Origin: Humibacillus xanthopallidus
GTDB taxonomy: Bacteria > Actinomycetota > Actinomycetes > Actinomycetales > Dermatophilaceae
Length of the DNA: 64,000 nucleotides
Direction of reading: 5' to 3'
Assembly (NCBI RefSeq): GCF_006716675.1
Contig: NZ_VFPM01000003.1
Span: 930,001-994,000, forward strand
Shown: positions 1-64,000 of the stretch, piece by piece
Position numbering within the stretch: the first letter of the stretch is position 1
Layout: every line of letters starts with the position of its first letter
Program-made: the position numbers and the translations under genes
The notes under the pieces: model-generated
Told to the model about the DNA's origin: nothing
Database searches by the model: none
What the model saw: only the letters and a program-made list of their open reading frames with translations

Positions 1-211
1 GCTCATCGGAGCCTCGGCCCACTACGTCACGGCCGACCTCGACGAGGGACCGATCATCGAGCAGGACGTCGTGCGCGTCACGCACGCCGAGTCGCCCGAG
101 CGGCTCGTCGCCATCGGGCGCGACGTCGAGCGGCGCGTGCTCTCCCGCGCGGTCCGTGACCACGCCGAGTCGCGCGTCTTCCTCTCGGGGCACCGCACGA
201 TCGTCTTCTGA
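1..211 (+). CDS. purU: Formyltetrahydrofolate deformylase, C-terminal end (partial)
   Basis: The reading frame enters from the left edge and ends at TGA 209-211, giving the last 69 residues. The stretch [20 protein letters not shown] followed by a [13 protein letters not shown] helix and a terminal HRTIVF matches the end of PurU, which hydrolyses 10-formyl-THF to formate and THF and balances the one-carbon pool. The conserved Asp of the formyl-transferase fold lies in the TADLDEGP loop. The ACT domain and most of the hydrolase domain are outside the window. It is followed at 280-310 by a strong hairpin shared with the convergent gene downstream. Nothing looks damaged. Confidence 0.93.
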
Positions 212-279
212 CGCCAGTCACCCGCCGCCCCTGCCGTATGCCGCTGGGCCGGGTGTCGCCCCAAACGGTGACATGAGGA

Positions 280-310
280 GGCCGGCACCGGGACGTGCCC
301 GGTGCCGGCC
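280..310. terminator. Bidirectional hairpin terminator
   Basis: Perfect 13-bp arms at 280-292 and 298-310 with a 5-base loop sit between the convergent ends of purU and the PQQ-type gene. There is no T-tract, as is usual in this GC-rich genome. A GTATGCCG motif lies just upstream at 236-243. Confidence 0.75.
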
Positions 311-333
311 GTTCCCACCCCTACATCGGGCCC

Positions 334-1890
334 TCAGCTCAGGCCGAAGGCGTAGAGCTTGTTGTTGGGCGTTCCGAGGAAGTTGTTCGCGTATCCGGAA
401 CCCCAGTAGACGGAGCCGTTGGAGATCGCCGCTCCGGAGAGGCACGAGCCTCCGCTGGCGAAGGTCCAGAGGACCTCGCCGGAGGCCGCGTCGAGCGCAT
501 ACATGTGTCCCTGCGGGTCGAGGGAGCACCCGAAGACGACACCGTTGGCCGTCGTCACAGGACCGGAGGTGCTGCCGCCGTTCGGCGGTCGGCTCTCCCA
601 GATGAGCTCACCGGTCGCCGCGTCGAGAGCCGACCACACGCCAGTCGTCTCGCCCTCGTAGAGAGTGCCGTTGCTGTTGGCGTTGGCGGTGTAAACGCGT
701 CGACCGTCGACGGCCGAGCCCCACTGGAGCCCGCCCGCGATGCCTCCGGGACCAGCCTGCGTCGTCCAGCGGACCGCGCCCGTGGCGGGGTCGAGGGCCC
801 AGTACTGGCCGCTCTTCTGGCCCGCCCCGACGACGTCAACATTCCTGCCTTTGCCATCCTTGACGGAGAAGAGCGCTGGAGCCTGACCGAAGTCGTAGTC
901 CGGACCTGCAGGCTCGGGGCAGTTGTCGCCGTCACCGAAGAAGGGAATGCAGTCCACGGTCCAGGCGTCGAAGGGCAGCGCTCGTGTCGCCCACTTGATG
1001 GCGCCGGTCCGCATGTCGAGCGAGAGGATCGAGTCGAAGTGGTCGTCCGCGGGGAGGCAGGCAGCCTTGACAGCCGGGTCCGTCGTCCCGGCTACGCAGT
1101 CGAGGACCTCCTGCGGAACGTCGTAGTTGTTGCCGGTCGCGATGTAGACCGAACCCCGCTTCGGGTCCACTGCGGGCGAGCTGCCCCACACGGCGTTGCC
1201 CGGGAAGCCCTCGGGTGTGAGGTAGGTCTTCCAGAGCAGCTGACCGGTGGCGAGGTCGAGCGCTGCCATGCTGCCGCGGAAAGTGCAGCACGGGTAGCCG
1301 GGGATGAGCGCGAAGCCCTCTTCGAGCGAGGCCACCCCGACGTAGACGACGCCGTCGAAGATGGTCGCGGACTGCGTGATGATCGCCGCCGCGTGCGAGT
1401 CGACCTGGGTCTTCCAGAGCAGCTGACCCGTGTCCTTCGAGATCGCCATGACGGCACCGCCGCCGCCGAAGGGTCCCTGGTTGCCGAGCACGAGTGCCGT
1501 CTCGCTGAGGGCCGGGGTGGCCCTGGCCTTGTCGCCCGGGATCCCGGTGTAGTCGCCGATCCTCGTCTGCCACACCACCGCGCCGGTTGCACGGTCGACT
1601 GCATAGAGGTTGCCGGCCCAGTCGGGCACGTAGACCCGCTGGCCGTCGACCGCGGGCGTGGCCGAGACGTCGCCTCCGGTGGTCAGCACCCACTTCGTGC
1701 TGAGGTCGCCGACCGTCGCCGGCGAGATCTTGCTCTCGCTCGCGGCATATCTCGTGTTGGAGCGATCGCCACCTGCCGAGTTCCAGGTGTTGCCACCCGG
1801 AGCGGCGAGCGCCGCAGCGCCGCCGACGAGCAGCGACCCGAGCGCCGCTGCTGCCACCACCATTCGTGCCCTACGCCATCTCCTGGTCAT
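334..1890 (-). CDS. Secreted PQQ-type beta-propeller dehydrogenase-like protein
   Basis: The 518-residue product begins with an Arg-rich n-region and a hydrophobic segment ending in LAAPG, a classic signal peptide. The mature part is an eight-bladed quinoprotein propeller: repeats such as GNLYAVDRATGAVVWQT, GAVMAISKDTGQLLWKT, GSMAALDLATGQLLWKT and GHMYALDAASGEVLWTF carry the tryptophan-docking AxDxxTGxxxW signature. An adjacent Cys pair (YPCC) resembles the vicinal disulfide of PQQ enzymes, and further Cys residues (LDCV, KAACLP, VDCIP, DNCPEP) suggest more disulfides. The closest family by pattern is polyvinyl-alcohol dehydrogenase-like proteins. Substrate and true PQQ dependence cannot be told; no pqq biosynthesis genes are in the window. 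It is monocistronic. Confidence 0.8.
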   Translation of the reverse strand: MTRRWRRARMVVAAAALGSLLVGGAAALAAPGGNTWNSAGGDRSNTRYAASESKISPATVGDLSTKWVLTTGGDVSATPAVDGQRVYVPDWAGNLYAVDRATGAVVWQTRIGDYTGIPGDKARATPALSETALVLGNQGPFGGGGAVMAISKDTGQLLWKTQVDSHAAAIITQSATIFDGVVYVGVASLEEGFALIPGYPCCTFRGSMAALDLATGQLLWKTYLTPEGFPGNAVWGSSPAVDPKRGSVYIATGNNYDVPQEVLDCVAGTTDPAVKAACLPADDHFDSILSLDMRTGAIKWATRALPFDAWTVDCIPFFGDGDNCPEPAGPDYDFGQAPALFSVKDGKGRNVDVVGAGQKSGQYWALDPATGAVRWTTQAGPGGIAGGLQWGSAVDGRRVYTANANSNGTLYEGETTGVWSALDAATGELIWESRPPNGGSTSGPVTTANGVVFGCSLDPQGHMYALDAASGEVLWTFASGGSCLSGAAISNGSVYWGSGYANNFLGTPNNKLYAFGLS

Positions 1891-2011
1891 CGACGCTCCT
1901 CGCTGACGACCCGCGCGCAGGGTCGTTCCGACCCCGAGTGGACGTCATCGAACCTAGACCCGAAGAGGCATCGCGGTCAGCGGAATCCATGACTCCAACG
2001 GGTTTCGGAGT

Positions 2012-2614
2012 TCACGGCATCCGTCGCTGGCGCCACCAGCCGACGACGTTGTTCTTGTGGCGGGCGAGCACGACGAGCGCGAGGGCGGTGAGCCAGACGC
2101 CGGTCCAGACGTCGCCCGGCCAGTGGCCCGTCCACACGAGCACGGCGATGACGAGCATCGCCAGAGCACCGAGGATCGACCCTGCCGCGACCCAGCGGGT
2201 CACGGCGAAGCCCAGGGCGAAGACGACGAGGACGACGACGGCGATGAGGGGGTGGACGCCGAGGATCGCGCCGAGCGTCGTCGCAACCCCCTTGCCCCCG
2301 CGGCCGTGGAGGAAGGGCGACCAGATGTGCCCGAGGACGGCCGCGAGGCCCACGGCATACGCGAGGTGGGGGCCCACCCAGTGGGCAGCGATGACGGTCG
2401 GCACGAGCCCTTTGAGCACGTCGAGGACCCCGACGAGGACACCCCACTTGCGTCCGAGCACCCGGCCGGCGTTCGTCGCCCCCGGGTTGCCCGAGCCCGA
2501 GACCGAGAGGTCGGTGCCGCGCACGCGGGCGATCAGCGTCGCGGGGTTGACCGACCCCACGAGAAAGGCGAGGGCGATCGCCGCAGCCCAGCCGAGCACC
2601 ACACCGGCGGTCAC
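2012..2614 (-). CDS. plsY: Glycerol-3-phosphate acyltransferase PlsY
   Basis: The 200-residue polytopic membrane protein has the PlsY signatures in order: GSVNPATLIAR near the N terminus (in place of the GSIP motif), SGNPGATNAGRVLG, then GHIWSPFLHGRGGKGVATT with the HxxP...GGKG acyl-phosphate site, and a C-terminal RHKNN. It transfers acyl groups from acyl-phosphate to glycerol-3-phosphate, the first step of phospholipid synthesis. The start overlaps the stop of the DegV gene by 4 bases, so the two are translationally coupled. Confidence 0.95.
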   Translation of the reverse strand: MTAGVVLGWAAAIALAFLVGSVNPATLIARVRGTDLSVSGSGNPGATNAGRVLGRKWGVLVGVLDVLKGLVPTVIAAHWVGPHLAYAVGLAAVLGHIWSPFLHGRGGKGVATTLGAILGVHPLIAVVVLVVFALGFAVTRWVAAGSILGALAMLVIAVLVWTGHWPGDVWTGVWLTALALVVLARHKNNVVGWWRQRRMP

Positions 2615-3507
2615 GGCGCGGGCACCTCGGCGGGATCGGGCAACGGCTCACCCGGGCGTGGTGACAGCGCGATGGCCACGGTGCCCGGCCCGACGTGGGC
2701 GCCGACGACGGCCCCGAGCTCGACGATGATCACGTGCGGTGCACCGGGCACGGCGCGGCGCAGCTCGGTCGCGATCTGCTCGGCGCGGCCCAGCGCGTCG
2801 AGGTGGTGGACGGCGATGTCGACGACGAGCCCATCCGCGCGCACCCGCTCGACAGCCATGGCGACGATGCGGGCGATCGCGCGCGAGGAGGTGCGCACCT
2901 TCTCGACCGGCGTGATGCGTCCGCCGCGCACGGCGAGGATCGGCTTGATGGCCAGGGCCGAGCCGAGCAGCGCCGAGGCCGCACCGATGCGGCCCCCGCG
3001 TCGCAGGTGCTCGAGCGTGTCGACGTAGAACAGGACGCTGGACCGCTCCAGCCGAGCCCGCGCAGCAGCGACCACAGCGGCGACGTCGACGACCGAATCC
3101 CCTTGTGCCGCAGACTCAGCCGCCGCGATGACCGCATAGCCCATGGCCATTCCGATCGTCTCGCTGTCGACGACCTCGACGGGGACGGCTGCGTCAGCGG
3201 CCGCGAGCCTGGCTGCCTCGATGGTGCCCGACATCTGCGACGACAGGTGGATCGACACGATGGCGGTCGCCCCCTCGTCAGCGAGCCGCTGGTAGGTCTC
3301 GGCGAAGACCTGCGGCGTGGGGCGCGAGGTCGTGACGATCGTGTAGTGACGCAGCGCGTCGGCAACCTGCTCGGCGGTCACGTCACGGCCCTCGACGTGG
3401 TCGCGGCCGCCGACGATGACGTGCAGCGGCACGACCTCGATGCCGTGCCGCTCCACGACGTCCTCGGGCAGGTATGCCGTGGAGTCCGTGACGACCGCAA
3501 CGGTCAC
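2611..3507 (-). CDS. DegV family fatty-acid-binding protein
   Basis: The 298-residue product starts VAVVTDSTAYLPEDVV (after MT), the hallmark DegV N terminus, followed by TSRPTPQVFAETY and IHLSSQMSGTIEAAR, both typical fatty-acid-contacting segments. The C-terminal half with GRITPVEKVRTSSRA is also normal. DegV/FakB-type proteins bind a fatty acid and present it to a kinase that makes acyl-phosphate. The coupling to plsY, whose substrate is acyl-phosphate, fits this role directly. No kinase (FakA) is nearby. A GTATGCCG motif lies inside the gene at 3472-3479, encoding Ala-Tyr on the coding strand. Confidence 0.9.
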   Translation of the reverse strand: MTVAVVTDSTAYLPEDVVERHGIEVVPLHVIVGGRDHVEGRDVTAEQVADALRHYTIVTTSRPTPQVFAETYQRLADEGATAIVSIHLSSQMSGTIEAARLAAADAAVPVEVVDSETIGMAMGYAVIAAAESAAQGDSVVDVAAVVAAARARLERSSVLFYVDTLEHLRRGGRIGAASALLGSALAIKPILAVRGGRITPVEKVRTSSRAIARIVAMAVERVRADGLVVDIAVHHLDALGRAEQIATELRRAVPGAPHVIIVELGAVVGAHVGPGTVAIALSPRPGEPLPDPAEVPAP

Positions 3508-3552
3508 GTCGCGCTCCTTCCGCCGGTCAGTGCCTGAGGGGTCTCGCCGATG

Positions 3553-6534
<2,982 letters not shown>

Positions 6535-6584
6535 CTCATCACTCTCGTCGCGGGTGGTCCGTCGCCTCGCCCCGTGGTCGGGGC

Positions 6585-6655
6585 AAAAGAAAACCCCTCG
6601 CACAGGAGGGGGAGCCGCGTTGATGTCGGGAGTCCCGACCTTCGTCAACGCGGCT
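6585..6655 (-). promoter_or_regulatory. leuS transcription attenuator (alternative stems and terminator)
   Basis: On the minus strand, 11-bp perfect arms lie at 6645-6655 and 6613-6623, enclosing a second 7-bp hairpin (6625-6631 with 6633-6639). Then comes a Rho-independent terminator: a CCCCTC/GAGGGG stem (6606-6611 with 6594-6599) followed by TTTTCTTTT (6593-6585). The first 11-bp arm overlaps the last codons and stop of the Leu-rich leader peptide, so ribosome position can decide which structure forms. The structure is seen in the sequence; the control mechanism is inferred. No T-box consensus is present. Confidence 0.75.
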
Positions 6656-6680
6656 GCGGAAGGAGCAGCAGGCCAGCCAT
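6645..6680 (-). CDS. Leucine leader peptide [11 protein letters not shown]
   Basis: This is an 11-codon open frame, ATG 6680 to TGA 6645, reading [11 protein letters not shown] with four consecutive Leu codons (CTG CTG CTC CTT). It ends inside the first arm of the attenuator. No ribosome-binding site precedes it; instead a TAACCT -10 element ends six bases before the ATG, so the transcript is probably leaderless, as is common in actinobacteria. The run of Leu codons directly upstream of leuS makes it a sensor of charged tRNA-Leu. Confidence 0.75.
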
Positions 6681-6686
6681 GCGCCT

Positions 6687-6692
6687 AGGTTA
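6687..6692 (-). promoter_or_regulatory. -10 element of the leuS leader transcript
   Basis: TAACCT on the minus strand fits the actinobacterial TANNNT -10 consensus. It sits 6 bases before the leader-peptide ATG at 6680, placing the transcription start at or next to that ATG. I see no clear -35 element. Confidence 0.55.
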
Positions 6693-6737
6693 GCGCAGTG
6701 CCCGTCCGGCCTGCCCGACCCCGTGGTGCGCCCGCTC

Positions 6738-7508
6738 TCAGGAGGGGTTCGAGGCCGTCAGGGTGCCCACGACGACGTAGTTGCCTGCATACGAACGCCG
6801 GTCGGGAGGGATGACACAGCTGATCGCCACCACGGTGTCGGGTCGCACGGTGACGACGGCCGGGGTGCTCGTCAGCTTGTCGAAGGGCACGGTGAGGGCG
6901 TCGGTGACGACGTAGACGAAGCGGCCGCGCGTCGTCGTCAGCACGAGGGTGTCGCCCTTGCGCACCTCCTGGAGCCGGGTGAAGACGCCCCGGCTGGGGT
7001 CGTGAGGGTGGAAGCGGTTGGCGTGGCCCGTGACGAAGGTTGTCTGCGTGCCGGGCACCGTCGGCGGCGCGCCGAGGTCGATGCGGGCGACCTTGTCGAG
7101 GTAGGGCGCGGAATAGCACGGCTTGGCCGGCACCTCACACGAGGCCGAGGTGCCGTAGCGGGCAAGACCCGACGACGCGGCGTCGACGATCGTGGTCTTC
7201 CCGCGCAGGGCCTGGAAGTGGGTCAGCTCCCCCGTGCCGACGGGCTTGACAGCGCCCGCCGGGCCGGAGGACGTCGGACTCGACGAGGTCCCGGTCGCCG
7301 AGGTCATCGGCGCGGTGGCCGTCGAGGACGTCACCTGACCCGGTACGCCAGACGGCCCGGTCGCGGTGGCGGGGCCCGTGCCGCTGCAGGACGTGAGCAG
7401 CAGCACTCCGAGCACGGCCCCGAGCACAGCCCCGAGCACCCCGTGTGCGCGTGGTGCACTCGGGGGGTTCGGGGCTGGTGCGCCGGACAGCGCCTGGCTC
7501 TGCGTCAT
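6738..7508 (-). CDS. Class E/F-type sortase, possible lipoprotein
   Basis: The 256-residue product has a hydrophobic N-terminal segment ending LLLTSCSG, which could be a lipobox with lipidation at the Cys, or a simple signal anchor. A Thr/Ser/Pro-rich spacer follows, to about residue 110. The C-terminal sortase domain carries the catalytic His in TGHAN, the Cys in AISCV and an Arg in DRRSY, the His-Cys-Arg triad of sortases. Length and architecture fit class E/F enzymes of actinobacteria. It lies 8 bases downstream of the gene for a Thr/Pro-rich surface protein on the same strand, its likely partner. A lipid-anchored sortase would be unusual. Confidence 0.85.
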   Translation of the reverse strand: MTQSQALSGAPAPNPPSAPRAHGVLGAVLGAVLGVLLLTSCSGTGPATATGPSGVPGQVTSSTATAPMTSATGTSSSPTSSGPAGAVKPVGTGELTHFQALRGKTTIVDAASSGLARYGTSASCEVPAKPCYSAPYLDKVARIDLGAPPTVPGTQTTFVTGHANRFHPHDPSRGVFTRLQEVRKGDTLVLTTTRGRFVYVVTDALTVPFDKLTSTPAVVTVRPDTVVAISCVIPPDRRSYAGNYVVVGTLTASNPS

Positions 7509-7516
7509 GCGGCCGT

Positions 7517-8215
7517 TCAGGCGTCCTTGCCACCCTCGCCGGGACGCATCACCCGCGGCAGACGCACGCCGAGGGCGAGGAGCAGGCCGACGAGTGCGAG
7601 CAGCACGAGGAAGGCCTGGACCGGAGACACTGCGAGCTGGCTCGTGGCGACGTCAGCTGCTGCACCGCCGTTGACCGGTTGCAGCGGGTAGGTCGACGCG
7701 CTGGGGGCCGGCGTCGTCACCGGCGTGGTCGCGCGCGTCGCCGGGGGCGTCGTCTTCGGGGGCGTCGTCGTCTTCGAGGTGGTCGGAGGCGTCGTGGTCG
7801 GCGGCGTGGTCTTCGTGGTCGTCGGCGGAGTCACCGGCGGGCAGTCCGACACAGAGGGCTCCGGGTGGAGCTTCGGGGTGTTCGCCACGATGACGACCGA
7901 ACGGCCCTGGCGGTCCTTGAACTCCTGACCGACCGTGACCGTGCCGTTGTAGCCGAGCAGGGAGTGGTTGTCGACCCAGATCGGGTTCCGACCGGTCTGC
8001 AGCCGCTCGGCCTCGCCCGGCTTCGAGACGTACTTGCAGACGTAGGACTTGTGCGGACTATGAGTGCTCGCGGACGGAGCTGCGCCAGCGGCGCCCACGC
8101 CCGCAACCAGCGCGAGCGCAGCACCTGCCGCGAGCGCACCCCCTGCGCCGCGGGCCCATGGGCCCCTGGTGAGTTCCCCGTGAGAGTTCTCGACGCTTCG
8201 ATGCGTCCGTGTCAT
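7517..8215 (-). CDS. Sortase-linked surface protein with Thr/Pro stalk
   Basis: The start is taken at ATG 8215 (MTRTHRS), giving 232 residues. A signal peptide ends near GAAGAAPS. The exposed domain, YVCKYVSKPGEAERLQTGRNPI through a closing SDCPP, has two Cys residues and matches a recurrent actinobacterial cell-surface domain found beside sortases. A stalk of about 60 residues of Thr-Thr-Pro repeats follows, then a C-terminal hydrophobic helix (VQAFLVLLALVGLLLALGV) and a basic tail. No LPXTG-type motif is visible before the helix, so either an unusual sorting signal is used or the protein stays membrane-anchored. Function is unknown. Confidence 0.75.
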   Translation of the reverse strand: MTRTHRSVENSHGELTRGPWARGAGGALAAGAALALVAGVGAAGAAPSASTHSPHKSYVCKYVSKPGEAERLQTGRNPIWVDNHSLLGYNGTVTVGQEFKDRQGRSVVIVANTPKLHPEPSVSDCPPVTPPTTTKTTPPTTTPPTTSKTTTPPKTTPPATRATTPVTTPAPSASTYPLQPVNGGAAADVATSQLAVSPVQAFLVLLALVGLLLALGVRLPRVMRPGEGGKDA

Positions 8216-8375
8216 GGCTGTGCCTCCTCGGGCATGGAGCGACGTCCTGCGCGGCCCCCCGAGGTCAGGACGCACGAAGCCCCCACTTCATCCACCCACC
8301 GTGGCACCGTCGGCGTCGGCGCGAGGCGTTATGCGCCTTTTTCCCGCCACTCCTCAGTGAGGGGTCAGCATGGTC

Positions 8376-9023
8376 TCAGCGGAACAGGCCCACGACGATG
8401 AGGGTCTGGGCGAGGTGGTAGGTCACGATGACGGTGAGCGGTGCCCATCGCCTCTCCCGCACGAAGCGGTCGTGGCCGAGGACGGTGTCTGAGGCGAGGA
8501 AGAGGACGCAGCCGAGCAGCACGACCGCGTCACCCTTCCACGCCGCAGCGAGCACGAGGGCGAAGAGCGCGAGCTGGTAGACCAGCACCGCACCTCGCTG
8601 CGCCCCGGCGTGGCGCACGATGTCGCGCCCCACCGTGGCGTGCAGCACGAGCAGGGCCGGCACGACGAGCAGCAGCCACCACGGGAAGCCGCCCGCACCG
8701 GTCGTGCCGAGGATCGCCCAGACGTAGGCCACGTGCGCGAGCAGGAAGGAGCCGAGCCCCACGAGGAACCGCGTGGTCGTCGCGTTGAGCAGGGCGACGT
8801 CGCCCACGAGCGAGACCGCGAGCGCGACGAGCACGGGTGCCAGCTCGGGCGCACCCGCCACGGCGCCCTCCCAGTCGAGCGACCAGGCGATGCCCATGAG
8901 CAGGACGATGACGAGGGGCTTCGTGAGGCGCTCGACGAGCACGTCGCCGCGCACGACGGAGCTCCAGTTGATGAGCGCCGTCACCCCGAGCGCCACCGCG
9001 AGGACCCACAGGTGGGTGGTCAC
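8376..9023 (-). CDS. YhhN/TMEM86-type lysoplasmalogenase
   Basis: From GTG 9023 the product has 215 residues and about eight hydrophobic helices. The conserved polar motifs of the YhhN family are visible: TKPLVIVLLM, SLVGDVALL, LLAHVAYV, and near the end LFLASDTVLGHDRF with the paired acidic residues thought to be catalytic. Members hydrolyse the vinyl-ether bond of lysoplasmalogens. The frame stays open far upstream but would overlap the divergent thioesterase gene, so the short start beginning VTTHLWVLAVALG was chosen. It ends 160 bases before the surface-protein gene; a small AGGCG/CGCCT hairpin at 8324-8338 lies in that gap. Confidence 0.85.
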   Translation of the reverse strand: MTTHLWVLAVALGVTALINWSSVVRGDVLVERLTKPLVIVLLMGIAWSLDWEGAVAGAPELAPVLVALAVSLVGDVALLNATTTRFLVGLGSFLLAHVAYVWAILGTTGAGGFPWWLLLVVPALLVLHATVGRDIVRHAGAQRGAVLVYQLALFALVLAAAWKGDAVVLLGCVLFLASDTVLGHDRFVRERRWAPLTVIVTYHLAQTLIVVGLFR

Positions 9024-9138
9024 TGCCACAGGCTGACAGCAGCTCGCGCGTCCGGAGGGCGCGACACGCGGGATCCATCTGCTGGGCCACGCGAAGCACC
9101 GAGTCGGCGGTACGGCGAATCTCTGCAAGACTCGACCA

Positions 9139-9513
9139 ATGCCCATGCGCAAGTTCCAACACACGGTGACCGCCGACGACACCTCGTCGAGCGTCGGAAG
9201 CGGTGACCTCGAGGTGCTGGCCACGCCCCGCCTCATCACCTGGTGCGAGAACGCCGCCTTCCAGGTGTGCCAGCAGCAGATCGACGCCGACCACACGACG
9301 GTCGGCACCATGGTGAGGATCGAGCACGTCAAGGGCAGCCCCGTGGGCGCCGAGATCACCGTGCTCTGTGCCGAGCCGATCAACGACGGTCGCCGTCTCG
9401 TGTGTCACGTCGTCGTCAAGGAGTCGGACGGTGAGGAGATCGCGCGGGGCGAGGTCCACCGCGCGGTCGTCGACCCCGACCGCTTCCTCAGCAAGTGCCA
9501 GCGGCTCGCCTGA
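9139..9513 (+). CDS. FlK-like hotdog-fold thioesterase
   Basis: The 124-residue protein has the single-hotdog pattern LATPRLITWCENAAFQVCQ, with Glu in the central helix, followed by TTVGTMVRIEHVKGSPVGAEI, then strands ending in EIARGEVHRAVVD. The conserved Thr/Glu/His set resembles fluoroacetyl-CoA thioesterase FlK. Actinobacterial homologues usually have no known substrate. The start may be ATG 9139 or 9145; neither has a clear ribosome-binding site. It is divergent from the lysoplasmalogenase. Confidence 0.8.
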   Translation: MPMRKFQHTVTADDTSSSVGSGDLEVLATPRLITWCENAAFQVCQQQIDADHTTVGTMVRIEHVKGSPVGAEITVLCAEPINDGRRLVCHVVVKESDGEEIARGEVHRAVVDPDRFLSKCQRLA

Positions 9514-9587
9514 GCTGAGCCCGGGGTCACCCGACCCGGCCGTGTGCCGCCCATGACCCTCCCAGCGCGCCCCGGCACGATGGCCTC

Positions 9588-10550
9588 GTGAGCCTCGGAC
9601 TCCTCGGAGCCTTCGCCGCGGCCCTCGCCTACGGGGCCGCGACGATCCTGCAGGCGATCGGGGTGCGACGCCTCGCTGCCCTGCCCTCGGGCACCCCCTG
9701 GCGGCAGCGGGTCGCGACCGGCTGGCTGTATCCAGCCGGTCTCGCCCTCGACGCCGCAGGCTTCCTCGCGTCGGTCGTCGCGCTGCGCACCCTGCCGCTG
9801 TTCCTCGTCGAGTCGGCGGTCGCGTCGTCGGTCGCCGTCACCGCCGTGCTCTCGGTGGTTGTGCTGCACGTCCGGTTGCTGACCCGGGAGGTCGTCGCGC
9901 TGGGTGCGGTGGCCGTCGGGCTCGTCGCTCTCGCGGCCGCTGCCGAGGAGGGGGCGGCCCGGTCTCGCGGTGACGCCACCGGGTGGTGGCTCCTCGGCTC
10001 CGCGGTCGTCGTCGGCATCGTAATGGCGGTGGGCCTCGCCGACCGGCACCGCGGGCGCTCAGCGGTCGTGCTGAGCATCGGCGCAGGCCTGGGCTTCGGC
10101 GGGGTCGGGGTCGCGGCGCGCGTCATCGAGGTGCCGACACCGTGGTGGCACGTGGCCGGCGCGCCGACGGCGTGGGCCCTCGTGGCGCATGCGGTTCTGG
10201 CCGCCGTCTGCTATGCCGTCGCCCTCGTGCGTGGACGGGTCACGACGGTCGCCGCGCTGACCTTCGCCGCCGAGACGACCATCCCTGCCGCGATCGGCCT
10301 CGTGTGGCTCGGCGACGGCGTGCGCCCGGGCTGGGCCGGCGTGGCAGTGGCCGGCTTCGCCCTCACCCTGGCCGGGTGCATCGTGCTGGCCGGCCGGGCC
10401 GAGGCACCGTCAGAGCACGAAGGCGTCGCCCTCGCGCCGGAAGCCGAGACGCTCGTAGTAGGGGTCGACCATGTCCGCGGGCGTGAGGACCCGGCTGAAG
10501 CCGCGCCGCCGGAAGGGGCCGTCGGGACCGAAGACGAACTCCCCCGGTGA
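9588..10550 (+). CDS. DMT-superfamily-like integral membrane protein
   Basis: From GTG 9588 the frame gives 320 residues, the first 270 of which form about nine to ten hydrophobic helices with EamA-like spacing (AYGAATILQAIG, FLVESAVASSVAVTAVLSV, TLAGCIVLAGRAEAP). The charged last 50 residues (from SEHEGVALAPE) are not membrane-like and lie opposite the 3' end of the convergent YgjV-like gene, a 141-bp antisense overlap. The hydrophobic part is well supported. The tail is what happens to be open opposite the other gene, and a sequencing or annotation check of the stop is sensible. Substrate unknown. Confidence 0.75.
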   Translation: MSLGLLGAFAAALAYGAATILQAIGVRRLAALPSGTPWRQRVATGWLYPAGLALDAAGFLASVVALRTLPLFLVESAVASSVAVTAVLSVVVLHVRLLTREVVALGAVAVGLVALAAAAEEGAARSRGDATGWWLLGSAVVVGIVMAVGLADRHRGRSAVVLSIGAGLGFGGVGVAARVIEVPTPWWHVAGAPTAWALVAHAVLAAVCYAVALVRGRVTTVAALTFAAETTIPAAIGLVWLGDGVRPGWAGVAVAGFALTLAGCIVLAGRAEAPSEHEGVALAPEAETLVVGVDHVRGREDPAEAAPPEGAVGTEDELPR

Positions 10551-11021
10551 GTAGTCGCGGTAGCGCGGTGTCACCCAGTCGAGCAGCAGCTGTGCCGTGC
10601 CCGATCCCGCATCGCGCAGGATGACAGCTCCGACCGTCTCGTCGCCCTTGAGCACGAGGAAGGAGGGGTCGCCCGCGAAGGGGTCGTGGACGAACCCGGG
10701 GTTGAACTGCCGGATGTCGCCCTCGTGCACCCGCAGCACGTGCCGCAGGTAGGTGTCGTCGCCCGCCACCTCGAGCACCTCGTAGGCGGCCGCGTCGTGC
10801 TTCTCGCGCGACATCCGCACGAGGTAGGTGATGTTGATGACGGCGAGCACGACGTTGAGCCCGACCATCGGCCACACCTGGTTGGCGACGTTGTAGACGA
10901 TGAGCACGACGCAGCCGATGAGGTTGATGATGCGCAGCCGTCGCAGCTGGGTCTGCAGCAGCGACCAGACGAGCACCGCCGAACCGGCCCACCCGAGGGC
11001 CTCCAACCACCACGAACCCAT
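10410..11021 (-). CDS. YgjV family membrane protein with GNAT-like tail
   Basis: The 203-residue product has an N-terminal membrane part with three helices (WLEALGWAGSAVLVWSLLQTQ, RIINLIGCVVLIVYNV, PMVGLNVVLAVINITYLV) of the YgjV type. A soluble C-terminal domain resembles a degenerate acetyltransferase fold and ends VDPYYERLGFRREGDAFVL. No clear acetyl-CoA-binding RxxGxG/A loop is visible. It starts 10 bases after the stop of the second SMR gene on the same strand, so it probably belongs to the guanidine-controlled operon. Its role there is not known. Its 3' end overlaps a convergent gene. Confidence 0.75.
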   Translation of the reverse strand: MGSWWLEALGWAGSAVLVWSLLQTQLRRLRIINLIGCVVLIVYNVANQVWPMVGLNVVLAVINITYLVRMSREKHDAAAYEVLEVAGDDTYLRHVLRVHEGDIRQFNPGFVHDPFAGDPSFLVLKGDETVGAVILRDAGSGTAQLLLDWVTPRYRDYSPGEFVFGPDGPFRRRGFSRVLTPADMVDPYYERLGFRREGDAFVL

Positions 11022-11031
11022 GCCCGCGACC

Positions 11032-11391
11032 TTATCGGCGCGGGGCCTCCTCCGTGGCTGCCTCCGCCCCGGTGTGACCCACGAGCTTCAGCCCGATGAC
11101 GGCGCCGACGATGCCGGCGAGGAGCAGCACCTTGACGACGGAGAAGGGCTCCTCACCGAACGTCATCGCCCACGCGACCGTCAGCGCGGCACCGATGCCG
11201 GTCCACACGGCATACGCCGTGCCGATGGGGATGGTGCGCACCGCGTGGGCCAGGCCGAGCATCGACAGCGTGCCCGCGACGAGGAAGACGAGAGACGGGA
11301 CGAGCAGGCTCAGGCCGTCGGAGGCCGCGAGCGCCGACGCCCAGACGGCCTCGAGGACGGCGCTGGCGAGCAGGACGAGCCACGGCATCAT
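11032..11391 (-). CDS. SMR-family transporter subunit (probable guanidinium exporter), second of pair
   Basis: The 119-residue, four-helix small multidrug resistance protein starts MMPWLVLLASAVLEAVWASALAASDG. The Glu in LEAVW is the membrane carboxylate that binds substrate and protons, and IPIGTAYAVWTGIGA is the conserved third-helix motif of the Gdx/SugE branch. The start overlaps the stop of the preceding SMR gene (ATGA). Paired, unequal SMR genes usually form heterodimers. The guanidine-III riboswitch upstream argues that the substrate is guanidinium rather than a drug. A GTATGCCG motif encodes the Tyr-Ala of TAYAV. Confidence 0.88.
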   Translation of the reverse strand: MMPWLVLLASAVLEAVWASALAASDGLSLLVPSLVFLVAGTLSMLGLAHAVRTIPIGTAYAVWTGIGAALTVAWAMTFGEEPFSVVKVLLLAGIVGAVIGLKLVGHTGAEAATEEAPRR

Positions 11392-11702
11392 GCCACCGCC
11401 TTGAGACCTGCGACGCACCCGACGAGCACGAGGAGCAGCAGCCCCCGCGCGAGGTCGAGCCGCTCCTCGCGGCGGGCGACGGCCAGCAGGACGGTGCCGA
11501 CGGCCCCGATTCCGACCCACACGGCATACGCCGTTCCAGCGGGCAGGCCCGTCATGGCCCACGCCAGGCCGGCCATGCTGAGGACGAGCGAGACGCCGAA
11601 GAGCGCCGTGGGACGGGGGCGGCGGAAGCCGTCGGAGGCGGAGAGCGCCGTCGCCCAGACGGCCTCGAGCGCGCCGGAGAGGATGAGCACGAGCCAGAAC
11701 AT
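11388..11702 (-). CDS. SMR-family transporter subunit (probable guanidinium exporter), first of pair
   Basis: The 104-residue four-helix protein begins MFWLVLILSGALEAVWATALSASDG, with the essential Glu in LEAVW and the third-helix motif LPAGTAYAVWVGIGAVG. It resembles its downstream partner closely, suggesting duplication into a heterodimeric pair. ATG 11702 lies 14 bases after a guanidine-III riboswitch, so guanidine binding should control its translation. Family knowledge says SMR proteins under this riboswitch class are guanidinium/proton antiporters (Gdx). Confidence 0.9.
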   Translation of the reverse strand: MFWLVLILSGALEAVWATALSASDGFRRPRPTALFGVSLVLSMAGLAWAMTGLPAGTAYAVWVGIGAVGTVLLAVARREERLDLARGLLLLVLVGCVAGLKAVA

Positions 11703-11715
11703 GACTACCCGATCT

Positions 11716-11757
11716 GGCCGTCTTGTCGCTGGGCGGGTACGGCTCCCTCGTCCGCGA
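11716..11757 (-). promoter_or_regulatory. Guanidine-III (mini-ykkC) riboswitch
   Basis: The minus-strand RNA reads GCGGACGAGGGAGCCGTACC, then CGCCCAGCGACAAGACGGCC. It contains the diagnostic blocks GGACGAGG, CCGTACCCG and ACAAGACGGC in the order and spacing of the guanidine-III aptamer, a compact pseudoknot of about 40 nucleotides. It ends 13 bases before the ATG of the first SMR gene, the usual position for translational control by this class. The downstream SMR pair fits the known regulon. A GC-rich inverted repeat lies further upstream (about 11754-11774). Confidence 0.9.
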
Positions 11758-11861
11758 GCGCGACCGCGCGCTCGCGTCCCATTCTACAGATCCGGTATCA
11801 CGGCGGTCGCTCCGGCGTACTGTCTGCTGCAAGGTGCGGTTCCTGCGGAGTGAGGACTGCG

Positions 11862-14144
11862 ATGAGCCGTGACTATCTCGACTTCGATCTCGCGCTGACC
11901 CGCGACGGGTCGGCGTATGCCGTCCGCGTCGTCTCCTCGCCCGCGGGCGAGGCGTCGGCCCCCTTCGTGATGCCCTTCGTGGGAGCCGAGCTCGCACAGT
12001 TCATGATCGCCGTCGGTCCTCCACGGGTCGCCTCGCGCCGGCTCGTGCCGGTCGCCGCGCGGGTGGGCGGGGTCAAGGACTACGGGCGCAAGCTCGGCGA
12101 CGCCCTGCTCACGGGGCCGGTGCGCGACGCCTTCGCCGCGAGCCTGAACGCAGCGGGGTCGCAGGGCAAGGACCTGCGGGTGCGGCTGCGACTCGACGCG
12201 GTGCCCGAGCTCGACTCGGTGCCGTGGGAGTACCTCTACGACAGCACGCTCGAGCGCTTCCTCACCCTCTCGCAGGAGACCCCGGTCGTGCGGCTGCTCG
12301 ACTCGCTCCAACGACCGCCGGCCGTCGTCGTCGACTCCCCGCTGCGCGTGCTCGTCATGATCTCGAGCCCGTCCGACATGCCAGACCTCGCCGTCGACCG
12401 CGAGAAGCAGCTCCTTCTCGCGACGACCGCCGACATGGTCAAGACCGGGCAGCTGTCCGTCACGGTGCTCGACACAGCGACGCTCACGGAGCTGCAGCGA
12501 GCGCTGCTCGGCGACTACCACGTCTTCCACTTCATCGGCCACGGCGGCTTCGACGAGGATGCTCAGGAGGGCGTGCTCGTCCTCGAGAAGGAGGACGGCA
12601 CGAGCCACCGTGTCTCCGGCAACCGGCTCGGCACCCTGCTGCACGACGCCCGCAACATGCAGCTCGCCGTCCTCAACGCCTGCGAGGGAGCTCGCACGTC
12701 CGGACGCGACGCCTTCTCCGGAGTCGGCCAGGCCCTCGTGCGACAGGGCCTGCCGGCCGTCGTCGCGATGCAGACGGAGATCAGCGACCGGGCCGCGCTC
12801 GTCTTCAGCCACGAGTTCTACTGGTTCCTCACCCAGGGCCTCGGCATCGACGCGGCGATGTGCGAGGTGCGCAAGGCGATGGCCGTGTCCGACGAGGCCT
12901 CCGAGTGGGGCACCGCCGTCCTGCTGAGGTCTGGCACCGACCAGCCGTTCACCTTCACCACGACCGGCCCCTCGGTCGCCTCTCCGGAGAGCCGGCTCCA
13001 GTCGCTCTACGACGCGGCCCGCGACGCGATCAGCGCGGGCGAGGCCGCGACGGCTCAGCCGCTGCTCGAGCAGATCACCACGGAGAGTCCCGACTTCCGA
13101 GACGCGACCCAGCTCCTCGAGCGGGTGCGCCCCCAGACCGAGGACCGCCCTCCCCTCAACCACGAGACGGACCTCAACGACACTGTGCCGCAAACGGATT
13201 CGCGCCAGCAGGAGCAGCCGACACCTCCGCCGCCAAGGCCACCGGACACGACCGATACCTCTGGCACGTCGGGCACGTCGGGCACGTCGGGCACGTCGGG
13301 CACGTCGGAGCGGCGCCGGCCGAGCCGCATACGGCGCATCCTCCTGTGGGTCGGCGCGGCGGTCGGCGTCCTCGTCATCGCGGTCGGGGCCATCGTCTGG
13401 TGGGACTCGTCCGCGTCGTCGGTGGCCAAGGCGTGCGGCCCGGGCGGCGGCGCCTTCCCCCCGGTGCCCGCAGGCGCGCTCACGCTCGGCTGCGCGACGA
13501 CCGCGCCCGTCATCGACGGGAGCTTCGCCGACTGGGCAGGCGTGCCCGAGGGGCAGCTCGCGACGCAGGTCTTCCCGGCCCCGCCGAAGCCGGCTCCCGA
13601 CGACCTCCAGGCCACGTGGCAGGGCCAGTGGGACTCGCGCTTCCTCTACCTGCACGTCAGCGTCGACGACGCCGACCGCCGCCCGGTCGATGCGTCCAAG
13701 CCGACGGAGTTCTGGAAGGGCGACGGGGTCAGCTTCGAGTTCGGACCGGACGTGTCGACCCTTCCCGCATCGACGAAACCCCGCTCCGGCAAGGACTTCC
13801 ACGTCATGGTCGGCGTCACCTCGCTCGGTGGCCTCGCCTCCTTCAACATGGCCAACGCGGGGGCGATCCGAGACGGAGGACGCCTGACCAACGTCGTGCT
13901 CTCACGCACCGACCGCCCCGGCGGCTACGAGGTCGAGATGGCGGTGCCATGGTCCGACGTGGGCCTCGCCACTCCCCCGGCCCGAGGGTCGATCTGGGCG
14001 ATGAACGTCAACGTCAGCGACGCCGACAGCTCCTCGACGACGTGGAAGCTCGCCCGCATGATCAGCACCAACCCGGTGCGCACCGGCAACGGCCAGCCCG
14101 CCCGCTGGCAGCCGCTCGTCCTCGCCGACACGGCAGGCTCCTGA
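11862..14144 (+). CDS. Transmembrane CHAT protease with CBM9-like outer domain
   Basis: From ATG 11862 (GAGGA five bases upstream) the product has 760 residues. Residues 1-40 form a beta-rich N module (YLDFDLALTRDGSAYAVRV). A CHAT (caspase-like) protease domain spans about 100-365, with His227 in HFIGHG and Cys274 in NACEG both intact. A short TPR-like helical pair lies near 375-425, followed by a Pro/Thr linker with a GTS repeat, one transmembrane helix (about 492-514) preceded by RRRPSRIRR, and an outer domain from about 548 with PVIDGSFADW, WKGDGVSFEF and YEVEMAVPWSDVG, the pattern of CBM9/DOMON-like sugar-binding modules. The positive-inside rule puts the protease in the cytoplasm. It heads an operon with a microprotein and a caspase. 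Substrate and trigger are unknown. Confidence 0.85.
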   Translation: MSRDYLDFDLALTRDGSAYAVRVVSSPAGEASAPFVMPFVGAELAQFMIAVGPPRVASRRLVPVAARVGGVKDYGRKLGDALLTGPVRDAFAASLNAAGSQGKDLRVRLRLDAVPELDSVPWEYLYDSTLERFLTLSQETPVVRLLDSLQRPPAVVVDSPLRVLVMISSPSDMPDLAVDREKQLLLATTADMVKTGQLSVTVLDTATLTELQRALLGDYHVFHFIGHGGFDEDAQEGVLVLEKEDGTSHRVSGNRLGTLLHDARNMQLAVLNACEGARTSGRDAFSGVGQALVRQGLPAVVAMQTEISDRAALVFSHEFYWFLTQGLGIDAAMCEVRKAMAVSDEASEWGTAVLLRSGTDQPFTFTTTGPSVASPESRLQSLYDAARDAISAGEAATAQPLLEQITTESPDFRDATQLLERVRPQTEDRPPLNHETDLNDTVPQTDSRQQEQPTPPPPRPPDTTDTSGTSGTSGTSGTSGTSERRRPSRIRRILLWVGAAVGVLVIAVGAIVWWDSSASSVAKACGPGGGAFPPVPAGALTLGCATTAPVIDGSFADWAGVPEGQLATQVFPAPPKPAPDDLQATWQGQWDSRFLYLHVSVDDADRRPVDASKPTEFWKGDGVSFEFGPDVSTLPASTKPRSGKDFHVMVGVTSLGGLASFNMANAGAIRDGGRLTNVVLSRTDRPGGYEVEMAVPWSDVGLATPPARGSIWAMNVNVSDADSSSTTWKLARMISTNPVRTGNGQPARWQPLVLADTAGS
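13263..13307 (+). repeat. Five 9-bp tandem repeats in the CHAT linker
   Basis: GGCACGTCG is repeated five times without interruption and encodes (GTS)n in the cytoplasmic linker before the transmembrane helix. Because the unit is nine bases, gain or loss of copies keeps the frame and changes only linker length. Confidence 0.9.
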
Positions 14145-14165
14145 TCCGACGGAAGGAGCGCTGCG

Positions 14166-14300
14166 ATGGGCAGCGGCCACGCTGACTTCGACATCGAGAT
14201 CGTCGGTGCCCCGCCGACGTATGCCGTCTGCGTGCTGGTGGCGCGGATGGGACTGCGCCCGGTGTCCTGGCAGACGACGATCTTGTCCCTCGACGAGTAG
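14166..14300 (+). CDS. 44-residue microprotein of the CHAT/caspase operon
   Basis: ATG 14166 is preceded by a strong Shine-Dalgarno (GGAAGGAG, 14151-14158, 7-base gap), 21 bases after the CHAT stop; TAG at 14298 is 9 bases before the caspase ATG. The start, GHADFDIEIVGAPPTYAVCV, lines up with the CHAT N module (YLDFDLALTRDGSAYAVRV), so it looks like a free-standing or truncated copy of that module. The rest, ending SWQTTILSLDE, does not continue the similarity. It could be an adaptor or regulator linking the two proteases, or a remnant kept as a translational relay. The tight spacing and strong ribosome-binding site favour a translated gene. Confidence 0.6.
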   Translation: MGSGHADFDIEIVGAPPTYAVCVLVARMGLRPVSWQTTILSLDE

Positions 14301-14309
14301 GAGCACCCC

Positions 14310-16319
14310 ATGGCCGGTCACGTCTACGCACTGCTCGTCGGCATCGACGCCTACACCGGCGCCGTGCCGCAGCTGTCGGGGTGTGTCAACGACGTCACCG
14401 CCTTCGCCGCGGTGCTCCAGGGCCGGGTGTCCGCCGAGGACCTCAGCCTCGTGACGATCACCGACGAGGACGCGACCCGGGCCGCCGTCACGACGGAGTT
14501 CACGAGGCTGCTCGGACAGGCCGGCGCCGAGGACGTCGCGCTCTTCTACTACAGCGGCCACGGGGCTCACCAGGAGGCTCCCGAGGAGCTGTGGCCCTAC
14601 GAGCCCGACCACCAGAACGAGACGCTCGTGCTCGTCGACAGCCGTGAGCCGGGGGGCTGGGACCTCGCCGACAAGGAGCTCGCAGTGCTCATCGCGCAGG
14701 TCGCGGCCAGCGGCTGCCACCTGCTCGTCGTGCTCGACTGCTGTCACTCCGGCGATGCGACCCGCGACGTCGACGAGGTCGTGCGGCAGGCACCGCCGGA
14801 CAACCGACACCGGCCGATCGAGAGCTTCCTCACGGGCACCGTCGAGCAGGCGGCCGCCCAGGCAGCAGCCGCGGCGGGCGGCCAGACGACCCGCGACCTC
14901 GACCAGGCACCACGCGAACGATGGACACCTCCGGCGGGGCGGCACGTGCTGCTCGCCGCGTGCCGTTCCTCCGAGAAGGCCAAGGAGATCCGGACGCAAG
15001 GTCAGCACCGCGGCGCCCTGTCAGCGGCCCTCGAGAAGACCCTCGTGCAGTCGGAGGACACGCCGTCCTATCGCGACGTCCTGCTCATGGTGACCTCGCA
15101 GGTGACGACGACCGTACGTGACCAGCACCCGCAGTTCGAGACGGTCGACTCCAGCGAGCTGGACCGGCCCTTCCTCGGCGGCTCCATCCCCGAGACGCCG
15201 CGGCCGCTCACCCTGAGCCACCGCCCGGAGGGCTGGGTCATCGACTCCGGCGCCGTGCACGGCGTGCCCGAGCCGATCAGGATCGGCGACTCCACCGACA
15301 CCACCGAGCTCGCGATCTATGCACTCTCCGCCGTCGGTCGGGGACAGCCGCTCGCCACGGCGGTCGTCACCCGGGTGCTGCCCGACCGCTCCGTCGTCAC
15401 CGTGACTCCCGAGCTCGACCCGTCGTCGATCTACCGCGCCGTGATGACGTCCATCCCGCTCAAGCCCCTCGCGGTCGCCGTGGCGGGCGACGCTGCAGGC
15501 ACCTCCGCCCTGCGGTCGGCCGCCGACAAGGCCGACTCGACGCTCATCGACCTCATCGAGGCGTCGGACACACCACCACCTCCCGACCTGCAGGTCGAGG
15601 CGACGCCAGCTGGCTTCGTCATCACCCGACCCGGGCTCGTGCGGCCGCTCGTCCCGGTCGTCGCCGGTGAGGGGCGCGAGGGACGCACCATCGCGGCGCT
15701 CGAGCACGTCGCCCGGTGGCTGCGCCTCTCCGGGCTCACGAACCCGACGAGCCGCCTTGCGACGAACGCCGTGCGCGTCAGCGTCGTCACGGCCGACGGC
15801 CGCACGGATGACGGAGGCACGGTCGAGATCGCCTACGTCGACGACAAGGCGCCGAAGTTCACGGTGACGCTCGAGAACACGACGAAGGAGCCGCTCTGGG
15901 CGGCACTGCTCGACCTCACCGACTCGTACGGCATCTACACCGATGCCTTCGCCGCCGGCCGGGTCGCGCTCGCGCCCGGCGAGAAGACGAGCCTCGAGCT
16001 GGGCGGGGAGGTGCCGGACGTCCTCTGGAACGAAGGCATCGTGACGGTCACCGACCGTCTCATCGTCGTGACGAGCACCATGGAGTTCGACCCACGGTCG
16101 CTGCAGCAGGGCGACCTCGCCGTCAGCACGGTGCCGGGCTCGGGTGGCGGTGACGGAGCCGGCGGCATGACGACGCGCTCGGCCTTCACGCCGAGGTCGA
16201 CCCTGGAACGGATGCTGGGGAGCGTCACCACCCGCCGCCTGCCGCCGCGCACGACGGAGACGATCGCCGACTGGCGGACCAACCGCATCGACGTCGTGAC
16301 GTCGCGCCCTCACCCCTGA
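14310..16319 (+). CDS. Caspase-fold (peptidase C14) protein
   Basis: The 669-residue product starts MAGHVYALLVGIDAYTG, the standard opening of prokaryotic caspase-like proteins. The catalytic dyad is intact: His84 in YYSGHG and Cys145 in LDCCHSGD. The p20-like region ends near residue 290. The C-terminal 350 residues are mostly predicted beta-rich and unassigned, with a helical stretch around 450-480 (AALEHVARWLRLSGL) and a beta-sandwich-like stretch (VTVTLENTTKEPLWAALLDL) like those after many C14 domains. There is no signal peptide or membrane helix, so it is cytosolic. It is likely activated by, or a target of, the CHAT protease encoded first in the operon. A perfect 17-bp hairpin follows. 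Confidence 0.88.
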   Translation: MAGHVYALLVGIDAYTGAVPQLSGCVNDVTAFAAVLQGRVSAEDLSLVTITDEDATRAAVTTEFTRLLGQAGAEDVALFYYSGHGAHQEAPEELWPYEPDHQNETLVLVDSREPGGWDLADKELAVLIAQVAASGCHLLVVLDCCHSGDATRDVDEVVRQAPPDNRHRPIESFLTGTVEQAAAQAAAAAGGQTTRDLDQAPRERWTPPAGRHVLLAACRSSEKAKEIRTQGQHRGALSAALEKTLVQSEDTPSYRDVLLMVTSQVTTTVRDQHPQFETVDSSELDRPFLGGSIPETPRPLTLSHRPEGWVIDSGAVHGVPEPIRIGDSTDTTELAIYALSAVGRGQPLATAVVTRVLPDRSVVTVTPELDPSSIYRAVMTSIPLKPLAVAVAGDAAGTSALRSAADKADSTLIDLIEASDTPPPPDLQVEATPAGFVITRPGLVRPLVPVVAGEGREGRTIAALEHVARWLRLSGLTNPTSRLATNAVRVSVVTADGRTDDGGTVEIAYVDDKAPKFTVTLENTTKEPLWAALLDLTDSYGIYTDAFAAGRVALAPGEKTSLELGGEVPDVLWNEGIVTVTDRLIVVTSTMEFDPRSLQQGDLAVSTVPGSGGGDGAGGMTTRSAFTPRSTLERMLGSVTTRRLPPRTTETIADWRTNRIDVVTSRPHP

Positions 16320-16333
16320 CGTGCACCGAGAAC

Positions 16334-16370
16334 GACGAAGGGCCGGACGCGATGCGTCCGGCCCTTCGTC
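16334..16370. terminator. Bidirectional terminator between caspase and tRNA-Ala
   Basis: Perfect 17-bp arms (16334-16350 and 16354-16370) with a 3-base GAT loop. It ends the CHAT-caspase operon on the plus strand and the tRNA-Ala transcript on the minus strand. Confidence 0.9.
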
Positions 16371-16375
16371 TTCGG

Positions 16376-16448
16376 TGGAGCTGAGGGGACTCGAACCCCT
16401 GACCCCCTCCATGCCATGGAGGTGCGCTACCAGCTGCGCCACAGCCCC
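16376..16448 (-). tRNA. tRNA-Ala (GGC)
   Basis: A 73-base cloverleaf on the minus strand: 7-bp acceptor stem GGGGCTG/CAGCTCC, D arm GCGC...GCGC, anticodon stem CCTCC/GGAGG with loop ATGGCAT (anticodon GGC), T arm AGGGG-TTCGAGT-CCCCT, discriminator A. The 3' CCA is not fully encoded. A terminator follows at 16334-16370. Confidence 0.96.
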
Positions 16449-16586
16449 TTTCGGGTGCCGCCCCGCTGAGGCGACTGCGTAACAATAGCGGGTCGTCGGG
16501 CCCGATCCCAAATCGGGGGGCAGCACCTCCCGAGCCGCCGACACAGCGGTGAAAGGTCCCCGAACGAGCCCGCGATCTCTCGCCGC

Positions 16587-17246
16587 TCAGGCCTTCCACG
16601 GTCCGAGGTTCCAGCCCGCGATGCGCCAGCGCGCAGTCGCCGAGAAGCTCTTGCCCGCCTCGACGAGCTCGACCCAGTGGCAGTTGTCGAGGCCTCGGAA
16701 GACGCGGTCGGAGACGTCCTGGTCGAGGCCGACGAGGTCGCTCGCGGCGACCCGCGCCGACACGCCGTGCGCGACGACGAGGGCCGTCTCTCCGTCGCCC
16801 AGGCCGTCGGCCACCTCGCGCAGCGCCGCTCCGGCCCTGGCCGCCACGTCCTGCCGGGTCTCGCCCGTGACGCCCTTGGGCACGTCCTCCCCGCGGTCGA
16901 GCGCGGCGACGATCTCGGGGTAGCGCTCGTGCACGTCATCGACGTGCAGGCCCTGCCACTCGCCCACGTGCACCTCACGCAGCCGCTCGTCGAGGCGCAC
17001 CGGCAGGCCGGTGAGCTCGCCCACCGCCTCGGCCGTCGACACCGCGCGACGCAGGTCGCTCGAGACGATGACGACGGGACCGTATGCCGCGACGTGCGGC
17101 GCCGCCGCCGCGACCTGCTGTTCGCCGCGGTCGGAGAGCGCCGAGTCGCGGTGCCCCTGCCACACGCGGGCGGCGTTGTCGACCGTCTCGGCGTGGCGCA
17201 TCACGACGATCCGCCGCGGCCGCGGACCGCCGGGAACCAGGCTCAC
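16587..17246 (-). CDS. Histidine phosphatase family protein
   Basis: From GTG 17246 the product has 219 residues and opens with IVVMRHAET, the RHG/RHAE phospho-histidine motif. The second catalytic His is in LVVAHGVSARV, and the acid is in the LREVHVGEWQG block. The family includes phosphoglycerate mutase-like and broad phosphatases; in actinobacteria this position after rsfS is common, sometimes named as a phosphoglycerate mutase or glucosyl-3-phosphoglycerate phosphatase. The substrate is not readable here. The start overlaps the rsfS stop (GTGA), so it is part of the nadD-rsfS operon. Confidence 0.9.
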   Translation of the reverse strand: MSLVPGGPRPRRIVVMRHAETVDNAARVWQGHRDSALSDRGEQQVAAAAPHVAAYGPVVIVSSDLRRAVSTAEAVGELTGLPVRLDERLREVHVGEWQGLHVDDVHERYPEIVAALDRGEDVPKGVTGETRQDVAARAGAALREVADGLGDGETALVVAHGVSARVAASDLVGLDQDVSDRVFRGLDNCHWVELVEAGKSFSATARWRIAGWNLGPWKA

Positions 17247-17653
17247 GCGTCGGTGTCGTCTTCGGTGACAGCCTTGACGGGACGCGGCAGCGGCTCGATA
17301 CCCGACAGGTCGACCTCGGGGCAGTCCTTCCACAGCCGCTCGAGGGCGTAGTAGTCGCGCTCCTCCTCGTGCTGCACGTGAACGATGATGTCGCCGAAGT
17401 CGATGAGCACCCAGCGGCCCTCGCGCTCACCCTCGCGGCGCAGCGGCTTGCTGCCGAGCTCACGGAGGCGGTCCTCGACCTCGTCGACGATGGCGCCGAC
17501 CTGGCGCTCGGAGGGGGCGGAGGCGATGACGAAGACGTCGGTGAGCGGCATCTGGTCGCTCACGTCGATCGCCATCACCTTCTCGGCGATCTTCTCCTCG
17601 GCGGCCAGGGCGGCCACCTTGGCGAGCTGGAGCGAATGTTGGGCGGCAGTCAC
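17243..17653 (-). CDS. rsfS: Ribosome silencing factor RsfS
   Basis: The 136-residue product has the RsfS/Iojap core: [28 protein letters not shown], then [28 protein letters not shown]. It binds ribosomal protein uL14 and blocks subunit joining when nutrients are short. The acidic C terminus (EDDTDA) is typical of actinobacteria. It overlaps nadD upstream and the histidine phosphatase downstream by four bases each. Confidence 0.96.
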
Positions 17654-18306
17654 GAATCTCCTTGCGGCAGAAGGCTATGGGCCATCTGACGGTGGGTCGG
17701 GGGGTGCACGGGGGGCGGAGCCCCCTGTGGGTCGGCGTAGAGCCGGTACTTGTTGATGTACTGGACCACGCCGTCGGGGACGAGGTACCAGACCGGCTCG
17801 CCGTCGGCCACGCGAGCGCGGCAGTCCGTGGAGCTGATCGCCATGGCGGGCACCTCCTGGAGCGTGACGCGGTCCTCGGGAAGGCCCTTGTCAGAGAGCT
17901 CGTGCCCGGGCCGGGTGACCCCGATGAAGTGGGCGAGGTCCCAGAGCCGCTCGGCGTCCTTCCACGAGAGAATCTCGGCGAGCGCGTCGGCACCGGTGAT
18001 GAAGAACAGCTCGTCCTCGGGACGCTCCGCGCGGATGTCGCGCAGGGTGTCGATGGTGTAGGTCGGCCCGGGGCGGTCGATGTCGACCCGGCTCACGGTG
18101 AAGCGCGGGTTCGACGCCGTCGCGATGACCGTCATGAGGTAGCGGTGCTCCGCAGCGGAGACGTGCCGGTCCGCCTTCTGCCACGGCTCTCCCGTGGGCA
18201 CGAAGAGGACCTCGTCGAGGTCGAAGAGCGACTGCACCTCGCTGGCTGCGACGAGGTGGCCATGGTGGATCGGGTCGAAGGTCCCGCCCATGACCCCGAG
18301 GCGCAT
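17650..18306 (-). CDS. nadD: Nicotinate-nucleotide adenylyltransferase
   Basis: The 218-residue product starts [21 protein letters not shown], the nucleotidyltransferase GGTFDPxHxGH motif, and carries [15 protein letters not shown], the C-terminal ISSTxIR-like ATP motif. It makes deamido-NAD from nicotinate mononucleotide and ATP. ATG 18306 begins directly at the motif. In relatives nadD follows proA; here a methyltransferase, a glycosyltransferase, a DUF402 gene and a small membrane protein lie between. Confidence 0.96.
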
Positions 18307-18308
18307 GC

Positions 18309-18530
18309 TCAGTGCTGGTGCCCGTCGGTGTCGTGCCCGGGGGCGGTGCCGGCACCCGGCGCGCGGCGCGGCGAGCCGAGCTTGGCGGCCGTGTTGCGGA
18401 AGCTCCACGTGACGCCGAGCAGCACGAGGAAGACCGCGAAGGCGATGAGGAAGTAGGCGATCACCGGCATGGGGAGCTCGCGTGCGGCTTCCTCCCCCTC
18501 GGCGACGAGTGCGAGGACACGATCAGACAT
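18309..18530 (-). CDS. Small single-pass membrane protein
   Basis: The 73-residue product has one transmembrane helix ([21 protein letters not shown]) after an acidic N terminus, then a basic and His/Asp-rich tail (GHDTDGHQH). It ends two bases before nadD on the same strand, and similar short proteins often precede nadD in Intrasporangiaceae and relatives. Function unknown. Confidence 0.75.
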
Positions 18531-18558
18531 GCGGTCAGCCTACCGGCAGCGACGACGC

Positions 18559-19140
18559 TCAGCGCGCCGCCCTGCGCAGCCAGTCGTGGCCGACCGACCC
18601 GAACGGCTCGTCGCCGGCCGCCACCGCCGCGAGGACGCGGTCGCGCCAGAGCTCGGCGAGCGTGACGACCTCGGGCGGGTAGCCCAGCGCTACCTGGTGC
18701 TCGGCGAACTCGTCCTCGTCGTCGACGAAGAGGTGCCCCTCGCGGGTGAGCACGACGTCGAGGTCGAGGTCGACCATCGTGACCTCCCACTCCGGCCCGC
18801 CGTCCACGACGGCGCGACGCTGCCACACCGGCTCCGTCGTCATGTCGACGTAGACGCTGATCTCGCGGTGCGCCGGGTAGAAGCCGGCGGCATACGCCCC
18901 CTCGTGCGGCACGAAGGAGACCCAGCCGTCGGTCTCGACGAAGTCGACCCCCGGCCGGACGCAGCGCGTGCCGACGGGGGCGTACCACCAGTCACCGAAC
19001 TCGTCCGCCCCGAGGTAGCGGCCGACCCACTCCCAGTGCCGGCCCTCGCCCCACTTCGTGAACCGGCCGAGCACGGGGGCTCCGAGCGGGGGGCGGCCGG
19101 ACGGCATACCTGCGGGGGTCGGAGCGGGCGGCGTGGTCAC
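18559..19140 (-). CDS. DUF402 domain protein
   Basis: The 193-residue product shows the DUF402 pattern: WWYAPVGTRCVRPGVDFVETDGWVSF, ISVYVDMTTEPVW, then EVTMVDLDLDVVLTREGHLFVDDEDEF, where the Asp/Glu-rich strand binds metal. Related proteins hydrolyse nucleoside di- or triphosphates or act on ribonucleotides; the specific role here is unknown. The Pro-rich first 20 residues look disordered. It lies 28 bases upstream of the small membrane protein gene. Confidence 0.85.
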   Translation of the reverse strand: MTTPPAPTPAGMPSGRPPLGAPVLGRFTKWGEGRHWEWVGRYLGADEFGDWWYAPVGTRCVRPGVDFVETDGWVSFVPHEGAYAAGFYPAHREISVYVDMTTEPVWQRRAVVDGGPEWEVTMVDLDLDVVLTREGHLFVDDEDEFAEHQVALGYPPEVVTLAELWRDRVLAAVAAGDEPFGSVGHDWLRRAAR

Positions 19141-19238
19141 AGGGCGTTACGTTACGTTTCGGGACGCGGCGATGGTGGCACAGGGGCAGGACAGCAACGT
19201 GACAGCCGCACCTCACGTGCGGCCGTAGGCTGGACCCC

Positions 19239-20285
19239 ATGGTCCCGGAGTTGTCCGTCGTCATCCCGATGTACAACGAGCAGGAGGTGCTGCCCCTGCT
19301 CGTCGAGAGGCTGCGCCCTCTTCTCGACGGGATGGGCGTCCGCTACGAGGTCGTCGCGGTCGATGACGGCAGCTCCGACCTCACCGCGGCGCTCCTGCAG
19401 CGCTACCACCGTGAGTGGCCGGCCCTGCGCGTCGTGCGGTTGCGTGCCAACGCGGGGCACCAGGCCGCCATCTCGGCGGGGCTCGTCAGCGCCCTCGGCG
19501 ACTACGTCGTGACGCTCGACGCCGACCTGCAGGACCCCCCCGAGGTCATCCCCCAGATGCTCGCGGCGGCGAAGGACGACGGCGTCGACGTCGTCTACGG
19601 CGTGCGCAACGACCGCTCCACCGACACGTGGTTCAAGCGGGCCTCGGCACAGGCGTTCTACCGCCTCATCACCGTCATGTCGCAGACCAAGGCCCACGCC
19701 GACGCGGGCGACTTCCGCCTCATGTCGCGCGCCACCGTCGATGCCATCAACAGCCTGCCCGAGCACAACCGCGTGCTGCGCTTCATCGTGCCCGCGCTCG
19801 GCTTCCCGTCCGACACCGTCGAGTACAAGCGTGACGAGCGGGCCGCCGGCACGTCGAAGTACCCCCTCATCAAGATGATCCGGCTCTCGCTCGACTCACT
19901 GACCGGCTTCTCGACTGCTCCGCTGCGCATGGCGACCTTCGCCGGCCTCGGGGGCGCCGTGATCGCCGTGCTGCTCTTCCTCTACACGTTGATCGCACGC
20001 TCGCAGGGCCACACCGTGGCCGGCTGGACCTCCACCGTCGCCATCGTGTCGGCCTTCGGGGCGGTGCAGCTCGTCTGCGTCGGCATCCTCGGCGAGTACA
20101 TCGGACGGATGTATGCCCACATGCAGGGGCGGCCCACCTACTTCATCGCCTACGACTCGCTCACCGCGGGGCACGGCGATCACGGCCCCACCGACACGCC
20201 GCTGCCGGCCAACCCCGCCGAGGGTCGCATCCGCGAACCTGCCCTCGACGCCGAGCGCACGAAGGTCAGCGCACCGGGTCGGTGA
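19239..20285 (+). CDS. GtrB/DPM1-like glycosyltransferase (GT2)
   Basis: The 348-residue product starts LSVVIPMYNEQEVLPLL and has the GT2 metal and substrate motifs VDDGSSD, VVTLDADLQDPPE and VKR-like DERAAGTSKYPLIKM. Two C-terminal helices (LGGAVIAVLLFLYTLIA and AIVSAFGAVQLVCVGILGEYIGRMY) anchor it in the membrane. This layout is typical of enzymes that transfer a sugar from a nucleotide donor to polyprenyl phosphate for cell-wall or glycoprotein modification. It converges with a methyltransferase 56 bases on. A 14-base GC palindrome at 20328-20341 lies between the two. Confidence 0.92.
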   Translation: MVPELSVVIPMYNEQEVLPLLVERLRPLLDGMGVRYEVVAVDDGSSDLTAALLQRYHREWPALRVVRLRANAGHQAAISAGLVSALGDYVVTLDADLQDPPEVIPQMLAAAKDDGVDVVYGVRNDRSTDTWFKRASAQAFYRLITVMSQTKAHADAGDFRLMSRATVDAINSLPEHNRVLRFIVPALGFPSDTVEYKRDERAAGTSKYPLIKMIRLSLDSLTGFSTAPLRMATFAGLGGAVIAVLLFLYTLIARSQGHTVAGWTSTVAIVSAFGAVQLVCVGILGEYIGRMYAHMQGRPTYFIAYDSLTAGHGDHGPTDTPLPANPAEGRIREPALDAERTKVSAPGR

Positions 20286-20341
20286 CGCGCAGGACGTGAC
20301 GCGCCGGTGGCCCGCCGTGGGCGCCCTCCGCCCGCGGGCGG

Positions 20342-21037
20342 TCAGGCGATCGGGCGCGCCCGCAGCAGCAGGCTGACGCCCGGCAGGTCCTTGACGGGCA
20401 GGTAGCGCTCGGCCGTGATGATCGTGCGCAGCCCGAAGTTGACGATCGGGTGCAGGTCGTCGAGGTCAGAGCCCGTGCTCGTCCTGCGCCGCATCGCGAC
20501 GACGGGGCGCAGCAAAACGTTCCACGACTGCACCGACTCGACCCGGAAGTGGCCGCGCTCGAGCAGGTCGACGAGCCCGGGACGGGTGTAGCGGCGCACG
20601 TGGTCGACAGCCTCGTCGTGGTCCGACCAGAGACGCGGGTCGGCCGGCACGGCAACGAGGTAGGTGCCCGTCGGTCGCAGCACCCGGTGCACCTCGGCGA
20701 CCGCGGCGTCGTCGTCGTGGAGGTGCTCGAGCAGGTCGAAGGCCACCACGAGGTCGAGGCTGTTGTCGGCGAGCGGGAGCGAGGTCGCATCGGACCGGAG
20801 CGTCGGGAGGCCCCGACCGGCCGCCACCTCGGCACCGTCGGCGCCGTACTCGAGCGCGACGGCCTGCCAGCCGTGGTCGCGCAGCACGCGGGTATTGCCT
20901 CCCCCGGCAGCGCCCACGTCGAGGGCGCGGCCCGGGGTCAGCCCTGCGATCGCCTTGGCGAGCAGGTGCCGGCGCTCCCGGTACCACCAGTGCCCATCCT
21001 CGAGCTGGGCGAGCTTACGGACCTCTGTGGCTTCCAT
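20342..21037 (-). CDS. Class I SAM-dependent methyltransferase
   Basis: The 231-residue product starts with HWWYRERRHLLAKAI, a lead-in common to methyltransferases beside GtrB-type glycosyltransferases. Motif I is ALDVGAAGGGNTRVL, and the post-motifs are LDLVVAFDLLEHLHDDDAAV and VLRPTGTYLVAVP. The pairing with the convergent glycosyltransferase suggests a lipid-linked glycan pathway, but the acceptor is unknown. Confidence 0.88.
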   Translation of the reverse strand: MEATEVRKLAQLEDGHWWYRERRHLLAKAIAGLTPGRALDVGAAGGGNTRVLRDHGWQAVALEYGADGAEVAAGRGLPTLRSDATSLPLADNSLDLVVAFDLLEHLHDDDAAVAEVHRVLRPTGTYLVAVPADPRLWSDHDEAVDHVRRYTRPGLVDLLERGHFRVESVQSWNVLLRPVVAMRRRTSTGSDLDDLHPIVNFGLRTIITAERYLPVKDLPGVSLLLRARPIA

Positions 21038-21112
21038 CGCGCCTCATTATGCACGGCCTGTGGTGAGGCTGTGGCGGCCCCACGTCACGGACGGATCTCG
21101 GTCTGAGCTGCC

Positions 21113-22396
21113 TCAGCGGATGTGGCCGTCGCCCTCGACGATCCACTTGGTCGTCGTCAGCTCGGGCAGGGCCATCGGTCCGCGGGCGTGCAGCTTCTGG
21201 GTCGAGATGCCGATCTCGGCGCCGAAGCCGAACTCGCCACCGTCGGTGAAGCGGGTGCTCGCGTTGACCATGACGGCGGCCGCGTCGACCTCGGCGGTGA
21301 AGCGCCGCGCCGCGCCGCGATCCTCGGTGACGATGGCCTCCGTGTGCCCCGTGCCGAACCGGCGGATCCGCTCCACCGCCTCGTCGAGGTCGTCGACCAC
21401 CGCGACGCTCATCTCCAGGCCGTGCCACTCCGTGCCGAAGTCCTGCTCGCTGGCGAGGTCGTATGCCGCCCCGGCCGCGTCGGCATAGACGGCCACCTCG
21501 GGCGCCACGTGCAGTCGCACGCCCGCACCGGCGAGGTCGGTCAGTGCCTTGGGGAGGAAGTCGGCCGCGACGTCCTGGTGGACGAGCAGCGACTCGGCGG
21601 CGTTGCACACGCTCGGCCGGTGCGTCTTGGCGTTGAGCGTGATCGCCTGCGCCTTGTCGAGGTCTGCGGCACGGTCGACGTAGACGTGGCACACCCCTAC
21701 CCCGGTCTCGATGACAGGCACCGTGGACTCGGTGACGACGGTCTGGATGAGGTCGGCGCCGCCGCGCGGGATGACGAGGTCGACATGGCCGCGCGCTGTC
21801 ATGAGGGCACGGGCGGCATCGCGTCCGCCCTCCTCGAGCAGCGTGATGGCCTCGACCGGAAGTCCTTGCGCCGCAAGCGAGTCGCGCATGGCCTCGACCA
21901 GCGCATGGTTGCTGCTGGCGGCCGCTGAGCCGCCGCGCAGGATGACGGCGTTGCCCGACTTCAGGCAGAGCCCGGCGGCGTCGACCGTGACGTTCGGGCG
22001 AGCCTCGTAGATCATGCCGATGACGCCCATCGGCACGCGCACCTGCCGGATCTGCAGGCCGTTGGCGAGGGTGGAACCCCGCACGATCTCGCCGACGGGG
22101 TCGGGCAGGGCGGCGACGTCGCGCAGCGCCTGGGCCACGGCCGCGACACGCGCCTCGTCGAGGCGCAGGCGGTCCTGGAGGCTCTCGCTCATGCCCCGCG
22201 CCCGGCCACGCTCGAGATCCTCGGCGTTGGCGGCGATGACGGCCGGTGTCGCCGCCTCGACGGCATCGGCGAGGTGCAGCAGGGCGGCATCCTTCTCGGC
22301 GCGGGACATCAGGGCGAGCCGCCGCGAGGCCACGCGCGCCAGGTCGGCGAGCGCGTTGACCTGCTCGGCGACGGCGGGGTCGATCGTCGTGGACAT
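21113..22396 (-). CDS. proA: Gamma-glutamyl phosphate reductase
   Basis: The 427-residue enzyme of proline synthesis reduces glutamyl-5-phosphate with NADPH. Visible signatures are [35 protein letters not shown], the catalytic Cys in [15 protein letters not shown], and [20 protein letters not shown] near the end. The start [12 protein letters not shown] is at ATG 22396. Unusually it is divergent from proB, with 118 bases between the starts, instead of lying downstream of it in one operon. Confidence 0.97.
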
Positions 22397-22514
22397 GTGC
22401 CCAGCGTAGGTCGTGGTGCCGACGGACGACCCGCCGTTTCCGGGGGCTGGACGACGAACCCCGTGCTCTGGACGCGGCCGCGTCCGGCCGCGGCCCGTCA
22501 CTAGAGTTCGGGGT

Positions 22515-23627
22515 GTGTCCCCCCGTTCCGCGATCAGCACCGCCCGCCGGCTCGTCGTCAAGGTCGGCTCCAGCTCGCTGACCGGCGCTGACGGCGGCAT
22601 CGACAGCGGCCGGCTCATCGCGCTCGTCAACGCCCTGGCCCACCGTCACGCGCAGGGCACGCAGATCGTGCTCGTCAGCTCGGGCGCGATCGCCGCAGGC
22701 ATCCACCCGCTCGGGCTCGCCGCGCGTCCGCGAGACCTCGCCACCCAGCAGGCGGCCGCCTCGGTCGGGCAGGGTGCACTGCTCGCCGCCTACACCCACG
22801 CCTTCGGGGCCCACGCCGTCACCGTCGGGCAGGTGCTGCTCACGGCCGACGACGTGACGCGTCGCTCCCACTACGCCAACGCCCGCCGCACGCTCGAGCG
22901 GCTGCTCGACCTCTCGGTCCTGCCGATCGTCAACGAGAACGACACCGTGGCGACGAGCGAGATCCGCTTCGGCGACAACGACCGCCTCGCGGCCCTCGTC
23001 GCCCACCTGATCGATGCCGACGCGCTCGTGCTGCTCTCCGACGTCGACGCCCTCTACGACGGGCCGCCGAGCCGGGTCGGCACGACGCGCATACCCGTGG
23101 TCTCGGGCCCGGACGACCTCGTCGGCGTCGAGATCGGCGGCAGCGGGTCGAAGGTCGGCACGGGCGGGATGACGACGAAGATCGAGGCAGCCCGCATCGC
23201 GACCGCGGCCGGCGTCGTCACCACGGTGACCGCCGCCGACCGTGTGACCGACGTGCTCGCCGGCGGCGACGTCGGCACCGTCTTCCTTCCCGTCGGGGTG
23301 CGGGGTCGCTCTCGCCGGCTCTGGCTGGAGCACGCGACGACCGCCCGCGGACGCCTCCTCGTCGACGACGGCGCGGTGGCGGCGCTCGTGCACCGCAAGA
23401 AGTCGCTCCTGCCCGCGGGCATCGTCGGGGTCGAGGGCACCTTCCACGACGGTGACCCCGTCGACGTGTGCGGCCCCGACGGCGCTGCCGTCGCCCGCGG
23501 CCTCGTCAACTACTCCTCGTCCGAGCTGCCCGGGCTGCTCGGACGCTCGACGAAGGAGCTGGCCCGGGAGCTGGGTCCGGAGTACGAGCGCGAGGTCATC
23601 CACCGCGACGACCTCGTCATCCTCTGA
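22515..23627 (+). CDS. proB: Glutamate 5-kinase
   Basis: From GTG 22515 the product has 370 residues: an amino-acid kinase domain ([62 protein letters not shown]) followed by a C-terminal PUA domain ([26 protein letters not shown]). It phosphorylates glutamate for proline synthesis and is normally feedback-inhibited by proline. In most actinobacteria it follows obgE; here it is about 8 kb away and on the opposite strand, so the locus has been rearranged. Confidence 0.97.
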
Positions 23628-23642
23628 CGGTCGGCGACCGTC

Positions 23643-23667
23643 GCCCGACCGATCAGGTCGGTCGGGC
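23643..23667. terminator. Convergent terminator, proB / second CHAT gene
   Basis: 10-bp arms at 23643-23652 and 23658-23667 with a 5-base loop that contains the stop codon of the CHAT gene. A smaller GACGGTCG/CGACCGTC hairpin precedes it just after proB. It serves both convergent genes. Confidence 0.75.
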
Positions 23668-25350
23668 CTGCACCGTGACGGTCAGCTCGCCGGAGTTGCC
23701 CTCGAGGTTGGTGTCGTTGATGCCGAGGTCCAGCTGCCCCTCGCGCGGGCAGTCGTAGCTCGTGCCGCTGCCGACGAAGAACGGGCCGGTCTCGTCGAGG
23801 CTGCCGATGAGTCCCGCGGTGTTCGCATCAGGAAGCCCCTCGACGTTCCACCGGTGGTAGCGCGCCTCGGTCAGCCCGTCCGGTCCCACGGTGGAGCCGG
23901 CCGAGGCGTCGTGCTGGATCGTGCCCGTGGCAGAGATGTCGAGGGTCGTGCCGGGAGCGCACGTGACGCCGCTGTCGAGCCAGCGGGTGTTGCCGGGCAC
24001 CGCGATCTCGACCGGGCTCGGCACCACGTCGGACGGCCCCTGGCTCCCCTGGCTCTCCGCACTGCTCCCGCCGGGATCGGAGGTGCTCGTCGTGGCTCCG
24101 AGCGCGGTGGCCCCCTCACCCTGCGCCGACCGGTAGACGACCGCTCCGACCCCGCCGAGCAGGAGGACGAGGACGGCGGCCGCCGCGACGAGACGCCAGC
24201 GCTGGCCGATGTGCGGCTCCGGCTCCCGCACGGGGCCCGATGATGGCTCGGCGACCTCGAAGAGACGGGTGTCCGGCCCTCGCACGTAGAGCAGCGGCGT
24301 GACCCACTCGAGGGTGCCCCGGCCGAGCCCGAGGATGCCGATGCGGCCGCTGCGCATGGCCTCGTCGACGGTGCGCCCGTTGGCGAGAGCCGTGTAGAAG
24401 CCGCGGGCGAAGGCCAGCGCCGCACGGTCGCTGATGGTGAACTGCATCGCGGCCACGGACTGGATCCCGCTGCGAGCCAATGCTGCTGCCGTTCCGGAGA
24501 ACGGGTCGTCGGAGCTGGAGGCCCCCGACTCGCAGGAGTTGAGCACGACGAGACGAGGGGTGGGTGAGGCTTCGTGCAGCAGGTCTGCGAGGCTGCTCGC
24601 CGTCACGAAGTCAGCGCGTTCGTCGGCGCCGACGAGGGCGATGACCCCTTCGTCCGCCGCATCGTCGAAGGTGCCGTGACCGATGAAGTGCAGGACGTGC
24701 CACGGGCGCTGCAGCAGCCGGTCGTGCAGCTCCGACCACGTGGCGTGCTCGACCCACTCGAGCCGGACGCGCCCCGAGCGCACGTGGTGTTCGAGCGCCT
24801 CCTCCAGGTGCTCCCGCTCGGCCGCGACGTCGAGAGGCGCCAGCCCCCGCGGTGATGACACGACCGCCAGCACCTGCAGGGGTGGGTCGATGGCCAGCGC
24901 GTCCGGAGCGTGCTCTCCTGCCACGTGACGGACCAGCGTCTCCTGGCGGCACAGGTAGGCCTGGGTGTCGCGGTCGTAGAGCATCTCCCACGGCAGCGCG
25001 GCGAGACCCGGCGCGCCAAGGCGCAGCCGCACCTGCAGCCCCTGCCCGCGATCGGCGGCGACGGCCCGGCTCGATCGGTAGATCGCGGCCACCTCGCCGA
25101 CGAAGATGGCATCGAAGAGAGCCGCCCCCGTCGACTGCACCGACACCTCGGCTGCGGGCAGGATCCGTCGCGCCGACACCGACGACGCGAGAACGACCGA
25201 CTCCAGCTGAGGTCGGGTGGCAAGCAGCGCGTCGACGTCGAGGGTGAAGTGTTCGGTGGGCTCGCCGCCCGCCACCGAGCGCACGACGTGCACGGTGAAC
25301 TCTCCCGCCCCTCCCCCGGGATCGATCTCGAGCTCCAGCACCGTGTCCAT
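23653..25350 (-). CDS. Transmembrane CHAT protease with LecA/PA-IL-like outer domain
   Basis: ATG 25350 follows a GGGGAGG ribosome-binding site and gives 565 residues. A beta-rich N module (1-40) is like that of the first CHAT gene. The CHAT protease domain (about 105-365) has His225 in HFIGHG and Cys273 in NSCESG. One transmembrane helix spans about 385-407. The outer domain, 447-562, reads VPGNTRWLDSGVTCAPGTTL, LIGSLDETGPFFVGSG and LDLGINDTNLEGNSGELTV, the pattern of the LecA/PA-IL galactose-lectin fold, with Cys464 and Cys534 able to form a disulfide. The protease should face the cytoplasm and the lectin-like domain the outside. No caspase partner is adjacent. It sits between proB and an acetate-type symporter. 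Confidence 0.85.
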   Translation of the reverse strand: MDTVLELEIDPGGGAGEFTVHVVRSVAGGEPTEHFTLDVDALLATRPQLESVVLASSVSARRILPAAEVSVQSTGAALFDAIFVGEVAAIYRSSRAVAADRGQGLQVRLRLGAPGLAALPWEMLYDRDTQAYLCRQETLVRHVAGEHAPDALAIDPPLQVLAVVSSPRGLAPLDVAAEREHLEEALEHHVRSGRVRLEWVEHATWSELHDRLLQRPWHVLHFIGHGTFDDAADEGVIALVGADERADFVTASSLADLLHEASPTPRLVVLNSCESGASSSDDPFSGTAAALARSGIQSVAAMQFTISDRAALAFARGFYTALANGRTVDEAMRSGRIGILGLGRGTLEWVTPLLYVRGPDTRLFEVAEPSSGPVREPEPHIGQRWRLVAAAAVLVLLLGGVGAVVYRSAQGEGATALGATTSTSDPGGSSAESQGSQGPSDVVPSPVEIAVPGNTRWLDSGVTCAPGTTLDISATGTIQHDASAGSTVGPDGLTEARYHRWNVEGLPDANTAGLIGSLDETGPFFVGSGTSYDCPREGQLDLGINDTNLEGNSGELTVTVQARPT

Positions 25351-25433
25351 ATCGAGCCTCCCCGCTCCATGGAGCCACCTCCGTCCAGCGTCCGCCCCTC
25401 CGCCGTGCGGCGCAAGGGATTAGGTCGCCACGG

Positions 25434-25469
25434 CCGAACGGCCACGCCCTGCTGGGCGTGGCCGTTCGG
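25434..25469 (-). terminator. Terminator after the first symporter operon
   Basis: Perfect 16-bp arms (25434-25449 and 25454-25469) with a TGCT loop, 53 bases past the stop of the symporter gene and upstream of the second CHAT gene. Confidence 0.85.
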
Positions 25470-25521
25470 GTGGTGAGGGCCCGCGAGCGGGCACACCTCG
25501 ATCTGGTCGTGCGGGGGTCGG

Positions 25522-27168
25522 TCAGTGCGTCGAGGCCGTCTCGGCGCCGTGGCCGGTGAGCGAGCGGACCTCCATCTCGGCGTACTTCGCCGCGTTGTAC
25601 TCCTTGCTCGTCACCGTCCCGATGTAGCCGAGGATGAAGCCCAGCGGGATCGAGATGATGCCCGGGTTGTCGAGCGGGAACCAGTGGAAGTCGACGCCCT
25701 GGAGCATCGAGGGGCTCTTGCCCGTCACGGGGTCGACCGGCTTGCCCGACACGACGGGGCTGAAGATGATCAGCGTGATGGCGCTGACCAGTCCGCCGTA
25801 GATGCTCCACAGCGCGCCGCGGGTGTTGAACCGCTTCCAGAAGAGTGAGTAGAGGATCGTCGGCAGGTTCGCGCTCGCTGCGACGGCGAAGGCGAGGGCC
25901 ACGAGGAAGGCGATGTTCTGCCCGAGGGCGAAGATGCCTCCGATGATGGCGACGGCGCCCAGGACGAGCGCGGCGATGCGCGCCACCTTGACCTCCTCCT
26001 CCGGGGTGGCGGTGCCCTTCTTGACGACGGTGTTGTAGATGTCGTGCGAGAGCGACGCGCTCGCCGTGATCGTCAGACCGGCGACGACCGCGAGGATCGT
26101 CGCGAACGCCACGGCCGAGATGATCCCGAGGAGGATCTCACCGCCGAGCTCGAAGGCGAGCAGCGGGGCCGCGGAGTTGACGCCGCCGGGGGCCTGCTTG
26201 ATCGCACTCGCGCCGACGAGGTCGGCCGCACCGAAGCCGAGGACGAGGGTGAAGAGGTAGAAGATGCCGATGAGCCAGATCGCCCAGACCACCGAGCGGC
26301 GGGCTTCGCGGGAGGTCGGCACGGTGTAGAAGCGCATGAGCACGTGGGGCAGGCCGGCCGTGCCGAGGACGAGCGCCATCGAGAGCGAGATGAAGTCGAT
26401 GGGGTTCTTGTACTGCAGGCCAGGCTGGAGCAGGTCCTTGCCGCCCGCGTCCTGAGAGGCCTGGGTGGCCTCGCCGAGGAGGTTCGAGAGGCTGAAACCG
26501 AACATGCTGAGGACCCAGAGCGTCATGATGCCGGCGCCGATGATGAGCAGCACGGCCTTGATGATCTGCACCCACGTCGTGCCCTTCATGCCGCCGTAGA
26601 TGACGTAGACGAGCATGATGAGGCCGACGACGACGATGACGAGCCGCTGCCCCAACTGGCCCTCGATGCCGAGCAGGAGCGCGACGAGGCCGCCGGCGCC
26701 GGCCATCTGGGCGAGCAGGTAGAAGAACGACACGGCGAGCGTCGAGATCGCGGCTGCGATGCGCACCGGCCGCTGACGCAGCCGGAAGCTGAGCACGTCG
26801 GCCATCGTGTACTTGCCGACGTTGCGGAGCAGCTCCGCGACGAGGAGCAGGGCCACCAGCCAGGCGACGAGGAAGCCGATGGAGTAGAGGAACCCGTCGT
26901 AGCCGTTGATGGCGATGGCGCCGGCGATCCCGAGGAACGAGGCGGCCGAGAGGTAGTCGCCGGCGATGGCGATGCCGTTCTGGCGACCCGTGAAGGCGCG
27001 ACCGCCGGCGTAGTACTCGGCGGCACTGCGGTTGTTGCGCGATACGCGGATGACGATCGCCAGGGTGACGACGACGAAGAGGGCGAAGATCGTGATGTTG
27101 ATGGCCGGGTTGCCGACCGTCGTGGCCGTGGGCGCGAGCGCGGGGGCCGAGGCGAGGAGCGAGCTCAC
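25522..27168 (-). CDS. ActP/MctC-type sodium:solute symporter
   Basis: From GTG 27168 (overlapping the DUF485 stop, GTGA) the product has 548 residues with about 13 transmembrane helices. SSS-family motifs are clear: AIAGDYLSAASFLGIAGAIA, GKYTMADVLSFRLRQRPVR, GTAGLPHVLMRFYTVP and AFAVAASANLPTILYSLFWKRF. With the coupled DUF485 subunit it matches acetate/pyruvate/propionate symporters such as ActP and MctC. It likely imports short monocarboxylates with sodium or protons. The exact substrate cannot be told. A 16-bp hairpin terminates the operon. Confidence 0.92.
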   Translation of the reverse strand: MSSLLASAPALAPTATTVGNPAINITIFALFVVVTLAIVIRVSRNNRSAAEYYAGGRAFTGRQNGIAIAGDYLSAASFLGIAGAIAINGYDGFLYSIGFLVAWLVALLLVAELLRNVGKYTMADVLSFRLRQRPVRIAAAISTLAVSFFYLLAQMAGAGGLVALLLGIEGQLGQRLVIVVVGLIMLVYVIYGGMKGTTWVQIIKAVLLIIGAGIMTLWVLSMFGFSLSNLLGEATQASQDAGGKDLLQPGLQYKNPIDFISLSMALVLGTAGLPHVLMRFYTVPTSREARRSVVWAIWLIGIFYLFTLVLGFGAADLVGASAIKQAPGGVNSAAPLLAFELGGEILLGIISAVAFATILAVVAGLTITASASLSHDIYNTVVKKGTATPEEEVKVARIAALVLGAVAIIGGIFALGQNIAFLVALAFAVAASANLPTILYSLFWKRFNTRGALWSIYGGLVSAITLIIFSPVVSGKPVDPVTGKSPSMLQGVDFHWFPLDNPGIISIPLGFILGYIGTVTSKEYNAAKYAEMEVRSLTGHGAETASTH

Positions 27169-27500
27169 TGGTGCCCTCCCATCTTCTGAGCGAGGGCCTC
27201 GGCCGCGGGGTCGAAGACCCGGTCGGCCCAGCGGGCGTAGTACATCGTGATGGCGAACGTCGTCACGAACTGCAGGAGCCCGAGGGTGAGGCCCCACGTG
27301 ATGTTGCCGAAGAGGCGGGTGCCCATGAAGTCCTTGGCGAAGACGGAGAGCAGGACGAAGAGGAAGTACCACGCGAGGAACAGCGCGGTCAGCGGGAAGA
27401 CGAACTTGCGGAACTTGGTGCGCAGTTCGTTGAACTCGGCAGAGTTCTGCATGGCGACGTTGGGGTCGTCATCCACGCGTTCGGGAGCTTCATTGCTCAC
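27165..27500 (-). CDS. DUF485 membrane subunit
   Basis: The 111-residue product has two transmembrane helices (FPLTALFLAWYFLFVLLSVFA and LTLGLLQFVTTFAITMYYARWA) flanked by NSAEFNELRTKFRKFVF, the DUF485 signature. These proteins are encoded just upstream of ActP/MctC-type symporters and are thought to be partner subunits. The stop overlaps the GTG of the symporter, giving translational coupling. The 226 bases upstream (27501-27726) hold its promoter region; I recognise no specific element there. Confidence 0.9.
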   Translation of the reverse strand: MSNEAPERVDDDPNVAMQNSAEFNELRTKFRKFVFPLTALFLAWYFLFVLLSVFAKDFMGTRLFGNITWGLTLGLLQFVTTFAITMYYARWADRVFDPAAEALAQKMGGHQ

Positions 27501-27726
27501 GGGGCCACCTCCGAGGCGGTTGGGTCGTGCGGGGCCTGATCTGTCGGCGTCTCACGCCAGCCGTGCCGCTCGCCCACCCCCTGTGGTGAGGCGTCCGACG
27601 TCACTGTCGCTCGCGCCCGCCGGCCATGCGACCGGCGGTGCACACGCTAGAAGGGGCGGGTGCGCCTGCGCAGCGGCTGCGCGTGACCGATCGGTGAGAG
27701 GGGGCGGCCGGTCGCCGTGCGCCGTC

Positions 27727-29325
27727 TCAGCCGCGACGAACGGTCACGTTGTCACGACGAGCGGTCGTGCCCTCTCCCGACCGCGAGGTGGTGCGGGACG
27801 GGTCGGGGTGGAAGCTCCCGCGGTCGAGGTCGAGGTTCTCCGGGGCGTGCAGCCGTACCATCGTGAGGTTGACGTGCGTGGGAACCGTGGCGCGGGTGAG
27901 GACGGAGACGACGACCATCGTCGCGAACGCCATCGGCACCGTCACCGCGGCCGGCTGGCGGATGACGACGCCGAACCAGCCCTCCCAGTCCGCCCCGAAC
28001 GTCGTCGCCACGACGGCCGTCATCGACAGGCCTCCCCCGACGACGAGCCCCGCGATGACGCCCCGCGCCGTGAGCCCGCGCCACCAGATGCCGAGCAGCA
28101 GCATCGGGCAGAAGGTCGACGCGGCGACGGCGAAGGCGAGCTCGACGGCCCGCGCGACCGGCACGCCCGCCGAGACGAAGGTGAGCCCGAGGGCGAGGCC
28201 CACCGCCAGCACCGTCGCGAGCCGGAACGCCCGTATGCCGCCCCGCAGGCCCGGACCGGTGCCCCGGCGCAGCAGGTCCTGGCTGAGGACCCCGGCGACC
28301 GAGACGACGAGACCCGTCGAGGTCGACAGGAACGCGGCGAAGGCCCCCGCGGCGACGAGGGCCGTGAGGCCCTGCCCGAGCGCGCCGTCGAAGATCCGGC
28401 TCGGCAGCTCGAGCACGACGGTGTCGGCGCGGCCCTCGGCGACGAGGTCGAACGCGAACATCCGGCCGAGCACGCCGTAGAGCACTGGCAGCACGTAGAA
28501 GAAAGCGAGCAGGACGAGCACGACGAGCGTCGTGCGACGAGCCGCCCTGCCGTCACGGTTGGTGTAGAAGCGCACGACGACGTGCGGCAGGCCCATCGTG
28601 CCGAAGAAGGTCGCGAGCACCAGCGAGTAGGTGAGATAGAGGGCGTGGTCGCCCTGCAGCGGCTCGACCCAGTCGGCGACGTCGACGGCGCCCGAGCCGG
28701 ACGGCATACGGCTGCTCGCCCACAGGCCGGCGAAGAAGAAGAGCGGGGTGAGGAGCGCGACGAGCTTCAGCCAGTAGTGGAAGGCCTGGATGAACGTCAC
28801 GCTCCGCATACCCCCGGGGAGGACGTTGAGGCAGACGACGACGGCCACGGCGAGCTGACCGACCCAGAGCGGGGCACCGGTGAGCGTGCGCAGGGTGAGG
28901 CCGGCTCCCTGGAACTGCGGGATGAGGTAGAGCAGGCCGATCGCGACGACGAGCAGGCTCGAGACGCGTCGCACGTGGATCGACTCGAGCCGCAGCTGGG
29001 CGAAGTCCGGCAGCGTGTAGGCCCCCGACCGGCGCAGCGGGGCGGCCACGAAGACGAGCAGCACGAGGTAGCCGGCCGTCCAGCCGACGGGGAGCCACAG
29101 CATGTCGACCCCGCGGGCGAGGATCAGCCCCGCCGCCCCGAGGAACGAGGCGGCAGAGAGGTATTCGCCACTGATGGCCGACGCGTTGAGGATCGGCCCG
29201 ACCCCGCGCGAGGCGACGTAGAAGTCGCTCATCGTCCGCGACACCCTCAGGCCGAAAGCGCCCACCGCGAGCGTCGCGACCGAGACGAGCACGACCGCGA
29301 CGATGCTGGCCGCGGCGGTGCTCAC
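27727..29325 (-). CDS. Second sodium:solute symporter (SSS family)
   Basis: From GTG 29325 the product has 532 residues. It shares the SSS motifs of the first symporter (AISGEYLSAASFLGAAGLI, GAYTLPDFAQLRLES, GTMGLPHVVVRFYTN, AFAVAASTFCPMLLLGIWW) but is clearly diverged, with a longer hydrophilic C terminus. It overlaps the small two-helix gene upstream (GTGA) and stands last in a four-gene operon with a LytS-type kinase and LytTR regulator. This suggests substrate-induced control of a monocarboxylate carrier, similar in logic to pyruvate-sensing LytS/LytTR systems of other bacteria. Substrate inferred only. Confidence 0.9.
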   Translation of the reverse strand: MSTAAASIVAVVLVSVATLAVGAFGLRVSRTMSDFYVASRGVGPILNASAISGEYLSAASFLGAAGLILARGVDMLWLPVGWTAGYLVLLVFVAAPLRRSGAYTLPDFAQLRLESIHVRRVSSLLVVAIGLLYLIPQFQGAGLTLRTLTGAPLWVGQLAVAVVVCLNVLPGGMRSVTFIQAFHYWLKLVALLTPLFFFAGLWASSRMPSGSGAVDVADWVEPLQGDHALYLTYSLVLATFFGTMGLPHVVVRFYTNRDGRAARRTTLVVLVLLAFFYVLPVLYGVLGRMFAFDLVAEGRADTVVLELPSRIFDGALGQGLTALVAAGAFAAFLSTSTGLVVSVAGVLSQDLLRRGTGPGLRGGIRAFRLATVLAVGLALGLTFVSAGVPVARAVELAFAVAASTFCPMLLLGIWWRGLTARGVIAGLVVGGGLSMTAVVATTFGADWEGWFGVVIRQPAAVTVPMAFATMVVVSVLTRATVPTHVNLTMVRLHAPENLDLDRGSFHPDPSRTTSRSGEGTTARRDNVTVRRG

Positions 29326-29714
29326 CGACCCTCCAGCAGGTCGCTGAAGTTCTCCTCGTTGCGCTCGGCCTGACGCACGTAGAGCCAACCGAGCGCGATG
29401 ATCTCGGTCGACGCGACGACCGTGAGCAGCAGCCACGGCAGCGGGATGCCGAGGACATCGGTCTCGCCGATGGCCGGCACGAGGTGGAAGAGCAGCGGCA
29501 GCAGGCCGAGCGTGAGCCCGAGCGCGAGGAGCACGCCGACGGCGAGACGCAGCTGGCTGCGGATGAGCGAGGTGATGTAGACCTCGCCGAGGCGGGTCTG
29601 CGCGTCGATCTCGGAGGCCACCGACGTCACGCGGGTGCGGGTCGCGTCGGCGCGCGGGCTCGTCACGCGGACCCGGCGCGGCGGCACGTCGCGGTCGCCC
29701 CGTCGCTCGCTCAC
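29322..29714 (-). CDS. Small two-helix partner of the second symporter
   Basis: From GTG 29714 the product has 130 residues. An N-terminal hydrophilic part of about 45 residues precedes two helices (LAVGVLLALGLTLGLLPLLFHLV and LPWLLLTVVASTEIIALGWLYV) and a tail RQAERNEENFSDLLEG. Layout and position copy the DUF485-symporter pairing at 27.2 kb, but the sequence is different. It overlaps the response-regulator stop and the symporter start by four bases each. Confidence 0.85.
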   Translation of the reverse strand: MSERRGDRDVPPRRVRVTSPRADATRTRVTSVASEIDAQTRLGEVYITSLIRSQLRLAVGVLLALGLTLGLLPLLFHLVPAIGETDVLGIPLPWLLLTVVASTEIIALGWLYVRQAERNEENFSDLLEGR

Positions 29715-30508
29715 AGCCCGCTCCGGTGCCGCGGCTGGGCACGGCGCACGAGCAGGTCGCGCAGCTCGCGGGTGTGGCGCCGGCTGACGACCAGCTCGTG
29801 TCCGCCGACGACGACGGTCGTGCGGCCGCTCTCGGTGCGCCACTCCGTGATGTGGCCGAGGGCGACGAGGGACGAGCGGTGGATCCGAACGAAGCCGGCC
29901 TCGGCCCACTGGTCGGCCAGCGTCGTGAGCGGAACCCGCACGAGGTGACTCTCGGTCGCCGTGTGCAGCCGTGCGTAGTCGCCCTGGGCCTCAACGAAGA
30001 GCACCTCGGCGCGAGGAACGAGCCGGCTCACCCCGCCGAGCTCGACGACGATGCTCTCGTCGTCGCCGGTGGCGGGCGTCGGGTCGGCTCCCTCGAGCCG
30101 ACGCACGACGCGGCGCACCGCCTCGGAGAGCCGCTCGTCGCGCACGGGCTTGAGCACGTAGTCGACGACGTTGAGCTCGAAGGCGTCCACCGCGTGCCGC
30201 TCGTGCGCGGTGACGAAGACGACAGGAGGCTGCGTCGAGAAGCGCGAGAGCACCCGCGCGAGGTCGAGGCCGCTGAGGCCGGGCATCTGGACGTCCATGA
30301 AGATCGCGTCGAGCTGCTGCTCGTGGATGACCCGCAGCGCTGCCTCCCCCGATGCCGCGGGCACGACCTGGCGCACGGCCGGCTGCCGCTCGAGCATCCA
30401 GACGAGCTCGTCGAGGGCGGGCGCCTCGTCGTCGACGGCGAGGACGCGAAGGGTGCCCGTCGGCGGGTCGGCAGCGGACGGCATACCGGCTCGCGGCGGC
30501 GTGCTCAT
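29711..30508 (-). CDS. LytTR-family response regulator
   Basis: The 265-residue product has a receiver domain (LRVLAVDDEAPALDEL, phospho-Asp in DAIFMDVQMPG, Lys in VVDYVLKPV) and a C-terminal LytTR DNA-binding domain (VLFVEAQGDYARLHTA, VRIHRSSLVAL, HELVVSRRHTRELRDLL). Such regulators bind paired direct repeats near carrier genes. It is encoded immediately after its kinase (ATGA overlap) and before the small subunit and symporter, its probable target. Start either ATG 30508 or the internal Met at residue 9. Confidence 0.94.
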   Translation of the reverse strand: MSTPPRAGMPSAADPPTGTLRVLAVDDEAPALDELVWMLERQPAVRQVVPAASGEAALRVIHEQQLDAIFMDVQMPGLSGLDLARVLSRFSTQPPVVFVTAHERHAVDAFELNVVDYVLKPVRDERLSEAVRRVVRRLEGADPTPATGDDESIVVELGGVSRLVPRAEVLFVEAQGDYARLHTATESHLVRVPLTTLADQWAEAGFVRIHRSSLVALGHITEWRTESGRTTVVVGGHELVVSRRHTRELRDLLVRRAQPRHRSGL

Positions 30509-31629
30509 GCGTGCACCCCCGGGCGGAACTTCGGCAGGCGCACCGTCACCTTGGTGCCGGCGCCCTGCGCGGTCTCGATGACGAGGCCGTAGTCGTCACC
30601 GAAGGTCGCGCGCAGGCGCTCGTCGACGTTGGCGAGCCCGACCGAGTCGCTCGACGGGTCGCCGCCGAGCACCTGCCGTAGGCGCTCGGGGTCCTCGCCG
30701 ACGCCGTTGTCCTCGATCGTGACGACGCACTCGCGGTCGGCGTCCTGGGCGAGGATCGTGATCTCGCCGTCGCCGGGCTTGCGCTCGAGACCATGGCGCA
30801 CGGCATTCTCGACGATCGGCTGGAGGCAGAGGAAGGGCACGACGACCGGCAGCACCTCGGGAGCCACCCGGAGGGTCACCGTGAGACGGTCGCCGAAGCG
30901 GGCCTTCTCGATGACGAGGTAGGCCTCGATCGAGCGCAGCTCCTCGGCGAGCGTCGTGAACTCGCCGTGCTTGCGGAAGGAGTAGCGCGTGAACTCCGCG
31001 AGGTCGAGCAGCAGCTCACGCGCACGCTCGGGGTCGGTGCGGGTGAAGGAGGCGATCGCCGTGAGGGAGTTGTAGATGAAGTGCGGGCTGATCTGGGCGC
31101 GCAGGGCGCGCACCTCGGCCTCCATGAGCCGGGTGCGCGAGGCGTCGAGCTCCGCGAGCTCGAGCTGACCGGAGACCCAGCGGGCGACCTCGTTCGTCGC
31201 GCGCACGAGGCCGGCCGACGCCTGGTCGGTGAAGACCTGGAGCGTGCCGACGACCTTCTCCTCGATGTCGAGGGGGGCGACGATGGCGTGGCGCACGACG
31301 CACGACGGCTCGTCACACGCGATGTCGGCGCCGTCGACGACGGTCGTGCGGCCGTGGCCGAGGGTCGCGGCGGCGATGACGGCCGGCTGGCGGGAGTGGT
31401 GCGCCCGGCCGCCCTCCCAGGCGAGCAACCGCGTGGTGTCGGTCATCGCCACGGCGGGTGCTCCGAGGAGGGTGCGCAGGTGCTTGAGCGACCGCTCGGC
31501 GCTCGCCGGGTTGAGCCCCTGCCGCAGCGGCGGCGATGCGAGCAGTGCGGTGTGCAGGGTGCGGAACGTCGCCCGGTCGGCCTCGGTGCCGAGGTGGCCC
31601 CGACGCAGCAGCGCGCCCCACGAACTCAT
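30505..31629 (-). CDS. LytS-type sensor histidine kinase
   Basis: The 374-residue soluble kinase has a GAF-like sensor region (about 40-150), then the His_kinase box QISPHFIYNSLTAIASF with the phospho-acceptor His, and a HATPase domain with N box PIVENAVRHGLE and DNGVG. It has no membrane helices, unlike membrane LytS/BtsS proteins, so it senses an internal signal. The Cys pair in IACDEPSCVVRH could be a redox or metal site. It is the first gene of the kinase-regulator-subunit-symporter operon. Confidence 0.92.
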   Translation of the reverse strand: MSSWGALLRRGHLGTEADRATFRTLHTALLASPPLRQGLNPASAERSLKHLRTLLGAPAVAMTDTTRLLAWEGGRAHHSRQPAVIAAATLGHGRTTVVDGADIACDEPSCVVRHAIVAPLDIEEKVVGTLQVFTDQASAGLVRATNEVARWVSGQLELAELDASRTRLMEAEVRALRAQISPHFIYNSLTAIASFTRTDPERARELLLDLAEFTRYSFRKHGEFTTLAEELRSIEAYLVIEKARFGDRLTVTLRVAPEVLPVVVPFLCLQPIVENAVRHGLERKPGDGEITILAQDADRECVVTIEDNGVGEDPERLRQVLGGDPSSDSVGLANVDERLRATFGDDYGLVIETAQGAGTKVTVRLPKFRPGVHA

Positions 31630-31656
31630 GCCGACACCCTATGCGCCGGTTCCCGC

Positions 31657-31698
31657 GTCGAGTGCCCACTTCCTCGCGTCGGAAGACGGGCACTCGAC
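31657..31698 (-). terminator. Terminator after obgE
   Basis: 11-bp arms (31657-31667 and 31688-31698) with an inner CTTCC/GGAAG stem. It separates obgE from the kinase gene on the same strand. Confidence 0.8.
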
Positions 31699-31708
31699 TC
31701 GACGGGAC

Positions 31709-33238
31709 TCAGGCGTCGGTGTCGGCCTCGTCGTCGCGCAGCTGCCAGAGGCCGGCCCGGCGCTCGGCCTCGAGCTCCTCCTGCGTCGCCGCGCGTGCGG
31801 CGTAGCGGTCGCGCTGCGCCTCGCGCTTCTCGTCGCGGGTGGGTCGCGAGGACTCCGACAGGCGCAGGTCGGTGCCGCGCGAGCCGAGCAGCTCGGCGCC
31901 GGCCTGAAGGGTCGGCTCCCAGTCGAAGACGACGGCGTTGTCGGTCGACCCGATGACGACAGTGTCGCCGGCGACGGCGCCGACCTTGAAGAGCTCGTCC
32001 TCGACACCGAGGCGCCCCAGGCGGTCGGCGAGGTAGCCGACGGCCTCGTCGTTGCTGAAGTCCGTCTGGGCCACCCAGCGCACCGGCCGGTCACCGGTGA
32101 TGCGGTAGAAGACGCCGTCGGGGCCGCTCTCCTTGGTCACCGTGAAGCCCTGGTCGTCGACGGAGCGCGGTCGCAGCACGACACGCGGTGGCACGACCTG
32201 CTCGACGGCCTTGCGTGCCTCGTCGACGTGGCGGGCCATGGCGAACGTCAGCTCACGCAGGCCCTGGTGGGCGACCGCAGAGACGATGAAGACCTCGAGG
32301 CCGCGCGCCTCGAGATCGGGCTTGACCATCTCGGCGAGCTCGCGGGCCTCGGGCACGTCAGCCTTGTTGAGCACGACGATGCGGGTGCGCGCCGAGAGGG
32401 GCCGTCCGCCGAGGTCGGCGTCGGGCACGTAGAGCGAGAGCTCGTTCTCGATGACGTCGAGGTCGCTCATCGGGTCACGACCCGGCTCGAGGGTCGCGCA
32501 GTCGATGACGTGGACGAGCACCGAGCACCGCTCGACGTGGCGCAGGAACTCGAGGCCCAGACCCTTGCCCTCGTGTGCACCCGGGATGAGCCCCGGGACG
32601 TCGGCCACCGTGAAGCGGCTCGACCCCGCGGTGACGACACCGAGGTTGGGCACGAGGGTCGTGAAGGGGTAGTCGGCGATCTTCGGCTTCGCCGCCGAGA
32701 GCACGGAGACGAGGGAGGACTTGCCGGCGCTCGGGAAGCCGATGAGGGCGACGTCGGCGAGCGACTTCAGCTCGAGCACGACCTCGACGTCCTCGCCGGG
32801 CTCACCGAGCAGCGCGAAGCCGGGAGCCTTGCGCCGCGCGCTCGCCAGCGCCTTGTTGCCGAGCCCGCCCCGGCCACCGGCCGCGATGACGTGCTCGGTG
32901 CCCATGCCGACCAGGTCGACGATGATGCGGCCGTCGCGGTCCTTGACCACCGTGCCCTCGGGCACGGGGAGCACGAGGTCGTCGCCGTCGGCGCCGTTGC
33001 GCTCGTCACCGGCTCCCGGGGCGCCGTTGCCGGCCTTGCGGTGCGGGTGGCGGTGGTAGTCGAGCAGCGTCGTCGAGGACGGGTCGACACGCAGGATGAC
33101 GGAGCCACCCCGCCCGCCGTTGCCGCCGTCGGGGCCGCCGAGCGGCTTGAACTTCTCGCGCTTGACGGAGGCGACACCGTGCCCACCCGCTCCGGCGCTG
33201 AGGTGCAGCACCACGCGGTCGACGAAGGTCACTGCCAT
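31709..33238 (-). CDS. obgE: Obg family GTPase
   Basis: The 509-residue product has the Gly-rich Obg fold ([33 protein letters not shown]), the GTPase domain (G1 [11 protein letters not shown]3 DVPG, G4 NKAD) and a C-terminal OCT-like domain followed by a charged tail. It acts in late 50S assembly and stress control. In many actinobacteria proB follows it; here the downstream neighbour is a histidine kinase. A motif-bearing inverted repeat (33272-33313) and a terminator (33328-33362) lie between it and rpmA, so it probably has its own promoter. Confidence 0.96.
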
Positions 33239-33271
33239 GGGAGGTCACTCTTCCAGATCTGGGGTGGCGGG

Positions 33272-33313
33272 CGGCATACGCCGGCGGGGGCGGACCCCCG
33301 AGCCGGTATGCCG
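33272..33313. repeat. Inverted pair of GTATGCCG motifs upstream of obgE
   Basis: CGGCATAC at 33272-33279 faces GTATGCCG at 33306-33313, with inner GGGGG/CCCCC runs that extend a possible hairpin. This is one of two places where the dispersed 8-mer appears as an inverted pair. Confidence 0.7.
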
Positions 33314-33327
33314 TCCGGCCGGGAAAG

Positions 33328-33362
33328 CCGGAAGGGCGGGCCACACGGGCCCGCCCTTCCGG
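33328..33362 (-). terminator. Terminator after rpmA
   Basis: Perfect 15-bp arms (33328-33342 and 33348-33362), 5-base loop, 25 bases past the rpmA stop. Confidence 0.85.
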
Positions 33363-33387
33363 AACATCAGGTGGTGATCACGGTCGA

Positions 33388-33657
33388 TCACTCGGCAGCA
33401 GCGGTCTCCGGGACCTCGATGTTGACCGTCTTGCGGCCACGCTTCGAGCCGAACTTGACCGCACCGGCCACGAGGGCGAAGAGCGTGTCGTCGCCACCGC
33501 GGCCGACACCCTCACCGGGGTGGAAGTGCGTGCCGCGCTGGCGGACGAGGATCTCGCCGGCCTTGACCTGCTGGCCACCGAAACGCTTGACGCCGAGGAA
33601 CTGTGCGTTCGAGTCGCGACCGTTGCGGGTCGAGGACGCACCCTTCTTGTGTGCCAT
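33388..33657 (-). CDS. rpmA: 50S ribosomal protein bL27
   Basis: The 89-residue product [34 protein letters not shown] is a textbook bL27, whose N-terminal tail reaches the peptidyl-transferase centre. No N-terminal extension of the Firmicutes cleavage type is present. It is co-transcribed with rplU (39 bases between). Confidence 0.98.
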
Positions 33658-33696
33658 GTCAGTCCTTCTCTCGTGAGTCTCTGGGTTCCGGGTGGA

Positions 33697-34005
33697 TCAC
33701 GCGTTGATCGCGGTGATCTTGACCTGGGTCAGCGGCTGACGGTGGCCCTGACGCTTGCGGTAGCCGGTCTTGTTCTTGTACTTCATGATGACGATCTTGG
33801 GGCCCTTGGCGGCCTTGACCACCTCGGCCTTGACCGACACCTTGGACAGCTTGTCGGCATCGGACGTGACGGTGGAACCGTCAACGAGGAGCAGCGGCGT
33901 GAGCTCGATGGCATCGCCGGGCTGACCCGTCACCTTGTCGACGAGCAGGACATCGCCCACCGACACCTTCTCCTGGCGACCGCCAGCGCGAACAATCGCG
34001 TACAC
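33697..34005 (-). CDS. rplU: 50S ribosomal protein bL21
   Basis: The 102-residue product is taken from GTG 34005 ([20 protein letters not shown]), the usual bL21 N terminus; an in-frame GTG at 34017 would add four residues. The C-terminal [21 protein letters not shown] is the rRNA-binding tail. It is the first gene of the rplU-rpmA operon. Confidence 0.97.
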
Positions 34006-34049
34006 AGTGAAACTCACTCTCTCATCAGGATGTGGCTCGCCGCTTTCGG

Positions 34050-34076
34050 CACCGGCCCGTCAACACGGGCCCGGTG
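34050..34076 (-). terminator. Hairpin between rne and rplU
   Basis: CACCGG-CCCGT pairs with ACGGGCCCGGTG with one bulged base and a short loop. It could end rne transcripts before the rplU promoter. Confidence 0.6.
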
Positions 34077-34180
34077 GGCGCACCGAGGGTCAAGATTACC
34101 GGCTCGACCGGCCATCGACCAAACCGGCCGAGCACGGACGTGCCGGATGACCTGCGGGGACGTGCCGGTCAGGGCGGGAG

Positions 34181-37100
34181 TCAGGCCCCGCCGCCCTCCG
34201 CGGCGGCTCCACTGCCCCGAGGCGGCCCGGCGGGGGCCACCACCCGGCCACGACGACGACGGCCCCGGGGTGCCGGCTCCACCGCCACCGCGAGCTCGAC
34301 CGGCGCCTCGGCAACGACCTCCGCGGTCACCTGGGGTTCGGTGGGCTCGGGCTCCGTGGGCTCGGGCTCCGCGGGCTCGGGCTGCGTGGGCTCGGGCTGC
34401 GTGGGCTCGGGCTGCGTGGGCTCGGCCTGCGGGGTGGTCGCCTCGGTGACGTCCGACTCGAGCTCGACGGCGGGAGCGTCGTCGTGCGACTCGGCGACGG
34501 GGGCGTCGTCCCCGGCCCAGGGGCCGTTGTCCTCGGGGAACGCGTGCGGGTGCCCGTCATCGGCGAGCGTCGCCGTCTTGAGCGCGGCGGCGTGAGCCGC
34601 GGCGGCGATCTGGGCCGCGGTCGGCCCCGTGTGGCGCGGAGGCTCGGTGGAGCCCGAGCCCTCCGAGCGACCGTTGCCGCCGTTGCCCCGGCCGTTGCCG
34701 GAGCCGTTGCCGTTGTCGCCGCTCGACCCCTGCGCCGGGGCGCCGCTGCTCCGACCGCCACGGCGGCGGCCGGAGGTGCTCGGCTCGCTGTGGACCTCGG
34801 GCTGGTTGACGCCACGGTCGACGGGGTCGGTGTGGATGATGAAGCCACGCCCGTTGCAGTGCTGGCACGTCTCGGAGAAGACCTCGATGAGGCCCGAGCC
34901 GACCCGCTTGCGGGTCATCTGGACGAGGCCGAGCGAGGTCACCTCGGCGACCTGGTGCTTGGTGCGGTCACGACCGAGGCACTCGAGGAGGCGACGCACG
35001 ACGAGGTCGCGGTTGCTCTCGAGCACCATGTCGATGAAGTCGATGACGATGATCCCGCCGATGTCGCGCAGCCGGAGCTGGCGAACGATCTCCTCGGCAG
35101 CCTCGATGTTGTTCTTGGTGACGGTCTCCTCGAGGTTGCCGCCCGAGCCCACGAACTTGCCGGTGTTGACATCGACGACGGTCATCGCCTCGGTGCGGTC
35201 GATGACGAGGGAGCCGCCGCTCGGCAGCCAGACCTTGCGGTCCATCGCCTTGGCGAGCTGCTCGTCGACCCGGTGGTGGGTGAAGAGGTCCTCCTCGGAG
35301 GTCCACTTCGTCACCCGGTCGGCGAGGTCGGGCGCGACGGAGGTGATGTAGGGGTGGATCTCGTCCCAGGCCTGGTCGCCCTGGACGACGAGCTGCTTGA
35401 AGTCCTCGTTGAAGACGTCACGGATGACCCTCACGGTGAGGTCCGGCTCACCGTGCAGCAGCATCGGCGCCGCGCCGGTCACCGCGGAGCCGGTGGCGCC
35501 GTTCTTCTTGCGGCCCTTGCTCTTGCCTGCTCGCGGGGTGGTGGAGGCCTCGGCCTGCGCCTGGATCTGCTCCCACGTGCTCGTCAGCCGCTCGACGTCG
35601 GCGCGCAGCTCCTCCTCGCTCGCCCCTTCGGCGGCGGTGCGCACGATGACGCCGGCGCTGTCGGGCACGACGTCGCGCAGGATCTTCTTGAGGCGGGCCC
35701 GCTCGGTGTCGGGCAGCTTGCGGCTGATGCCGGTCATCGACGCGTTCGGCACGTAGACGAGGTAGCGGCCGGGCAGGGAGATCTGCGAGGTGAGGCGAGC
35801 GCCCTTGTGGCCGATCGGGTCCTTCGTCACCTGCACGAGCACGGTCTGGCCCGAGCTGAGGGCGTTCTCGATGCGCTTGGGCTGACCCACCTCGAGGCCC
35901 GCGGCGTCCCAGTTGACCTCTCCGGCGTAGAGCACGGCGTTGCGGCCCTTGCCGATGTCGACGAACGCCGCCTCCATCGACGGCAGGACGTTCTGCACGC
36001 GGCCGAGGTAGATGTTGCCGGCCATCGACACGTTGGTCGCCTGGTCGATGTAGTGCTCCACGAGCACGCCGTCCTCGAGGACACCCATCTGCGTGCGGCC
36101 CTGACGGTTGCGCACGACCATGACGCGGTCGACCGCCTCGCGGCGGGCGAGGAACTCGGCCTCGGTGATGACGGTGCGGCGGCGGCCTGCCTCACGGCCC
36201 TCGCGGCGGCGCTGCTTCTTCGCCTCGAGGCGGGTCGATCCCTTGACCCCGGTCGGCTCGTCGCTCACCGCGCGGGGCTGACGCACCCGGGTCGAGACGC
36301 TGGGGGTGTCGTCGCCCGCGTCGGACGACGAGCCCGCGCGACGGCGACGACGACGGCGACGGCTGGTGGCGCCCTCCTCGTCACCGGCGTCCGAGCGGTC
36401 GCCCTCCTGGCCGTCCTCGGCACCCTGGCCGTCCTCGTCGTCGCGACCGGAGTCGGAGTCGTCGGAGGTCTCGGCGGACGGCTCGGCCGACGTGTCGTCG
36501 CCGTTGTCGTCGTCGCTGTCGGAGGACCCGCGCCCGCGGCGACCCTTGCCGCCGCGACGGCGCCGCGAGCGACGCGGGGTCGACTCCTCGTCGTCGGCGA
36601 GCGGCGCGGTGGTCTCGGGCTCGACGTCGTCGGTGGGCTCGAGGTCGACGACCTCGGCCTCGACCTCAGGGGTTGTCTGCGGGGCCGTGCCGGCGGGCGT
36701 CACCGGGCCGGCGTCGCGCACGGCCGAGCGGCGACGGCGGGTCGGGGTGGGCTCAGGGGCCTGGAAGAGCAGGCTGAGGCTCGGAACGACGGGCCCGGCC
36801 GGTGCGCTCTCGGCGGCGTGGTCGGCCTTGTCAGCCTCGTCAGCCTTGTCAGCCTCGGCAACCTCGTCAGTTTCGTCAGCCTCGTCATCGACGGGCGTCA
36901 GGTCCTCGACCTCGTCGGCGTCGACAACGGCGTCGGTGCCGGTCAGGGCGTCCGGAGCAACGGCCTCGATGGCGTCGCTGGTCTCGGCAGTGTCGCCGGT
37001 CTCGCGGGTCTCTGTCGTCTCGGCGGAGGCGCCTGCCTGCTGGGCCACCAGCTCCTCGAGGGCGGCTGCGGCGCGCTCGGCCGGCTCGACCGACTCGACC

Positions 37101-37417
37101 GTCGCCTTGGCACGGGAGACGCGCTTGCGGGGGGCCCGCTTGGCGACCTTCTTGGCCGCCGGTGCGGCAGCCGGCTCGGCCCCCTCCTGCGCGGGGGCGT
37201 CGACCGAGGGCTCGCCGGCGGGCTCGTCGGTCGGGACATCGTCGGCAGGCGGCGCTGCCGCGGCCTTCTTCGTCGTGCGCTTCGCCACGGCCCGCTTGCG
37301 CGGCGCGCGGGCCTTCGCCGCGGGGGCGGCGCCCTCTGCGGACGCGCCGCTCGGCTCGGCGAAGAGGGTCGAGGTGTCGGCGTCGGTCGAGGTGGGTGTC
37401 GTGTCGTTGGGTGCCAT
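34181..37417 (-). CDS. rne: Ribonuclease E/G
   Basis: From ATG 37417 (GGGAGG upstream) the product has 1078 residues. The first 390 are Ala/Pro/Asp/Glu-rich with basic islands ([30 protein letters not shown]), a disordered actinobacterial arm. The catalytic core follows: S1 domain (GNIYLGRVQNVLPSMEAAFVDIGKGRNAVLYAGEV), DNase I-like site with VVDVNTGKFVG and IGGIIVIDFIDM, and the zinc link CQHCNGRG. The C-terminal arm has Pro-Glu repeats. The enzyme processes rRNA and mRNA and scaffolds a degradosome. It lies upstream of rplU-rpmA-obgE in the usual order. Confidence 0.96.
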   Translation of the reverse strand: MAPNDTTPTSTDADTSTLFAEPSGASAEGAAPAAKARAPRKRAVAKRTTKKAAAAPPADDVPTDEPAGEPSVDAPAQEGAEPAAAPAAKKVAKRAPRKRVSRAKATVESVEPAERAAAALEELVAQQAGASAETTETRETGDTAETSDAIEAVAPDALTGTDAVVDADEVEDLTPVDDEADETDEVAEADKADEADKADHAAESAPAGPVVPSLSLLFQAPEPTPTRRRRSAVRDAGPVTPAGTAPQTTPEVEAEVVDLEPTDDVEPETTAPLADDEESTPRRSRRRRGGKGRRGRGSSDSDDDNGDDTSAEPSAETSDDSDSGRDDEDGQGAEDGQEGDRSDAGDEEGATSRRRRRRRRAGSSSDAGDDTPSVSTRVRQPRAVSDEPTGVKGSTRLEAKKQRRREGREAGRRRTVITEAEFLARREAVDRVMVVRNRQGRTQMGVLEDGVLVEHYIDQATNVSMAGNIYLGRVQNVLPSMEAAFVDIGKGRNAVLYAGEVNWDAAGLEVGQPKRIENALSSGQTVLVQVTKDPIGHKGARLTSQISLPGRYLVYVPNASMTGISRKLPDTERARLKKILRDVVPDSAGVIVRTAAEGASEEELRADVERLTSTWEQIQAQAEASTTPRAGKSKGRKKNGATGSAVTGAAPMLLHGEPDLTVRVIRDVFNEDFKQLVVQGDQAWDEIHPYITSVAPDLADRVTKWTSEEDLFTHHRVDEQLAKAMDRKVWLPSGGSLVIDRTEAMTVVDVNTGKFVGSGGNLEETVTKNNIEAAEEIVRQLRLRDIGGIIVIDFIDMVLESNRDLVVRRLLECLGRDRTKHQVAEVTSLGLVQMTRKRVGSGLIEVFSETCQHCNGRGFIIHTDPVDRGVNQPEVHSEPSTSGRRRGGRSSGAPAQGSSGDNGNGSGNGRGNGGNGRSEGSGSTEPPRHTGPTAAQIAAAAHAAALKTATLADDGHPHAFPEDNGPWAGDDAPVAESHDDAPAVELESDVTEATTPQAEPTQPEPTQPEPTQPEPAEPEPTEPEPTEPQVTAEVVAEAPVELAVAVEPAPRGRRRRGRVVAPAGPPRGSGAAAEGGGA
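34341..34427 (-). repeat. 15-bp repeats in the RNase E C-terminal arm
   Basis: About six near-identical 15-bp units encode TQPEP/TEPEP in the disordered tail. The unit is a multiple of three, so copy changes keep the frame. Confidence 0.85.
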
Positions 37418-37629
37418 CAGGCAGCCTCCCGTCAGGTGCGGTGTGACCACACGCTCGGCCGGAGCCGCCGACACCGCACGAGTGCGGTTCGCAGTCGTCC
37501 ACCGCGTCTGCGGCGGACGGAAGTCGTCTCGCTACACCCGAAAACGGTTCGCGCTGGGCGCGGCCCCGTGATCGAATGCCGTCGACCTTCTCGTCGGCAA
37601 CCCTTGCCGGAGTCTGACCCTGGATTGGG

Positions 37630-38415
37630 TCAGGACAACGGGTCGGTCACCCTCGCGGTTGCGGTGTCGAGCGGTCCCTGTGCCAGTCGCGTCACCAGGG
37701 GGGGACGCGGCGGCTGCAGGTCGGCGATCTCACGCAGCGCGGTCAGAATGTCGTCGGGGCGTACGGCAGGTGTGGTGTGTCGTACGACCATCCGAAGTAT
37801 CGCACAGTCCGCTGCGATGACGTGAGAAGGTCCGAGCTGTGCAGCCGTGTCGGCACGGGCCTCGTCCGCGGACTGGACCACCGCCGTGAGCACGGCGCCG
37901 CGCACGTCGAAGGTCCGGGCACCCGACTTCGTCATGCGGGTCACCTCGGCCGTGTCGCGGGCGAGCAGCGTGTCGACCGCGGCCTGCAGCGCCTGGACGT
38001 CCAGCCCCCCGAACTCGAGGAGCCAGTCGCTGGCCTCGAGCCGGTCGGCGAGCGCCCCGGGGGCTGCCTCGACGACCGTGACGATGTCGATGCCGGGCGG
38101 GAGCGCCTCGTCGAGGGCCAACCGGACCGACTCGGGGTCGACGCGCTGGGTCACGGAGATCTCGACGTACTCCGCCTCGCTCGCGGTCCCGGTGGACGCG
38201 GCGTTGGCGTAGCTGATCTTGGGGTGCGGGTGGAAGCCCGCCGAGAAGGCCATCGGCACGTCGGCGCGTCGCAGCGCGCGTTCGAGCGCCCGCTGGAAGT
38301 CGCGGCTGGAGGTGAACCTCAGCCGGCCGCGCTTCGTGTAGCGGATGCGCAGCTTCTGCACGGCCGGGTCGGGCGCCGGCCCCTCGGGGACGCGCTGACG
38401 TGCCTGTCGTGCCAT
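37630..38415 (-). CDS. TIGR03936 (DUF2344) radical-SAM-associated protein
   Basis: The 261-residue product has the typical start KLRIRYTKRGRLRFTSSRDFQRALERALRRADVPMAFSAGFHPHPKISYA. The family is often fused to, or encoded beside, a TIGR03960 radical SAM protein and located by rne. Here rne follows, with 212 bases between, but the gene upstream is plsC, so the radical SAM partner is not adjacent. Role unknown, presumably RNA-related. Confidence 0.9.
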   Translation of the reverse strand: MARQARQRVPEGPAPDPAVQKLRIRYTKRGRLRFTSSRDFQRALERALRRADVPMAFSAGFHPHPKISYANAASTGTASEAEYVEISVTQRVDPESVRLALDEALPPGIDIVTVVEAAPGALADRLEASDWLLEFGGLDVQALQAAVDTLLARDTAEVTRMTKSGARTFDVRGAVLTAVVQSADEARADTAAQLGPSHVIAADCAILRMVVRHTTPAVRPDDILTALREIADLQPPRPPLVTRLAQGPLDTATARVTDPLS

Positions 38416-38457
38416 GGCGTGAAGGCTACCCGGCCCGCCACGACCCGGACTCGCGCG

Positions 38458-39264
38458 TCAGCCCTTCGAGCCCGCCTGCTTGGCCGCCTCCTCGGCGGCC
38501 TTCTTCGCCCGCTCCTCCTTGCGCTTGCGGATGCGCTCGGCGGCCTCCTCGCGGTCGAGACGGGTGGCCTCGGCGAGGGTCGGCGCGGTGCCTCCGAGGC
38601 TCGCGGGCAGGAACTTGAGGTCGGGCCCCGTGAGCGGCTCGTAGGCGGCGCGCGCGACGTCGAGCATCTCCGACATGACGGCCTTGTAGCGGGCGGTCAC
38701 CTCGTTGACGTCGTCATCGGGCGCGACCGGGATCGGCTCCCCCACCGTCATGATGATCGGCACGTTGGTGCGCCCGAGGCGGCGCGGCAGTCCCTTGGTC
38801 CAGACCCGCTGCGAGCCCCAGATGACGAGCGGGAGGATCGGCACGCCGGCCTCCGCCGCCATGCGCGCGGCGCCGTTCTTGAAGTCCTTGAGCTCGAAGG
38901 AACGTGAGATCGTCGCCTCCGGGAACACCCCGACGATCTCGCCGGCGCGCAGCGCCGCCACGGCGGCGGCATACGACCCCGCACCGGCGGCGCGGTCCAC
39001 GGGGATGTGCTTCATCCCACGCATGAGCGGGCCGCTCACCGGGTGGTGGAAGACGGTGTCCTTGGCCATGAACCGCACGAGGCGACCGGACTTCTGGGCG
39101 GCGAGACCGGCATACGCGAAGTCGAAGTACCCCGTGTGGTTGATGACCATCACGGCTCCCCCGTGCGTGGGCACGTTCTCGTCGCCGAGGATCGTGAACT
39201 TCAGCCCCTGCGCCGCGAAGAGGACGCGCGCGAAACCGATGACGGGGGTGTAGACGGGCTCCAT
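38458..39264 (-). CDS. 1-acyl-glycerol-3-phosphate acyltransferase (PlsC family)
   Basis: The 268-residue product carries the acyltransferase motifs NHTGYFDF (HX4D), VFPEATISRS (the FPEGTRS block) and ILPLVIWGSQ. It should acylate lysophosphatidic acid or a related lysolipid at the membrane. The C terminus has a charged coiled tail (EEAAERIRKRKEERAKKAAEEAAKQAG), unusual for the family and possibly a membrane or partner contact. It is divergent from valS. Confidence 0.92.
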   Translation of the reverse strand: MEPVYTPVIGFARVLFAAQGLKFTILGDENVPTHGGAVMVINHTGYFDFAYAGLAAQKSGRLVRFMAKDTVFHHPVSGPLMRGMKHIPVDRAAGAGSYAAAVAALRAGEIVGVFPEATISRSFELKDFKNGAARMAAEAGVPILPLVIWGSQRVWTKGLPRRLGRTNVPIIMTVGEPIPVAPDDDVNEVTARYKAVMSEMLDVARAAYEPLTGPDLKFLPASLGGTAPTLAEATRLDREEAAERIRKRKEERAKKAAEEAAKQAGSKG

Positions 39265-39367
39265 GGGGACACTCTGCCCTGCGCCGCCGTGCTTCGGCAC
39301 GCCGACGCCCGATCCGTTCGGGAAAGCCGGTCGAGGGCATCGCGCCGCCCATGGAAGGATTGGGGGC

Positions 39368-42019
39368 ATGACTGACGCACCTGCCCCCACCTCGCGGATC
39401 CCCGAGCGCCCGACGCTCGACGGCCTCGAGGAGAAGTGGATGCAGGTATGGGCGCAGGAGGGCACCTACGCCTTCGACCGCGAGCGGGCCCTGACGCTCT
39501 CCCGCGACCAGGTCTTCGCGATCGACACCCCGCCGCCGACGGCGAGCGGCAGCCTCCACGTCGGCCACGTCTTCTCCTACACGCACACCGACTGCATGGC
39601 GCGGTACAAGCGCATGCAGGGCCTCGAGGTGTTCTACCCCATCGGCTGGGACGACAACGGCCTGCCGACCGAGCGCCGCGTGCAGAACTACTACGGCGTG
39701 CGCGGCGACGCGAGCCTGCCCTACGAGGAGGGCTTCACACCGCCCTTCGAGGAGGGCGTCGACGCGAACGGCAAGGCGATCAAGCCGGCCGACCAGCGCC
39801 CGATCAGCCGCAAGAACTTCATCGAGCTGTGCGACATCCTCACCGTCAAGGACGAGGTGACCTTCGAGTCGCTCTTCCGCCGCCTCGGCTTCAGCCTCGA
39901 CTGGAACATCACCTACCGCACCATCGACGAGCGCTCGCGTGCCGTGGCCCAGCAGGCCTTCCTGCGCAACCTCGAGCGCGGCGAGGCCTACCAGAGCGAG
40001 GCCCCGGGCCTCTGGGACGTGACGTTCCAGACGGCCGTCGCGCAGGCCGAGCTCGAGGCGCGCGACTACCCCGGCGCCTACCACCGCGTCGCCTTCCACC
40101 GCCCCGACGGCACCCCGGTGCACATCGAGACGACCCGTCCCGAGCTCATCCCCTCGGTCGTCGCGCTCATCGCGCACCCCGACGACGAGCGCTACCAAGG
40201 GCTCTTCGGCACGACCGTCACCTCGCCCCTCTTCGGGGTCGAGGTGCCGGTGCTCGCTCACCGGGCAGCCGAGATGGACAAGGGCGCCGGCATCGCGATG
40301 TGCTGCACGTTCGGTGACCTCACCGACGTCATGTGGTGGCGCGAGCTGCAGCTGCCGATGCGTTCGCTCATGACCCGCAACGGCCGTCTGCAGGCGGAGA
40401 CCCCCGACTGGATCGCCGGTGGCCCCGGCGAGCAGCTGTATGCCGCCTCGCTGGCGACGAAGACGACCTTCACCGCGCGCGAGGCCGTCGTCGCCGCGCT
40501 GCGCGAGTCGGGCGACCTCGACGGCGAGCCGGTCAAGACCCAGCGCAAGGCGAACTTCTACGAGAAGGGCGACAAGCCGCTCGAGATCGTCACCTCGCGC
40601 CAGTGGTACATCCGCAACGGCGGCCGCGACCACACTCTTCGATCGAAGCTCGTCGGCATGGGCGACGAGGTCGACTTCCACCCCGCCTTCATGCGGTCGC
40701 GCTACAAGAACTGGGTCGAGGGCCTCAACGGCGACTGGCTCATCTCCCGGCAGCGCTTCTTCGGCGTGCCCTTCCCGGTGTGGTACCCCGTCGACGCCGA
40801 CGGGCAGCCGGACCACGACCACCCGATCGTCGCGCCGGAGTCGGCTCTGCCCGTCGACCCGCAGATCGACGTGCCGGAGGGCTACGAGGAGTCGCAGCGC
40901 GGCCAGGTCGGCGGCTTCGTGGCCGACCCCGACATCATGGACACGTGGGCGACGTCGTCGCTCACGCCGCAGATCGCTGCGGGCTGGCCGGTGCGCGACG
41001 GTGAGGGGCCCGGCTCCGACGAGGCGCTCTTCTCCGCGCTCTTCCCCTACGACCTGCGTCCGCAGGCGCACGACATCATCCGCACGTGGCTCTTCGCCAC
41101 CGTGACGCGGTCGTACTTCGAGCACGGCGTCGCACCTTGGCGACACGCCGCCATCAGCGGCTGGATCCTCGACCCGGACCGCAAGAAGATGAGCAAGTCC
41201 AAGGGCAACGCCGAGACACCCGAGGACGTCGTCAAGGCCAACGGGGCCGACGCCGTGCGCTACTGGGCGGCCTCGGGTCGCCTCGGCACCGACGCCGCCT
41301 ACGACACCGGCCAGATGAAGGTCGGCCGCCGCCTCGCGATCAAGGTGCTCAACGCGAGCAAGTTCGCGCTGGGCTTCGGCGACGTCGACGGCGACCTGCG
41401 CTCCGCCGTGACGCACCCGCTCGACCTCGCGATGCTCGCCGCCCTCGGCGACGTCGTCGACAAGGCGACCGCGGGCTTCGAGTCGTGGGACTACACGAAG
41501 TCCCTCGAGGTGACCGAGACCTTCTTCTGGTCCTTCTGCGACGACTACCTCGAGCTCGTCAAGGACCGCGCCTACGGCGGACAGGGCGACGAGGCCGCAG
41601 CGAGCGCCCGGGCCGCCCTGCGCCTCGCCCTCGAGACGCTGCTGCGCCTGCTCGCACCCTTCATCCCCTACGCGACCGAAGAGGTCTGGTCGTGGTTCGG
41701 CACGGGGTCAGTGCACCGCCAGAGCTGGCCGACCCGCTCCGAGCTGCCGACCGGCGGTGATGCCCCGCTGCTCGACTCGGTCGGCGCCGCCCTCGCGGGC
41801 GTGCGCAAGGTGAAGTCCGAGGCCAAGGTCGGCATGCGGGCCGAGGTGCGCACGATGACGCTCGTCGCACCCGAGGCCGCCCTCGACCACGTGCGGGCGG
41901 CCGAGAGCGACCTGCGCGCGAGTGGCCGCATCTCCGAGCTGTCGTATGCCGTCGGCGACCACGTCGAGGTCCGTGACGCCGAGCTCGTGCCCGTGGAGAA
42001 GCAGCCCGCCCAGGCCTGA
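39368..42019 (+). CDS. valS: Valyl-tRNA synthetase
   Basis: The 883-residue class I synthetase has PPPTASGSLHVGHVFSYTHTD (HIGH motif as HVGH), GWDDNGLPTERR, the editing-domain block TTRPELIPSVVALIAHPDDERY, and KMSKSKGNAETPEDV (KMSKS). The second-half block MDKGAGIAMCCTFGDLTDV identifies ValRS rather than IleRS. The C-terminal coiled coil is short. No leader peptide or T-box is visible in the 103-base gap to plsC. Confidence 0.97.
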   Translation: MTDAPAPTSRIPERPTLDGLEEKWMQVWAQEGTYAFDRERALTLSRDQVFAIDTPPPTASGSLHVGHVFSYTHTDCMARYKRMQGLEVFYPIGWDDNGLPTERRVQNYYGVRGDASLPYEEGFTPPFEEGVDANGKAIKPADQRPISRKNFIELCDILTVKDEVTFESLFRRLGFSLDWNITYRTIDERSRAVAQQAFLRNLERGEAYQSEAPGLWDVTFQTAVAQAELEARDYPGAYHRVAFHRPDGTPVHIETTRPELIPSVVALIAHPDDERYQGLFGTTVTSPLFGVEVPVLAHRAAEMDKGAGIAMCCTFGDLTDVMWWRELQLPMRSLMTRNGRLQAETPDWIAGGPGEQLYAASLATKTTFTAREAVVAALRESGDLDGEPVKTQRKANFYEKGDKPLEIVTSRQWYIRNGGRDHTLRSKLVGMGDEVDFHPAFMRSRYKNWVEGLNGDWLISRQRFFGVPFPVWYPVDADGQPDHDHPIVAPESALPVDPQIDVPEGYEESQRGQVGGFVADPDIMDTWATSSLTPQIAAGWPVRDGEGPGSDEALFSALFPYDLRPQAHDIIRTWLFATVTRSYFEHGVAPWRHAAISGWILDPDRKKMSKSKGNAETPEDVVKANGADAVRYWAASGRLGTDAAYDTGQMKVGRRLAIKVLNASKFALGFGDVDGDLRSAVTHPLDLAMLAALGDVVDKATAGFESWDYTKSLEVTETFFWSFCDDYLELVKDRAYGGQGDEAAASARAALRLALETLLRLLAPFIPYATEEVWSWFGTGSVHRQSWPTRSELPTGGDAPLLDSVGAALAGVRKVKSEAKVGMRAEVRTMTLVAPEAALDHVRAAESDLRASGRISELSYAVGDHVEVRDAELVPVEKQPAQA

Positions 42020-42098
42020 CCGGTTCTTCCCAGCCCGTTCCCGAGCCCGTTTCCCGGGCCGCCCCCGTTGCAGGGTGGCCCGCAATAGGCTGGAACGC

Positions 42099-42899
42099 AT
42101 GTCGAGGCGAGGGGTGATGCTCGCCGTCGGGTGCGGCATCGTCGTCATGGCGGCCCTCGTCGTGGCGGCCGTGGCGCGCCCGGTGGCCCTGCTCGCGCGC
42201 CCCGACGCCGCCCTGCCGCCGCCCCCGGCCCCGACAGTGCCGCAGAGCCTGCTGCCCACGCCGACGGCGCGGTCGACCGCCGGCGAGGGCCAGTTCACCC
42301 CGTCGGACCCGTCGCCCTTCCTCGTCGCCCTCGTGCAGATCGTGCTCGTGCTGACGGCGGTCATCGTCCTCGCGGTGCTCATCCGCATCCTCATCTCGCT
42401 CTGGCGCCGGCCGCGGATCACCCTGCACGAGGACCCGAGCTTCCAGATCCCCGACGTCCCCGTCGAGCTGCTCCGCACGGCCGAGCAGCGGGTCACGCTG
42501 CTGCGCACCGGCGCTCCCCGCAACGCCATCGTCGCCGCGTGGCTCGACCTCGAGACCTCCGTCGCCGCCATCGGGCTGCCCCGCGACCCGGCCGAGACCT
42601 CGACGGAGTTCACCGGGCGGGTCATCGGCACGCTGGAGGTCGACCGGCTCCGGCTCGGTGACCTCGCCGCGCTCTACCGCGAGGCACGCTTCTCCGTGCA
42701 CGAGCTGGGCGAGTCGCACCGCGAGCGGGCCCTGCTCGACCTCGAGACCCTTCACGCAGACCTCACCCTCATCGCCGAGGGGGCGCGGATGGCACGGGCG
42801 GCCAGCGACGGCGGGGCAGGCCCGCACGCTCCGGGCCCGGGCGCTCCGGGCGCACCGGGCTCACCCGGCGCACCGGGCAACCGCGGCGGCGCAACGTGA
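42099..42899 (+). CDS. DUF4129-type membrane protein
   Basis: The 266-residue product has an N-terminal signal anchor (VMLAVGCGIVVMAALVVAAVA), a second helix (LVALVQIVLVLTAVIVLAVLI), then a cytosolic DUF4129-like domain with RNAIVAAWLDLETSVAAIGLPRDPAETSTEFTGRV and LAALYREARFSVHELGE. The last 30 residues are Gly-Pro-Ala repeats that look collagen-like. It leads the MoxR-DUF58 operon, as DUF4129 genes often do. Function unknown, thought to be membrane-protein maturation or envelope maintenance. Confidence 0.85.
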   Translation: MSRRGVMLAVGCGIVVMAALVVAAVARPVALLARPDAALPPPPAPTVPQSLLPTPTARSTAGEGQFTPSDPSPFLVALVQIVLVLTAVIVLAVLIRILISLWRRPRITLHEDPSFQIPDVPVELLRTAEQRVTLLRTGAPRNAIVAAWLDLETSVAAIGLPRDPAETSTEFTGRVIGTLEVDRLRLGDLAALYREARFSVHELGESHRERALLDLETLHADLTLIAEGARMARAASDGGAGPHAPGPGAPGAPGSPGAPGNRGGAT

Positions 42900-43462
42900 G
42901 CCGGCCGGACGGCATACCGGCGGCGACTCCTCAGGCGCGGGGCTGGCGCGAGATGGCGCAGTCGCTGCGGCCGTGGAAGCGGCGCGTCATCGGCCTGCTC
43001 GTGACCTGGGTGGTCATCGCCGGGGTGACGGTCGCGTTCGGCACCTCCCCCAACGTGCCGGTGCTGCTCGCCGTGCTCGTCGCCCTCGCCATGCTGCTGT
43101 GGCACGTCGTCGACCATGCCGAGGCACACCACCTGACGTCCTGGCCGCTCGTCGACGGCGAGCTCGGCGGCCAGGGCCGCGGCAACGACTTCCGGGTCAC
43201 CAACCTCGCCGGGCGGCTCGCAGCGGCCAACCTCGCGAAGGAGGGCCGCGAGGCGCTCGTGCACGACCTCCACGTCCAGCTGCAGGTGCTCATCCGCGAA
43301 CGGCTCTACGCCAAGCACGGGCTCGTCGCCGAGGAGGAACCGCGCTGGTCGGAGGGCGTCACGCCGCCCGAGCTCTGGGAGCTGCTCGTCGGACTGCCGC
43401 CGCCCGACCTCTACCGGCCCGAGCGGCTCGACCCCCTGCTGACCAGACTGGAGAAGTGGTGA
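42896..43462 (+). CDS. Two-helix membrane protein of the MoxR operon
   Basis: From GTG 42896 (overlapping the previous stop, GTGA) the product has 188 residues. Two adjacent helices (VIGLLVTWVVIAGVTVAFG and VPVLLAVLVALAMLLWHVV) precede a cytosolic domain with ALVHDLHVQLQVLIRERLYAKHGL. No known domain is recognised. Position and coupling show it acts with MoxR and DUF58. Confidence 0.82.
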   Translation: MSRPDGIPAATPQARGWREMAQSLRPWKRRVIGLLVTWVVIAGVTVAFGTSPNVPVLLAVLVALAMLLWHVVDHAEAHHLTSWPLVDGELGGQGRGNDFRVTNLAGRLAAANLAKEGREALVHDLHVQLQVLIRERLYAKHGLVAEEEPRWSEGVTPPELWELLVGLPPPDLYRPERLDPLLTRLEKW

Positions 43463-43465
43463 CTG

Positions 43466-44506
43466 ATGAGTGAACCCCGAGGCGACACCCCGGCGAGGAT
43501 CGACATCGCCCGCGCGAGCGAGCTCGCGGGCCGGGTGCTCGACGAGGTCGACCGGGCCGTCGTCGGCAAGCGCGAGGCGCTCACGCTCGTGCTCGCCGGC
43601 ATCCTCGCTGGCGGACACGTGCTCATGGAGGACTTCCCGGGGCTCGGCAAGACGCTCGCCGCCCGCAGCTTCGCGCAGGCGCTCGGCCTCGACTTCAAGC
43701 GGGCCCAGTTCACCCCCGACCTGCTGCCCGGCGACATCACGGGGTCGTTCATCTTCGACCAGCGCACGGGTGACTTCGAGTTCCGCGCCGGGCCGCTCTT
43801 CACCGGGCTGCTGCTCGCCGACGAGATCAACCGCACGCCCCCGAAGACCCAGGCGGCCCTGCTCGAGGCGATGCAGGAGAAGCAGGTCACCGTCGAGGGC
43901 CGCACGTTCCAGCTGCCGCGGCCCTTCCACGTGCTCGCGACCGCGAATCCCGTTGAGTACGAAGGCACCTACCCCCTCCCGGAGGCGCAGCTCGACCGCT
44001 TCCTCATGCGCGTCTCGTTCGGCTACCCGTCACTCGAGCAGGAGTGGCAGATCCTCGCGAACCGGATGGCACGCCAGCAGGAGGAGCAGGTGCTCGACGC
44101 GGTCGTCACCCCCGACGAGCTGCTCGCGATGCAGGCCGCCATCGAGGCCACGGTCGTCGACGAGTCCGTCGGGCGCTACTGCGTGGCGCTGACGGCAGCG
44201 ACTCGCACCCACGGCGACGTGCTCATGGGTGCCTCCCCGCGTGGCGCGCTCGGTCTGCTGCTCTGCGCCCGGGCGTATGCCGTCGTCGACGGCCGCGACT
44301 ACGTGACTCCCGAGGACGTCAAGGCCGTCGCCCACGCCGTGCTCGCGCACCGGATCACCGTCAAGCCCGAGCTGTGGATGAGCAACGTCAGCGGAGCGGG
44401 TGTCGTCGCCAGCATCCTGCGGACCGTCGACACGCCGTCGGCTCGCGAGGGGGCGGCGGGGTCGGGTGGCACCGTCGGGCCGCGCGGGGAGCGGCACGTC
44501 CCATGA
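43466..44506 (+). CDS. MoxR-type AAA+ ATPase
   Basis: The 346-residue product has Walker A DFPGLGKT (residues 56-63), Walker B LLLADE (115-120), sensor 1 in ATANPVEYEGTYPLPEAQLDRF and the Arg-finger/sensor 2 region GASPRGALGLLL. MoxR ATPases work as chaperones with vWA/DUF58 partners to insert metals or mature complexes. It starts 3 bases after the previous stop and overlaps DUF58 (ATGA). Confidence 0.95.
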   Translation: MSEPRGDTPARIDIARASELAGRVLDEVDRAVVGKREALTLVLAGILAGGHVLMEDFPGLGKTLAARSFAQALGLDFKRAQFTPDLLPGDITGSFIFDQRTGDFEFRAGPLFTGLLLADEINRTPPKTQAALLEAMQEKQVTVEGRTFQLPRPFHVLATANPVEYEGTYPLPEAQLDRFLMRVSFGYPSLEQEWQILANRMARQQEEQVLDAVVTPDELLAMQAAIEATVVDESVGRYCVALTAATRTHGDVLMGASPRGALGLLLCARAYAVVDGRDYVTPEDVKAVAHAVLAHRITVKPELWMSNVSGAGVVASILRTVDTPSAREGAAGSGGTVGPRGERHVP

Positions 44507-45816
44507 ACGGCAGGCGGCTGCGGGCGACGGTGTCGCGCACCCTCGGGGCCTGGGAGACGACGGCCGCGCACCAGCGGGCCATCGCGCTGGTCGGGCTCGG
44601 CGCCGTCCTCGCCGCGCTCGGACGCCGCCCCGACCTGCTCGTGATCGTCGCCCCGATCGCCGTCGCCGCGGTGTGGGGCCAGCTGGCGCGCCCGCGTGCG
44701 ACCGTCGAGGCCACGGCGCGGCTCTCCGATGTCACGTTGCGTGAGGGGCAGGCCGTGGCGCTGCACGTCGTCACCGAGCCCGTGGTCCCCGACGCGCACG
44801 GGGTCGTGACGCTCGCGCGGGTGCCCTTCGTCGATCGCCAGTCCGGCAGCGGCATCGCCCTGCTCGACGACGGCACGGCCACCCTCGGAGTGCGCAGCAC
44901 CCGGTGGGGGCGCCGCCGCGTCGGCACCGTGTCGGTGACCCTGACGAGCGCGTGGGGTGCCTACCGGGTGGGGCCCGAGGAGCTGCCCGACCTCGACACC
45001 GCCACGCTCCCCGTGCCGGCGGCGTTCGACGCGAGCGCCCCGACCCCGCACCCACGCGGCATCGTGGGTCTCAACCGGTCCAACCGGCCCGGGTCGGGTA
45101 GCGAGTTCAACACGATCCGCCCGTTCCATCCCGGTGACCGGCTGCGCCGCATCAGCTGGCCGGTCTCGCTGCGCACGGGCACCCTGCACGTGACCTCGAC
45201 CTTCACCGACGAGGACGCCCACGTCATCCTCCTCGTCGACGCCTTCAGCGACCTCGGCCCGCGCGAGGGCATCGACGGCCGGCCCACGAGCCTCGACGTC
45301 ACCGTGCGGGCTGCGGGCGCCATGAGCGAGCACTTCCTGCGGAGCAACGACCGGCTGACGCTGCGCACGGTCGGCGCTGCCGAGGTGCCTGCGCTCGGCA
45401 CGGGCTCCGGCACCAACCACCTGCGGCGGGTGCTCGACACGCTCGCCCTCATCACCCCCGCGAGCGAGCGTCGCGACACCGGGGAGCACGCCCTGCGCGG
45501 GGTCGACCCCAACGCCCTGTGTCTCGTCCTCTCGCCGCTCATCGACCAGACGATGGTGTCGCTCGCACACACTCTGGCGGCGCGCGGCATGACGGTCGTC
45601 GTCGTCGACACCTTCCCGGATCACCTCGTCGCGGGCACCGGCGACGTCTACCAGTCCCTCGCCTGGCGCATGCGGCTGCTCTCGCGGGAGGCCCAGGTGA
45701 GCAGCCTGCGCCTGCGCGGGGTGCCGGTCGTGCCGTGGCGCGGCCCCGGGTCGCTCGACCAGGTGCTGCGCGACATCGCCCGTCGGTCGTCTGCCCCGCG
45801 GCTGTCGAGGCGGTGA
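44503..45816 (+). CDS. DUF58 (vWA-like) protein
   Basis: The 437-residue product has two N-terminal helices (AIALVGLGAVLAALG and LLVIVAPIAVAAVWG), an Ig-like region with DVTLREGQAVALHV, then the DUF58 signature GSEFNTIRPFHPGDRLRRISWPVS and a vWA-type fold (VILLVDAFSDLG). This is the usual partner of MoxR. Start ATG 44503 overlaps the moxR stop. Confidence 0.92.
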   Translation: MNGRRLRATVSRTLGAWETTAAHQRAIALVGLGAVLAALGRRPDLLVIVAPIAVAAVWGQLARPRATVEATARLSDVTLREGQAVALHVVTEPVVPDAHGVVTLARVPFVDRQSGSGIALLDDGTATLGVRSTRWGRRRVGTVSVTLTSAWGAYRVGPEELPDLDTATLPVPAAFDASAPTPHPRGIVGLNRSNRPGSGSEFNTIRPFHPGDRLRRISWPVSLRTGTLHVTSTFTDEDAHVILLVDAFSDLGPREGIDGRPTSLDVTVRAAGAMSEHFLRSNDRLTLRTVGAAEVPALGTGSGTNHLRRVLDTLALITPASERRDTGEHALRGVDPNALCLVLSPLIDQTMVSLAHTLAARGMTVVVVDTFPDHLVAGTGDVYQSLAWRMRLLSREAQVSSLRLRGVPVVPWRGPGSLDQVLRDIARRSSAPRLSRR

Positions 45817-45820
45817 GAAC

Positions 45821-46396
45821 GTGCCCCCGTCCCAGCCTGCCTCGCCGCCGTCGCGCCGCCGTCGCACCTTGCGCTTCGGAGCCGGGCCCGAGTGGTCCTT
45901 CGCCCAGCTGGGGGTGACCGGCGTCGCCACAGCCGGCGTCGTCGTCTATCTCGGCGCGCTCCATCTGGCGGTCGGCGGCTTCGACGGCGTCTGGTGGCTG
46001 CTCGCCCTCGTGCCGGTCGCGCTCATGCCGTGGTCGGGGTCGGCCGCGCCGTTGGCGCTGTGGGCGGTGCTGCTCATCGGCTGGTTCGTCCTCACCCCGG
46101 AGGGGACGTACTCGTGGTGGGCCCTGCCGGCAGCCGCGGGAGCCGTCGCCGCCCACGCCGCGCATGCGCTGTCCGCGAGCTCCCCGCCCGCTGGGTCGTT
46201 CACCCGGGCGACGGTGCAGCGATGGATCCGTCACTGCCTCGTCGCCCTCTGCGCGGCCGGGGCCGTCGTCGTCGCGGTCGCCGCTCTCTCCAGCCGCGAC
46301 CTGACCATCGGAGCCCTCGGACTCGTCGTGGGCCTCGCCGGGGTGGCGGCCGGGCTCGCCTGGGTGCGCACGAGCCCTCCCTCCTCGACCGACTGA
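45821..46396 (+). CDS. Polytopic membrane protein closing the MoxR operon
   Basis: From GTG 45821 the product has 191 residues and about six hydrophobic segments after a basic, Pro/Ser-rich N terminus (PSRRRRTLRFG). It follows DUF58 by 4 bases. No family is recognised. Comparable unknown membrane proteins often end DUF58 operons in this group. Confidence 0.8.
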   Translation: MPPSQPASPPSRRRRTLRFGAGPEWSFAQLGVTGVATAGVVVYLGALHLAVGGFDGVWWLLALVPVALMPWSGSAAPLALWAVLLIGWFVLTPEGTYSWWALPAAAGAVAAHAAHALSASSPPAGSFTRATVQRWIRHCLVALCAAGAVVVAVAALSSRDLTIGALGLVVGLAGVAAGLAWVRTSPPSSTD

Positions 46397-46464
46397 CGCG
46401 CCGGGGCCGCCGCGCGGCGGCGGGCGCGCGCGGCTGGCGCTCTGTCGCGTCGGCCGAAAGACGT

Positions 46465-46493
46465 TTGCATTCGGCCGCGGGCCGACTTACGCT
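46465..46493 (+). promoter_or_regulatory. Promoter of the TetR/efflux operon
   Basis: -35 TTGCAT (46465-46470), 17-base spacer, -10 TACGCT (46488-46493). The predicted start falls around 46500, inside the operator palindrome. Confidence 0.65.
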
Positions 46494-46497
46494 GCAC

Positions 46498-46522
46498 ATG
46501 AAACGAAACAGTTTCGTTTCAT
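46498..46522. promoter_or_regulatory. TetR operator, 25-bp perfect palindrome
   Basis: Arms ATGAAACGAAAC and GTTTCGTTTCAT flank one central base. It covers the predicted transcription start and lies 31 bases before the tetR gene, so binding should block transcription of tetR and the pump. Its AT-rich sequence stands out from the surroundings. Confidence 0.85.
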
Positions 46523-46553
46523 CGGAGCCAGTCTCTGGGGCGAGGTAACGGGC

Positions 46554-47204
46554 ATGGGGGTGAGCATGAACTCAGGAACGGTCAGCACGACGGACGCGAC
46601 TCACGCGAGCCGTCCGCGCGTTGCCGGCGACCGGGAGCAGGAGCTCCTCGAGGCAGCGATCGACGTCCTGCGCGAGGTGGGCTACGACCGGCTGACCTTC
46701 GACGCGGTCGCTGCTGCGGCCCGCGCCTCGAAGGCCACGCTCTACCGCAAGTGGCCCCACAAGCGGGACCTCGTCATCGACGCGCTCGCCCTCTTCATCG
46801 GCTGCCCCGCCGAGGAGGACCCCGACACCGGCACCCTCCGCGGCGATCTCATCGCCCAGGCCTGTGCCGTCGGGGGTCTCGACGACGAGGTCGTCATGCA
46901 GACGTGGAGCGCCCTGCTCCCCGTCATCCACCGCGAGCCAGAGATGGCGCGCGGCATCCACGAGCGCTTCGTCGCTCCCAAGCTCGGGGCCGCACGCGCG
47001 GTCTTCGAGAACGCCCAGCGCCGGGGTGAGGTCGGCCCCGACGCCGACCTCGACACCCTCGCCATGATCCTTCCGGCCCTGTCGATCCACGAGACCTTGC
47101 TCTCGGGACGTCGGCCGGGCCAAGACCGCATTGCCGTCTTCGTGGACACCGTCGTCCTGCCGGCCTGCGCCGCCACCACCACCGACGCCGCCAGCCAGCG
47201 CTGA
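46554..47204 (+). CDS. TetR-family repressor
   Basis: The 216-residue product has an N-terminal HTH (EQELLEAAIDVLREVGYDRLTFDAVAAAARASKATLYRKWPHKRDLVIDAL) and a TetR_C-type ligand domain (PVIHREPEMARGIHERFVAPKLGAARAVF). The start is either Met 46554 or Met 46566. A palindrome over its promoter shows autoregulation. It controls the DHA2-type pump 55 bases downstream. Confidence 0.93.
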   Translation: MGVSMNSGTVSTTDATHASRPRVAGDREQELLEAAIDVLREVGYDRLTFDAVAAAARASKATLYRKWPHKRDLVIDALALFIGCPAEEDPDTGTLRGDLIAQACAVGGLDDEVVMQTWSALLPVIHREPEMARGIHERFVAPKLGAARAVFENAQRRGEVGPDADLDTLAMILPALSIHETLLSGRRPGQDRIAVFVDTVVLPACAATTTDAASQR

Positions 47205-47259
47205 GCAGTCGGTGACCGGGGCGACCCACCGCACCCGCACGCCCTCGAGAGGAACACCC

Positions 47260-48813
47260 ATGTCTTCGTCTTCGCCCTCCGTCGATGAGGTGATCGACCC
47301 GTCAGAGGAGTTCAGCTCCCACGACGCACCACCCAAACGGCTCGGTCTCGCGCTCTTCGTCATCTGCGCAGCCCAGCTCATGATCGTGCTCGACGGCACG
47401 ATCGTGAACATCGCTCTCCCCCACATCGAGGAGGACCTCGGCTTCAGCCAGGCCAACCTCCAGTGGGTCATCACCATCTACACCCTCGCCTTCGGCGGCT
47501 TCCTGCTGCTCGGCGGCCGCCTCGGTGACCTCTACGGGCGCCGACGGATGTTCGTCTGGGGCGTGGCCCTCTTCACGCTCGCCTCGCTCGGTGCCGGCAT
47601 CGCCCAGACCGAGGGGCAGATGCTCGTCGCTCGCGCCGTCCAGGGCCTCGGTGGCGCCCTTGCGGCTCCGAACGCCCTCGCGCTCATCACGACGACGTTC
47701 CCGGCCGGCAAGGAGCGCAACAAGGCGATGGGTGTCTTCGCCGCCATGTCGGGCGCCGGAGCGGCCATCGGCCTCATCCTCGGTGGAGTCCTCACCGAGA
47801 TCGACTGGCGCTGGAACTTCTTCATCAACCTGCCGATCGGCATCCTCGTCGCGTTCCTCGCACAGCGGATCCTCACCGAGTCCGAGGACGGTCGCGGCTC
47901 ACTCGACATCCCCGGCGCGATCACCTCGATCGCCGGTCTGTCGTCGCTCGTCTACGGCCTGACGCACGCTGCCAGCACCTCGTGGAGCGACCCGACGACG
48001 GTCACCTACCTCGCCGTGGGCGCGGTCCTGCTCATCGCCTTCGTCATCATCGAGACGCGCGTCGCGCACCCCCTCCTGCCGATGCGCATCCCCGGTGACC
48101 GCACCCGCGGCACCTCGTACTTCGTGATGCTCATCGTGGGCGCCGGCATGTTCGCGATGTTCTACTTCCTCGGCATCTACATCCAGACGATCCTCGGCTA
48201 CTCCGCGCTGACGACGGGCCTCGCCTTCCTCCCGTTCTCGGTCGGCATCGTCGTCGCCGCCCAGGTCGCCTCGCGCCTCATCGCACGGGTCGACCCGCGC
48301 TGGATCTCCGGCGCCGGCGCCGGCTTCGCGACTCTCGGCATGTGGGGCTTCACCCACCTGACCCCGCAGAGCACGTATGCCACGGACCTGCTGCCGTGGA
48401 TCATCATCCTCGCCTTCGGGCTGGGCCTCATCTTCGTGCCGCTCACCCTGACGGCGGTGCACGGTGTGGCGCACGAGGACAGCTCGGTCGCCTCGGCCGT
48501 GCTCAACACGATGCAGCAGGTCGGCGGCACCCTCGGGCTCGCGACGCTCAGCACGATCTTCGTCAACAACCTCAACGACAAGGTTGCCGAGCTCACCGCG
48601 AAGATGCCCCAGGGCGGCACTGCACCGACCCAGGACCAGCTGGCGGCAGCGCAGAAGATGATCGCCGACGAGGCGTTCACCTACGGCGCGAGCAAGGCCT
48701 ACCTCGTCGCGGCGATCATGATCGCGGTCGGCGGCATCATCACGCTCGTGTTCCTCAACGTCAAGCACGAGGAGCTCGCACACGACGGGGCGGCCCCCGC
48801 CCACATGGGCTGA
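47260..48813 (+). CDS. DHA2-family (EmrB/QacA-type) MFS efflux transporter
   Basis: The 517-residue product has 14 predicted transmembrane helices. MFS motifs are clear: motif D1 LDGTIVNIALPHIEEDLGF, motif A GGRLGDLYGRRRMF, motif B-like ARAVQGLGGALAAPNALAL and motif C GAGAAIGLILGGVLTE. It probably exports toxic compounds in exchange for protons. The start ATG 47260 has GAGAGG upstream. The operon with the TetR gene suggests induction by the substrate. Confidence 0.93.
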   Translation: MSSSSPSVDEVIDPSEEFSSHDAPPKRLGLALFVICAAQLMIVLDGTIVNIALPHIEEDLGFSQANLQWVITIYTLAFGGFLLLGGRLGDLYGRRRMFVWGVALFTLASLGAGIAQTEGQMLVARAVQGLGGALAAPNALALITTTFPAGKERNKAMGVFAAMSGAGAAIGLILGGVLTEIDWRWNFFINLPIGILVAFLAQRILTESEDGRGSLDIPGAITSIAGLSSLVYGLTHAASTSWSDPTTVTYLAVGAVLLIAFVIIETRVAHPLLPMRIPGDRTRGTSYFVMLIVGAGMFAMFYFLGIYIQTILGYSALTTGLAFLPFSVGIVVAAQVASRLIARVDPRWISGAGAGFATLGMWGFTHLTPQSTYATDLLPWIIILAFGLGLIFVPLTLTAVHGVAHEDSSVASAVLNTMQQVGGTLGLATLSTIFVNNLNDKVAELTAKMPQGGTAPTQDQLAAAQKMIADEAFTYGASKAYLVAAIMIAVGGIITLVFLNVKHEELAHDGAAPAHMG

Positions 48814-48835
48814 CGCCCCTCACTCCCCAATCGAC

Positions 48836-48897
48836 AGAGCAGTTCGTCGTCGCCGGCCGGGCCCCCGCGGTCCGCGTGGCGGCCGACGAACTGCTCT
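48836..48897 (+). terminator. Terminator after the efflux gene
   Basis: 14-bp perfect arms (48836-48849 and 48884-48897) enclose an inner GC-rich stem, followed by TTCGATTT. Confidence 0.85.
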
Positions 48898-48925
48898 TTC
48901 GATTTCTGCCTGGGGAGCGTCCTGG

Positions 48926-49579
48926 CTACCGGCCCGGTCGCGCCCAGACGACGGCCCAGGGGACATCCCAGCCGGCCAGCCGGAGCCTGCAGTCGACAAA
49001 GGGCCGGTGCGGCAGGTCGACGACGCGCCCGACGGACGGCTCGTAGACGTCGAGGTCCTGGTCCCCCGTCGAGGGCATCACGAGGACGACGTGCCGAGGC
49101 AGGCGCGCGTTGCCGATGTAGAGCAACGCGGGACGTCCGTCGCGCACCCGAGCCCGCAGTGCGGCATACGCCCCCTCGAGCCCGGCGCGGCCACGGTGGC
49201 GCAGCCACGTGACCTCGTAGCCGGTCCCCGGCGCCGAGGCTCCGAGCTCGAGCTCGTGGCGGGCACCCCACGGCGGGGTGCCGAGTGCGCACGGCCACGG
49301 GATCTGGACCCTGCCCCCGGCACCGACGAGCCCGTTGGTGCGGCCGGCCACGACCTGCTCGTAGTCGGCGAAGCGCCGCTGAGCGCTGCCCCCGCCACCC
49401 GCGAGGGAACGGGACCCGCCACCGTCGCGCGCCCCTTTCGGTATGCCGTCACGGATCCACGCGGCAAAGGCGGGGTCGACGAGCATACGGGCGACCGTCA
49501 GCGACGCAGACCCACACGTCGTGCTCGTCTGCTGCACGGGTGCGCTGTCACCGGCTGCGAGCCGGAAGGGGGCAGCCAC
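48926..49579 (-). CDS. Papain-like (C39-type) cysteine peptidase-like protein
   Basis: The 217-residue product opens VQQTSTTCGSASLTVARML, the Gln...Cys-Gly arrangement of C39-type papain-fold peptidases. The His lies in RHVVLVM and an acidic residue in DVYEPSVG. There is no signal peptide or ABC domain, so it is a stand-alone cytosolic protein. Family name is by motif only; it may have lost peptidase activity. It lies between the efflux gene and clpX. Confidence 0.65.
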   Translation of the reverse strand: MAAPFRLAAGDSAPVQQTSTTCGSASLTVARMLVDPAFAAWIRDGIPKGARDGGGSRSLAGGGGSAQRRFADYEQVVAGRTNGLVGAGGRVQIPWPCALGTPPWGARHELELGASAPGTGYEVTWLRHRGRAGLEGAYAALRARVRDGRPALLYIGNARLPRHVVLVMPSTGDQDLDVYEPSVGRVVDLPHRPFVDCRLRLAGWDVPWAVVWARPGR

Positions 49580-49625
49580 GACTCAGCCTCCGTTCACCTG
49601 CACATGGCGCCAGCGGGCTTGCGGG

Positions 49626-50903
<1,278 letters not shown>

Positions 50904-50973
50904 CGATTCGCTCCTGGTCCGTCGGCGCCGAACGTGGGGGTTCGATCGGCAGACCCCACCCCGGGGCCGACTC

Positions 50974-50980
50974 CTATTAG
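50974..50980 (-). promoter_or_regulatory. Likely -10 element of clpX
   Basis: CTAATAG on the minus strand is the only AT-rich -10-like element in the clpX leader, about 70 bases before the GTG. With a start near 50967, the ClgR-type box is centred near -61. Confidence 0.45.
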
Positions 50981-51014
50981 ACGACGGACGGACCCATCCT
51001 CGCTCGCGCAACGC

Positions 51015-51041
51015 CGTTTGTCCGCTGATGGCGGACAAACG
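51015..51041. promoter_or_regulatory. ClgR-type box upstream of clpX
   Basis: An 11-bp inverted repeat with 5-base spacer. Its core CGCTGATGGCG fits CGCYNANRGCG, the core of the actinobacterial ClgR consensus as I recall it. A matching site lies upstream of clpP1. Confidence 0.6.
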
Positions 51042-51098
51042 ACGCCCCTGTGACTAGAACCCCGTTCCACCGAATAACCGCAGGTCAGCGCCCCCGCC

Positions 51099-51291
51099 CC
51101 ACCACCCCGCCCGGGCGACCAAACGTGCGGCCTGACCCCCGAAACCCCGCGCTTCTCGCCGCCCGGGCTACCGAATGTGCGGTCCTGCCTCGCCCGCCGC
51201 ACCTGTGATCGCCCGGGCCACCAAAACCGCGGTCTCAGGGCCCATCCGCCGCACTTTCCGTAGCCCGGGCGACGAAGAGTGCCATCGCTCC
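51099..51291. repeat. Degenerate 52-bp palindromic repeat array, upstream copy
   Basis: Four units centred on GCCCGGGC at 51109, 51161, 51211 and 51263 (spacing 52, 50, 52). Each is flanked by GGTAG/CTACC and TTTGGT/ACCAAA-type half sites, some in reversed order. Between clpX (50903) and the nuclease-like gene (51347) this 443-base stretch holds only the clpX promoter, the ClgR-type box and this array. Confidence 0.8.
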
Positions 51292-51346
51292 ACGGCCTGT
51301 GGATGACCATCGATGCCGTCGGCCCGTTGCGGCGACGATCGATGCC

Positions 51347-52276
51347 ATGACCGCGCCTGCCCTCGGACCCTTCCGGCTGAGCTCAGAAGACGCACCGCGT
51401 GTGACGGGCTGGGGCCGTCGCCGAGGGCGTGTCCGCAGGCTCTTCCACGACGTCTACGTCTCCGCAAAGGTCCCGATCACCCCGGAGGTCCTCGCTCGGG
51501 GCGCGCTGCTCCTCGCCGAGCCGGGGAGCTACGTCTCCCACCACACCGCGGCGCGCCTCTGGGGCGGGATCGTGCCGGACACCGACCGCACCGACGTGAC
51601 CTCCCCCCGGGTGCGCCTCCGTGCCACCGGCATTCTGGGCCACCGCGTGCGTGCGAATGCCGAGGTGACGACCTTTCACGGCATACCTCTGACGACGCCG
51701 GTCCAGACCTTCCTCGACCTCGGTCTCTACCTCGACCTCGTCGACCTCGTCGTCCTCGGCGACTCGCTCGTCCGGGCCAACCGCGTGACTGTCCGTGAGC
51801 TGGTTGAGCAGGCCGCCCGTCGCCGGGGGCCGGGGTCGCGCCGAGCACGCGTGGCCGCAGCCCTCGTGCGAGCCGGGGTGGACTCGGGCATGGAGTCTCG
51901 ACTTCGCATGCTGATGGTCCTCGCCGGCCTTCCCGAGCCGGTCATCAACCACAAGATCTACTGGGCTGACGGCACCGTTCGTTGGAGGTTCGACCTCAGC
52001 TTCCCGCAGTTCCGGCTCATCATCGAGTACGACGGCCGACAGCACGCGGACTCGCCCACGCAATGGCGTGGTGACGTGGGGCGTCGCGAGTGGTTCGACG
52101 ACAACGACTGGCGCATCGTGGTCTCCGGATCGACCGACATCTACCGGACGCCGGCTCGCACGCTCACCCGCATCACCGGCGCCATGCGGGCCCGGGGCAT
52201 GGCCGTGCCGCGCCTCAGGGAGGACTGGCGTCGCCACTTCCCCAGCATGCCCGAGGACCTGGCCCACCCCGCCTGA
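51347..52276 (+). CDS. AbiEi-like/DUF559 (PD-(D/E)XK-type) protein
   Basis: From ATG 51347 the product has 309 residues. The N-terminal 90 residues resemble the AbiEi antitoxin-type winged-helix region of actinobacterial proteins (GWGRRRGRVRRLFHDVYV...ALLLAEPGSYVSHHTAARLWG). The C-terminal part has SGMESRLRMLMVLAGLPEPVINHKI, then FRLIIEYDGRQH and WRIVVSGSTDIYRTP, the Glu...Asp...ExDGxxH pattern of Vsr/DUF559 nuclease folds. It could be a nicking endonuclease or a toxin-antitoxin derivative. It is enclosed by two arrays of the same 52-bp palindromic repeat, suggesting a mobile or selfish unit. Confidence 0.78.
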   Translation: MTAPALGPFRLSSEDAPRVTGWGRRRGRVRRLFHDVYVSAKVPITPEVLARGALLLAEPGSYVSHHTAARLWGGIVPDTDRTDVTSPRVRLRATGILGHRVRANAEVTTFHGIPLTTPVQTFLDLGLYLDLVDLVVLGDSLVRANRVTVRELVEQAARRRGPGSRRARVAAALVRAGVDSGMESRLRMLMVLAGLPEPVINHKIYWADGTVRWRFDLSFPQFRLIIEYDGRQHADSPTQWRGDVGRREWFDDNDWRIVVSGSTDIYRTPARTLTRITGAMRARGMAVPRLREDWRRHFPSMPEDLAHPA

Positions 52277-52288
52277 GCGGCCGCGTGA

Positions 52289-52530
52289 CCGCACACTCGG
52301 TAGCCCGGGCGACGAGAGTGCCGGCGCGGGGCCGGATCCACCGCACACTCGGTAGCCCGGGCGGTGAGAGTGCCGGCACGGGGCCGGATCCGCTGCACAT
52401 TCGGTAGCCCGGGCGGCGAGAGTGCCGGCACGGGGCCGGATCCACCGCACGTTCGGTAGCCCGGGCGACCAAAGTGCCGGCACGTGGCGGGATCCGCCGC
52501 ACGTTCGGTAGCCCGGGCGGCCAAAAACGG
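52289..52530. repeat. 52-bp palindromic tandem repeat array, downstream copy
   Basis: Five TAGCCCGGGC cores at 52301, 52353, 52405, 52457 and 52509, exactly 52 bases apart. Each core is the centre of a 31-base imperfect palindrome running from GCAC to GTGC. Spacer parts carry GCCGGATCC-type sequence that is nearly identical between units, so this is not a CRISPR array. The distance from the last upstream core to the first here (51263 to 52303) is 1040 bases, or 20 units. Confidence 0.92.
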
Positions 52531-52539
52531 GTGGGCGGG

Positions 52540-52794
52540 TCAGGACGACGTGAGGTCGCGCACGATCGCGATGTACTGCTCCTCGGCGGCCTCCGGAGCG
52601 GTGCCCGACACCTTTGCCCAGGCGTCGTACTTCGCTCGCCCCACCGGGTTCATCATCCCCGGCCGCGAGCCGGAGACGTCGCCCGCCGTGGCCTGCTTGT
52701 AGAGCGCGTAGAGACGCAGCTTGACGTCGTTGCCGGGGTCGCGGGTCAGGCCCTTGACGCTCTCGACGGCGGACTCGAACTCAGCACTGGCCAT
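52540..52794 (-). CDS. Acyl-CoA-binding protein
   Basis: The 84-residue product matches the four-helix ACBP fold: FESAVESVKGLTRDPGNDVKLRLYALYKQATAGD, then RPGMMNPVGRAKYDAWAKVSGTAPEAAEEQYI. The Tyr, Lys and Trp residues that contact acyl-CoA are present. It buffers and transports long-chain acyl-CoA in the cytosol; bacterial members are patchy. It lies between the repeat array and the clpP operon terminator. Confidence 0.92.
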   Translation of the reverse strand: MASAEFESAVESVKGLTRDPGNDVKLRLYALYKQATAGDVSGSRPGMMNPVGRAKYDAWAKVSGTAPEAAEEQYIAIVRDLTSS

Positions 52795-52808
52795 GCGCCC
52801 CAACATAG

Positions 52809-52857
52809 CCGTATGCCGCGGGGCCCGGTCGAGTCGACCGAGCCCCGCGGCATACGG
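52809..52857 (-). terminator. Terminator of the clpP operon with GTATGCCG in both arms
   Basis: 16-bp perfect arms (52809-52824 and 52842-52857) continue after one mismatch into a 7-bp inner stem. Each arm contains the dispersed 8-mer (52811-52818 and 52848-52855). It follows clpP2 by 31 bases. Confidence 0.9.
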
Positions 52858-52888
52858 GGTGGAGGGTGCGAGTCGTGCTGGCGTCAGC

Positions 52889-53545
52889 TCACTGCTCGAG
52901 CGAGGCCTTGCGCGAGGCGAGCACCTCGTCGATGAGGCCGTACTCCTTGGCCGCCTCGGACGAGAGGATCTTGTCGCGCTCGATGTCGCTGCGGACCTGC
53001 TCCGACGTGCGGCCGGTGTGGTGGGCCATCGTGTCCTCGAGCCAGGTGCGCATGCGCAGCACCTCGTTGGCCTGGATCTCGATGTCGGAGGCCTGGCCGT
53101 AGTCGCCGCCCGAGAGCGCCGGCTGGTGGATGAGGATGCGGGCGTTCGGCAGGGCGAAGCGCTTGCCGGGCGCACCCGCACCGAGGAGCACCGCCGCAGC
53201 CGAGGCCGCCTGTCCGATGACGAACGTCTGGATGTCGGGCCGGACGAACTGCATCGTGTCGTAGATCGCCGTCATGGCGGTGAAGGAGCCACCCGGGCTG
53301 TTGATGTACATGAGGATGTCGCGGTCGGGGTCGAGCGACTCCAGCACGAGCAGCTGCGCGATGATGTCGTCGGCCGACGCGTCGTCGACCTGCACGCCGA
53401 GGAAGATGATGCGGTCCTCGAAGAGCTTGTTGTAGGGGTCGGACCGCTTCATGCCGTAGGAGGTGCGCTCCTCGAACTGCGGCAGGATGTAGCGGCTCGA
53501 CGGCTGGGCCACGTCGCCGAGGCGCGCGGTGGGGTTGATCATCAT
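52889..53545 (-). CDS. clpP2: ClpP2 protease subunit
   Basis: From ATG 53545 (GGAG at good spacing) the product has 218 residues. Catalytic Ser in [11 protein letters not shown], His in ILIHQPA and Asp in IERDKIL form the triad. [11 protein letters not shown] and the longer N terminus are ClpP2 features of actinobacteria, where ClpP1 and ClpP2 make a mixed tetradecamer. It lies 33 bases after clpP1 in one operon. Confidence 0.96.
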
Positions 53546-53578
53546 GGGTATCTCCAAGTCCTCTTCAGGCCCGCGGGG

Positions 53579-54217
53579 TCAGTTCTCGGCCTTGGCGTCG
53601 GCCTGGCCGACGCCCTTGCCCTCGACCGCCTGGTCGGAGCGGCTGAAGACGTGGTCGACGAAGCCGTACTCCTTGGCCTCCTCCGCGCTGAACCAGCGGT
53701 CGCGGTCGGAGTCCTTCTCGATCTGCTCGACGGTCTGCCCGGTGTGCTGGGCGATGAGCTCGGCCATCTGCTTCTTGACGTAGAGCATCTGCTCGGCCTG
53801 GATCTTGATGTCGGTGGCGGTGCCGCCGATGCCGCCCGAGGGCTGGTGCATCATGACGCGCGCGTGGGGCGTCGCGTAGCGCTTGCCCTTCGTGCCGGCC
53901 GAGAGGAGGAACTGACCCATCGAGGCGGCCATGCCCATGGCGACGGTGGCGACGTCGTTGGGGATCCAGTTCATCGTGTCGAAGATGGCCATGCCGGCGG
54001 AGATCGAGCCGCCCGGGCTGTTGATGTAGAGCCAGATGTCCTTCTCGGGGTCCTCGGCCGAGAGCAGCAGCAGCTGCGCCGCGATCGCGTTCGCGTTGTC
54101 GTCGCGCACGTCGGAGCCGAGGAAGATGATCCGCTCCTTGAGCAGGCGGTTGTAGATGTGGTCGTCCAGACCACCCGGCATGCCGTTGCCGTTGGCGGAG
54201 GTCTCCGAAATCACCAT
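53579..54217 (-). CDS. clpP1: ClpP1 protease subunit
   Basis: The 212-residue product has Ser in [12 protein letters not shown], His in VMMHQPSGG and Asp in DSDRDRWF. The [12 protein letters not shown] block and first place in the operon mark it as ClpP1. ATG 54217 ([10 protein letters not shown]) was chosen. A ClgR-type box lies 123 bases upstream. Confidence 0.95.
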
Positions 54218-54291
54218 GTCTCCATCGTTCGAAGTGGTCCAGTCGCACGGGCCCACCCGAGGGTGAGCGGTCGCCGGCTGGCTCGTCACTG

Positions 54292-54297
54292 ACCCTA
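54292..54297 (-). promoter_or_regulatory. Likely -10 element of clpP1P2
   Basis: TAGGGT on the minus strand fits TANNNT. A start near 54285 would put the ClgR-type box near -60, the same spacing as at clpX. Confidence 0.5.
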
Positions 54298-54339
54298 ACG
54301 CGAGAGGTGGGGAGCAGATTTCCCGAACCGCGCCGTGTT

Positions 54340-54350
54340 CGCCCTGAGCG
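54340..54350. promoter_or_regulatory. ClgR-type box upstream of clpP1P2
   Basis: On the minus strand CGCTCAGGGCG fits CGCYNANRGCG. The flanks are GTGC upstream and AACA downstream on that strand, giving a less perfect inverted repeat than the clpX site. Confidence 0.55.
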
Positions 54351-54397
54351 CACAAACCTGAGCGGTGGGCGCGCAACACTGAGCCGGTGGCACGCCA

Positions 54398-54429
54398 GAC
54401 CCCGCCGGGGTATGCCGTCCGGCGGGGTC
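54398..54429 (-). terminator. Hairpin before clpP1 with GTATGCCG in its loop
   Basis: Perfect 11-bp arms (54398-54408 and 54419-54429) with a 10-base loop that contains the dispersed motif. It follows the acidic-protein gene on the minus strand, so it separates it from clpP1P2. Confidence 0.8.
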
Positions 54430-54486
54430 CGAGGGGCAGCGGCGCCCCGTGGTGGTGCTGTCGAGCCGTCCCGACGACGCCGCGAG

Positions 54487-54795
54487 CTACTGCGCGAGCC
54501 CGTTGTCCTGGCCGGAGCCGCCGGCGTCCGAGGCGCTGCCGTCGGGGTGGGCCGCGCCGGTGTCGCGCGAGTCGCCGGAGTCGCTCGAGTCGAAGGAGCC
54601 GTTGCCGCCCGCCTCGTCGAGGGCGCGGTCGCGAGGCTCGTCGACGGCGTTGCTGCCATCCAGGTTGCCGCGCGCGGCGTCGTCGCCCGAGCCTTCGGCC
54701 GCGGTGCTGTCGCGCTCGGGCGGGTTCGTGCCGTCAACGTCGGCGCTGTTGATGTCGGTGTCCGCCACGTTCGCGCCGGTCTCGTCGTTGCTCAT
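54487..54795 (-). CDS. Small acidic, disordered protein
   Basis: The 102-residue product ([20 protein letters not shown]...) is nearly all Asp, Ser, Gly, Asn, Ala and Glu with no hydrophobic core. A GGAG ribosome-binding site 8 bases before ATG 54795 and a terminator after the stop support expression. It lies between tig and clpP1. No family is recognised; composition alone could be chance in another frame, so confidence is moderate. Confidence 0.5.
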
Positions 54796-54894
54796 CTGCG
54801 GGGCTCCTTCTCGATCCGTCTCAGGCCAGCGGCCACCGAGCGGCGGCTTCCATGGACGTACCCCGGGCGCGCTGGTGACTACCCGGGTACGCCG

Positions 54895-54924
54895 GAGGCC
54901 GGCCCCCGAGCGGGAGCCGGCCTC
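54895..54924 (-). terminator. Terminator after tig
   Basis: 9-bp arms GAGGCCGGC/GCCGGCCTC (54895-54903 and 54916-54924). A GTATGCCG-type motif (54926-54933) abuts it. Confidence 0.75.
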
Positions 54925-54946
54925 ACGGCATACCTCGTCTGAGGGG

Positions 54947-56320
54947 TCAGGCCTTGGCGGCAGCCTCGGTGTCGGCGGCGTCGTCGACCTCGACCACCTC
55001 GGTGACCTCGACGGACTCCGCCGAGACGACCTCGATGTCCTCGTCACCCTCGGTGCCGGGGACGGCCTCGTTGAGGTCGATGACGTTGCCCGCGGTGTCC
55101 TTGACGGCAACCTTCTCGAGGACCGACGCCAGCGCCTTGCGGCGGGCGACCTCGGCGACCATGGCGGGGATCTGGCCCTCCTGATCGAGCGACTGCGCGA
55201 ACTGGTTGGGGTCCATGCCGTACTGCTGCGAGCTCATGACGAGGAACTCGATGAGCTCCTCCTGCTGGACCTGCACCTGCTCCTTCTCGGCGAGGGCGTC
55301 GAGCAGCAGCTGGGTCTTGAGGCCCTTGCGGGTGCTCTCGTCGACCTCGGCGCGGTGCTCGTCGTCCTCGAGACGCCCCTCGCCCTCGAGGTGGCTGTGC
55401 ACCTCGGCGGAGACGATGCTCTCGGGGATCGGCACCTCGACCTTGTCGAGGATGACCTCGAGCAGCTGGTCGCGCGCGGCGACACCCTGGGCGAACTTCG
55501 CGTCGATCTCGGCCTTCGTCGTGAGGTCTGCCTTGAGCTCCTCGAGCGTGTCGAACTCCGAAGCCAGCTGGGCGAACTCGTCGTCGAGCTCGGGAAGCTC
55601 GCGCTCCTTGACCGCGGTGACGGTCACGGTGCACACGGCCTCCTGGCCCTCGCGGTCGCCGCCGGCGAGCGGGGCGGTGAAGGTCTTGGTCTCGTCGGCG
55701 GACATTCCGATGAGGGCCTCGTCGAGACCGTCGAGCATGTTCTTGGAACCGACCTCGTAGGAGACGCCGGTCACCTCGTCGATGTTCTCGCCCTCGATCT
55801 CGGCGGCGAGGTCGATCGAGACGAAGTCGCCGTCCTGGACGGCGCGGTCGACGCCCTTGAGCGTGCCGAAGCGAGCCCGCAGGTCGTCGAGGCGCTTCTG
55901 CACGGCCTCGTCCTCGACCTTGGCCTCGTCGACGGTGATCTCGAGGTCGGAGAAGTCGGGCAGGTCGATCTCGGGGCGCGTGTCGACCTCGGCGGTGAAG
56001 GTGAGGTCGTCACCGTCGGCGACGGGGACCGTGAGGTCGGTGATCTCGGGCTGGCCGAGCGGACGCACCGAGTTCTGCTCGATGGCCTGGCCGTAGAACG
56101 TCGGCAGGGCGTTGTTGACGGCCTCCTCGAGCACGGCGGCGCGACCGACGCGCTGCTCGATGATGCGGGCTGGGACCTTGCCCTGCCGGAAGCCGGGCAC
56201 CTGGATGTGCTCGCCGATGTGCTTGATGGCGGCGTCGAGGCTCGGCTTGAGCTCCTCGAACGGGACCTCGACGGTCATCTTGACCCGGGTCGGGCTGAGG
56301 GTCTCGAGCGCACTCTTCAC
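54947..56320 (-). CDS. tig: Trigger factor
   Basis: The 457-residue ribosome-bound chaperone has the N-terminal ribosome-binding domain, with VPGFRQGKVP as the family GFRxGKxP loop, then a PPIase domain (VQDGDFVSIDLAAEIEGENID) and a helical C-terminal domain. The acidic tail (EGDEDIEVVSAESVEVTEVVEVDDAADTEA) is usual in actinobacteria. It is placed before the clpP genes as in most bacteria. Confidence 0.97.
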   Translation of the reverse strand: MKSALETLSPTRVKMTVEVPFEELKPSLDAAIKHIGEHIQVPGFRQGKVPARIIEQRVGRAAVLEEAVNNALPTFYGQAIEQNSVRPLGQPEITDLTVPVADGDDLTFTAEVDTRPEIDLPDFSDLEITVDEAKVEDEAVQKRLDDLRARFGTLKGVDRAVQDGDFVSIDLAAEIEGENIDEVTGVSYEVGSKNMLDGLDEALIGMSADETKTFTAPLAGGDREGQEAVCTVTVTAVKERELPELDDEFAQLASEFDTLEELKADLTTKAEIDAKFAQGVAARDQLLEVILDKVEVPIPESIVSAEVHSHLEGEGRLEDDEHRAEVDESTRKGLKTQLLLDALAEKEQVQVQQEELIEFLVMSSQQYGMDPNQFAQSLDQEGQIPAMVAEVARRKALASVLEKVAVKDTAGNVIDLNEAVPGTEGDEDIEVVSAESVEVTEVVEVDDAADTEAAAKA

Positions 56321-56456
56321 TGCGGGTACTCCATTGGGGTGGTGCCGACGTGTCGTCGACGGTGAACGGACGGCCAGCGCACCATGCTATCGGCCCGCAC
56401 GCGGATGGCTAAATGCGCGGATCGGCGACGGGCCGCGATCACCTAGGCTCGAGGCC

Positions 56457-56984
56457 ATGAGCGAGTCGCCGGTCCCGTCGCCCAGCCCGTTCGGCTCCCC
56501 GACGCAGGCCGCGCTCCGGCCGGTGCAGATGGTCAGCGCGATGGTCGGGATGGGCGCGCTCATGCTGTCGGCGGTGCGGATCATCGTCGAGCCGGCCGCT
56601 CCGATGCCCTCGGCGCTCGCCATCGCGATCGTGCTCGTGGCACTGGTCGGGTCCGCGCTGCTCATCCGTCGCATCGGCTACTCCGTGCCGGCCCTGCCCC
56701 ACGGACTCCCCCGCGAGAACGCGGAGGCGACGAGCCTGCGCTTCTTCACCTCGACGACGATCCTGCGCACGGCCCTCGCGGAGGCGCCGGTGCTCGTGGC
56801 CTTCGCCGTGTCGTTCGCCTTCACGCCGCACAGCTGGCTGACGCTGCTCATCGCGTTGCCCGGGGGCCTCGCGCTCTTCTGGATCCACGCGTGGCCCTCA
56901 CCGCGGACCGCTGCCGCGGTGGAGGAGGGCCTCGAGGCCGACGGTGCCGAGAGCTACCTCAGCGAGGCGCTCGGCTTCCGCTGA
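56457..56984 (+). CDS. Four-helix membrane protein
   Basis: The 175-residue product has four hydrophobic segments (MVSAMVGMGALMLSAVRIIV, LAIAIVLVALVGSALLI, APVLVAFAVSFAF, LTLLIALPGGLALFWI) and a short acidic tail. No family is recognised beyond generic actinobacterial membrane proteins. It is convergent with the DUF2087 gene; an imperfect hairpin with the GTATGCCG motif in its loop lies between (57001-57054). Confidence 0.75.
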   Translation: MSESPVPSPSPFGSPTQAALRPVQMVSAMVGMGALMLSAVRIIVEPAAPMPSALAIAIVLVALVGSALLIRRIGYSVPALPHGLPRENAEATSLRFFTSTTILRTALAEAPVLVAFAVSFAFTPHSWLTLLIALPGGLALFWIHAWPSPRTAAAVEEGLEADGAESYLSEALGFR

Positions 56985-57067
56985 GACCCTCTTCCGCTGA
57001 GCGCCCCGCTCCTCGAGCGGAGTGCCCGCGGTATGCCGTGTGGCGCGGGGGCGCAAAGAGGTCGCGG

Positions 57068-57364
57068 TCAGCCGACGGTGCCACCACTACGCCAGTACTG
57101 CCCGTCGGCGCGGTCGAGGAAACCCTCCTCGACGAGGTAGCGGCGCAGGGCTGCGACGTCCGCGTGGAACGCCCGGAGTCGGTTGTTGACCTCGGTCTCG
57201 GCGTACTTCTCCCCCGGCTCGAACTCCTGCGACAGCCGGTCGAGCACGACGAGGCGCTTGCGGATCTTGGTGGGGATGCTCGTGAGGCTGCCGTCCGGGG
57301 CGAAGAAGGACCGCATCACGGCGTCCTTGTCGCGCAGCGCGTCCTGCAGGTCAGGTCGGAACAT
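57068..57364 (-). CDS. DUF2087 domain protein
   Basis: The 98-residue product has the DUF2087 pattern SLTSIPTKIRKRLVVLDRLSQEFEPGEKYAETEVNNRLRAFHADVAALRRYLVEEGFLDRADGQYWRSG, a winged-helix-like fold often fused to ArsR-type regulators. Here it stands alone, so it may bind nucleic acid. It starts 52 bases after tRNA-Gly on the same strand. Confidence 0.85.
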   Translation of the reverse strand: MFRPDLQDALRDKDAVMRSFFAPDGSLTSIPTKIRKRLVVLDRLSQEFEPGEKYAETEVNNRLRAFHADVAALRRYLVEEGFLDRADGQYWRSGGTVG

Positions 57365-57418
57365 GGACTCCACCGTAGGAGCCGACACCATTGGTGGCCA
57401 ACGCATTTGCTGCTGTGG

Positions 57419-57489
57419 AGCGGGCGACGAGAATCGAACTCGCGTGATCAGTTTGGAAGACTGAGGCTCTACCATTGAGCTACGCCCGC
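57419..57489 (-). tRNA. tRNA-Gly (TCC)
   Basis: A 71-base cloverleaf: acceptor GCGGGCG/CGCCCGC, D arm GCTC...GAGC, anticodon stem TCAGT/ACTGA with loop CTTCCAA (anticodon TCC), T arm with TTCGATT. The 3' CCA is encoded (57416-57418). Confidence 0.95.
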
Positions 57490-57606
57490 AGGCCGCCGAC
57501 GTGACCCGGCGATCCGAGGCGCTAGCCTACTGGTTCGCGTCCCGGGAGCCGAAATCGAGTCGGCCGCGGGCGCGTTCGTGTCGCGAGCAGGAGCAGCGTG
57601 GCACGA

Positions 57607-57680
57607 CGGGGCATGGCGCAGTTTGGTAGCGCGTCCGCTTTGGGAGCGGAAGGTCGCAGGTTCAAATCCTGTTGCCCCGA
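57607..57680 (+). tRNA. tRNA-Pro (TGG)
   Basis: A 74-base cloverleaf: acceptor CGGGGCA/TGCCCCG, D arm GCGC...GCGC, anticodon stem TCCGC/GCGGA with loop TTTGGGA (anticodon TGG), T arm GCAGG-TTCAAAT-CCTGT, discriminator A. CCA is not encoded. Confidence 0.95.
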
Positions 57681-57733
57681 CTTTGTGAAGGCACGAGCGA
57701 CGAGGCGCGACGGCGGTTCCCTCTTGGCCGCGC

Positions 57734-58471
57734 TCAGACGAGGTCGAGGCGCAGCTCGGTGATCTCGCGTCCGGCCGCGATGCCCTTGGCCTCGAAGCCG
57801 GCGGAGGGCCGCCACGAGGGCCGCTCCACGCGACGGGCCGCGAAGCGCGGGTGGCCGGCGACCTCGTCGAGCACGTGCCGGGCGTAGAAGTCCTGGTCGG
57901 TCGCGATGAGCACGTGTCCGCCGGGGCGCAGCACGCGCGCGAGCAGGTCGAGGTTGGTGGGGCTGACGAAGCGACGCTTCGTGTGCTTCTTCTTGCGCCA
58001 GGGGTCGGGGAAGAAGAGGTGGATCGCATCGAACGTGCCATCGGCCACGCGCTGCTGGAGGAAGAGCACCGCGTCGCCCTCCTCGATGCGCAGGTTGGGC
58101 ACCCCGGCCTCGTCCGCGCTGGCGAGCATCCGCGCGAGCCCGGGGGTGTGGACGTCCATGGCGACGAGGTCGTGCTCGGGGAAGGCAGCGGCATACGCGA
58201 TGGCGGCGTGCCCGTGGCCGCAGCCGATCTCGAGCACGACGGGGGCGACCCGTCCGAAGGTCGCCCGCGCGTCGAACGGTCCGGGGGGTAGTGCCCGTGA
58301 GGGAGCGAGCCGCTCCATCCGGTCGCGCGTGAGGGTCGAGCGGCGACCGCGACGGACGAAGCTGCGGACCCTCGCCGGCGAGACCCCCGGCGGCAGGTCG
58401 GGCACCCCGGGCTCGGTCGATCGGATGGATCCGGCATCGTCGGTCGTCGGCTCGGCGGGGTGCTCGCTCAC
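57734..58471 (-). CDS. trmB: tRNA (guanine-N7-)-methyltransferase
   Basis: From GTG 58471 the product has 245 residues. Motif I is LEIGCGHGHAAIAYA, and the TrmB-specific block is FDAIHLFFPDPWRKKKHTKRRFVSPTNLDLLARVLRPGG. It makes m7G46 in tRNAs. It lies beside two tRNA genes, likely by chance. Confidence 0.96.
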   Translation of the reverse strand: MSEHPAEPTTDDAGSIRSTEPGVPDLPPGVSPARVRSFVRRGRRSTLTRDRMERLAPSRALPPGPFDARATFGRVAPVVLEIGCGHGHAAIAYAAAFPEHDLVAMDVHTPGLARMLASADEAGVPNLRIEEGDAVLFLQQRVADGTFDAIHLFFPDPWRKKKHTKRRFVSPTNLDLLARVLRPGGHVLIATDQDFYARHVLDEVAGHPRFAARRVERPSWRPSAGFEAKGIAAGREITELRLDLV

Positions 58472-58550
58472 GCAGGCATCGTAGTGACGGCCCGGCACGA
58501 GGCCGTCGCCCGCACGACGACCCCCGGATGGGGCGCCGGTACGTGGCGGC

Positions 58551-58600
58551 AGCCCGAGAGGCCCCGAGAGGCCCTGAGAGGCGCCGAGAAGCCCCGAGGG
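58551..58600. repeat. Five 10-bp tandem repeats
   Basis: Five units close to GCCCCGAGAG fill the gap between the phosphatase stop (58603) and the trmB start (58471). They read CTCTCGGGGC on the transcript strand and could fold or act as a slippage site. Confidence 0.85.
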
Positions 58601-58602
58601 GC

Positions 58603-59718
58603 TCAGCCGCGCCAGATGGTGACGACGGCGCGGTCGTCGCCGAGCCCTGCGGCAGCCTGGTCGCACAACCGTTGGGCCAGCCCTTCGAACCCGGTGCGGA
58701 TGAAGGACTCCGCCCGGCCGAGCATGCGGTCGATGCCGTCGGTGAGGGCCTTGTCGCGGGCCTCGATCACGCCGTCGCTGTAGAGCACGAGGGCGTCGCC
58801 GCGGCGGATGACACCGGACTCGCGCGGGAACTGCGCCCCTTCGATGACGCCGAGGAGCGGCCCGCGACCACCGGCGAGCATCCGCCACCGCCCGGAGCCG
58901 GCGGCGTACTGAGCGGCAGCCGGGTGGCCGGCATACCCGATGGTGAACTCGCCCGTCTCGAGGTCGAGGGCGACGTGAACTGCCGTGGCGAAGCCCTCGG
59001 ACCAGCGCAGGCGCAGCAGGTGGTTGTTGGCCGACGGGAGGAAGCCCCCTTCGCTCATCTCGCCGAGGAGCCCGCCCAGCGCGCCGGAGAGCAGGAGCGA
59101 CCGGGCACCGGCCTCGCGCCCCTTGCCCGAGACGTCGACGAGCGCCACCTCGAGCATGCGCCCGTCGGTCGACCGGTTGGCGACGACGAAGTCGCCGGCG
59201 AAGCCGTCGCCGTAGGCGGACTCGAGGGCCACCTCGGCGCCCCACGGTGGAGGAAGCGTCGGCAGCTCGCCCTGGGCCCGGAGCCGGTCGCGCATGTCGA
59301 CGAGCATCGACTCACCGCCGACCCCCACGACGCCGGCCTCGGCGCGAGCGTGCGAGAGCCACAGCATGAGCACCATCGTGGCGACGGTGACGAGCTGGGC
59401 ACCGAGCGTCGCCGACTTCGCGGTCCCGAGGACGACCCCCAGCGTCGCCATCGCGAGGAAGAGCCCGACGAAGACGACGATGAGCAGACGCGGCTCGAGG
59501 AAGAGGCCTGAGGCGACGACGAGGAAGGTGTAGACCCCCCACGGCACCTGCTGCGGCCAGACGGCGATCGCGAGGCTCACGACCACGCCGAGCAGCAGGA
59601 AGGACGTGACGATCAGCCACGGTGCACGCACGAGCCACTGGCCGAACGACCGGAGCCGTCGAACCGGTCCTGCGGGGTAGCGGGCGCGCCGAGAGACGAT
59701 GCTCTCGTTGATGGCCAC
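58603..59718 (-). CDS. Membrane PP2C/SpoIIE-type phosphatase
   Basis: From GTG 59718 the product has 371 residues. Four N-terminal helices (WLIVTSFLLLGVVVSLAIAVW, GVYTFLVVASGLFLE, LLIVVFVGLFLAMATLGVVL, LVTVATMVLMLWLS) precede a SpoIIE domain with VALVDVSGKGREAGARSLLL, GYAGHPAA, LVLYSDGVIEA and GDDRAVV, which hold the metal-binding Asp residues. Such phosphatases often act on anti-sigma-factor antagonists. No kinase or antagonist is nearby. Confidence 0.9.
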   Translation of the reverse strand: MAINESIVSRRARYPAGPVRRLRSFGQWLVRAPWLIVTSFLLLGVVVSLAIAVWPQQVPWGVYTFLVVASGLFLEPRLLIVVFVGLFLAMATLGVVLGTAKSATLGAQLVTVATMVLMLWLSHARAEAGVVGVGGESMLVDMRDRLRAQGELPTLPPPWGAEVALESAYGDGFAGDFVVANRSTDGRMLEVALVDVSGKGREAGARSLLLSGALGGLLGEMSEGGFLPSANNHLLRLRWSEGFATAVHVALDLETGEFTIGYAGHPAAAQYAAGSGRWRMLAGGRGPLLGVIEGAQFPRESGVIRRGDALVLYSDGVIEARDKALTDGIDRMLGRAESFIRTGFEGLAQRLCDQAAAGLGDDRAVVTIWRG

Positions 59719-59767
59719 GTGCCCCCCTCTCGCGCGCTGAGGGGGACCGGACCCGGGGCCGTCGGGT

Positions 59768-60250
59768 TCAGCTGACACCCGACTCCGGAAGCGCCGGAAG
59801 GTCACCCGTGCTCTCGTACGCGGTCACCATACCCAGCCGACGGCTGTGCCGCGCCTCATCGGTGAATTCGGTCGAGACGAACGTGTCGACGATCTCCTTG
59901 GCGACGTCGGTGGCGGTGAAGCGCGCACCGATCGAGACCACCTGCGCGTTGTTGTGTTCCCTTGCGAGAGAGGCGAGCTCAGCCGACCATGCGAGGGCGG
60001 CGCGGATGCCTCGCACCTTGTTGGCGGCGATCTGCTCACCGTTGCCCGAGCCACCAAGGACGACTCCGAGCGACCCCTCGTCGGCCGCCACGGCCTCCGC
60101 CGCTCGCAGCACGTAGACGGGGTAGTCGTCCTGCGCGTCGTAGTCCGCCGGACCGTGGTCGACGACGTCGTGCCCGCCGTCGGTGAGGTGGGCGACGAGG
60201 GCGCGCTGGAGCTCGTATGCCGCGTGGTCGCCGCCGATGTGGATGCGCAT
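59768..60250 (-). CDS. rpiB: Ribose-5-phosphate isomerase B
   Basis: The 160-residue product starts MRIHIGGDHAAYELQRALVAHL and has LGVVLGGSGNGEQIAANKVRGIRAAL and EHNNAQVVSIGARF, the RpiB active-site blocks. Gly-Ser-Gly-Asn replaces the Cys form, as in actinobacteria. It interconverts ribose- and ribulose-5-phosphate. Confidence 0.96.
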   Translation of the reverse strand: MRIHIGGDHAAYELQRALVAHLTDGGHDVVDHGPADYDAQDDYPVYVLRAAEAVAADEGSLGVVLGGSGNGEQIAANKVRGIRAALAWSAELASLAREHNNAQVVSIGARFTATDVAKEIVDTFVSTEFTDEARHSRRLGMVTAYESTGDLPALPESGVS

Positions 60251-60333
60251 GTCCGTCCTTGGGTGGGTGCGTCGAGGAGGGGGTTCGGAGAGGTCGAGCG
60301 GGTCGCCGGGAAGGGGCGCTCCCGCCGGTCGGC

Positions 60334-61008
60334 TCAGTCGAAGATCGGGCCGCGCGAGCGGGTGCGCTTCAGCTCGAAGAAGCCGGGGGTGGCGGCGACG
60401 AGCACGCAGCCGTCCCAGAGCTTGGCCGCGGCCTCGCCCTTGGGAGCAGGGGTGACGACGGGCCCGAAGAAGGCGACGCCGTTGACGGCGATGACGGGCG
60501 TGCCGACGTCGGTGCCGACGAGGTCGATCGCGCGCTGGTGGCTGGCGCGCAGCGCCTCGTCGTTCGCGTCGGTCGTCGCCAACTCGGCGAGCTCGGCCGG
60601 CAGCCCGACGTCCTCGAGCGCCTCGCGGATGACGACGGCGACGTCCTGCTCGCCCCCGGGGTGGAAGCGCGTACCCATCGCGTCGTAAAGCGGCTTGATG
60701 ACGGCGTCGCCGTGCTGCTCCGCGGCGCCCATGACGACTCGCACAGGGCCCCACGCGCGCTGCATCATCGCCTGGTAGGCGGGCGGCAGGCTCTCGGCGT
60801 GCTCGTTGAGGACGGCGAGGCTCATGACGGACCACGTCACCTCGATGTCACGGTGCTGCTCGACCTCCATGAGCCAGCGCGAGGTCATCCACGCCCACGG
60901 GCACATCGGGTCGAACCACATCTCGACGGTCTCCTTGCCCGACCCGGTGGAGGCGGGGGCGGCTGCCGTCTCGTCGACGGGCGAGCTGGTCTGGTTCGCA
61001 TCGGCCAT
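60334..61008 (-). CDS. Rv2466c-like DsbA-fold protein lacking the second active-site Cys
   Basis: The 224-residue product matches the mycothiol-dependent Rv2466c family along its length: WFDPMCPWAWMTSRWLMEVE, VMSLAVLNEHAESLPPAY, GTPVIAVNGVAFFGPVV and a C-terminal FFELKRTRSRGPIFD. The active site is CPWA where Rv2466c, as I recall it, has CPWC, so only a monothiol mechanism with mycothiol is possible, or activity is altered. It is divergent from pepN. Confidence 0.88.
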   Translation of the reverse strand: MADANQTSSPVDETAAAPASTGSGKETVEMWFDPMCPWAWMTSRWLMEVEQHRDIEVTWSVMSLAVLNEHAESLPPAYQAMMQRAWGPVRVVMGAAEQHGDAVIKPLYDAMGTRFHPGGEQDVAVVIREALEDVGLPAELAELATTDANDEALRASHQRAIDLVGTDVGTPVIAVNGVAFFGPVVTPAPKGEAAAKLWDGCVLVAATPGFFELKRTRSRGPIFD

Positions 61009-61146
61009 GGGGCCCATCATGGCACCGCCGCCCGGGAGACAAAGCGGTGGTGGGCCCCTCCCCCGGTCGTGCGAGGATGGCCGCCGACGTCGCCGTCGGA
61101 CCGACGCGCCGTCGTGCCCACGCAACCTGCCCAGGAGGTCACCCAC

Positions 61147-63729
61147 GTGCCCGGCAAGAACCTGACCCGCGACGAGGCTGCCGCTCGCGCGAGCATCCTC
61201 ACCGTCGAGAGCTATGCCGTCAGGCTCGACCTCACGACGGGTCCCGAGCACTTCCGCACCGTCACGACGGTGCGCTTCAGCTGCTCCGAGCCCGGCGCCG
61301 ACACCTTCATCGACCTCATCGCGGCCTCGGTCGAGAGCGTGACCCTCAACGGCACCGCTCTCGACCCTGCCGAGGTCTTCGCGGACTCACGCATCGCCCT
61401 GCCGGGCCTCGCCGCCGACAACGAGCTCGTCGTCGATGCCACCGGTAGCTACACCAACACCGGTGAGGGGCTGCACCGCTTCGTCGACCCGGTCGACAAC
61501 GAGGTCTACCTCTACACGCAGTTCGAGGTGCCGGACTCGCGCCGGATGTATGCCGTCTTCGAGCAGCCCGACCTCAAGGCGAGCTTCACCTTCACGGTGA
61601 CGGCTCCCGCGCACTGGAAGGTCGTGTCCAACTCCCCCACGCCGACGCCCGAGGCGGCCGGCGTGGCTGACGGGGTCGAGCGAGCCACGTGGTCCTTCGC
61701 GCCGACGAAGCGGATCTCCTCCTACATCACGGCTCTCATCGCCGGCCCCTACGACGAGGTCCGTGACGAGGTGGAGACCCGCGAGGGCGTCGTGCCGCTC
61801 GGGATCTTCTGCCGCAGGTCGCTCACCGAGTACCTCGACGCCGACAACATCTTCGACTGCACGAAGAGGGGTTTCGCGTTCTTCGAGAAGGAGTTCGACC
61901 AGCCCTACCCCTTCGAGAAGTACGACCAGATCTTCACGCCCGAGTACAACATGGGCGCGATGGAGAACGCCGGGGCCGTCACCTTCACCGAGGTCTACGT
62001 GTTCCGGAGCAAGGTCTCCGAGGCGAAGGTCGAGCGACGCGCGCTGACGATCCTGCACGAGCTGGCGCACATGTGGTTCGGCAACCTCGTGACGATGAAG
62101 TGGTGGGACGACCTCTGGCTCAACGAGTCGTTCGCCGAGTGGGCCTCGACGACGTGCCAGGCCGAGGCCACCGAGTGGACGAGCGCCTGGACGACCTTCG
62201 GCACGTCGGAGAAGGCCTGGGCCTACGACCAGGACCAGCTGTCCTCGACCCACCCGATCGCGGCCGACATGCGCCATCTCGAGGACGTCGAGGTCAACTT
62301 CGACGGCATCACCTACGCCAAGGGCGCCTCGGTGCTCAAGCAGCTCGTCGCCTACGTCGGCCGTGAGCCGTTCGTCGCCGCGCTGCGCCAGTACTTCGCC
62401 ACGCACAAGTGGGGCAACACGACGCTCGCCGACCTGCTCGGCGAGCTCGAGAAGGCCTCCGGCCGCGAGCTCACCGAGTGGAGCAAGCTGTGGCTCGAGA
62501 CTGCCGGAGTCAACACCCTGCGCCCCGTCTTCGAGGTCGACGCCGACGGGCGCTACGCGACCTTCGCGATCGAGCAGACCGCCGCAGACTCGCACCCGAC
62601 GCTGCGTCCGCACCGCCTCGGCATCGGGCGGTATGCCGTCCGGCCGGGTGGGTCGGGCGACGCGGGCACCGTGCTCGAGCGGGTCGGCTACGACGAGGTC
62701 GACATCGACGGGGCCCGCACCGAGATCGAGGCGCTCGTCGGCCAGACCCAGCCCGACCTGCTGCTCGTCAACGACGACGACCTCGCCTACGCGAAGATCC
62801 GCCTCGATGAGCGTTCCCTCGCGACCGCCCTCTCACTGCCGCGCGGCTTCACGGACTCGCTGCCGCGGTCGCTCGTGCTCGGCGCGACGTGGGACATGAC
62901 CCGCGATGCGGAGATGCCGGCCCGCGACTTCGTGCGCTTCGTGCTCGAGACCTTGCCGGGCGAGAGCGACTCGACGCTGCTGCGCGTGCTCATCAACCAG
63001 CTCTCGACGGCCACCCGGCTCTACACGGCGCCCGAGCACCGCGACGAGACGTCCGCCCTGCTCAGCTCGTCGCTCAAGGCACTCGCCGAGACGGCGCAGC
63101 CCGGCAGCGACGCCCAGTTCCAGCTCGTCGAGGCGTGGGCCAACACGACCCGCGACGTCGCCGACGAGACGCGGCTGCGTGCGCTGATCTCCGGCGAGTC
63201 GGCCTTCGAGGGTCTCTCCGTCGACACCGAGCTGCGCTGGACGTTGGTCAAGGCCCTCGCGGCGCTCGGCGTCGCGGACGAGGCCGAGCTCCAGGCCGAG
63301 CTCGACCGCGACCCGACCTCGACCGGCCGGGAGCGCCATGCCGAGGCCCTTGCCGCCCGCCCCACCGCGGAGGCCAAGGCCGACGCCTGGGCGAAGGCCG
63401 TGGAGCAGAACGTCCTGCCCAACCAGATGGTCGAGGCCGTGAGCGCCGGGTTCCGCCGCAGCACCGACCTGTCGCTGCTCGAGCCCTACATCGCGAAGTA
63501 CCACGCCATGCTCGTCGACGCGTGGGACGCACGCAGCGTCGCGATGGGTGAGCGCGTCGTCGGCGGCTTCTACCCCTTCGCGCTCGCGAGCGAGCAGCTC
63601 AAGCAGGCTTCCGACACCTGGCTGGCCGAGCACGCCGACGCTGCAGCAGGTCTCGTGCGCACGGTGGCCGAGAACCGCGACACCGTCGCCCGCGCCCTGC
63701 TCGCCCAGGCCCGCGACCGCCGGGGCTGA
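61147..63729 (+). CDS. pepN: Aminopeptidase N (M1 family)
   Basis: From GTG 61147 (AGGAGG upstream) the product has 860 residues. The substrate motif is GAMEN, and the zinc site is HELAHMWFGN plus the Glu in WLNESFAEW 18 residues on. The C-terminal ERAP1-like helical domain is complete. It removes N-terminal residues from peptides in the cytosol. Two GTATGCCG motifs lie inside it. Confidence 0.96.
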   Translation: MPGKNLTRDEAAARASILTVESYAVRLDLTTGPEHFRTVTTVRFSCSEPGADTFIDLIAASVESVTLNGTALDPAEVFADSRIALPGLAADNELVVDATGSYTNTGEGLHRFVDPVDNEVYLYTQFEVPDSRRMYAVFEQPDLKASFTFTVTAPAHWKVVSNSPTPTPEAAGVADGVERATWSFAPTKRISSYITALIAGPYDEVRDEVETREGVVPLGIFCRRSLTEYLDADNIFDCTKRGFAFFEKEFDQPYPFEKYDQIFTPEYNMGAMENAGAVTFTEVYVFRSKVSEAKVERRALTILHELAHMWFGNLVTMKWWDDLWLNESFAEWASTTCQAEATEWTSAWTTFGTSEKAWAYDQDQLSSTHPIAADMRHLEDVEVNFDGITYAKGASVLKQLVAYVGREPFVAALRQYFATHKWGNTTLADLLGELEKASGRELTEWSKLWLETAGVNTLRPVFEVDADGRYATFAIEQTAADSHPTLRPHRLGIGRYAVRPGGSGDAGTVLERVGYDEVDIDGARTEIEALVGQTQPDLLLVNDDDLAYAKIRLDERSLATALSLPRGFTDSLPRSLVLGATWDMTRDAEMPARDFVRFVLETLPGESDSTLLRVLINQLSTATRLYTAPEHRDETSALLSSSLKALAETAQPGSDAQFQLVEAWANTTRDVADETRLRALISGESAFEGLSVDTELRWTLVKALAALGVADEAELQAELDRDPTSTGRERHAEALAARPTAEAKADAWAKAVEQNVLPNQMVEAVSAGFRRSTDLSLLEPYIAKYHAMLVDAWDARSVAMGERVVGGFYPFALASEQLKQASDTWLAEHADAAAGLVRTVAENRDTVARALLAQARDRRG

Positions 63730-63743
63730 CCGGCATGTCCGGT

Positions 63744-63770
63744 GGCCGGGCCGCTACGCGCGGCTCGGCC
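63744..63770 (+). terminator. Terminator after pepN
   Basis: 11-bp arms (63744-63754 and 63760-63770) with one G-U pair, 5-base loop, 15 bases past the stop. Confidence 0.8.
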
Positions 63771-63836
63771 ACACGGCATACCGTCGTCACACGCCGATCC
63801 ACCGATCCCCTCCCGACTGAGACGCTGTGATCCTCC

Positions 63837-64000
63837 ACCTCGCGACCACCCTGTCCGTCCTCGCCGCCCCGGCGGCGACCACGCCACCGCCCACGCCGGC
63901 ACCGACACCCTGGGGGGAGGACCCCGTGCAGACCGTGTCCGCGACCGTGACGAGTCTCAGCACCGTCACCTGGGACGAGTTCACCGCCTGGCTCGTCGGC
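63837..64000 (+). CDS. Start of an exported or membrane protein (partial)
   Basis: GTG 63837 opens a frame that runs off the right edge (54 residues seen). It has a short hydrophobic N terminus (VILHLATTLSVLAAPAATT), a Pro/Thr-rich stretch, then TVSATVTSLSTVTWDEFTAWLVG. In relatives a mechanosensitive-channel-type gene often follows pepN, which would fit, but the visible part does not prove it. Confidence 0.4.

Follow-up and report, generated by a model that had tools for sequence, protein, structure and literature searches.

SAVED-CHAT reportedly pairs with a caspase-like protease in a type III-B CRISPR cascade (Steens et al., 2024). Its input is a cyclic nucleotide, received via the SAVED domain. 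The system has been described as working through a proteolytic cascade (PMC11229360). The EACC1-caspase systems consist of two adjacent genes, are membrane-associated and are prevalent in actinobacteria; the 5' gene encodes a protein with a single transmembrane (TM) helix and the 3' gene an N-terminal caspase with a C-terminal extension (Kaur et al., 2020; PMC7159879). Caspase pairings with an alpha/beta-hydrolase are described in the same work (PMC7159879). HetF is a CHAT-TM-TPR protein of the cyanobacterial divisome (PMC8406250), and Csx29, or TPR-CHAT (Craspase), acts with gRAMP/Cas7-11 and RNA according to the titles of its structure entries.

Here we describe a locus in a 64,000-nucleotide stretch of the genome of Humibacillus xanthopallidus (the window). 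The host is a soil actinobacterium. The plus strand carries a gene for a 760-aa CHAT-TM-CBM9 protein (11862..14144), a 44-codon ORF (14166..14300) and a gene for a 669-aa orthocaspase (14310..16319). An earlier note, made from the sequence alone, had read these as a three-gene system; our re-check of the ORFs agrees with its coordinates and with its gaps of 21 bases (CHAT to 44-codon ORF) and 9 bases (44-codon ORF to caspase). Shine-Dalgarno-like purine runs lie upstream of the starts of all three ORFs, and pattern scans for promoters and terminators at the locus gave no match.

Comparison with described systems

The locus resembles the EACC1-caspase systems in its two-gene layout, in the one TM helix of the 5' product and in the caspase with extension encoded by the 3' gene. 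However, the 5' protein is a CHAT protease with a large CBM9 domain and not the small EACC1. The 5' gene gave no EACC1-named match in a profile search of a library whose coverage of EACC1 models is uncertain, and the window caspase scored 54.3 bits against the EACC1-associated caspase model NF047832, below its cut-off of 140. With SAVED-CHAT the locus shares the combination, reported for that system, of a CHAT protease and a caspase-like protease, and the closest solved CHAT fold is that of SAVED-CHAT (8tl0; VIA-align Z 20.1, 2.9 Å over 192 residues), but a TM helix and an outer domain are present here instead of a SAVED domain for cyclic nucleotide input. Neither Pfam, searched to E=1, nor NCBIfam, searched to E=0.1, gave a SAVED match in the CHAT protein, and the SAVED_CHAT match from PADLOC spans residues 160-404, i.e., only the CHAT part and the hairpin that follows it.

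HetF, like the window protein, is a membrane-bound CHAT protein with one TM segment in the accessible text on it; it differs in having TPR instead of CBM9, and that text does not mention an adjacent caspase. The CHAT protein scored 86.9 bits against the HetF equivalog NF045509, which has a cut-off of 1200. Csx29 shares the CHAT fold (8d9f, Z 12.4; 7y85, Z 11.8) but works with gRAMP/Cas7-11 and RNA, and a scan of 10 flanking proteins showed no partner of this type. No description of a caspase together with a CHAT-TM-CBM9 protein was found in the literature searched, in which subscription papers and bioRxiv preprints were thinly covered. The earlier note knew of no described system with this layout, and this holds for the exact layout among the matches listed; systems that combine a caspase with another protease are already known. 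Bacterial caspases commonly have a second protease as neighbor, so the exact combination of CHAT-TM-CBM9 and caspase is a new variation on this theme.

The CHAT-TM-CBM9 protein

The first gene was characterized by ORF analysis, Pfam, an alignment of orthologues and an AlphaFold2 model (26 sequences, mean pLDDT 78.1). Its product begins with a CHAT protease domain (residues about 1-370 by model and Pfam), which matched PF12770 with 118.9 bits (cut-off 24, E=3.8e-34) over residues 73-346. The dyad H227/C274, already noted as intact from the sequence, is invariant in all 26 aligned rows. In the model, the CHAT domain is followed by a helical hairpin (residues about 375-422), a disordered Pro/Thr-Ser-Gly linker (residues about 426-490, with pLDDT below 50 across 426-492), a long helix that spans the TM segment, and finally the outer domain, which is rich in beta structure. 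Part of the linker is encoded by TSG repeats, 9-base tandem repeats at 13261..13308 on the plus strand (repeat search, family D1). The window's own genome holds six CHAT matches to this protein, the query itself included.

The single TM helix of the earlier description was found again at residues 493-511 (13338..13394, plus strand), as the only hydrophobic helix of the protein (mean Kyte-Doolittle 2.68) and with a basic N-terminal flank: the 15 residues before it contain 6 Lys/Arg, compared with 1 after it. Lys and Arg within 15 residues are more numerous before than after the best hydrophobic stretch in 25 of the 26 rows, with a tie in the remaining one. Some relatives have a less pronounced hydrophobic stretch, with means of 1.27 for L050 and 1.42 for L051. 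C-terminal to the helix, at least two cysteines are found in 19 of the 21 caspase-linked rows (none in L054 and L057), a pattern such as an extracytoplasmic disulphide would leave. The protein is predicted to be N-in/C-out, with CHAT in the cytoplasm and CBM9 outside; the basic flank and the outer cysteines fit this arrangement without proving it.

The outer domain (residues 538-757; 13473..14132, plus strand) had been called CBM9/DOMON-like, and the CBM9 fold was borne out by profile and structure comparisons. Pfam CBM9_1 matched residues 565-727 with 30.7 bits (cut-off 23.4, E=3.5e-7), and in a search of solved structures the domain profile matched the CBM9 of Thermotoga xylanase 10A (1i82) at E=9.7e-17, where the single sequence found nothing. 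By VIA-align, the modeled domain superposed on the CBM9 module 7nwn with Z 21.0 (2.5 Å, 183 residues) and on 1i82 with Z 20.7 at 21% identity. A domain of the same CBM9-like fold is found in DdvA, a transmembrane anti-sigma factor according to its structure entries (Z 16.7, 3.0 Å, 193 residues). For the site comparison, one of the two clamp aromatics and the polar positions were mapped. At the positions of W71, E77, R98 and N100, which we take to be ligand residues of the CBM9 site, 24 of 26 rows have an aromatic residue (W71), 24 of 26 have Asn (N100), 24 of 26 have Ser in place of E77, and R98 is mainly replaced by Ser or Ala, with Arg in one row only. Thus, the window domain has the fold of 1i82 but only part of its ligand residues, so sugar binding stays a prediction, and it is fused via a TM helix to a protease and not to a xylanase.

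The orthocaspase

The third ORF of the locus encodes an orthocaspase, as shown by ORF analysis, Pfam, alignment and model. Its caspase domain (residues about 4-292) matched PF00656 (Peptidase_C14) with 74.3 bits (cut-off 21.4, E=1.5e-20) over residues 6-278. The intact dyad of the earlier description, H84/C145, is invariant in all 19 aligned rows, and so is D143 beside the catalytic Cys, at a position that presumably has a role in caspase cleavage specificity. The model (19 sequences, mean pLDDT 66.6) superposed on metacaspase-4 (6w8r) with Z 20.0 (VIA-align, 3.0 Å over 212 residues), and it is poor near the active site, with pLDDT under 50 at residues 85-122 and 145-210. A beta-rich region (residues about 300-600, from alignment and model) and a conserved C-terminal tail follow the caspase domain, and this C-terminal half gave weak Foldseek matches to MSP/Ig-like chains.

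A tightly linked two-gene unit at one chromosomal site

We surveyed 149 genomes of the family, counting as close orthologues those with a best E of at most 4.8e-171 for CHAT (next genome 1.1e-104) and of at most 9.5e-181 for the caspase. Close orthologues of the two genes occur in the same 18 genomes and neither occurs in the other 131. Weaker CHAT matches are present in eight further genomes, near-full length in three of these, and eight other genomes have weaker caspase matches only. That the two genes are neighbors, as the earlier note had it, is a persistent feature: in 18 of 18 genomes they lie side by side with CHAT first, and in one (G039) a second CHAT lies in between. At 18 other loci (17 genomes and the MAG locus L003), the distance from the CHAT stop to the caspase is 1-15 bases, with the caspase start placed by homology and not by start codon in 6 rows of this count. 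A class-wide search gave matches in 6 of 148 genomes, at full length only in the window's own.

The 18 genomes belong to seven genera and carry the pair at one common chromosomal site. The genes of the upstream flank are beside the unit in 17 of 17 relatives, and the downstream histidine-phosphatase gene lies within the fetched stretch in 14 of 17; it is 7 kb off in G021 and falls past the contig end in L051 and L054. The unit is bordered by a tRNA-Ala(GGC) gene (16374..16448, minus strand), which was found in all 12 pair-bearing relatives scanned and also at the empty site of a relative (G026). There, the same flanks occur without the pair, and about 183 bases separate tRNA-Ala from a small-multidrug-resistance gene. 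The genomes G208 and G161, both from another family, also have CHAT and caspase genes as neighbors, but in divergent orientation and with about 213 bases between them. Linkage that is kept despite a change of orientation is better evidence of joint function than synteny alone; the linkage counts given above are of related genomes and not of independent events.

Pairwise dN/dS against the sister genome, H. xanthopallidus DSM 21776, was lowest for the caspase (0.083), followed by the CHAT part (0.107) and the outer domain (0.139), and highest for the linker (0.642). The outer domain is thus about as constrained as the protease. Collectively, CHAT and caspase form a tightly linked two-gene unit under purifying selection.

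The 44-codon ORF as a deletion scar

Our comparisons did not confirm the separate microprotein gene that would make this a three-gene system. In the sister genome (L001, apparently the same contig as G039/L041) the order is CHAT, second CHAT, caspase, and the second CHAT is an intact protein whose 763 aa include both a CHAT and a CBM9_1 domain. The 44-codon ORF is 76% identical to the first 29 residues of this protein (E=2.4e-10) and 87% identical to the 15 residues at its end (E=3.0e-4). At codon level, the 5' part of the match extends to about codon 24 and the 3' part begins at about codon 26, which corresponds to an in-frame loss of about 719 codons, with the end still 9 bases before the caspase start. 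One of the two genomes of the genus compared has the 44-codon scar and the other the full second CHAT gene; the 44-mer has no Pfam family. In a tree, the window CHAT pairs with its orthologue, and the second CHAT copy falls outside this pair, with a long branch and at an open fork. The ORF is most likely the scar left by deletion of an extra CHAT-TM-CBM9 copy. The scar explains why CHAT and caspase are 165 bases apart in the window, and its frame was plausibly kept because translation of the caspase is coupled to that of the preceding gene.

We rejected a microprotein as a third component since both ends of the ORF match one intact sister gene and, at the other loci, the 1-15 bases from CHAT to caspase are too few for a middle gene. 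Nor is the 44-codon gene conserved separately, as a full CHAT gene occupies its place in the other genome of the genus. With regard to the objections foreseen in the earlier note, the outer domain does have a binding fold and both dyads are conserved, and it is the 44-codon gene alone that is rarely a neighbor of the others.

The start region, the Shine-Dalgarno-like run and the frame of the ORF are all intact, so it is probably translated. Its 44-residue product might then be a working peptide, e.g., one that mimics the CHAT N-terminus as a beta-strand and so restrains CHAT or the caspase, and a dN/dS of 0.181 over 35 codons in comparison with the sister would agree with this. However, such a low value is expected from constraint on the parent gene and is based on 11 changes, the two ends of the ORF match a single gene that is intact at the same place in the sister, and there is no room for the ORF at the other 17 loci. 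We consider a working peptide very improbable. A small in-frame ORF that resembles a microprotein gene may be a deletion scar, which matters for the annotation of small genes.

Mobility and defense context

PADLOC gave matches to SAVED_CHAT (1.2e-14) and to a caspase (3.2e-34) at the locus. Such matches, together with the patchy presence of the unit and the intact empty site beside a tRNA gene, would suit anti-phage defense by abortive infection, with the outer domain sensing wall damage caused by phages. However, no integrase was found among 20 neighboring proteins scanned (window flanks and relatives), no direct repeat of the tRNA end was found in the 20 of 22 repeat families listed, and the unit keeps one site throughout seven genera with ordinary metabolic neighbors, also in the window flanks. 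None of the 17 plasmid records with a match covered 80% of the CHAT query, and the full CHAT-TM-CBM9 architecture was not found in any plasmid record. The lone phage-labeled record with a match is an 8.7-kb entry called 'Bacteriophage sp.', encoding the sixth CHAT-CBM9 protein without a window-type caspase. It is a high-GC contig that looks bacterial, and its other products include, by inspection, a ROK-like protein and a subtilisin-like protease; no caspase or CHAT neighbor is in view in this record, which begins 1 kb upstream. In the light of these observations, anti-phage defense appears improbable.

In six relatives, 10 proteins encoded in or around the stretch from caspase to tRNA were examined; they comprise glycogen-debranching-like enzymes, a glycosyltransferase and BioY, and further an AMP-binding enzyme, a DUF222/HNH protein and a maleylpyruvate isomerase-like protein. 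The DUF222/HNH gene, in L050, is perhaps the one hint of an element. A mobile defense island was rejected, as the repeat families listed around the tRNA, the plasmid and phage records and the neighbors scanned gave no other sign of an element.

Relatives of the CHAT protein and of the caspase

At five loci of the family (L058-L062), a CHAT-TM-CBM9 gene occurs without a window-type caspase gene. Each of the five has instead a neighboring gene whose product ends in a CHAT domain and shows HG and NAC dyad motifs. Four of the neighbors resemble one another (41-63%), and their genes are oriented divergently from that of the receptor. The remaining one is only distantly similar (29-30%), and its gene is found upstream of the receptor gene in the same orientation. 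With another CHAT in the place of the caspase at five loci, the caspase is not obligatory.

Other CHAT relatives carry other C-terminal domains, namely PD40 (L007), CARDB (L009) and a PQQ propeller (L010). No TM helix above the cut-off was found in L010 and L066. A DUF11 match at the C-terminus of L065 reached 17.3 bits, short of the 24.6 required by Pfam, and was not counted. The varied C-terminal domains look as in a receptor family with exchangeable sensors, among which CBM9, PD40, CARDB and perhaps the PQQ propeller would be counted. Alternatively, the CBM9-fold domain may position the protease by anchoring it to the wall, without being a sensor. The length and disorder of the linker point in this direction, as does a binding fold whose site is kept in part, but the variety of C-terminal domains (propellers, CARDB) suits sensing at least as well, and we regard an anchor as rather unlikely.

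Ten CHAT relatives without a CBM9 match (L007-L010, L064-L066, L083-L085) had no second CHAT or caspase beside them (0 of 10). These stretches were 8.4-20 kb long, the profile used missed CHAT genes that Pfam detected (beside L058 and in L105), and TM helices were scored only for L007, L009, L010 and L064-L066; the ten loci are therefore no firm control.

Caspase matches on plasmids were found in 54 records, of which 23 cover at least 80% of the query. The same Streptomyces clavuligerus gene accounts for 16 of the 23 and was counted once, giving 8 distinct full-length loci in cyanobacteria, Rhizobium, Deinococcus and Streptomycetaceae, all of which were examined. For comparison, 10 of the 31 remaining partial records were chosen by hand for variety, and neighbors were called from annotations, our own profiles and Pfam (six proteins). 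A CHAT neighbor was present at 3 of the 8 full-length loci compared with 2 of the 10 partial ones, and any second caspase or CHAT at 6 of 8 compared with 9 of 10. Since caspases on plasmids commonly have such a neighbor irrespective of subfamily, the window pair is not set apart by adjacency alone, and the plasmid comparison gives no support for a specific CHAT-caspase pairing as the rule for this caspase subfamily. Judged from these gene neighborhoods, CHAT/caspase pairing recurs and is no special trait of this subfamily.

An extra domain, the alpha/beta-hydrolase-like DUF7379, is present on caspase relatives in Rhizobium and Deinococcus and on a caspase paralogue (L067) in the window's own genome. 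A CHAT gene is adjacent to L067 and another lies within 3 kb of the Rhizobium relative. The CHAT paralogue at L067 is without the GHG motif and has VHG at 681 and NAC at 777.

Proposed mechanism

We propose, with a probability of roughly 45%, that the CHAT protein is a transmembrane sensor-protease that activates the co-expressed orthocaspase, the two genes forming a membrane-linked proteolytic module. The CHAT protein would cross the membrane once, with the protease in the cytoplasm and the CBM9-fold domain outside, and the orthocaspase would be cytoplasmic and is probably translated from the same message. Binding of a carbohydrate or wall ligand outside would cause receptor clustering or changes in shape, upon which the CHAT domain would cut and activate the caspase, or both proteases would cut a shared substrate. 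The caspase, probably Arg/Lys-specific, would carry the output, most simply growth arrest or self-killing upon disturbance of the envelope.

We infer the N-in topology, ligand binding, direction of the cascade and outcome. By analogy, CHAT would act with, and most likely upstream of, the orthocaspase; this direction follows the reported SAVED-CHAT cascade (cited in PMC11229360) and the position of the sensor domain.

The module could instead serve regulated proteolysis in envelope homeostasis, division or development without any killing, the CHAT receptor cutting a regulator that the caspase processes further. HetF acts in the divisome (PMC8406250), the anti-sigma factor DdvA has the same fold in one of its domains, and the unit sits at a single site in seven genera amid ordinary metabolic genes, all of which favor such a role. 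However, the score against the HetF model is far below its cut-off, the 10 flanking proteins scanned include no sigma factor or division gene (and no CRISPR gene), and the wider caspase relatives, which occur on plasmids and in some cases carry an alpha/beta-hydrolase, are more effector-like. Regulated proteolysis is somewhat doubtful as an alternative to the sensor-protease module. With regard to the outcome alone, death or arrest is weakly preferred because the wider caspase relatives look like effectors, and non-lethal regulation is nearly as likely because of the ordinary site and the precedents of HetF and DdvA.

Implications

A broader and more tentative reading than that of the single module is that actinobacteria and some relatives possess one-pass receptor proteases consisting of CHAT, a TM helix and an exchangeable outer domain. 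The CBM9 type would have a clan-CD protease as its partner, either a caspase or a second CHAT, and could form a ligand-gated, death-receptor-like relay. If true, this would be a bacterial counterpart of receptor-to-caspase signaling, leading from binding outside the cell through a transmembrane protease to a caspase. The CHAT and caspase systems compared here have nucleotide, RNA or unknown inputs, and with outer domains that can be exchanged, the signals entering caspase-like pathways of bacteria could be tested directly with defined ligands.

Related genes and neighbouring loci

The genome that carries the window operon also holds a paralogous CHAT and caspase pair (locus L067, 5495-11665; about 467494-473664 of G000:C2), in which a protein with a C-terminal CHAT domain is followed by a caspase that matches the window caspase at 48% and has a DUF7379 alpha/beta-hydrolase domain fused to it. 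Judged from match coordinates, caspase and CHAT matches likewise lie together in the sister's genome (G039). An additional CHAT gene is found in the window about 7 kb from the operon (23653-25350, minus strand), and its 565-aa product has a CHAT match at E=1.5e-36 and a single hydrophobic segment near residue 387.

Gene content between the caspase and tRNA-Ala (window 16320-16590) varies by species. The genes found at this place in relatives (L046-L048, L050, L052, L053 and L055) differ, with a glycogen-debranching-like enzyme, a glycosyltransferase, BioY or DUF222/HNH, among others. The order in genome G063 (L055, 4842-12283) is CHAT, caspase, BioY and a second CHAT-TM-CBM9, which places an additional copy of the receptor beyond the caspase, opposite the first.

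A CHAT-CBM9 protein is also encoded by MT836801.1 (L069), a record from human faeces labelled 'Bacteriophage sp.' with 75% G+C. Its other products, from translations inspected by eye, include a subtilisin-like protease and a ROK-like protein. Despite the phage label, the record looks like an actinobacterial contig.

Receptor linker and caspase tail

Tandem repeats of 9 bases (window 13261-13308) code for the TSG-rich linker of the CHAT-TM-CBM9 protein, which is unlike the linker of the sister species in both length and sequence (dN/dS 0.64). At the C-terminus of the caspase (window about 16230-16310), a variable, low-confidence stretch precedes a short tail, TR ... ADWRT ... V.T.RP, which is invariant (19/19 caspases) and may serve as a site of docking or cleavage.
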